Shown here piece by piece: positions 1 to 33,136 of a stretch of 33,136 bases of DNA. A program made the position numbers and the translations under genes. The DNA is from Sphingomonas sp. (GTDB lineage: Bacteria > Pseudomonadota > Alphaproteobacteria > Sphingomonadales > Sphingomonadaceae). Location of the stretch: positions 1-33,136 of the forward strand of contig JAICXO010000015.1 in assembly GCA_025980335.1 (NCBI GenBank), read 5' to 3'. How positions within the stretch are numbered: the stretch's first letter is position 1; each line of letters begins with the position of its first letter. The notes below the pieces were generated by a model, which made no database searches, was not told the DNA's origin, and saw nothing but the letters and a program-made list of their open reading frames with translations.

Positions 1-1773
1 GATACGCCCGAGACCGAAATCGACGCGCATGTTTCGGAAAGCGGTCGTTACGTCAGCTTCGTCCGCGACCAGAACCTCTACGCCATCGACCTCTCAACCG
101 GGACCGAGCGTCCGCTGACGACCGAGGGAAAGGGCACCGTCACCTGCGGGACCGCCGAGTTCGTCGCGCAGGAGGAAATGGACCGGCGCACCGGCACCTG
201 GTGGGCGCCGGGCGACAGCCGGGTCGCGGTCGAATGCTATAATGAATCCAACGTCCAAGTCGTCACCCGCGCGGCGATCGGCGCGAACGGGACGGAGACC
301 TACGATCAACGCTACCCTGCTGCGGGAACGCCGAACGTCGTCGTCACGCTGTGGCTGATGAACCCGGATGGGAGCGGGCGCGCGAAAGTCGACCTCGGAT
401 CCAATCCCGACATCTATCTCGCGCGAGTCCACTGGTCGAAGGACGGGCGCACCTTATTCGTCCAGCGCGAGAGCCGCGACCAGCAACGGCTCGACTTGCT
501 CGCCGTCGATCCGGCGACTGGCGCAAGCCGGCCGGTGCTGACCGAGACATCGAAAACCTGGATCAACCTCAACAACGACTTCCATCCGCTGGCGGACGGC
601 AGCTTCATCTGGGGCTCGGAACGGACCGGCTTCCATCATCTGTACCGCTGGGCGGACGGCCAGCTGACGCCGATCACGCATGGCGACTGGGTGATGACGG
701 GACTCGTCGGCGCCGACGAGCCGCACCACCGTCTGTTCTTCACTGGCAACAAGGACGGCGTGCTCGAGCAGCACGTCTATTCCGTCGATTATCTGAATCC
801 GGGCGAGCCGCGGCGTCTGACCGAGTCCGGGTACTGGAACGATGCCGTCATGGACAAGGCGGGCACGCGCCTGCTCATCACCCGCTCATCGCCCGATCAG
901 CCGCCGCAGGTCTATCTGGCGGACGAGGGCGGCAATCGCATCGCGTGGGTCGAGGAGAACAAGCTCGACTCGTCGCACCCTTACGCCCCGTACATGGCGG
1001 CGCATCGCGAAATCCGGTTCGGAACCCTCAAGGCCGCGGACGGAAGCACGCTCTACTGGGAGATGATCACGCCGCCGCTGAAGAAGGGCAAGAAGTACCC
1101 GGTCTTCTTCGAACATTACGGCGGCCCCGGAACGGGCCAGCAGGTGACTCGCGCCTGGGCCTCACCGATGCGCCAGTACTGGGTCAGCAAGGGCTGGATC
1201 TATTTCCAGATCGACAACCGCGGCTCCTTCAACCGCGGCAAGGCGTTCGAGGACCAGATCTATCACGCGATGGGCACGGTCGAGGTCCAGGACCAGGCGA
1301 CCGCCGCCCGGTGGCTACAGAAGCAGCCCTATGTCGATCCCGCGAGGATCGCGGTCTCGGGCTGGTCCTACGGCGGATACATGAGCCTTAAAATGCTCGA
1401 GGCGGCGCCGAAGGGGCTGTACGCGGCCGGTGTCGTCGGCGCGCCTGTGACCAAATGGGAACTCTACGACACCCATTATACCGAGCGGTACCTCGGCAAT
1501 CCGGCCGTCGATCCGAAACCCTATGAAACTTCCGACGCCCTTGCTGGCGCCGTGAACATCCAGGAGCCGTTCCTGCTCCTCCACGGCATGTCGGACGACA
1601 ATGTCATCTTCGAGAATTCATCGATGCTCGCCGACGAGCTCCAGCAGGCGGACCGTCCGTTCGACATGATGTTCTACGTCGGCCAAACCCATCACATCGC
1701 GGGCGAGGGCCGCCAGGCGCACGTCCAGAACACGATCGAGCGCTTCCTCGACGAGAAGGTGCTCGGGAAATGA
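1..1773 (+). CDS. S9 family peptidase (dipeptidyl-peptidase IV-like), 5' end missing
   Basis: The frame is open from base 1, so the gene enters from outside the window; 590 residues are visible. The first ~340 residues resemble the beta-propeller domain of DPP-IV-type peptidases (PF00930). The C-terminal part is the S9 alpha/beta-hydrolase domain. The nucleophile sits in GWSYGGY (Ser codon 1366-1368), the catalytic Asp in HGMSDDNV (1594-1596, by alignment with human DPP4 Asp708), and the His in QTHHIAG (1693-1695). Such enzymes cleave dipeptides, often X-Pro, from peptide N-termini, and are usually periplasmic in Gram-negatives; the signal peptide would lie upstream and cannot be seen. It converges on the DUF2189 gene across a shared hairpin. 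The family is secure; the exact substrate is not. Confidence 0.93.
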   Translation, partial: DTPETEIDAHVSESGRYVSFVRDQNLYAIDLSTGTERPLTTEGKGTVTCGTAEFVAQEEMDRRTGTWWAPGDSRVAVECYNESNVQVVTRAAIGANGTETYDQRYPAAGTPNVVVTLWLMNPDGSGRAKVDLGSNPDIYLARVHWSKDGRTLFVQRESRDQQRLDLLAVDPATGASRPVLTETSKTWINLNNDFHPLADGSFIWGSERTGFHHLYRWADGQLTPITHGDWVMTGLVGADEPHHRLFFTGNKDGVLEQHVYSVDYLNPGEPRRLTESGYWNDAVMDKAGTRLLITRSSPDQPPQVYLADEGGNRIAWVEENKLDSSHPYAPYMAAHREIRFGTLKAADGSTLYWEMITPPLKKGKKYPVFFEHYGGPGTGQQVTRAWASPMRQYWVSKGWIYFQIDNRGSFNRGKAFEDQIYHAMGTVEVQDQATAARWLQKQPYVDPARIAVSGWSYGGYMSLKMLEAAPKGLYAAGVVGAPVTKWELYDTHYTERYLGNPAVDPKPYETSDALAGAVNIQEPFLLLHGMSDDNVIFENSSMLADELQQADRPFDMMFYVGQTHHIAGEGRQAHVQNTIERFLDEKVLGK

Positions 1774-1780
1774 GATACTC

Positions 1781-1805
1781 CCCTCGCTTCCAGCGAGGGT
1801 TATTA
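1781..1805. terminator. Bidirectional intrinsic terminator between convergent genes
   Basis: Bases 1781-1788 (ccctcgct) and 1792-1799 (agcgaggg) form a perfect 8-bp stem with a 3-base loop, followed on the plus strand by the T-rich ttatta. It lies 7 bp past the stop of the S9 peptidase and just before the stop of the opposing DUF2189 gene, so it can serve both. The T-tract is short, so efficiency is uncertain. Confidence 0.65.
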
Positions 1806-2633
1806 AGCGCCTTGCCTTTCGCTCGCCGGAATCGCCTGCCGATCAATCAGCCGCGTGTAGAGGTGCCACGTCGAGTAGCCGAGCCATGGCAGAACCAGGG
1901 CGAGGCCCACGAACAGCGGGATCGAGCCGAGCACCAGCAAGACGCCGACGACGATCCCCCAGCGAACCATCTCGCTTTTGTTCGCGTGGGTCGCGCGCCA
2001 TGACGCCGAGACCGCTTCGGCCGCGCTGACATCGCAGTCGACCAGCATCGGTAGCGACACGACGCTGAGCGCAAGCACGAACCAGCCGAAGATCGCGCCG
2101 ACGACCACGCCCGAGGCGATCAGCGCCCACCCGCGCGGCGTCGTGAAGACCATCGACAGGAACCCGCCGATTGATGTCGGCGCCGCCCAGCCGAAGATGA
2201 GCGCATAAAGCACCCCTGCGGCAAGCAGCCATCCGAGAAAGATCAGCAGGAGCAGTCCGGCGACCATTCCCATGTCGTCAATCGATGGCCGCTTCCGCAC
2301 ATCGATGAAATTGTACCAGTGGACTTCCTCTCCGTTCTCGCGCCGCCGGGCGAGTTCGTAGAAGCCCACCGCCGCAACCGGACCTAAAAGCGCGACGCCA
2401 GCAACGACCGGCAAGAAGAAAGGCATCAGCGGCGCGCTGGTCGTCATCACGACGGCGGCGAGGCCGATCAGCGTGTAGATGAGTCCCGCGAACACGAGGT
2501 CACCGCGCAGGTCGCCGAAGTCCTCCCACCCTTGCCTCAGCGAGAAACGAAGATCTTCGTCAGTGATGGTGCGGACGGGAATTGGCCGGGTCGGTGCGCG
2601 CCCTGGGGCAGCGGACATCGTCTGGGTCGCCAT
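1803..2633 (-). CDS. DUF2189 family integral membrane protein
   Basis: This 276-residue protein has a short soluble N-terminus followed by about six hydrophobic segments (for example residues ~48-66, 70-95, 120-148, 165-195 and 228-265). The layout and the segments around RTITDEDLRFSLRQGWEDF and the central YNFIDVRKRPS fit DUF2189, a family of inner-membrane proteins of unknown function found mainly in alphaproteobacteria. The start is well supported: an AGGAGGT-like Shine-Dalgarno lies about 5 bp upstream of ATG 2633. It lies 85 bp downstream of the M28 peptidase on the same strand and may share its transcript. No catalytic motif is visible and I cannot assign a function. Confidence 0.85.
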   Translation of the reverse strand: MATQTMSAAPGRAPTRPIPVRTITDEDLRFSLRQGWEDFGDLRGDLVFAGLIYTLIGLAAVVMTTSAPLMPFFLPVVAGVALLGPVAAVGFYELARRRENGEEVHWYNFIDVRKRPSIDDMGMVAGLLLLIFLGWLLAAGVLYALIFGWAAPTSIGGFLSMVFTTPRGWALIASGVVVGAIFGWFVLALSVVSLPMLVDCDVSAAEAVSASWRATHANKSEMVRWGIVVGVLLVLGSIPLFVGLALVLPWLGYSTWHLYTRLIDRQAIPASERQGA

Positions 2634-2718
2634 GACACCTCCTCTTCATCGGGTGCCGTCCGGCGCAAAGGCGCGCCGGGCGCCTGTTCGGAGCCATAGC
2701 ACAATCGGTCCGAGTCGG

Positions 2719-4932
2719 TCAGAGGTTCACGTGAGCGATCGCGACAGTCTCGTCCGGCGTATATTGCGGCTCGGCGAAACTGGGGCGGCCCGCGACGAGC
2801 GGAGCCGCACTGGCGGGCAAGCCGTTGCGCGAACCGACGATGGTGAAAGGCACCGGTTTGGCGCTGTAGAGGTCGATCGCCAGCTCCATTCCGTCGCAGC
2901 TTCGGCCGCTGCAGGTAATCGTGAACTTCCCGCCGGAATCCTCGCTCGCCATCGAGCGGACGAAGTCCGGAACGCCCGCAGTCCGGATGTGGGCTTCCGC
3001 CGGCGCGATCAGCGCGAGCCGCTCGGCGCCGTTCGCGTTCAGGCGGATCCGGACCCTGCGCTCATTGCCGTTCACGAGCGAGTCGAGAAGCTGCGCGGAC
3101 GGCGGTTGCACTGCCGCATCCTCGGGAGCCGGCGCGAGCCAGCGCACGCGTTCGGAAAACGGCAGCTTGCCTTCGTGCCAGTGGCCGATGCGCTGATAGG
3201 CTTTTGGCAAGGGCGCGCCGTCGTTGAGCACCGACCAATGGCTTCGGCGCCCGGGAAATTCCGTCACATGCTCGATCGTGAAGCGCTGCTCGCGGTCGGC
3301 GGAGTAGGCCGGAGCGGCTGCAGCGACGACCCAGCCGATCAGCGCGATCGCTGCCGACCCGGCGAGCACGAAGCTCCGGTCGGCACGCGTGAATAGGCCG
3401 TGCACCTCGACCAGCGCAGGCGTGATCATGATCGCGGCTATAGGCGCGGCGACCCACAGCGGTCCGGGACTGAACAGCTCCTCCAGAAGCGCCAGCATCT
3501 CGCCCCACGTGAGATAGAGGACGGCGAGTCCGAGCAGTCCGCCGATCGCTCCTGCCGGGCGCCACCATTTCGAAAAGGCAACGCCGATCAGCACGACGAC
3601 TGGCGGGGCGAGGAAATAGATGATCCCTCCCGGCGCTGCGAGCGCGAGCAATGCTCCCAAGAGCAGGAATATGAGCCAATAGCCGACGCGCAGCCTGTCG
3701 CGTGCTGCCGGTCTGCCCAACGTCTGCAGCGCGAAGAGCGCTCCGAGCAGGACCGTCGCGTAGATGGCGCCGAAGCTCAGCTCCGGATGCGCTCGCCAGT
3801 AGGTTCCGTCGAGCAACGCACCGACGATCACCGTCGCCAGCCACCCGGCCATGCTCCCGGCGACGATCGCCCCAACAGGCGCAGCAAGACCTCGGCCGTA
3901 AGCGCCCCGACGCCCAACCAGAAATGCGAATGCAAGGATCAGCAAACCGAAGACGATCATGCCCACCGACATCGGCATCTGGACGAACCAGCGACCGAGC
4001 ACATCCATGAAGATGCGCTGCCCGCTTGCGTGCGGCACGCCTGACGCAAGCTCGGTCGAGACGGCGAGCGCCTGGTCCCCCATGTGCTGCAGGCTGCGCG
4101 GGTCGAGCGCTGTAATGTTGTCGCCGGGACTGTGATAGCGGGTCTCGTTCCCCGCCATTGCAAAGTTGAGCGCCAACCATCCGCGCTCGTTGTACGTGGT
4201 GACATCCGTGTCGTTCGGCAGCAGGTGGTAGACGTCGGTCGAGAGGCTGCTGGCGTAGGGTCGATCGACTGCGCTCGCGAAAGCGGCGATTGCGGCCGCA
4301 TTGGGCCGGCTCGTTTCGAACATCGCGACGGGACCGGCGACACCGCGCGCTTCGAAGTTGAGCACGCTGTCCACATCGCGGCTGAGCGGATCGGCGAGGA
4401 AGGCGCGCGCGCCGATGAGCCCGAGCTCCTCGCCCTCGTTGAAGAGGATCAGAACCGGGCGTTGAAGCGGGCGATTCTTCAGGATGGAGCCGACCTCGAG
4501 CAGCGTCGCAACGCCAACGCCGTCGTCCGATGCGCCCGGACCCACGGGCACGCTGTCGTAATGCGCGCTCAGCAGCAACGCCTTTCCGCTGCGGGGCCCG
4601 AGGACGGCGATCACGTTGCGGACGCGGGCACAGGCGACCAGCCGCGCCTTCTGGAAGTCGTTGCACGCGACCTGGTCCCGCACGATCGGATTGAGTCCCA
4701 TCTGCTGTAGCGTTGCGACGAGCCGCGCGCGGACAGCATCGTCAGCGCTGCTGTCGGCTGGATGGGGCCGCTGGTCGCCCAAGATGAAGGCGAGCCGCGC
4801 CTTCGCTCGATTCGCGTCGAACTGGCCCGCACCGTCGTGAACCGCGGGCACCGAGACCAGCAGCGACTTCGCCGCCATTGCGACGAGGATGAGAATGACG
4901 ACGCCAAGCGCCAGCAATGTGTTGCGCCGCAT
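2719..4932 (-). CDS. M28 family membrane-anchored zinc metallopeptidase (ERMP1/Fxna-like architecture)
   Basis: This 737-residue protein has an N-terminal membrane anchor (residues ~5-27), an M28 aminopeptidase domain, and 7-9 further membrane segments from ~345 to ~580, ending in a soluble tail of ~150 residues. The di-zinc set is complete: His124 in HYDS, Asp136 in GASDDG, Glu168-Glu169 in NEGEELG (general base and ligand), Glu193 in NFEARG and His266 in RYHSPGDN. The segment LLPNDTDVTTY also matches the family. This peptidase-plus-multispanning layout resembles eukaryotic ER metallopeptidase 1 and vacuolar Pff1. I chose ATG 4932, not the longer frame from 5028, because AAGGGGG lies just upstream, the hydrophobic anchor follows at once, and the longer start would overlap divergent asd. 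Peptidase domain probably periplasmic; substrate unknown. Confidence 0.9.
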   Translation of the reverse strand: MRRNTLLALGVVILILVAMAAKSLLVSVPAVHDGAGQFDANRAKARLAFILGDQRPHPADSSADDAVRARLVATLQQMGLNPIVRDQVACNDFQKARLVACARVRNVIAVLGPRSGKALLLSAHYDSVPVGPGASDDGVGVATLLEVGSILKNRPLQRPVLILFNEGEELGLIGARAFLADPLSRDVDSVLNFEARGVAGPVAMFETSRPNAAAIAAFASAVDRPYASSLSTDVYHLLPNDTDVTTYNERGWLALNFAMAGNETRYHSPGDNITALDPRSLQHMGDQALAVSTELASGVPHASGQRIFMDVLGRWFVQMPMSVGMIVFGLLILAFAFLVGRRGAYGRGLAAPVGAIVAGSMAGWLATVIVGALLDGTYWRAHPELSFGAIYATVLLGALFALQTLGRPAARDRLRVGYWLIFLLLGALLALAAPGGIIYFLAPPVVVLIGVAFSKWWRPAGAIGGLLGLAVLYLTWGEMLALLEELFSPGPLWVAAPIAAIMITPALVEVHGLFTRADRSFVLAGSAAIALIGWVVAAAAPAYSADREQRFTIEHVTEFPGRRSHWSVLNDGAPLPKAYQRIGHWHEGKLPFSERVRWLAPAPEDAAVQPPSAQLLDSLVNGNERRVRIRLNANGAERLALIAPAEAHIRTAGVPDFVRSMASEDSGGKFTITCSGRSCDGMELAIDLYSAKPVPFTIVGSRNGLPASAAPLVAGRPSFAEPQYTPDETVAIAHVNL

Positions 4933-5026
4933 GAAGCCCCCTTGCCCGCGCCGGATGCGGAGCCATATCGCGTCAGGCCGCCGCTTGCGATAGGCGCGGC
5001 AGGCTAGAGCTCTGGAGTGAACGAAC

Positions 5027-6055
5027 ATGGGTTATCGGGTCGCGGTGGTCGGAGCGACGGGCAATGTCGGGCGCGAGATGCTCAACATCCTCGCCGAGCG
5101 GCAATTTCCGTTGGACGAAGTGGCCGCGCTCGCCTCATCGCGCTCGACCGGCGATGTCATCGATTTCGGCGACAGCGGCGAGGAGCTGCGCGTCCGTAAC
5201 CTTGAGCATTTCGACTTCAGCGGCTGGGACATGGCGCTCTTCAGCGCGGGCGCTTCGGTCAGCCTGCAATACGCGCCGATTGCGGCAGGGCAGGGCTGCA
5301 CGGTGATCGACAACAGCTCCGCGTTCCGGATGGACCCCGACGTGCCGCTGATCGTGCCCGAAGTGAACTCGGAAGCGCTCGCCGGCTATGCCCGCAAGAA
5401 CATCATAGCTAACCCCAATTGCTCGACCGCCCAGCTGGTCGTTGCTTTGAAGCCGCTCCACGAAGCGGCAAAGATCAAGCGGGTGGTCGTCGCGACTTAT
5501 CAATCAGTGTCGGGCGCCGGGAAGCGCGGAATGGACGAGCTGTTCGAGCAATCGCGCAACATCTTCGTCGGCGATTCGAACGAGCCGCAATTCTTCACCA
5601 AGCAGATCGCCTTCAACGTCATTCCGCACATAGACACGTTCCTCGACGACGGCTCGACCAAGGAGGAATGGAAGATGGTGGTCGAGACGAAGAAGATCCT
5701 CGATCCTTCGATCAAGCTCACGGCGACATGCGTGCGGGTGCCGGTGTTCGTCGGCCATTCGGAAGCGGTGAACATCGAGTTCGAGAACGAGATTTCGGCC
5801 GACGAAGCGCGCGACCTTCTGCGCGAGGCGCCTGGAGTGATGGTCGTCGATAAGCGCGAAGACGGCGGCTATGTGACGCCGGTCGAAGCGGTCGGCGAAT
5901 ATGCGACCTACGTCAGCCGAATCCGCGAGGACCCGACGGTCGAGAACGGCCTCAACCTGTGGATCGTCAGCGACAATTTGCGCAAGGGCGCAGCGCTCAA
6001 CGCCGTCCAGATCGCCGAGCTGCTCGGCCGCAAGCATCTGCAAAAAGCGGCATAG
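5027..6055 (+). CDS. asd: Aspartate-semialdehyde dehydrogenase
   Basis: This cytoplasmic enzyme makes L-aspartate 4-semialdehyde from 4-phospho-aspartate with NADPH, feeding lysine/diaminopimelate, threonine and methionine synthesis. At 342 residues it has normal family length. The N-terminal dinucleotide-binding loop is GATGNVGREML (residues ~8-18), the acyl-thioester cysteine is Cys132 in NPNCSTAQ, and the proton-transfer histidine is His244 in FVGHSEAVN. The start at 5027 is preceded by ggagtga about 8 bp upstream. It is divergent from the M28 peptidase (94 bp apart) and ends 20 bp before the convergent dioxygenase, with no obvious terminator hairpin in that gap. Confidence 0.97.
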   Translation: MGYRVAVVGATGNVGREMLNILAERQFPLDEVAALASSRSTGDVIDFGDSGEELRVRNLEHFDFSGWDMALFSAGASVSLQYAPIAAGQGCTVIDNSSAFRMDPDVPLIVPEVNSEALAGYARKNIIANPNCSTAQLVVALKPLHEAAKIKRVVVATYQSVSGAGKRGMDELFEQSRNIFVGDSNEPQFFTKQIAFNVIPHIDTFLDDGSTKEEWKMVVETKKILDPSIKLTATCVRVPVFVGHSEAVNIEFENEISADEARDLLREAPGVMVVDKREDGGYVTPVEAVGEYATYVSRIREDPTVENGLNLWIVSDNLRKGAALNAVQIAELLGRKHLQKAA

Positions 6056-6074
6056 TCCGCAGGGTACAGCCGAC

Positions 6075-6737
6075 TCACGGCATGTCGGACCAATGCCGCA
6101 GCAGGTTCTGCTGCACGAGCTGCAGCCGGCCGAAATTATCCGGGTCCATTTTCAGCCCTTCGAGCGCTGCGACCTCGTTCAGCTCGTAGAGCATGTTGCG
6201 CCGGAACGGGTCCTGGATACGGCTCTGGATGAAGGTGATTGCCACCAGCCGCTCGCCGCGGCTGACCGGCACGACCTGATGCAATGAATCGGACGGATAG
6301 ACGATCGCCTGTCCCGGCGGCAGCTTGAACTTGAGCTCGGCATCGCCGAGCCGCACGAGGAGCTCGCCGCCTTCGTAATCCTTCGGGTCGTTGAGGAAGA
6401 TGGTGCACGACAGGTCGCTTCGGATCGTCGCGCCGGGGAGCTGGATGAAAGCGGCGTCGGCGTGCGCGCCATATTTCATGCTCGGCTTGTACCGCGTCAT
6501 CATCGGTGGAGCCATCGACACCGGGAATGCGAACTCCATGAACTCCGCCGAGCGGAGCATCGCGTTGCGCAGCAGCTCCGAGCTCTTCTGATAGGCGCCG
6601 GGGTCGTGCAATTGTTCGTTCTGCTTGGCCTTGTTGTGCGGGTTGGAAATGCGGCCGTCGACGAATGGCGTGCTTGCGGCGATCCTGCGGCATTCCGCGA
6701 TTTCACCGTCGGTCAGGATTTGCAGCACCCGGTACAT
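6075..6737 (-). CDS. PKHD-type 2-oxoglutarate/Fe(II) hydroxylase (PiuC/YbiX-like)
   Basis: This 220-residue protein matches the Fe(II)/2-oxoglutarate-dependent PKHD hydroxylase family throughout. The iron triad is His92 and Asp94 (YGAHADAAF) plus His153 (SLHQVVPV); Arg163 in RGERLVAITF would hold the 2-oxoglutarate carboxylate. Family members (PiuC, YbiX) are ~225 residues, often lie near siderophore-type TonB receptors, and mostly lack proven substrates. Its ATG overlaps the stop of the upstream sulfotransferase-like gene by one base (TGATG), a strong sign of translational coupling. No receptor gene is adjacent, so an iron-uptake role is only a family-level guess. The C-terminal LVQQNLLRHW helix is typical. 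Confidence 0.93.
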   Translation of the reverse strand: MYRVLQILTDGEIAECRRIAASTPFVDGRISNPHNKAKQNEQLHDPGAYQKSSELLRNAMLRSAEFMEFAFPVSMAPPMMTRYKPSMKYGAHADAAFIQLPGATIRSDLSCTIFLNDPKDYEGGELLVRLGDAELKFKLPPGQAIVYPSDSLHQVVPVSRGERLVAITFIQSRIQDPFRRNMLYELNEVAALEGLKMDPDNFGRLQLVQQNLLRHWSDMP

Positions 6738-7747
6738 CAGCCCTCCCCGGCGCGCGCGACCACCCGCGCGAGCAGCGGCGACTTTTCAGCCGCGGCGGCG
6801 ATCATGGCAAGCGCCCCGTCGATCTCGCGACCGTTGCGCGATTCCGATTCCGCAATGATGTCGCGGCGAAGCGCGGGCGAATATTCATATTCGAGTGCCT
6901 TCGAGTAGCGCGTCATCAACGGACCGCCGACGATTGCCTGCAGCCGCGCCGCGTCGGCCGTGAACCCGAAGAAATCGGCGATCCGCGCAAGCTCGCTTTC
7001 CATCCGACCGAGCATCAGGTCGAAGTCGGCCCAGGCGATCTTGCGGTCCTTCATCTGCTCTGCAACGGTTTCGAGGGTCGCCATCTCGGACGCCCAGCCG
7101 ATGGCCGCGAGTTCCGCTTCGTTGCGGGCTTGCGGCAGGTCGATGCCGAGGAGCTTCAGGGTGGCATTCCGCATCGGTGCGCGGCCGTGCATTTCCCTGA
7201 TGCTGTTCGGCCCTGCCAGGATATTGCCGACATAGTTGCGTACGCCCGCATAGATGAACAGCGCGCGCTCGCCGGGAGGGACGAGCGCAGGCGCGATTCC
7301 GCTGACGAAGCTGGTCGCCTTGACGCAGGCCGTCTGGTCGGTGGCGAAGGTGCGCGACATCAGCCGGGTTGTCGGCGCTGCGTAGGGATGGCGAAGCTCG
7401 GGCGGGATGTTCCTCAGGTCGCGAAGGAACCGCGGCTCGCGAAGCGCGAGCACCCCTTCGAGCTCGCCCAGCAGGCGTGAAACGAGCGTCGAACCGACAT
7501 GACCGATGTGAAAGATCCACCGCGCGTCCGAGCGCATGTCCTCGCGAACTGCTGCTTCCACCTGCGGCCATGGCACGGCCTCGGCGTCGACCGGCGATTG
7601 CAGAAGCCGATCGTCGAGAAAGCTCGCCTCGCGGTAGCTTTCCGAGGACATCGCAACGAAGCGGACGATCCCTCGAGCGGGGTCGAGCGCCTGGGCGAGC
7701 CAGGTCGCATCGCGGCCGATGTCTTCGGGCGTGGGAGCGCTGGACAT
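6737..7747 (-). CDS. Sulfotransferase-like P-loop protein
   Basis: This 336-residue protein is read from ATG 7747, which has AAGGGG 5-10 bp upstream; a longer frame from 7774 lacks support. A P-loop of the sulfotransferase type, HIGHVGSTLVSRLL (residues ~80-93), is followed by LREPRFLRDL and later by FIYAGVRNYVGNIL, which resembles the PAPS 3'-phosphate-binding segment. No signal peptide or membrane segment is seen. It is translationally coupled to the downstream PKHD hydroxylase and divergent from the alpha/beta hydrolase (47 bp apart). The fold call is reasonable; whether it transfers sulfate, and to what, cannot be read from sequence. It could be a P-loop protein that has lost catalysis. 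Confidence 0.65.
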   Translation of the reverse strand: MSSAPTPEDIGRDATWLAQALDPARGIVRFVAMSSESYREASFLDDRLLQSPVDAEAVPWPQVEAAVREDMRSDARWIFHIGHVGSTLVSRLLGELEGVLALREPRFLRDLRNIPPELRHPYAAPTTRLMSRTFATDQTACVKATSFVSGIAPALVPPGERALFIYAGVRNYVGNILAGPNSIREMHGRAPMRNATLKLLGIDLPQARNEAELAAIGWASEMATLETVAEQMKDRKIAWADFDLMLGRMESELARIADFFGFTADAARLQAIVGGPLMTRYSKALEYEYSPALRRDIIAESESRNGREIDGALAMIAAAAEKSPLLARVVARAGEG

Positions 7748-7794
7748 GCCGCCCCTTAGCCGCGCAAAGCGCATCCCTCCAAGGGAGCACGTGA

Positions 7795-8568
7795 ATGAAC
7801 AACTCCGAGGCGGCCGTCCACTTCTGGAAGGCGTCGGACGGCGTCGAGCTTGCCTGGCACGAGCTGGGGCACGGCAGGCCCGTGATCCTGCTCCACGGCC
7901 TCTTCTCCGATGCGTACATGAACTGGATCAAGTTCGGGAATGCCGCGCGGATTGCGGATGCGGGCTTTCGCGTCATCATGCCCGACCTGCGGGCGCACGG
8001 GCAAAGCGGGAAGCCGCACGGCGAGGCTTACTATCCGCGCGGGGTGCTCGCTCGCGATTTGCGCGAGCTGGTTGCGCTGCTCGGCCTCACCGAGTTCGAC
8101 CTCGGCGGTTTCTCGCTCGGCGCCCGGACGACGGTCGAGGCGGTCGGCGAGGGGCTGCGGCCGCGGCGGGCAGTGCTCGGGGGCGCGGGGCTTGAAGGAC
8201 TCCGGAACTGGAAGAAGCGCAAGACCTTCTTCCTTGAGGCAATTGCATTGTTCGACACGGTGCAGCGCGACGACCCGCACTGGCTTTCGATCCAGTTCAT
8301 GAAGAGCCAAGGCGTCGACCGCGTCGCCGCGGCGCAGCTCCTCGAAAGCTTCGAGGACGCGTTCATGACCTGGCTCGAGGCATTCACCATGCCGACGCTG
8401 GTCGTCTGCGGAAGCGAGGACGACGACAACGGCTCGGCCGAGGAGCTCGCCAATGTCCTCCCCAACGCGATCTTCGAGGAAGTCCCCGGCACGCACATGA
8501 GCTCGGTGACCAAGCCCCAGCTCGGCGAAGCGATCGCGCAGTTCCTCGCGGCGGACGACGGCAATTGA
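7795..8568 (+). CDS. Alpha/beta-fold hydrolase
   Basis: This 257-residue protein has the canonical alpha/beta-hydrolase order: an oxyanion-loop HGLF (residues ~34-37), a DLRAHGQSGKP strand-loop, nucleophile elbow GGFSLGAR with Ser107, an acid in GSEDDDNGS (Asp209-211; first most likely) and His234 in GTHMSS. There is no signal peptide, so it is probably cytoplasmic. An agggagc Shine-Dalgarno lies about 8 bp before ATG 7795. It is transcribed alone: divergent from the sulfotransferase-like gene and convergent with the Ser/Gly-rich protein across a shared terminator. Substrate unknown; esterase, haloperoxidase-like or lactonase activities are all possible. Confidence 0.9.
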   Translation: MNNSEAAVHFWKASDGVELAWHELGHGRPVILLHGLFSDAYMNWIKFGNAARIADAGFRVIMPDLRAHGQSGKPHGEAYYPRGVLARDLRELVALLGLTEFDLGGFSLGARTTVEAVGEGLRPRRAVLGGAGLEGLRNWKKRKTFFLEAIALFDTVQRDDPHWLSIQFMKSQGVDRVAAAQLLESFEDAFMTWLEAFTMPTLVVCGSEDDDNGSAEELANVLPNAIFEEVPGTHMSSVTKPQLGEAIAQFLAADDGN

Positions 8569-8596
8569 AAAAGGGCGCCGGTTGGGGCGCCCCTTC
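8566..8596. terminator. Bidirectional intrinsic terminator
   Basis: The arms gggcgcc (8573-8579) and ggcgccc (8586-8592) form a 7-bp GC-only stem with a 6-base loop. Read on the minus strand it is followed by a run of five T, a textbook intrinsic terminator for the Ser/Gly-rich gene. Read on the plus strand it is followed by cttccatt, weaker but plausible for the hydrolase. The hydrolase stop codon lies inside the minus-strand T-tract. Confidence 0.8.
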
Positions 8597-8618
8597 CATT
8601 GTCCGAGCGGTGACGCGA

Positions 8619-9077
8619 TTACAGGGTCAGCGTATCGACTTCGATGACGCCGATTTCGTCCGATCCGCGGTTGCCCTTGCTGGCCGATCCGCGGCTGCTC
8701 GACGTCGAACCGCCGGTGCCTGTGCGCGAAGCCGACGATCCGCGGGTCGAGCCGCTGGAAGTCGAGCGGGCGCCGGATGACCGGCCGGTCGAACCGCGCG
8801 AGCCCATTTGCGAACTGGCCGAACCCGAGCTGCTGCTGCCTTCCATATTGTCGCTCGTGCCGCTGCCGGAGGTCATGCTCTCGGTCCATTGGCCGATCTG
8901 GTCGCTGATGTTGCTCAGCTGATTGCTGATCTGATTGCGCTTCGACCACAGGAACAGCCCTGCAGCGGCGGCACCGGCGGCAGCCGCGGCGGCGGCAAGC
9001 GGCCGCTCGCGCACTAGCTCGGTGACGCCCCATTCGTCGTTGCGATTGCTTCGACCGCGATTATTGTCTCTCGGCAT
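8619..9077 (-). CDS. Small single-pass membrane protein with Ser/Gly/Arg-rich tail, function unknown
   Basis: This 152-residue protein is read from ATG 9077, preceded by GGAGGA at ideal spacing. A longer in-frame TTG at 9110 would include the Shine-Dalgarno itself, so I reject it. Residues 1-25 are polar and charged; residues ~26-44 form one Ala-rich membrane segment ending in LFLWSKRNQ. A short amphipathic stretch with repeated Asn-Gln (~45-63) follows. Residues ~65-140 are low-complexity Ser/Gly/Arg/Thr, and the end is acidic-hydrophobic (DEIGVIEVDTLTL). I do not recognise a named family. A candidate general-stress promoter lies upstream and a strong terminator downstream, so it looks like a real monocistronic gene. 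Confidence 0.75.
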   Translation of the reverse strand: MPRDNNRGRSNRNDEWGVTELVRERPLAAAAAAAGAAAAGLFLWSKRNQISNQLSNISDQIGQWTESMTSGSGTSDNMEGSSSSGSASSQMGSRGSTGRSSGARSTSSGSTRGSSASRTGTGGSTSSSRGSASKGNRGSDEIGVIEVDTLTL

Positions 9078-9118
9078 AAAAATTCCTCCTCGGGTTCGTT
9101 TCGCTCTCAATCCAATAC

Positions 9119-9143
9119 AACGATTGAAAGCGCCCGCCGTTCG
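9119..9143 (-). promoter_or_regulatory. Candidate EcfG (general stress) sigma promoter
   Basis: On the minus strand the sequence reads CGAAC (9143-9139), exactly 16 bases, then CGTT (9122-9119). The alphaproteobacterial general-stress sigma factor EcfG recognises GGAAC-N16/17-CGTT, so the -10 is perfect and the -35 matches 4 of 5. It lies 42 bp before the ATG of the Ser/Gly-rich membrane protein. Short motifs like this arise by chance, so this is a lead only. Confidence 0.35.
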
Positions 9144-9206
9144 CCCCGGAGGAGCGGTCAGCGGCGAGGAGAGGCGTGACAGCGGCCAGCCGTCGCGCCT
9201 GGACGT

Positions 9207-9695
9207 TCAGGCGGTGGCGAGCTGGTCGAGCATGTTCTCCGCGCTCGACGCGCGATATTCGCCCGGCGCCTCGACATTGAGCTGCTCGACGATGCCGTCG
9301 TCGACGATCATCGAGTAACGCTGCGAGCGCTTGCCCATGCCGAACTTGCTCGCGTCCATGCCGAGCCCGATCGCATCGGCGAACTGGCCGTTGCCGTCGG
9401 CGATCATGGTGATGTCCTCGCTTCCGTCGCGCTGTCCCCAGGCGGCCATCACGAACGGGTCGTTGACCGAGATGCACGCGATCTCGTCGACGCCCCGGCT
9501 TTTGAGGTCGTCGGCCTTGTCGACGTAGGACGGCAGGTGCCGCGCCGAGCAGGTCGGCGTGAACGCGCCGGGGACCGCGAACAAGGCGACTCTCTTGCCC
9601 TTGAAGAACTCGCTCGTCGTAGTCGGCTTCGGCCCGTCGGCCGTGGCGATCGTGATCGGGACGTCGGGCAAGCGGTCGCCCACCTGGATGGTCAT
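9207..9695 (-). CDS. Peroxiredoxin, Prx5-type
   Basis: This 162-residue thiol peroxidase reduces H2O2 and organic hydroperoxides with thioredoxin or glutathione/glutaredoxin as electron donor. The peroxidatic Cys49 sits in PGAFTPTCSARHLPSY, the Prx5 signature; a second cysteine, Cys74, is in IACISVNDPF. The resolving-cysteine arrangement of human PRDX5 is not evident. The start is ATG 9695 with GGAG ~9 bp upstream; the TTG one codon earlier is less likely. It is transcribed toward the Ser/Gly-rich gene with a 129-bp gap, and is divergent from yqgE. The trxA product at 30.3 kb could be its reductant, but nothing here proves it. Confidence 0.95.
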   Translation of the reverse strand: MTIQVGDRLPDVPITIATADGPKPTTTSEFFKGKRVALFAVPGAFTPTCSARHLPSYVDKADDLKSRGVDEIACISVNDPFVMAAWGQRDGSEDITMIADGNGQFADAIGLGMDASKFGMGKRSQRYSMIVDDGIVEQLNVEAPGEYRASSAENMLDQLATA

Positions 9696-9829
9696 CAACA
9701 GTCTCCTTCGCGTCAGGCGAAGCGGCAGATAGGCCCGCCGTACCGCCGCCTCAAGCCTGTCGTGAGCGACGCCTCAAGCGGCGTCGAATGGCCTTGCCCG
9801 CCGCGCGGCTGCGTCCCATTGTCGCGCCA

Positions 9830-10405
9830 ATGGCCGAACAGCCGAGTTTCCTGTCCGGCAAGCTGTTGCTTGCAATGCCCGGCATGTCCGACCCGCGGTT
9901 CGAGCGCGCGGTGATCGCGATGTGCATCCACGACGAGAACGGCGCGGTCGGGATCGGGATCGGCCACAAGCGTGCCGGAATCAGCTTCCGCGGGCTGCTT
10001 CGCCAGCTCGACATCGATCCGGGCGAAGCCCCCGATCGGGCGGTGCACCACGGCGGGCCGGTCGAGCCCGGGCGCGGGTTCATCCTCCATTCGACCGACT
10101 GGGGCGGGCAGGACAGCGTCCAGGTCAACGGCGAGAAGGGCGCGCTGTTCGGAATGACCGGAACCATCGACGTGCTGAGGGCGATTGCCGAAGGCAGAGG
10201 GCCGTCGCGGTGGATCGCCGCGCTCGGCTATGCCGGCTGGGGCGAGGGACAGCTCGACGGCGAAATGACCCGCCACGGCTGGTTCGCCGCACATACCGAT
10301 CCGGATATCCTGTTCGACACGCCGACCGACGAGCGCTGGGCCGCCGCGTTCAAGGCCGAAGGGATCGATCCGCGGCTGCTGACGAGCGAGACCGGCGCGG
10401 CCTGA
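9830..10405 (+). CDS. YqgE/AlgH family protein
   Basis: This 191-residue protein matches the UPF0301 (YqgE/AlgH) family from its first residues: FLSGKLLLAMPGMSDPRFERAVIAMCIHDENGAVG. Conserved blocks include the HHGGPVEPGRGFILH segment and the late LGYAGWGEGQLDGEM. Family length is ~185-190, which supports ATG 9830; an in-frame ATG at 9788 would add 14 atypical residues. Neither start has a strong Shine-Dalgarno. AlgH was named from Pseudomonas alginate regulation, but a biochemical role is not settled. It is monocistronic here: divergent from the peroxiredoxin and convergent with the restriction-modification gene. Confidence 0.93.
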   Translation: MAEQPSFLSGKLLLAMPGMSDPRFERAVIAMCIHDENGAVGIGIGHKRAGISFRGLLRQLDIDPGEAPDRAVHHGGPVEPGRGFILHSTDWGGQDSVQVNGEKGALFGMTGTIDVLRAIAEGRGPSRWIAALGYAGWGEGQLDGEMTRHGWFAAHTDPDILFDTPTDERWAAAFKAEGIDPRLLTSETGAA

Positions 10406-10410
10406 GCGGA

Positions 10411-10464
10411 CGATTCCGACAGGTGCGATTCCGAATCGGGGGGTTGTCGGAAGTGTCGGAATCG
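10411..10464. repeat. 11-bp perfect inverted repeat behind yqgE, with nested hairpin
   Basis: Bases 10411-10421 (cgattccgaca) and 10454-10464 (tgtcggaatcg) are perfect inverted copies separated by 32 bases. The spacer holds a second copy of the motif as a near-closed palindrome (cgattc-c-gaatcg, from 10426). The structure starts 6 bp after the yqgE stop. It has no T-tract, so it may be a Rho-type 3' end or a processing/stability hairpin, not an intrinsic terminator. Confidence 0.55.
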
Positions 10465-10540
10465 AATCGGGAGCTGCCCTGCGAAACGCAGCGATTGCAG
10501 CAGCCTTTCGCGCGCGTGCGGGGGGCTGCGGCAAGAGGTC

Positions 10541-10565
10541 CACGCGAAGGCGCGAAGGCGCTAAG
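10541..10565. repeat. Short intergenic repeat with tandem gcgaaggc units
   Basis: The stretch reads cacgcgaaggcgcgaaggcg followed by ctaag, with gcgaaggc twice in tandem. From memory, close variants occur in many proteobacterial intergenic regions; I cannot count copies from one window. The rest of the 230-bp yqgE/RM gap holds a 6-bp hairpin (10574-10590, ggcgga/tccgcc) that could end the restriction-modification transcript. Confidence 0.4.
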
Positions 10566-10635
10566 CAAGGATCGGCGGAGCCCATCCGCCAGTCCATGAC
10601 TCAATCGGCGGGCTGTAGGACAGGGTTTTTTAGGC

Positions 10636-13600
10636 TCAGCCGGCCGCGCCCGAGCGCTGCTGGTTGAGGCGGAACAGCCGCGCGAGGATTTCGTCGTCGC
10701 TCAGCCCCTGTCCTGAGCCTGTCGAAGGGACGCCCGCGCGCCAGTCGTCGCCCCAGCCGTAGGCCTCGGCAACGGCTTCATCGAGCGCCCGATGCGCATT
10801 GTCGAGCCAGGCCGGCCGCGCGTTGTAGAGGTTGGTGAGCGTGCGCTTCTTGAGCTCCTTCGCCGCGTCCTCGTCTTTCGGGAGGATGCGGTCGGGATAG
10901 CCGGGCACGACCTCCGGCTCGCGCACGACGAGGTCGGGCGGGTTGAGCCAGTTCTCGCGGAGTTCGTTCAGCCGCGCCGCGGCGTCGGCGACCGCCTGCG
11001 CGCGCGGGTCGTCGGCGTAATCGGCGGCAGGGATGTCGGGCGTCAGGCCGTCGGGGAAGGGGAAGGTCTCGAAAGTGGTCGAGGGCGTGTAGCGCGGCCG
11101 GTCCTCCAGTGACGTGCCCATCCGAAGCGCCCAGAGCTCGTGGAAGCGCGAGTGGAGGATGCCGAACGTCGTGTCGTCGTCGCGTGCGAATACGATTAAT
11201 TGGCAGTCAGGCAACGCTGACGCGTCCAACCAAGCGAACAAGCGGAACTTCGCTACTCGTGGCGTGCAGATATACCGGGTGAGACCAGCTAGAGCTTGGC
11301 GCATTTCCGCGCGGGGGCGTTGATGTAGCCACCACCCTTCCAGCGAGCGAGTTTCGCGTCCCCTCAGAGGCGGCTTATTTTCCTTTGTTCGCGCCTCATT
11401 CTCCTTCTCGAATGCCGATTGGAGATGCTGGAACGGCGTTTCGAAGAGCGCGGCGTCGCCCTCGCTCAGTTCGGTCCCGAAGTCGATGATCCAGTGCCCA
11501 GCAGGTCTTCGAGTAATATCCAGCCCGTTGCACCATGGCCGAAGCACAGTCGCGTTCTTTGCCCCATTCGGATTCGCGGCAAGCCGGAGCCAATCCCGAG
11601 CAGTTTCAGCTGAGACATCAAAAGGTCCGGTCTTAATCGTGCCCTGGTACGAAACGTGCTGATTGGGCGGCAACATATCGGCCTTTGTAAGGTCGACGGA
11701 TTCGCGGCCGGCAGTAAGATCGGGCAAGACTGAATCGACGGGCGTCCCGTCCAGCTCGGCACTGCCATGCTTCACATCGAAGCACACTAGCGAAACTCGA
11801 ACCGCCGCGCCCTCGACGGTCCATTCCTCGTCACTCCACGCCTCAAAGATGCGGCCATTTTCGACGATGACCCTCAGCACATCCCGGTTGGCACCGCCGC
11901 GTATACTGTTTGTGGCAACCAGACCCGCTCTTACCGCGCGGCCGCTGACGATCATCGCCCACGCCTTGGCGAACCAGTAGCAGACGAGATCGACCCCGCC
12001 CGGCACTTCGGGCCACGCCTTGCGCAAGGCCAGCGTATAATCCTCGCCCAGGTCGCGGATCATCTTCTTGTTGCCCAGAAACGGCGGGTTGCCGATGATC
12101 ACGTCGGCCTCGGGCCATTCGGCGCGGGTGGGAACTGATCCTCCCCCGAACGGGGAGGATGAGCGGGTCGGGACTGCCCCCAGCAGTCCCGCATTCCGCT
12201 CATCCGCGCCAGCGGCTGACGGAGGGGGCCCACGGTCGGGCTGCTTGCCAGCGCCGTGTTCCTGCTCAATGCGTGCGCCCCCTCCACCACTCGGCTGCGC
12301 CGAGCGGTCCCCCTCCCCGTTCCGGGGAGGATTGAAAGAGAGCACCGCATCGCGGCACTCGATCGTGTCGAGCGAGCGTAGAATCGGGTTCCGCGCTGCC
12401 TCGAAGCCGTTGCGGCGCATCCACTGGATTTCGCCGATCCACACCGACACCCGGGCCAGCTCCGCGGCATAGGGGTTGAGCTCGATCCCGAGCACGCATT
12501 CGGGCCCGACTCGCGGGAAGCCGCGATGGAGGCCGAGCGCTTCGGCGTCGAGGTTGGCGCGGTGCTCGATGTCCTTGAGCGCCCGAAGCGCGACGTAGAG
12601 GAAATTGCCCGATCCGCAGGCGGGGTCGAGCACGCGGAAGTTCGCCAGCCGCGCGATGAAGGCTTCGTGGATCGCCTCGGCCTCGGCGAGCGCGCGTGTC
12701 CGCTTGGCGAGCTCTGCGCCGCGCAGCAGCTTGTCCTTCGTCGGCTTCGGCGCATTCTCGACCAGCGCGGTCATCCGCGCCAGCGCTTCGGCCCATTGCG
12801 CTTCGAGCGGTTCGATGATCACCGGCCGGACGATCATCATGATCTTCTCGCGGTCGGTGTAGTGCGCCCCCAATTGGCTGCGCTTGTCGGGGTCGAGCCC
12901 GCGTTCGAACAGGGTGCCGAGAATCGACGGGTCGATCTGCGACCAGTCGCGGCGCGCGGCCTTGATCAGCTCGTCGATATCGTCGGTGCTGACCGGCAGC
13001 ACCGAATCGTCCTCGAACAGGCCGCCGTTGAACCAGTCGATCGCGGTGAAGCCGACCTTGCCGTTCTTGTGCGCCATGGCGCCGAACAGGGTGCGCGCAT
13101 TCTCCTCGAACCCTTTCGGGTCGCGGCGGCTGACCTCGAGCATCTTCGTGAACAAGTGATCGGGGAGGAGACCGACGTCCTCGGCGAACATGCAGAACAC
13201 GAGGCGGTTGACGAAATGCGCGACACGATGCGCTTCGTGGCCGCGGTCGCGCAGCCGCTGGGCGAGCCCGGCGAACTCGCGCGCGGTTTCCTCGGTCAGC
13301 GCCTGACGGGTCTTTTGCGGGCGGAAGGCTTCGGGATCGGTGAACGCCTGCTTGAGCTGCTCGCGCTTGGCGCCGTCGAGCAGGTCGTCGAGGGTGAAGT
13401 CGTGCACTTCCTGGACCGTGTTGGTCCAGTTGGTGTGGACCCGGATCAGGTCCATGTCGGACGCGATCAGGAGCGGCGGGTTTTCGAGCGCGACGCTGTA
13501 CTGCTGGAGCTGCGCGAAGGCCTTCTGCAAATTGGCGTGGCGGCCCTTGTATTCCCAGGCGAAGCAGGCCTTGCGCCAGACGTCGGCCCAGCCGTCGCCG

Positions 13601-13773
13601 CCGCTCGTCTTGCTCGCGCCCTTTTCGAACGTGAACCAGTCGCCCTGCGGGTCGGCGCTGACCGGATCGAGCAGGCCGAGCAGCGCGCAGAGGTCGTTGA
13701 AATGGCTCTGCGAGGCCGAGCGCTCCTTGAGCTCGACGCCGCGCCATTTGGCGACGAATTCGTGCGGAGTCAC
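10636..13773 (-). CDS. MmeI-like (type IIL) single-chain restriction-modification enzyme / class I DNA methyltransferase
   Basis: This 1045-residue protein is read from GTG 13773. Residues ~1-160 form an N-terminal nuclease-like domain with a PD-(D/E)xK pattern: Asp64 (GWADVW) and Glu74-Tyr75-Lys76 (FAWEYKG). A helical spacer follows. The N6-adenine methyltransferase domain has SAM motif I, DPACGSGNF (383-391), and catalytic NPPF (562-565). The remainder (~650-1000) fits a target-recognition and C-terminal region. MmeI-type enzymes cut and methylate with one polypeptide and one specificity domain. It is some 70-100 residues longer than I would expect, largely because residues ~481-546 and ~1015-1024 are translated repeats (separate entries). 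No partner restriction gene is visible. It is divergent from ahcY. Whether nuclease activity survives is unknown. Confidence 0.88.
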   Translation of the reverse strand: MTPHEFVAKWRGVELKERSASQSHFNDLCALLGLLDPVSADPQGDWFTFEKGASKTSGGDGWADVWRKACFAWEYKGRHANLQKAFAQLQQYSVALENPPLLIASDMDLIRVHTNWTNTVQEVHDFTLDDLLDGAKREQLKQAFTDPEAFRPQKTRQALTEETAREFAGLAQRLRDRGHEAHRVAHFVNRLVFCMFAEDVGLLPDHLFTKMLEVSRRDPKGFEENARTLFGAMAHKNGKVGFTAIDWFNGGLFEDDSVLPVSTDDIDELIKAARRDWSQIDPSILGTLFERGLDPDKRSQLGAHYTDREKIMMIVRPVIIEPLEAQWAEALARMTALVENAPKPTKDKLLRGAELAKRTRALAEAEAIHEAFIARLANFRVLDPACGSGNFLYVALRALKDIEHRANLDAEALGLHRGFPRVGPECVLGIELNPYAAELARVSVWIGEIQWMRRNGFEAARNPILRSLDTIECRDAVLSFNPPRNGEGDRSAQPSGGGGARIEQEHGAGKQPDRGPPPSAAGADERNAGLLGAVPTRSSSPFGGGSVPTRAEWPEADVIIGNPPFLGNKKMIRDLGEDYTLALRKAWPEVPGGVDLVCYWFAKAWAMIVSGRAVRAGLVATNSIRGGANRDVLRVIVENGRIFEAWSDEEWTVEGAAVRVSLVCFDVKHGSAELDGTPVDSVLPDLTAGRESVDLTKADMLPPNQHVSYQGTIKTGPFDVSAETARDWLRLAANPNGAKNATVLRPWCNGLDITRRPAGHWIIDFGTELSEGDAALFETPFQHLQSAFEKENEARTKENKPPLRGRETRSLEGWWLHQRPRAEMRQALAGLTRYICTPRVAKFRLFAWLDASALPDCQLIVFARDDDTTFGILHSRFHELWALRMGTSLEDRPRYTPSTTFETFPFPDGLTPDIPAADYADDPRAQAVADAAARLNELRENWLNPPDLVVREPEVVPGYPDRILPKDEDAAKELKKRTLTNLYNARPAWLDNAHRALDEAVAEAYGWGDDWRAGVPSTGSGQGLSDDEILARLFRLNQQRSGAAG
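10705..10730. repeat. REP-like element translated inside the RM gene
   Basis: The minus strand reads tcccttcgacaggctcagga then caggg. This matches the short repeat I recall from many Sphingomonas and other alphaproteobacterial intergenic regions (CCCTTCGACAGGCTCAGGAC-type). Here it is inside the coding frame, 31 codons from the end, and gives the peptide VPSTGSGQG (residues 1015-1023). That this is an inserted repeat, not ancestral coding sequence, is inferred from the match. Confidence 0.7.
12138..12331. repeat. Nested palindromic element inserted in frame in the methyltransferase domain
   Basis: The left end (12138-12160) is a hairpin with arms atcctcccc/ggggaggat; the right end (12312-12330) is a hairpin with arms cctcccc/ggggagg. 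The two ends are also inverted copies of each other. Inside lie a third hairpin (gggactgc 12170-12177 / gcagtccc 12183-12190), a 9-bp inverted pair (ggagggggc 12221-12229 / gccccctcc 12277-12285) and a hairpin ctcggc/gccgag (12290-12304). From 12140 to 12331 it is 192 bp, exactly 64 codons, without a stop in the gene's frame. It encodes Pro/Gly/Ser-rich sequence placed 16 codons before catalytic NPPF. It resembles sphingomonad intergenic repeats I remember; copy number is unverified. Confidence 0.8.
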
Positions 13774-13970
13774 GAGCGCGCGCCTTTGCGCCCTGTCATG
13801 CGGTTACGATCGCCCACGCTTCCCCTTTCCCCGAGGCGGGTCAGTCTACGGTCGCGGTGGCGAAAGAGAAGGGGGCGGCGCAGACGAGCCGGGGCCGTCG
13901 TAAGGGGCGGGATGCAACTCGAAGGAGCGCCCCTTATCGGGGTGGTGGCGAGCGCCGCCGCTCCAAGCGT

Positions 13971-13992
13971 CATATAAAGCTTTCCTTATATG
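13971..13992. promoter_or_regulatory. ArsR/SahR-like palindromic operator upstream of ahcY
   Basis: Bases 13971-13979 (catataaag) and 13984-13992 (ccttatatg) are inverted copies with one mismatch around a 4-base centre. AT-rich 22-bp palindromes of the CATATAA-type precede methyl-cycle genes in proteobacteria and are bound by ArsR-family regulators such as SahR, which sense S-adenosylhomocysteine. It lies 73 bp before the ahcY start. No arsR/sahR gene is in the window. The same 292-bp gap also has a 9-bp inverted repeat (taaggggcg 13901-13909 / cgcccctta 13928-13936) nearer the RM gene. Confidence 0.6.
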
Positions 13993-14065
13993 TTGGTCTG
14001 CGCTAGGGGCTGGTCGACCTCAGGCCGGCTCGGCCGAACCATTCAAACCCCTGGAGATACTCGAC

Positions 14066-15490
<1,425 letters not shown>

Positions 15491-15530
15491 GTTTCGACCA
15501 GCGGGGCGGGTTCTTCTGCAAACGGCCTAG

Positions 15531-15546
15531 TGTCGGGCTTCCGACA
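15531..15546 (+). terminator. Weak hairpin downstream of ahcY
   Basis: Arms tgtcgg (15531-15536) and ccgaca (15541-15546) make a 6-bp stem with a 4-base loop, 41 bp after the ahcY stop. Only ttagatga follows, not a T-run, so this is at best a weak terminator. Confidence 0.35.
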
Positions 15547-15555
15547 TTAGATGAA

Positions 15556-15573
15556 TGTTGCATTAATGTAACA
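15556..15573. promoter_or_regulatory. 18-bp palindrome upstream of the TonB receptor, candidate operator
   Basis: The sequence tgttgcattaatgtaaca is an inverted repeat with one mismatched pair (tgttNcatt/aatgNaaca), about 100 bp upstream of the receptor's ATG. It stands out as an AT-rich block in a GC-rich region. The size and symmetry suit a dimeric helix-turn-helix repressor. I do not recognise it as a Fur box, and no regulator gene is adjacent. Confidence 0.45.
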
Positions 15574-15671
15574 CGGATTCGGAAAGCGCGCGGGGGCCTA
15601 AGTGCTTCTGTTGCCACGCTTCCGATGACCGGTAAGGCGTTTGCATACCTTTGCGTGGGGAACCCTTGAAA

Positions 15672-18600
15672 ATGCGCCTTTTGTCATCCGCTTCCCGATT
15701 CTCTGTTTCCGCTTCCGTCATCGCCATCGGCGCCGCGTGGGCTGCGCCGGCCGCTGCCCAGACCAATTCGCAGGTCCAGGCGGTGCAGCAGCACAATGCG
15801 GTGGTCGACTGCTCGACCGTCACCGATCCTGCCGCGCATGCCGATTGCATCAAGACGCAAGGGGAGAACGCGCCGGCGACTACCGGAGCGCCCGAGGCCG
15901 GTGCGATCATCGTCACCGGTTCGCGCATCCCCAAGCCGAACTACGACACGGTGCAGCCGGCCGTGGTCCTCACCTCGCAAGCGATCGAGCAGCGCGGTTT
16001 CGTCAACGCCGCCGACGCGCTGAACGAACTGCCGCAGTTCGGAATCCCCGGAAGCTCTACGATCGGCGGCAACGCTGGCGGCGCCTTCGGTTCCGGCCAG
16101 TCGTTCGTCAACTTCCTCGGTCTCGGTAGCCAGCGCACTCTGGTCCTTGTCGACGGTCGGCGCTTCATCAGCTCCAACTCGCCGAGCCTCTTCACTTCGG
16201 CCGACGCGCCAGGTGAGCAGGTCGACCTCGCGCAGATCAATACCAAGCTGATCGACCGCATCGAGACGATCGCCATCGGCGGCGCCCCGATCTACGGCTC
16301 GGACGCGATCGCGGGCACGATCAACATCATCCTGAAGCATGATTATCAGGGTCTCGACATCGATGCCGAGAACGGCATTTCGGACTACGGCGACGGGCAG
16401 AACTGGCGCATCCGCGGCCTGGCCGGGCGCAATTTCTTCGATGGTCGCGCGAACGTGACCGTCTCGGCCGAATACAACAGCGGCAAGGGCTTCACATGGC
16501 AGGACCGGCCGCTGCTGCAGAACGCTCAGTTCTACGACAATTGTCTGCCGGGTTCGCAGTTCAATCAATGCCTGTTTTCAAACGGGCCGCGCATCAACGG
16601 CATCCAGCCCGGCGGCATTCCGCTGGTCGGCGGAGACGTCTTCGGGCTGGGCTTCCTGCTCAGTCCGCAACAGATGGACCTTTTCGGACTTCCGGGTTTG
16701 ATCGGCGTCAGCGGTCCGACCACCTTCGGCACGACGGATGCCAATGGCAATCCGACCTCATTGTTCTTTAATGCCGCCGGCAATCTTATTCCCGCGCAGT
16801 TTGGCGTGAACCCGGGCGGCCCCAACAATTTCGACATCTTCGGGAGCGGTGGCAACGGCTTCAATTATGTGCCGCAAACCACCCAGGCCTTGGCCGATAC
16901 GAAGCGCTATAACGCCAACCTGCTGGCGCACTTCGACGTCACCGACAACATTCGCCTTTTCGGCGAGGGCTGGTATGCCCATAGCAAGTCCACCGACCTC
17001 GTCGCGCAGCCCGAGTACAACACGGGCCTGTTCGCGTCGGCCGGTGAGCCGGCGGGCGACCTGCTGCTGAGCGTCAACAATCCGTTTTTGACCGCGGACC
17101 AGCGTGCAATAATCCTCCAGAGCATCGCGACGAACCCGTTCAGCGATCAGAATCTGTTCGGTGAGCCCGCCGGATCTCAGGACTATTTCTATCTGAGCCG
17201 TGCGAACATGGACATTCCGACGAACCAGGCGACGTACGGAGATACTCTCTACCGTGCCGTCATCGGTGTGAATGGAAAGTTCAACCTGCTTGCCGGACCG
17301 TGGAACTGGGAAGTTTCGGGCAACTGGGGCCACTCGCATGCGGTCGGACATACGATCGATATCAACGTCCAAAACTACAACAATGCTGTTGGCATGATCA
17401 CCGCCGACAATCCCAATGGTGTGCCATGCCTGACGGGCCTTGCGAACTCGCCGTTCCCGACCATCAGCGAGACCTGCGCTCCGTTCAATCCGTTCGGCGT
17501 CGGCCGGTCCTCGCAGGCAGCGCTCGACTATCTCGAATCTGCCATCGCCAACACGTCGGACAATCGTCAGTTCGTGTTCAACGCTTATGTGAGTGGACCG
17601 CTGTTCAAACTGCCTGGCGGCGACCTCAGTGCCGTGCTCGGCGTTGAACACCGTGCCGAGGGTTCCGATTTCGAGCCGGACCTCTTCTATTACGGCGGCG
17701 ATCCCAATAATCCGATCGCTTACGGTCAGAGCGTTCCGATCGTCCCGATCAAGGGTGCGTTCCACACGAACGAAGCCTTCGGCGAGCTCGACGGCGACCT
17801 CATCAGTCCGTCGAACAATATTTCGTTCGTCCACAGCCTGAGCTTCCAGGCGGCGGCGCGGTACGTCCATAACTCGATCTCGGGGGGTGCCGTCACCTGG
17901 ACCGCCGGCGGTCGCTATGCTCCGGTCCGAGACATCTCGTTCCGAGGCAACTTCACTCACGCCATTCGATCGCCGTCCATCCAGGAAGCGTTCATTCCGA
18001 CGAGCGAGTCCTTCGGTTTTGCGACGGACCCTTGTGATCTCGACGAGCTGCAGAACGGTCCTGATCCTGCGACTCGGCAGGCGAACTGCCTTGCCGCTGG
18101 AATCCCGGCGAACTTCCAGTCAACGGCTGCGAGCGCAAGCTTCCTGCAATCGACCGGCGGCAACCCCAATCTTAAGAACGAGACGTCGAACGCCTTTTCG
18201 ATCGGTGGCGTTCTGACGCCGCGTTTCATTCCGGGGCTGAATCTCTCCGCCGATTACATCAATGTGAAGCTTCAGAATGCGATTTCGCCATTCAGCGCAA
18301 CGCAGGTGCTGGACGCTTGTTATGACTCGGCGAATTTCGCCAGCAGCCCGTTCTGCGCGCTGGTCACTCGCAATCCGCAGACGCATCAGTTGTCGCTTGT
18401 GCAAACGAGCTACTTCAATGCGGCTCTGCTGCAGTATCGCGGCATCGTCGCGTCGTTGGATTACAAGTTCAGGACACCGTTCCTGGGTGCGGACAGCTCG
18501 CTTGGGTTGAGCGGTTCCTACCAGCGACTGCTCGAGCTCTCGAGCGAAGCGGATAGTGGTTCGGCGAAGGTGCATAACGAGGGACCGCTCGGTTATCCGA

Positions 18601-18917
18601 AGAACTCGTTCACGGCGACGGTGAACTACCTCAACGGTCCGCTCTCGCTGTTCACGAACTTCAACTACACCGGTGCGGTCGATCAGTTCTCGGACGAGGT
18701 GCCGAACTTCCGCGAGCACGAGCACATTTCGTCGTTCCTCTATGTCAACGGCGGCGGCAGCCTCGAAGTCAATCACCGCTTCCGCTTCTTTGTCGACGTG
18801 GATAATATCTTCAACGCGAAGCCGCCGTCGCCGGTGCCCGCGGGTGGCGGATCGATCACCTACTTCCCCGGCATCCTTGGACGCTATTACCGCTTCGGCG
18901 CGGGCATCCACTTCTAG
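15672..18917 (+). CDS. TonB-dependent outer-membrane receptor
   Basis: This 1081-residue protein has a clear Sec signal peptide (SASVIAIGAAWAAPAAAQ, cleavage near residue 30). A ~50-residue linker follows, then the plug domain from about GAIIVTGSRIPKPNYDT, with LVLVDGRRFI and the IETIAIGGAPIYGSDAIAGTINII segment that is typical of the plug end. The remainder is a 22-strand-type barrel rich in aromatic/polar alternation, ending in YYRFGAGIHF with the terminal Phe needed for assembly. There are no STN-domain signs, so no transcriptional signalling through FecR is expected. The start is ATG 15672; TTG 15651 would spoil the signal peptide. The substrate cannot be read: sphingomonads use such receptors for glycans, peptides and siderophores, and no transport operon is adjacent. 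Confidence 0.94.
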   Translation: MRLLSSASRFSVSASVIAIGAAWAAPAAAQTNSQVQAVQQHNAVVDCSTVTDPAAHADCIKTQGENAPATTGAPEAGAIIVTGSRIPKPNYDTVQPAVVLTSQAIEQRGFVNAADALNELPQFGIPGSSTIGGNAGGAFGSGQSFVNFLGLGSQRTLVLVDGRRFISSNSPSLFTSADAPGEQVDLAQINTKLIDRIETIAIGGAPIYGSDAIAGTINIILKHDYQGLDIDAENGISDYGDGQNWRIRGLAGRNFFDGRANVTVSAEYNSGKGFTWQDRPLLQNAQFYDNCLPGSQFNQCLFSNGPRINGIQPGGIPLVGGDVFGLGFLLSPQQMDLFGLPGLIGVSGPTTFGTTDANGNPTSLFFNAAGNLIPAQFGVNPGGPNNFDIFGSGGNGFNYVPQTTQALADTKRYNANLLAHFDVTDNIRLFGEGWYAHSKSTDLVAQPEYNTGLFASAGEPAGDLLLSVNNPFLTADQRAIILQSIATNPFSDQNLFGEPAGSQDYFYLSRANMDIPTNQATYGDTLYRAVIGVNGKFNLLAGPWNWEVSGNWGHSHAVGHTIDINVQNYNNAVGMITADNPNGVPCLTGLANSPFPTISETCAPFNPFGVGRSSQAALDYLESAIANTSDNRQFVFNAYVSGPLFKLPGGDLSAVLGVEHRAEGSDFEPDLFYYGGDPNNPIAYGQSVPIVPIKGAFHTNEAFGELDGDLISPSNNISFVHSLSFQAAARYVHNSISGGAVTWTAGGRYAPVRDISFRGNFTHAIRSPSIQEAFIPTSESFGFATDPCDLDELQNGPDPATRQANCLAAGIPANFQSTAASASFLQSTGGNPNLKNETSNAFSIGGVLTPRFIPGLNLSADYINVKLQNAISPFSATQVLDACYDSANFASSPFCALVTRNPQTHQLSLVQTSYFNAALLQYRGIVASLDYKFRTPFLGADSSLGLSGSYQRLLELSSEADSGSAKVHNEGPLGYPKNSFTATVNYLNGPLSLFTNFNYTGAVDQFSDEVPNFREHEHISSFLYVNGGGSLEVNHRFRFFVDVDNIFNAKPPSPVPAGGGSITYFPGILGRYYRFGAGIHF

Positions 18918-18942
18918 GATCATCTTCTCTCGGTGAAGGATG

Positions 18943-18976
18943 GGGCGGGGAGCGTGAGCTTCCCGCCCTTTCTTTT
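18943..18976 (+). terminator. Strong intrinsic terminator after the TonB receptor
   Basis: Arms 18943-18953 (gggcggggagc) and 18958-18968 (gcttcccgccc) form an 11-bp stem with one G-U pair and a 4-base loop, followed at once by tttctttt. It ends 25 bp past the receptor stop and isolates the receptor from the divL operon. Confidence 0.9.
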
Positions 18977-19027
18977 GGAGGGGCCTCCCGTATGAATCGG
19001 CGTCGAAGGGGGTAGCAAAGCGCGAAC

Positions 19028-21385
19028 ATGGCCGGCGTTGGCGAGGCAGGCGTGATCATTGCGGCCCTTGCGCTGCTGTGGGTAGCCGTTGCCTTCGCCA
19101 TTTCGCTGCTTGCAGCGCGACGTTTCCGCCTTGCCAGCCAGGTACTGGACGCTGCGCGTGCGAACGCGACCTTGCTCGACATTTCCCCCGCCCGCCCGCT
19201 GGTCGTCCACAGCGACGGCCGTGTCGAGGCGGATCGCGGCCTCGTGCGCGAGCTTGGCCTGGACGCCGCGCCGAAGACGTTGGCCGACCTGCACGGCACC
19301 GGCAACGGCCTTGCCGCGGACGACCTCGGCGCACTTTCGGCCGAGATCGACACGGCGAGGGCATCCGCATCGCGAGTCTCGGCCAAGGTGCGGCTGGAAG
19401 GGTCCCCGCGCGTGTTCGAGGTGCGGGGCGGCCCGGCGCCGGCGCCGGAGTCCGCCGGTACGCTGCTGCTGTGGTTCTTCGACATGAGCGCCGGAGAGGA
19501 GGAGCGGGCGAAGCTGGCGCTGCGCCTGCGTCAGACCGAGGCTGCGCTCAATTCGCTGACGCACCTGATCGAAGCCGCGCCGTTCCCGATGTGGTACCGC
19601 GGTGCGGACCTCAAGCTGGGCCTCGTCAACAGCGCGTTCGTTCATGCGGTCGAGGCGAGGGACGCGCAGGACGTGATCGAACGCTCCGCCGAGCTCGTCG
19701 ATGCGCAGGGTGCCGACAGCGCCCGCGAAACGGCACGCGAGGCGCAGGAGAGCGGACGCGTCGTTTCCCGCATGCAGCCGGCCATCATCCACGGCGAGCG
19801 GCGGATGCTGAGGATCGTCAACGTTCCGCTGTCGACGGGGGCCGTCGCCGGCTTCGCGGTCGACGTCCAGGATCTCGAGGAAGCAAGAGCGGAACTGGCG
19901 CGGCACCGCGAATCGCAGCGCGAGCTCGCCGACCGCATGACCGCCGGAACGGCCCAGTTCGAGCCCGACCGGACGCTGAGCTTCTTCAATCGGCCGTTCG
20001 CCGTGATGAGCCGGATCGATTTCGACTGGCTCGCCGAAAAGCCCGAGTTCGACCGCGTCATCGACCGGATGCGCGACAACCAGCGGCTGCCCGAGGCCCG
20101 CGACTTCCCCGCCTGGAAGGACGAGCGGCGGGGCTGGTTCACCAGCGCCGAAGAGGTGATCGAGGAAGAATGGATGCTTCCGGGCGGCGACCACCTGCGC
20201 GTCGTGGCCCAGCCGCTGCCCGACGGCGGCTTGAGGCTGTTCCTCGAGGACCGGACCGAGCAGCTTCGGCTCGCCTCTGCGCGCGACACCTTGCTGCGGG
20301 TGCGCGCCGCGACGTTCGACAATCTGTTCGAGGGGATCAGCGTCTTCGCGAGCGACGGCCGCCTGTACCTGTGGAACCGGCGCTTCCTCGAGGATTGGGA
20401 ACTCGATGAGCAATGGCTCTCGACCCACCCGCGGGTCGACGAGCTCGTTCCGGCGATGGCGCGCAAGCTGGTCAACCCGACCGCTGCCGCGCAAATCCGC
20501 GAAATGGTGCGGCAGACGACCAACGAACGCCAGTCGGCGAGCGGTCGAATCTCGATGACGGACGGGCGGCATTTCCAGTTCGCCGCGGTTCCGCTGCCCG
20601 ACGGCAACGCGCTCTTCACGATGGTCGACGTCACCGATTCGACGCGGATCGAAGCGGCGCTTCGCGAGCGTGCGACCGCGCTCGAGGAGGCCGACCGGGT
20701 CAAGACCGACTTCGTCGCGAACATGAGCTATGAATTGCGGACTCCGCTGACCTCGATCGGCGGTTTCGCCGAGCTGCTCGGCGGCGGCTACGCGGGCGAC
20801 CTCGGCTCCAAGGCCAAGGATTACGTGGGTGCGATCCTGGAGTCGGTCGATCGGCTGTCGAAGCTGATCAACGACGTGCTCGACCTCACCACCGGCGAAG
20901 CGCGCGGGGCGCCGCTCGAGCGCGAGCGCGTCGACGTCGCCGGCCTGTGCCGCGCTGCCCTCGACAGCGCGAAGACCGCCGCGGCGGAAAAGGGGCAGAA
21001 GATCGAGGCAGAGATTCTGCCATCGGCCGGATTCGTGTTCGGCGATGCGCGGCGGCTTCGCGATTCGATCGAGCATGTGCTGCAGAACGCGATCGGCTAC
21101 ACCGACCGAAAGGGCCGGATCGCGCTCACCGCGGAAGGCGACGAGACCAGGGCCGTGATCACCATACGCGACAACGGGCCTGGGATTGCACCGGCGGACC
21201 AGGGGCGCGTGTTCGACCGCTTCCATCGCGTGACCGAGCCCGGGTTCCGCGGCGAAGCGGCGCTCGGCCTCGGGCTCCCGCTGACGCGGCAGTTCGTCGA
21301 AGCGCACGGCGGCACCGTCGAGCTCGAATCGAGCAAGGGGAAGGGCACGACCGTGATCCTGACCCTCCCGCGCGGCTCGCGATGA
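19028..21385 (+). CDS. divL: DivL-type cell-cycle pseudo-histidine kinase (Tyr in place of His)
   Basis: The 785-residue protein has one N-terminal membrane segment (residues ~8-30), PAS-like regions (~178-290 and ~422-520, with another possible between), a DHp helix pair and a C-terminal ATPase domain. The H-box reads FVANMSYELRTPLTSI: the phospho-acceptor His is Tyr568. This substitution defines Caulobacter DivL (Tyr550), which sits at the cell pole, binds phospho-DivK and controls CckA. The ATP-binding boxes remain (Asn687 in LQNAIGY, Asp715 in DNGPGIAP, then GLGLPLTRQF). It begins the run leading to tsaE, overlapping it by ATGA. The Shine-Dalgarno before ATG 19028 is weak. The identity is strong from the Tyr, architecture and length. 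Confidence 0.9.
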   Translation: MAGVGEAGVIIAALALLWVAVAFAISLLAARRFRLASQVLDAARANATLLDISPARPLVVHSDGRVEADRGLVRELGLDAAPKTLADLHGTGNGLAADDLGALSAEIDTARASASRVSAKVRLEGSPRVFEVRGGPAPAPESAGTLLLWFFDMSAGEEERAKLALRLRQTEAALNSLTHLIEAAPFPMWYRGADLKLGLVNSAFVHAVEARDAQDVIERSAELVDAQGADSARETAREAQESGRVVSRMQPAIIHGERRMLRIVNVPLSTGAVAGFAVDVQDLEEARAELARHRESQRELADRMTAGTAQFEPDRTLSFFNRPFAVMSRIDFDWLAEKPEFDRVIDRMRDNQRLPEARDFPAWKDERRGWFTSAEEVIEEEWMLPGGDHLRVVAQPLPDGGLRLFLEDRTEQLRLASARDTLLRVRAATFDNLFEGISVFASDGRLYLWNRRFLEDWELDEQWLSTHPRVDELVPAMARKLVNPTAAAQIREMVRQTTNERQSASGRISMTDGRHFQFAAVPLPDGNALFTMVDVTDSTRIEAALRERATALEEADRVKTDFVANMSYELRTPLTSIGGFAELLGGGYAGDLGSKAKDYVGAILESVDRLSKLINDVLDLTTGEARGAPLERERVDVAGLCRAALDSAKTAAAEKGQKIEAEILPSAGFVFGDARRLRDSIEHVLQNAIGYTDRKGRIALTAEGDETRAVITIRDNGPGIAPADQGRVFDRFHRVTEPGFRGEAALGLGLPLTRQFVEAHGGTVELESSKGKGTTVILTLPRGSR

Positions 21386-21816
21386 TCCTGGCCGACGAGG
21401 AGGCGACGGCGCGACTTGGCGGGAAGCTGGCCCACGCCGCACGGCCCGGCGATGTGATCACGCTTTCCGGACCGCTCGGCGCGGGGAAGACGGCGCTTGC
21501 GCGCGGCTTGATCGCGGCACTCGGACATGAAGGCGACGTTCCGAGCCCGAGCTTCGCGATCGTCCAGCCGTATGACGCACTCGATCCACCGGTGTGGCAC
21601 GTCGATCTCTATCGGATTGAGGAGCCTTCCGAAATGGACGAGCTGGGGCTCGATTCCGTCGGCGACGCGGTGCTCGTCGTCGAATGGCCGGAGCGAGCCG
21701 CACCGAACACGTGGCCGGAAGCGCTCGCTTTGTCGCTCGATGTCGGCGACGACGGCGAGAGAATCTTGACAGCGAAGGTGCCCCCGTCATGGAAAGGACG
21801 ATGGCCGCTCCGATGA
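21382..21816 (+). CDS. tsaE: tRNA threonylcarbamoyladenosine biosynthesis ATPase TsaE
   Basis: This 144-residue ATPase works with TsaB/TsaD to build t6A37 on ANN-decoding tRNAs, an essential modification. The Walker A loop is GPLGAGKT (residues 30-37); the family's PSPSFAIV switch segment and WHVDLYR block follow, ending with WPERA. Its ATG overlaps the divL stop (ATGA at 21382-21385), and its own stop overlaps the likely amgK start, so it is translationally coupled on both sides. Confidence 0.95.
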   Translation: MILADEEATARLGGKLAHAARPGDVITLSGPLGAGKTALARGLIAALGHEGDVPSPSFAIVQPYDALDPPVWHVDLYRIEEPSEMDELGLDSVGDAVLVVEWPERAAPNTWPEALALSLDVGDDGERILTAKVPPSWKGRWPLR

Positions 21817-22799
21817 AACCCCCCGCCCATGCCCCTGAATTCCTTGCCGCTTCGGGATGGGAGGGGGCCGAAATCCTGCCGCTTGCCGGCGATGCCTCGT
21901 TCCGCCGCTATTTCCGCGTCGTGCGCGGGGAGCGGAGCGCGGTGCTGATGGATGCGCCGCCGCCGCACGAGGACCCGCGGCCGTTCGTCGCGATCGCCGA
22001 ATGGCTCGCCGGGCGCGGCCTGACTGCACCGGAGATCCTCGCGCGCGACCTCGACAAGGGGCTGCTGCTGCTCGGCGATTTCGGCGATGCCCGGCTTCGC
22101 GAGACCCTGGACGGCGATCCGCGCCGCGAACGCGAACTGTACGAGCTTGCGACCGACGTGCTCGTTCACCTGCATGAGCACAGGCCGATGCCGGGACTGC
22201 CCCCGCATGGGCTCGAGCAGTGGCTGGAAGAGCTCAAGCTGTTCACCGACTGGTATTGCCCGGCGGTGGGCGCCGACGTTGATGGCGACGCGTACCAGGA
22301 CGCGTGGCGCCAGGTGCTCGGACCCGTGGCGAACGACGGCTTGGGTCCGGTGACCGTCCTTCGCGATTATCATGCCGAGAACATCATGCTGGTCGAAGGC
22401 CGCTCGGGGGTCGCGCATTTCGGCCTGCTCGACTTTCAGGACGCGCTTGCAGGTCATCCGGCGTACGATCTCGCCTCGGTGCTCGAAGATGCACGGCGCG
22501 ACGTCGCGCCGGCGATCGAGCGGGCGATGATCGACCGCTACATCGCGGCGACCGGACAAAGCGAGGCGTTCGAGCGGGCTTATTGGGCGCTTGCGGCGCA
22601 GCGCAACACACGCATCCTGGGGGTCTTCACGCGGCTGTGGAAGCGCGACGGCAAGCCGCATTACCGCCAGTTCCAGCCGCGGATGTGGGGCCTTCTGGAG
22701 CGCGACCTCGCGCAGCCGCATCTCGCGCCGGTGCGTGCCTGGTTCGACTCCAATATCGCGCCCGAGCATCGTCGCGAGCCGTGGAAGCAGGCTGCGTGA
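21813..22799 (+). CDS. amgK: N-acetylmuramate/N-acetylglucosamine anomeric kinase (AmgK)
   Basis: This 328-residue APH-fold kinase phosphorylates the anomeric position of MurNAc released from peptidoglycan. It feeds MurU and bypasses de novo UDP-MurNAc synthesis, a route linked to fosfomycin tolerance in Pseudomonas. Key signs are LPLAGDASFRRYFRV near the N-terminus, catalytic Asp185 in RDYHAENIM and metal ligand Asp207 in LDFQDAL. I chose ATG 21813 because ATGA overlaps the tsaE stop, as in the preceding junction; in-frame ATGs at 21789 and 21801 are alternatives, with AAGGA near the latter. The immediate murU neighbour strongly supports AmgK over a generic aminoglycoside phosphotransferase. 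Confidence 0.92.
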   Translation: MKPPAHAPEFLAASGWEGAEILPLAGDASFRRYFRVVRGERSAVLMDAPPPHEDPRPFVAIAEWLAGRGLTAPEILARDLDKGLLLLGDFGDARLRETLDGDPRRERELYELATDVLVHLHEHRPMPGLPPHGLEQWLEELKLFTDWYCPAVGADVDGDAYQDAWRQVLGPVANDGLGPVTVLRDYHAENIMLVEGRSGVAHFGLLDFQDALAGHPAYDLASVLEDARRDVAPAIERAMIDRYIAATGQSEAFERAYWALAAQRNTRILGVFTRLWKRDGKPHYRQFQPRMWGLLERDLAQPHLAPVRAWFDSNIAPEHRREPWKQAA

Positions 22800-23557
22800 G
22801 CCAGGCCAAGCGCGCGCTCAGGCTTCGCGCCGAAGTGCCGGCGGAAGTGCCGCCCACGGCGATGATCATGGCGGCAGGGCTGGGCAAGCGCATGCGCCCG
22901 CTGACCGCGACCAGGCCCAAGCCGCTGATCGAGGTCGGCGGCAAGGCTTTGCTCGACCATGTGCTCGAAAAGCTGCGCGTGTCGGGCGTGAAAAAGGTGG
23001 TCGTCAACGTCCACTATCTCGCCGGCGCCCTCGAAGCGCACTTGCTGAGCCGCGCGCACGGGCTGGAGGTGGTGATCTCGGACGAGCGCGACCTGCTGAT
23101 GGAGACCGGCGGGGGGCTCGTCAAAGCGGCGCCGCTGATCGACTGCGACCCGTTCCTCGCGCTCAACAGCGACAATCTGTGGATCGACGGACCGGCCGAC
23201 ACGCTCAAGCTGCTCGCGTCGCAATGGGACGGCGCCAGGATGGACGCGCTGCTGCTGCTGGTGCCGCTCGCGCGCGCGCTCAACCATGGCGGGATGGGCG
23301 ACTTCCACATGGACCGGACGGGGCGGCTTCGCCGGCGGCAGCGCAGCCGTGTCGCGCCGTTCGTGTTCACCGGGATCCAGATGGTGTCGAAGCGCCTGCT
23401 CCGCGACGCGCCGGAAGGACCGTTTTCGACCAACATCCTGTGGGACCGCGCAATCGAGGAGGGCCGCTGTTTCGGCGCGGTCCACCAGGGGCTGTGGTTC
23501 GACGTCGGGACTCCGCAATCGATCCAGCTGACGGAAACGGCGCTCGAGAATGTCTGA
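22796..23557 (+). CDS. murU: N-acetylmuramate alpha-1-phosphate uridylyltransferase (MurU)
   Basis: This 253-residue sugar-phosphate nucleotidyltransferase would convert MurNAc-1-P and UTP into UDP-MurNAc, completing recycling after AmgK. The nucleotide-binding signature is MAAGLGKRMRPLTATRPKPL (from residue ~24), followed by ETGGGLVKA and the metal-binding region LNSDNLW. The start is GTG 22796, which overlaps the amgK stop as GTGA. The in-frame ATG at 22862 gives a 231-residue protein that would also be functional, since the first 22 residues precede the family's usual start. The last 8 bases overlap addB. Confidence 0.92.
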   Translation: MSQAKRALRLRAEVPAEVPPTAMIMAAGLGKRMRPLTATRPKPLIEVGGKALLDHVLEKLRVSGVKKVVVNVHYLAGALEAHLLSRAHGLEVVISDERDLLMETGGGLVKAAPLIDCDPFLALNSDNLWIDGPADTLKLLASQWDGARMDALLLLVPLARALNHGGMGDFHMDRTGRLRRRQRSRVAPFVFTGIQMVSKRLLRDAPEGPFSTNILWDRAIEEGRCFGAVHQGLWFDVGTPQSIQLTETALENV

Positions 23558-26432
23558 TGCGGCGCGGGTCGCCGTGTTCACCATCCCGTCGCACCGCTCG
23601 TTCGCCGATGCGCTCGCGGCCGGGCTGATCGCGCGCTTCGGCAAGGATCCGCTGGCCCTCGCGCGCGGGCGCGTGCTGCTGCCCAACAACCGCGCAGTGC
23701 GGGCGGTGACCGACGCGTTCGTTCGGGCGAGCGGCAAGGGGCTCCTGTTGCCGCGGCTGATCCCCGTGGGCGATCCGGAGATCGACGAGCGCATCGGCGG
23801 CGCGCTCGACCCCGTGGATTCGCCGCCCGTGCCGCCTGCGATCGACCCGACCGAGCGCCTGCTGAACCTGGCGAGCATCGTCGGTGCGGATGGCTCGGCC
23901 GAGGGACTGCGGCTCGCGGCCGATCTCGCGCGTACGCTCGACGCTTTGCTGATCGAGGAGATCGACCCGACGGCGCTCCGCGATGCCGTTGACGAGAGCA
24001 GCGACCTCGCGAGCCATTGGGAAAAGTCGCTGCTCAAGCTGCAGCTGATCTACGAAGCATGGCCCGAACTGCTTCGCGAGCGGGGCGCGATCGATCTCGC
24101 CGAGCGCCGCAATCGCGTACTGCATGCGCTTGCCGAGCGGTGGAAGAGCGATCCTCCTGCCGGCTTCACGGTAGCCGCGGGCATCACGACTGCCGCACCC
24201 GCGGTGGCGGCCGTGCTCAGACGGGTAGCGCACATGCCGGAGGGGATGGTGGTGCTTCCGGGGCTGTGGCTCGGAGATGTATTCCCGAAGAAGGAGTGGG
24301 ACGCGCTCGGGCCCGACGAGGACAAGCGCGGAGAAGCCACGCATCCGCAATATCATCTCAAGCTGTTGCTCGACCGAATCGGCGTCGCGCGCGACGAGGT
24401 GCGGCGCTGGCGCTGGTCGGGGCGTGCCGCATCGCCCCCGGCGCGGTCGCGGGCGGTGGCGAATGCGATGGCGGCGCCCGAATTCTCGCACAAATGGGAG
24501 ACGCTTCGCGCGGCCGAGCGGCGCCTGGGCGGAATTCGCGTCGCCGAGTTCCCCGACGCCGCAGCCGAGGCGCAGGCGGTCGCGCTTGCGCTGCGCGATG
24601 CCCTCGAGACTCCCGGCAAGACCGCTGCGCTCGTCACTCCGGACCGGCAGCTTGCAGGCCGCGTTTCGGCGTTGCTGCGGCGATGGGGAATCGAGGCGGA
24701 CGACAGCGCGGGCAAACCGCTCTCGCACGCGGCGACCGGAACCCTGCTCCTTGGCATTGCCGCAGCCGCCGCCGAAGAGCTTGCGCCGGTGCCGGTTCTG
24801 GCGCTGCTCAAGCATCCGCTCGTCGGCGCGGAGGCCGAGCAGAGACCGGAATGGCTCGAGCAGGTTCGGACGCTCGACAGGGCATTGCGCGGTCCGCGTC
24901 CGCCTGCCGGTTTGGCCGGGCTCGACGCGCTCTTTGCCGAGAAGGACGCGGTGCGCGCTTGGGCAGCAGTTCGTGAGCGCCTTTCAGGCCTCGACGGGGT
25001 GCTCCGCCAACCGATCTCGCTTTCGCGGTTCGCGACGCTCCTCGGGCAGGCTGCGACGGCGCTTGCCGACGATCGGGCATGGCGCGGACCGGATGGCCGG
25101 ATGGCGGCGGAGCTGCTCGCGGAGCTGCAATCCTCCGAATCCGCCGCGCGACTGAACGTCACTGCCGCCGACGCTGTGCCGCTGCTGCGGCAGCTGCTCG
25201 ACGATCGCGCGGTTCGGCCGCCCTATGGCGGGCACCCGCGCATCTTCATCTGGGGCCTCCTCGAAGCGCGGCTCCAGCGGGCCGACCTGTTGGTGCTCGG
25301 CGGGCTCAACGAGGGGGTGTGGCCGTCGCTCCCGGCGCCCGATCCGTGGCTTCCGCCGAAGATTCGCGCGACGCTCGGGATGCCGACGCTCGAGTTCCGG
25401 ATCGGGCTTGCCGCGCACGATTTCGCGAGCGCGCTCGGGGCACCCGAAGTGCTGATCACCCGGGCGAGGCGCGACAGCCGCTCGCCGACGATCGCATCGC
25501 GATTTCTGCTCCGCCTCGACGCGATCAGCGGTGGGCTTCCGCGCGACCTCACGCTCGAGCGGCTGACCCGTGCGCTCGACGATCCGGGAGCGCCTAAGCC
25601 CGTCGACCGGCCTGCACCCGCGCCGGGTGCCGAAGAGCGGCCGAAGGAGATCTGGGTAACGGAGGTCGACCGGTTGAAGGCGGACCCCTTCGCTTTTTAT
25701 GCGAGCGCGATCCTTCGGCTGCGCATGCTCGACCCGCTCGATGCCGATTATTCGGCGCGATGGAAGGGCGACGAAGTCCACAAGGTGTTCGAGGCGTGGC
25801 TCAAGCACGACAATTGCGATCCCGACAAGCTCCGCGCGCGGGCCGAGCGGCTGCTTGCCGATGAGGCGGTTCACCCGATGCTCCGCGCGCTGTGGGCGCC
25901 GCGGCTGCTCGAGGCGATCGACTGGATCGCCGATCTGGAAAGGAAGAACCAGGCGGAGGGACGCAATCCGCTTCGCGCGGAGATTACCGGCGAGTCTCCG
26001 CTCGCAGGCATCCTCGTCCATGGCCGCGCGGATCGGATCGATTCCTTGCCAGATGGCGGGCTGGCGATCGTCGATTACAAGACGGGCAAGCCACCGACGA
26101 AGAAGGCGATCGAGGCGGGATTCGCGCTGCAGCTCGGGCTTCTGGGCCTGATCGGCCGAGCGGGCGGGTTCGAGGGCGTCAGCGGCGAGCCGGAAGTGTT
26201 CGAATATTGGTCGCTTATCCGCGACCGCGACAAGTTCGGGAAATGCGTGCGCGCCGACAAGGACATGAGCGAAGGCGAGTTCCTCGATCGCGCCTATCGG
26301 ACCTTCGCTGACGCCGCCGAAAAATGGCTGAACGGGACCGAGCCGTTCACGGCCAAGCTCAATCCCGCTTACGCGCCCTACGGCGACTACGACCAGCTGA
26401 TGCGGCTGGAGGAATGGTACGGGCGGAAGTGA
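23550..26432 (+). CDS. addB: Double-strand break repair protein AddB
   Basis: This 960-residue subunit pairs with AddA in the RecBCD-like helicase-nuclease that resects broken DNA ends for RecA. The N-terminal half is a degenerate helicase fold (FTIPSHRSFADALAAGL, with no Walker A, as usual in alphaproteobacterial AddB). Motif-like blocks include LVLGGLNEGVWPSLPAPDPW. The C-terminal nuclease domain has Asp828 (GRADRID) and Asp842-Tyr843-Lys844 (IVDYKTGK). I see no iron-sulphur cysteine set like that of Bacillus AddB. It starts inside the last codons of murU and ends 355 bp before addA, an unusually wide gap for this pair. Confidence 0.95.
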   Translation: MSDAARVAVFTIPSHRSFADALAAGLIARFGKDPLALARGRVLLPNNRAVRAVTDAFVRASGKGLLLPRLIPVGDPEIDERIGGALDPVDSPPVPPAIDPTERLLNLASIVGADGSAEGLRLAADLARTLDALLIEEIDPTALRDAVDESSDLASHWEKSLLKLQLIYEAWPELLRERGAIDLAERRNRVLHALAERWKSDPPAGFTVAAGITTAAPAVAAVLRRVAHMPEGMVVLPGLWLGDVFPKKEWDALGPDEDKRGEATHPQYHLKLLLDRIGVARDEVRRWRWSGRAASPPARSRAVANAMAAPEFSHKWETLRAAERRLGGIRVAEFPDAAAEAQAVALALRDALETPGKTAALVTPDRQLAGRVSALLRRWGIEADDSAGKPLSHAATGTLLLGIAAAAAEELAPVPVLALLKHPLVGAEAEQRPEWLEQVRTLDRALRGPRPPAGLAGLDALFAEKDAVRAWAAVRERLSGLDGVLRQPISLSRFATLLGQAATALADDRAWRGPDGRMAAELLAELQSSESAARLNVTAADAVPLLRQLLDDRAVRPPYGGHPRIFIWGLLEARLQRADLLVLGGLNEGVWPSLPAPDPWLPPKIRATLGMPTLEFRIGLAAHDFASALGAPEVLITRARRDSRSPTIASRFLLRLDAISGGLPRDLTLERLTRALDDPGAPKPVDRPAPAPGAEERPKEIWVTEVDRLKADPFAFYASAILRLRMLDPLDADYSARWKGDEVHKVFEAWLKHDNCDPDKLRARAERLLADEAVHPMLRALWAPRLLEAIDWIADLERKNQAEGRNPLRAEITGESPLAGILVHGRADRIDSLPDGGLAIVDYKTGKPPTKKAIEAGFALQLGLLGLIGRAGGFEGVSGEPEVFEYWSLIRDRDKFGKCVRADKDMSEGEFLDRAYRTFADAAEKWLNGTEPFTAKLNPAYAPYGDYDQLMRLEEWYGRK

Positions 26433-26473
26433 TGCGTCAGAGTGAACGGCTCGAGACAGGCAACACATATTTG

Positions 26474-26604
26474 AGCCCTCCCCCTTGTGGGGAGGGTTGG
26501 GTGGGGGCGCGGCATCGGCGTGAGCCTATGACGCCGGCAAGAGAGTCCTTTCGGCCGCAGACGCGGCCGGCCCCCTGCCAACCTCCCCCACAAGGGGGGA
26601 GGCT
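26474..26604. repeat. Palindromic element with ~33-bp imperfect terminal inverted repeats, addB-addA gap
   Basis: The left end (agccctcccccttgtggg... from 26474) and the reverse complement of the right end (agcctccccccttgtggg... to 26604) match over about 33 bases with a handful of differences. Each arm is itself nearly a hairpin (ctcccc...ggggag). The core holds ggccgc/gcggcc (26553-26568). This ~131-bp element recalls miniature inverted-repeat or REP-type elements of sphingomonads and shares its cctcccc...ggggagg end style with the element in the RM gene. No transposase is present. It ends 2 bp from the stop codon of the 46-codon gene. Confidence 0.75.
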
Positions 26605-26605
26605 T

Positions 26606-26746
26606 TCAGCGGCTAGGCTTCTTCTTGACCTTGGAGGCGTAGAGGAGGGCGGCGACGATCGCGGCGGAGCCGATCCCGACCGCGACTCCCGCCTTCACCA
26701 GCTTCGCCCGGCGCTCTTCGTTCGCTCTGTCGTCTTCGTCGCTCAT
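26606..26746 (-). CDS. 46-residue single-pass membrane protein encoded antisense between addB and addA
   Basis: The minus strand reads 47 codons from ATG 26746 to TGA 26606. The product has a charged, acidic-then-basic N-terminus (MSDEDDRANEERRAK), a Gly/Ala-rich membrane helix (about residues 18-37, AGVAVGIGSAAIVAALLYAS) and a basic tail (KVKKKPSR). gaagg lies 5 bp before the ATG. The positive-inside pattern is basic on both sides, so topology is unclear. Its size, ribosome site and clean helix argue for a true gene. It is divergent from addA (41 bp between starts) and faces the end of addB across the palindromic element. Function unknown. Confidence 0.7.
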   Translation of the reverse strand: MSDEDDRANEERRAKLVKAGVAVGIGSAAIVAALLYASKVKKKPSR

Positions 26747-26787
26747 GAGCCTTCATCTATGGCGTTCGGCGCCGGTTTGGAAGCGGC

Positions 26788-29700
26788 ATGAGCGGGCGGC
26801 TCAAAACGCTCCCCGAGCTCAAGGGCGAGCAGGCGCTTGCGGTCGACCCGGCTGTCCATGCCGCTGTGTCGGCGTCCGCCGGCAGCGGCAAGACGCAGGT
26901 GCTGACGGCGCGCGTGCTTCGACTGCTGCTGAAGGGAGCGCGGCCCGAATCGATCCTGTGCCTGACCTTCACCAAGGCGGCAGCGGCGGAAATGGCGAAC
27001 CGCATCGGTCAGCGGCTTGCCGCCTGGGTGCGGCTCAAGGACAGCGAGTTGGCGCTGGATCTCCTTCACCTCGGCGAATCGAACGATCCTCGAACCCGGG
27101 AACGCGCGCGGCAGCTGTTCGCGCGGGTGCTCGATTGCCCCGGCGGGCTCAAGATCCAGACGATCCATGCGTTCGCTCAGTCATTGCTCGCGGCGTTTCC
27201 TGCGGAGGCGGGGATTACGCCCGGATTCCAGCCGATCGAGGGCAGGGCGGAGCAGGAGCTGGTGCGGCGAACGCTGGCCGAGTTGATGGCGGACGCCGAA
27301 GCGCAGGGCGATGAGGGGCTGATCGCCGACGTCCAGTGCCTCAGCCGACGGTTGGGCGAGGGCGGGGCGGTCGAATATCTCCAGGCCTGCGCCCGACGAG
27401 CGGAAGCATTGGCCTCGCTCGGGCCGGGCGATGGCATCGAGCCGCTCGTCCGTCAGCTGATGAAATTGCCCGAGGGTTCGGTCGAGGAATATCTCGCTGG
27501 TCAATGCGCCGACGACGGGTTCGACTGCGACCTGCTGCGCGCGATCGCGAACGCGAACCGCAGCTGGGGTACCACGACGGGCCACGGCATCGTCGAGGAT
27601 ATCGAGGAGTGGCTGTCGCTGCCGGCTGCCGAACGCGCGGCATCGCTGCCGGCGCTTTCGCTGGTGGTCTTTACCGGTAAGGGCGAGCTCAGGAAGACGT
27701 CGGCAGGCCAGCTCAAGGCCGATGCGGATTACGACCGGCATGTCGAGCGGCTCGCGAACAAGATCGCCGAGCTGCTGACGGTCCAGCGCGCATCGAAGCT
27801 GGCGGCGGACATGGCTGCGGGATTGCGTGCGGGCCAGGCGTTTGCCGCAGCCTATACGCGCGCCAAGCGGGCTGCCGGCGTTGCCGACTTCAACGACCTC
27901 ATCGATTGGACCCGCCAGCTGCTCGCCACGCCCGGAATGGGCGACTGGGTACGGTACAAGCTCGACCGCGAGGTCGACCATGTGCTGGTCGACGAGGCCC
28001 AAGACACCAACGCGGCGCAGTGGGAAATCATCGAGAGCATCGTCGAGGAATATTTCACCGGCTCGAGCGAGGCCGACCAGCGGCGGCGCACCCTTTTCAT
28101 GGTCGGCGACTTCAAGCAGGCGATCTACGGGTTTCAGGGGACCGATCCGCAGCGGTTCCGCGAGGCGCGCGCGCATTTCAAGCGGCGCTCGGAAGAGCTG
28201 GGCGAATCCGACGCCGCAACCGAATTCCGCGACCTTTCGATCGCCGCCAGTTATCGCTCGGCGCAATCGGTTCTGGAGGTCGTCGATGCGGTGATCGACA
28301 CGCTGGGACCGCCGGAGCTTGGGCTTGGCGCACGTCCGCCGCGCCACGCCGCATTCCACGCCGACCGGTCCGGTCAGGTGGAGCTGTGGCAACCATTCGC
28401 GCCAGAGTTCGACGAGGATTCCGAGGAAGGCGAGGAGAGTTGGGTCAGCATCCGCGCGCGGCAATATGCCGATGCGCTTGCCGAACGGATCCGCGACCTC
28501 GTCCAGGAGGCGCCGTATCTGCCTTCGACGAAGCGGCCGCTGACCCCGGGCGACGTCCTCGTGCTCGTCCGCAGCCGAAGCGAGCTGGCGTCGCTGATCG
28601 TCGCGCGACTGTTCTCGGCCGGCGTGCCGGTGGCCGGGGTGGACCGGCTTCACCTTCACGAGCCGCTGGCCGTCCAGGACCTTCTCGCCGCCGTTAAGTT
28701 CGCGGTTCAGCCGAACGACGATCTGAGCCTTGCCTGCCTGCTGGTTTCGCCGCTCGTCGGCTGGGATCAGGAGCAGCTGCGGACGCTTGCGTACGGTCGC
28801 AAGGGGAGGCTCTGGCCCGAGCTCCGGCGGAGGTCGGATGAGGATGGCGCGTTCCGTGCTGCGCACGAGGCGCTTTCCGAGTTGCTGCGGATTGCCGATT
28901 TCACCACGCCCGCGGTGTTCCTGGAGACGATCCTGTCGGGGCCGATGCAGGGGAGGCGCAAGCTTTACGGCCGGCTCGGGATGGCCGCCCGCGATCCGAT
29001 CGACGAGTTGCTCAACAGCGCGCTGGAGTTCGAGCGCAACGAAACCGCGTCGCTCGACCGCTTTCTCGCCTGGTTTTCGCGCGGGACCGTCGACGTGCAG
29101 CGCGATCCCGGACGGCCGGCGAACGAAGTGCGGGTGATGACCGTTCACGGCGCCAAGGGCCTCGAAGCGCCGGTCGTCATCCTCGCCGACGCGACCGCCG
29201 ATCCGGCGCGGCTCGGGCGCACGCCGCTCACCCTCGATTTCGAGGTTCAATCGGGCTCTGTCGCCCCGTTGCTGAGGCCCAAGAAGGACGAGCGCTGCTG
29301 GCCGTTCGAGGAGATGATCGTCGCTCAGGAGAAGCGCGACTTAGAGGAGCATTGGCGGCTCCTGTACGTCGCACTGACGCGCGCCGCAGACCGGCTGATC
29401 GTGAGCGGCGTGGCGCCGAAGCCGAAGAAGGACGGCTCCGAGGCGCGGCCGGCCAATTGCTGGCACGTCGCGGTCGAGCGCGCGCTGACGTCGCTCAATG
29501 CCGACGCCGCGGATCACGGCAAGTGGGGCTCGGGCCTGAGATACGGCGCGGCGGCCGCCGGCAAGGCAAAGGCGAAGAAGGAGAAGGCCGGACTCTCGCC
29601 CGTTGCAGTGCCCGCGTGGGCGACGAGCCCGGCGCCGCCCGAAGCGCGGCCGCCGCGGCCGCTCGCTCCGTCGGCGATCGCGGCGGATGACGAAAGTGCT

Positions 29701-30195
29701 CCTCCGCCGAGCGAGGCGATGCGCGCCGCGGCGCAACGCGGCACCTGGATCCACCAGCTGCTCGAGCGCCTGCCCGGTATCGAGCCTGCGAAGCGCGCGG
29801 CGGCCGCGGACCGCTGGCTCGAGCGCTCAGCAGGCGTGGCCGATGCTTCCGCACGGGCGGAGATCGTAAAGCAGGTTTGCGGCGTTCTGGGCGATGCGCG
29901 TTTCTCCGACCTGTTCGGCACCGCCTCGGTCGGCGAGGCGCCGCTCGCCGCGACGCTGCCGGATGGCCGCGTGATTGCCGGCACGGTCGACCGGCTGCTG
30001 ATCGAGGACCGGCGGATTTCGGTAATCGACTTCAAAACGGGGCGGGTGCCGGCCAGCGGCACCGACATTCCGAATTCGCATCGCGCGCAGATGACCGCCT
30101 ATACCGAGGCGCTCCGGGTGATCTTCCCCGGCCGGCAGGTCCGCGCTGCCTTACTCTACACGGCAGGGCCGAAGCTGATCGAGTTGCCGGGTTGA
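26788..30195 (+). CDS. addA: Double-strand break repair helicase-nuclease AddA
   Basis: This 1135-residue UvrD-family 3'-5' helicase with a C-terminal nuclease is the AddB partner. Walker A is SASAGSGKT (Lys35), followed by [12 protein letters not shown] (motif Ia), Walker B LVDEAQD (Asp402-Glu403), [10 protein letters not shown] (motif III), [11 protein letters not shown] (motif V) and [11 protein letters not shown] (motif VI). The nuclease motif is Asp1068 (GTVDRLL) plus Asp1081-Phe-Lys1083 (VIDFKTGR). The insert at ~940-980, rich in Ala, Pro and Lys, is a linker between helicase and nuclease. ATG 26788 has ggaag ~7 bp upstream. trxA follows after 56 bp. Confidence 0.96.
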
Positions 30196-30251
30196 GAGCG
30201 GGCAATCGAACGCCCATATCCCCGTTAACGATTGCAGGAGATTCGCCCGCC

Positions 30252-30599
30252 ATGACTACCAAGACCGTCACCGACCAGAGCTTTTCAACCGACGTTCTCG
30301 GCGCAGACGGGCCAGTGCTGGTCGATTTCTGGGCCGAATGGTGCGGGCCATGCCGGATGATTGCCCCGGCGCTCGAGGAGATCGCCAACGATCTCGGCGA
30401 TAAGCTGACGATCGCCAAGCTCAACATCGACGAGAATCCCGACACGCCCGGACGCTACGGCGTGCGCGGAATCCCGACCATGCTGCTGTTCAAGGGCGGC
30501 CAGCCGGTCGCGCAGAAGGTCGGCGCGGCTCCGAGGAGCCAGATTCAGCAGTGGGTGGAGAGCAATCTCGGCGCGTCGGCGCAGTCGAACGCCGGCTGA
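30252..30599 (+). CDS. trxA: Thioredoxin 1
   Basis: This 115-residue cytoplasmic thioredoxin has active-site WCGPC (Cys31, Cys34) after VDFWAE, Asp25 as the buried acid, and the cis-Pro loop [12 protein letters not shown]. It donates electrons to ribonucleotide reductase, peroxiredoxins and methionine sulfoxide reductase. ATG 30252 is preceded by caggag at a rather long 11-base spacing. It is the last plus-strand gene of the run, and its stop is directly followed by the stop of the convergent GFA gene with no spacer, so no terminator fits between them. Confidence 0.97.
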
Positions 30600-31040
30600 T
30601 TACTCCGGCGGTTCGGTTCCTTCGAGGCCGCGCGTATCAGGGCGGAACTTCTCGTGGCGCGGGAGCTCGTCCTTGGGCTCGATCCACGCGATCCTGCTTC
30701 CCCAGAAGATGTGAAAGCCGGGCGCGACCGCATCGGGGTTGTCGAGCGTCGCGACGCTGAAATCCACCGTTTCGGGCTGATGGTCGGCCTTCATCAGGAA
30801 CGGCGTCCCGCACGCGCCGCAGAACTCGCGGTGGCCGAAGCTCGAGGAGGCGACGGACTTCACCTTGTCCGCGCCGCTGGTCCACACGAAATCGCGCTCC
30901 GGCACGGTCGCGAACACCATCGCCGGAGCGCCGCTGCTGAGCTGGCAGGTTCGGCAGTGGCACCAGCCGCAATCGAACGGGTCGCTCGCGAGCGCGTAGC
31001 GCACTGCGCCGCACATGCATCCGCCGGTCATTGCCGCCAT
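30600..31040 (-). CDS. GFA (glutathione-dependent formaldehyde-activating)/CENP-V family zinc protein
   Basis: This 146-residue protein has the family's zinc cysteine groups: GGCMCGAVRY (Cys8, Cys10), CGWCHCRTCQ (Cys27, Cys29, Cys32) and FCGACGTP. Members bind structural and catalytic-type zinc; formaldehyde-glutathione adduct chemistry was shown for Gfa of Paracoccus, but many paralogues have no known substrate. ATG 31040 has AAGGGA 9-14 bp upstream; Met4 lacks one. It is convergent with trxA and divergent from secA (123 bp). Its opening and cysteine set place it firmly in the family, but function is uncertain. Confidence 0.93.
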   Translation of the reverse strand: MAAMTGGCMCGAVRYALASDPFDCGWCHCRTCQLSSGAPAMVFATVPERDFVWTSGADKVKSVASSSFGHREFCGACGTPFLMKADHQPETVDFSVATLDNPDAVAPGFHIFWGSRIAWIEPKDELPRHEKFRPDTRGLEGTEPPE

Positions 31041-31059
31041 TTGTTCACGGTCCCTTTAA

Positions 31060-31088
31060 TTGACTAGCGCTAGGGCGCTCCTTACATC
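31060..31088 (+). promoter_or_regulatory. Candidate housekeeping sigma promoter of secA
   Basis: TTGACT (31060-31065), a 17-base spacer and TACATC (31083-31088) give a good -35 and a fair -10. Transcription would begin near 31095, leaving a leader of about 70 bases. A perfect 10-bp palindrome, ctagcgctag (31064-31073), overlaps the -35 end and spacer and could bind a regulator or be chance. Confidence 0.5.
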
Positions 31089-31163
31089 GCCCGCGACACT
31101 TTCCCAGAGCGTCGGCGAGAGGTTTCCTTGCGTTTCGTGCGCCCGGGTTTTTGAGGAATTTCC

Positions 31164-33136
<1,973 letters not shown>

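Follow-up and report, generated by a model that had tools for sequence, protein, structure and literature searches.

In a Sphingomonas sp., a palindromic repeat of 195 bp has been inserted in frame into the gene of an MmeI-like Type IIG restriction-methyltransferase, and repeats of the same family lie in frame inside other genes of the genus. The DNA analysed, referred to here as the window, is a stretch of 33,136 nucleotides (assembly GCA_025980335.1, contig JAICXO010000015.1, positions 1-33,136). The insertion occupies 12138..12332 on the minus strand and corresponds to residues 481-546 of the enzyme, with a partial codon at each end. It is quite probable that a REP-like element of sphingomonads entered a loop of the methyltransferase and is translated as a disordered loop that the protein tolerates, the enzyme probably remaining functional. 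In the proposed course of events, the repeat would move or be copied into the gene as a dimer with a nested palindrome, would insert between strand beta-3 and motif IV, and would then be read as a surface loop, disordered and some 66 residues long. It would have been kept and translated because it adds, in net terms, a multiple of three and is largely free of stops, and it would have survived because this loop can take an addition of such a length. The enzyme probably still works, since the loop tolerates insertions and other bacteria bear unrelated palindromic repeats in it. On the available sequences, a tolerated selfish insertion is most likely.

The enzyme, the element and the comparison with homologues

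The host gene (10636..13773, minus strand) is an open reading frame of 1045 aa identified by PADLOC, Pfam and PDB comparisons. The PADLOC model for Type IIG restriction-methyltransferases (PDLC03627) matches residues 2-1042 with E=0, and Pfam recognises the methyltransferase (MmeI_Mtase) and spacer (MmeI_hel) families, while MmeI_TRD, at 26.4 bits, falls just below its 27-bit cut-off. The closest PDB entry, by sequence and by fold, is MmeI (5hr4), and the single chain has the MmeI / Type IIL-like layout of nuclease, spacer, gamma-class methyltransferase and TRD, with NPPF. With the motifs named as in PMC4833311, SAM-binding motif I is DPACGSG (residues 383-389; 12607..12627, minus strand) and catalytic motif IV is NPPF (residues 562-565; 12079..12090, minus strand). 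Both are kept, the 1045 codons contain no stop or frameshift, and the columns of H304 and W651, equivalent to His314 and Trp570 in an alignment with the MmeI sequence, are intact. MmeI shares the domain order, the fold and the NPPF motif IV, but has 43 residues between positions 433 and 477, whereas the window enzyme has 106 between the matching positions 451 and 558. A second short in-frame insert, VPSTGSGQG (10707..10728, minus strand), lies near the C terminus, where the window enzyme has 12 residues and the 76 aligned relatives have 0-4. A search for PSTGSGQ with at most two mismatches gave one copy in the own genome and, among 312 loci (those overlapping the window counted once), one in L153; with a single copy in the own genome, its identity as a REP copy is unproven.

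The insertion is a tail-to-tail dimer of two-hairpin repeat units with a nested palindrome. Unit A (12277..12332, minus strand), supported by a 17-row alignment, consists of a hairpin formed by TCCTCCCC, a loop and GGGGAGG, followed by GGGACC, a variable stem-loop and GGTGGAGGGG. Unit B (12138..12231, plus strand) is inverted, carries the tail TGACGGAGGGG and has its variable stem interrupted by the nested 45-bp palindrome ATGAGCGG...CCGCTCAT (12159..12203); a search with unit A recovers only its first hairpin, with an E of 1.2. By subtraction, the spacer between the units is 12232..12276. The terminal arms (12138-12165 and 12305-12332) are inverted copies of 28 nt with 86% complementarity, as the original prediction held, and the three further internal pairs that it described are found at 12203-12234/12272-12303 (72% complementary), 12152-12166/12196-12210 (87%) and 12169-12177/12183-12191 (100%). 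As RNA, the coding strand has a folding energy of -139.3 kcal/mol; dinucleotide shuffles average -97.4 (sd 4.6), and 0/200 fold as well (z -9.1). Folded as DNA with its flanks, the element reaches z -5.6 (0/200 shuffles as good). The sole Rfam match lies outside the element, far below the gathering score. Close copies of the nested palindrome outside the window are confined to genome G012, with a weaker one in G003; the matches in G004, G035 and G061 look like chance, the reversed control pattern itself giving 6 matches, and an abundant second family is not supported. Elsewhere in the window, a PD-(D/E)XK gene (23550-26432, plus strand) is followed by a UvrD-plus-PD-(D/E)XK gene (26788-30195, plus strand), which we take to resemble an AddB/AddA pair. 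Directly after the AddB-like gene, a solitary CCCTCCCC...GGGGAGG hairpin (26476-26496) differs by one mismatch from the end-hairpin pattern of the repeat.

It is the homologue comparison, and not the open frame, that demonstrates the insertion. The enzyme alignment has 77 rows, namely the window enzyme and 76 of 80 named relatives; the remaining four (L158, L172, L180 and L187), whose reading frames are broken, were kept out and looked at separately. The stretch from S479 to W553 comprises 73 residues in the window enzyme against 7 in 54 of the 77 rows, the commonest length, which gives a net gain of 66. When the enzyme was searched against 149 genomes of the family, 63 matched, the own genome included, and the nearest relatives (G097, G160, G213, G103 and G129) skip the insert, their aligned spans being 1-479 (1-482 in G103) and 545-550 to 1041-1043. 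Among 71 genomes of the genus, 23 matched, again with the own genome; G023, G053 and G054 also skip it, the G053 copy containing a stop. In seven relatives, aligned both as protein and as DNA, a short loop stands at the position of the repeat, somewhat longer in L043. The same 65 residues were found in no homologue examined, other genera included. The flanks of the junctions show only CA...CA and no clear target duplication, and the loop lengths of relatives vary. Among the genomes compared, no close strain shares the insertion. Outside the insert, pairwise dN is 0.14-0.28 and dS 0.53-1.43, a divergence mostly older than the insertion.

The inverted pairs, the folding and this comparison together bear out an in-frame nested palindrome within the methyltransferase gene, facing short loops in homologues and separated from NPPF by 16 codons (residues 546-561), all as predicted. 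Two figures needed adjustment: an exact multiple of three applies to 12138-12332 (195 bp, 65 codons) and not to the 194 bp of 12138-12331, and the expected gain of about 64 residues becomes a net 66 against the commonest loop. The frame is indeed free of stops. As proof of insertion this was rejected, since dinucleotide shuffles of the element leave a given frame open in 1193/2000 cases (60%), which makes the argument weak on its own.

The repeat family and its copies inside genes

Matches to the element occur in 38 of the 71 genus genomes, the own included, and the own genome holds 8 further partial matches besides the window copy; copies in related genomes, on which the original prediction partly depended, are thus present. 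In 118 fetched loci, the profile search found 215 unit matches, distributed over 115 loci and 152 clusters. Two-unit clusters are almost uniformly ordered plus then minus (54, against one of the opposite order); these 55 clusters measure 80-159 bp, 47 of them spanning 100-139 bp, while the window copy reaches 195 bp. In 17 distinct units, 96.5% of the cells pair, and 18 cells changed on both sides compared with 3.7 in shuffles (0/500 as many) and 1-5 in slid versions of the alignment. The double changes fall in 5 pairs, all in the second, variable stem, and 29/500 shuffles also reach 5 pairs. The end hairpin of the repeat is also seen in IMG/VR viral contigs (L336-L415), where a plus then minus hairpin pair 70-200 bp apart is present in 16 of 80 loci among the matches listed.

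The census of in-gene copies covered 37 loci from the matches in the own and the genus genomes and 80 regions chosen among the genus-genome matches listed, which were ranked by likeness to the window element, and it is therefore not a random sample. It yielded 148 non-redundant clusters in 29 genomes, or 147 elements when the two units of the window are counted once, and 31 of these 147, the window included, lie in frame inside Pfam-backed genes. The 30 other copies come from 15 genomes and have coding-like flanks on both sides; 22 are multi-unit. By codon score alone, 35 of the 148 non-redundant clusters pass, and 18 of 152 under a strict criterion. The Pfam scan took in 33 reading frames, of which 28, holding the 30 clusters, were counted and five were set aside: L011, L082 and L148 (no family), L020 (family below the cut-off) and L140 (a peptidase with a repeat match of only 21 bp). 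With genes named by Pfam domain, 7 of the copies fall in a hydantoinase A/B fusion, 3 each in RNase R, methylmalonyl-CoA mutase and TruB, 2 each in CoaBC, MurD, ABC-F and an ImuB-like gene, and one each in GlyS, ThiC, UvrA, UvrD, ValS and a second MmeI-like enzyme (G054, L018). GlyS, ValS and MurD are normally essential. A single Pfam match encloses the repeat in GlyS, in methylmalonyl-CoA mutase (L084, L142), in one RNase R copy of L016 and one of L123, and in one hydantoinase copy (L134). Unit A is read in all three frames, giving the peptides SSPERGGG, PPRNGEGD and ILPGTGRG. The share of open frames is 0.84 for dimers in candidate genes (0.71 in their shuffles) and 0.76 for the remaining dimers (0.65 in theirs). 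Two in-frame dimers are found within one hydantoinase A/B gene of G056 (L134:1264-4398), and likewise within one RNase R gene of G048 (L016:3-2420).

Recurrent insertions in the pre-NPPF loop and a similar pattern in TruB

Repeat-type inserts occupy the pre-NPPF loop in 12 of the 81 sequences examined: the window enzyme, ten of the 76 aligned relatives (L160, L190, L191, L192, L212, L217, L220, L221, L233 and L235) and L158, an Altererythrobacter sequence outside the main alignment with a repeat-type palindrome in the same loop. Four of these (L192, L212, L217 and L220) derive from one MAG, and L160 is from a Sphingorhabdus MAG. Pairwise alignment of the inserts on both strands, scored against 200 shuffles, separates five types: the window with L160 (z 11); L190, L191, L192, L212 and L217 (z 18 to 51); L220, L221 and L233 (z 8 to 16); and two of a single member each, L235 and L158. 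Scores between types do not exceed z 4.0, and a few (L160-L190 and L221-L235, for example) exceed all shuffles, perhaps through distant kinship or a composition in common. In L160 the loop is 73 residues long and made of the window's repeat family, in a different frame and with unit B first, where the window has unit A first. This opposite order implies either separate events or the inversion of one copy, and the L160 insertion reads as independent of that in the window.

Some of the inserts are themselves repeated in genomes: the L190 insert, used as query for all three, has 29 matches in G217, 41 in G218 and 25 in G219, and 38 and 15 matches to loop inserts were counted in G220 and G221. For the L220 and L221 inserts, further copies were seen in the same locus only. 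The MmeI-like genes L220, L221 and L235 each contain one to four more copies of their own repeat elsewhere in the gene. Ten of the eleven loop-insert relatives other than the window have reading frames of 975-1073 aa; L158 is broken further on, its longest reading frame being 605 aa, consistent with decay in one lineage or more. An exact-arm test applied to inserts throughout the enzyme family (arms of at least 8 in 17/55 insert pieces, against 55/1100 random windows) was given no weight because the alignment cuts inserts into pieces. Altererythrobacter and Sphingorhabdus are alphaproteobacteria, Sulfuricella and Gallionella betaproteobacteria and Competibacteraceae gammaproteobacteria. Within the literature searched, the convergence of apparently unrelated repeat types on the pre-NPPF loop, from alpha- to gammaproteobacteria, appears to be new. 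As this one loop seems to have taken up unrelated repeats independently, it resembles a landing site that tolerates such DNA, and the recurrence would presumably reflect tolerance by the protein rather than the choice of a target.

A similar pattern, within the genus, is suggested by the sequences of TruB. The set comprised 53 loci (30 best matches, 20 mostly long or broken matches and 3 from the census), with L316, L317-L335, L090, L132 and L152 among those involved, and 51 were readable, the exceptions being L300 and L334. The variable stretch has 31 residues in 27 of the 51 loci and at least 45 in 19. Fifteen of these 19 carry, at one site, one of four types separated by their peptides and not as DNA repeats, for which names were coined here: GNDE (6), the window's family (4), QVQHD (3) and LRWHD (2); four are unassigned. 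The own genome has a GNDE-type insert in its TruB (L316, on C100). Of the 67 genomes in which truB was found, 66 have one copy.

Fate of the enzyme and relation to known repeats

In the AF2 model, residues 483-541 of the insert have pLDDT below 50 and no secondary structure, the flanking strands 471-473 and 558-561 are present, and block 551-560 is at 95. The model thus predicts a disordered insert in a confident enzyme core, in keeping with the loop originally foreseen, low pLDDT being expected of any insert without aligned relatives. It was also suggested that the insertion could have damaged the enzyme. In that case the gene would be a pseudogene of recent origin that has stayed open by chance, the element being a multiple of three in length, GC-rich and poor in stops. 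The ease with which shuffled elements keep the frame open (1193/2000) is consistent with this, as are the second small insert and the broken reading frames, 599-689 aa long, of 4 of the 80 relatives (L158, L172, L180 and L187); restriction genes are also often lost. However, the window gene has kept 1045 codons without stop or frameshift as well as its active-site motifs, the same loop holds repeats in 11 other relatives, 10 of them with reading frames of 975-1073 aa, and the same family is in frame within housekeeping genes. Inactivation is therefore unlikely, and the tolerated insertion is favoured, though not proven, on sequence grounds.

It appears considerably less plausible that the element owes its persistence to its RNA, the hairpin delaying ribosomes or RNA polymerase and reducing the amount of a dangerous nuclease. 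The very stable fold of the coding strand (z -9.1) would suit such a role, and strong folds are likewise seen in the loop inserts of seven other relatives (z -3.7 to -5.7, with mononucleotide shuffles as reference), but folding is not unusual in L191 and L221 (z -0.6 each) and modest in L220 (-2.4) and L233 (-2.8). Moreover, strong folding belongs to the repeat at any location, and the same family resides in many housekeeping genes without such a need. The view that the additional residues belong to the enzyme family as an ancient, conserved domain or loop is refuted, despite loops of 15-19 residues in L159, L161, L185, L198, L200, L203, L222 and L224 (z -1.6 to 1.2, little or no better than shuffles), by the 7-residue loop of 54/77 rows and by the presence of the peptide-encoding repeat DNA at other sites.

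The tolerated insertion has its closest parallels among repeats already known to be translated. The Rickettsia palindromic elements (RPE) are described, in parts of PMC3767692 and PMC10969869, as 100-150-bp palindromic repeats located in frame inside unrelated genes. The likeness to them that was originally proposed is supported by the 30 further Pfam-backed in-gene copies, the sphingomonad family having, like RPE, many palindromic copies, many of them in frame in unrelated genes. RPE-4, RPE-6 and RPE-7 are described with an ATGAC motif, whereas the window element is a TCCTCCCC two-hairpin dimer, a separation that is based on published descriptions. RPE are hosted by Rickettsia and the window element by a GC-rich Sphingomonadaceae genome, and because of this host it is not classed among the RPE. 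In the sections consulted of PMC3733652, in-frame REP singles and dimers are reported from several bacteria, in truB (E. litoralis, S. alaskensis), tRNA synthetases, uvrA and recB, so within that source the kind is already known outside Rickettsia, sphingomonad truB included. The same sections state that, within a functional category of genes, REPs occupy different sites, except in recB of two Xanthomonas, and that CGTC families have no dedicated transposase, which seems to hold for the sphingomonad family as well. GTAG and CGTC REPs have a terminal tag and one stem of 8-9 bp, whereas the sphingomonad family has two hairpins per unit and no terminal tag: CGTC REPs carry a terminal CGTC tag and a stem starting AT, while unit A starts with TCCTCCCC and has two stems, and CGTC occurs in the window element only inside the tail of unit B.

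Y1 transposases are known mobilisers of GTAG REPs. A RAYT-type Y1 transposase (PF01797) is found in just 3 of the 71 genus genomes (G037, G051 and G056, all repeat-carrying), and was not found in the own genome, which is 83% complete, nor in the high-copy genomes G017, G047, G048, G050 and G059; mobilisation by RAYT is not supported. Compared with MITEs, the element does have terminal inverted repeats, its 28-nt arms; its junctions show only CA...CA, short of a clear target-site duplication.

Within the literature searched, the repeat family, its extent across the genus and the convergence of different classes on one loop appear to be new; the search listings contained nothing on palindromic repeats within an MmeI or TruB loop. 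Tentatively, and at somewhat less than an even chance, a few loops, namely that before motif IV in MmeI-like enzymes and one in TruB, may be shared landing sites at which lineages of different classes each acquire an in-frame palindromic repeat of their own, the repeats turning over, perhaps by the nesting of one palindrome within another that the window shows. In Rickettsia orthologues, according to part of PMC3767692, inserts occupy the same loci and sometimes belong to different RPE groups; that text weighs a hotspot for separate insertions against one diverged insertion and leans to the second. If the shared landing sites are real, different repeats at one site would, for MmeI-like enzymes and TruB, be separate insertions at a hotspot and would answer the question as posed there. 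The findings add a GC-rich sphingomonad genus, with copies inside housekeeping enzymes, to the range of translated palindromic repeats, and raise the testable question of whether protein tolerance or a DNA target decides where such repeats survive. They also offer a collection of naturally occurring loop insertions in a family of restriction-methyltransferases that is well studied.
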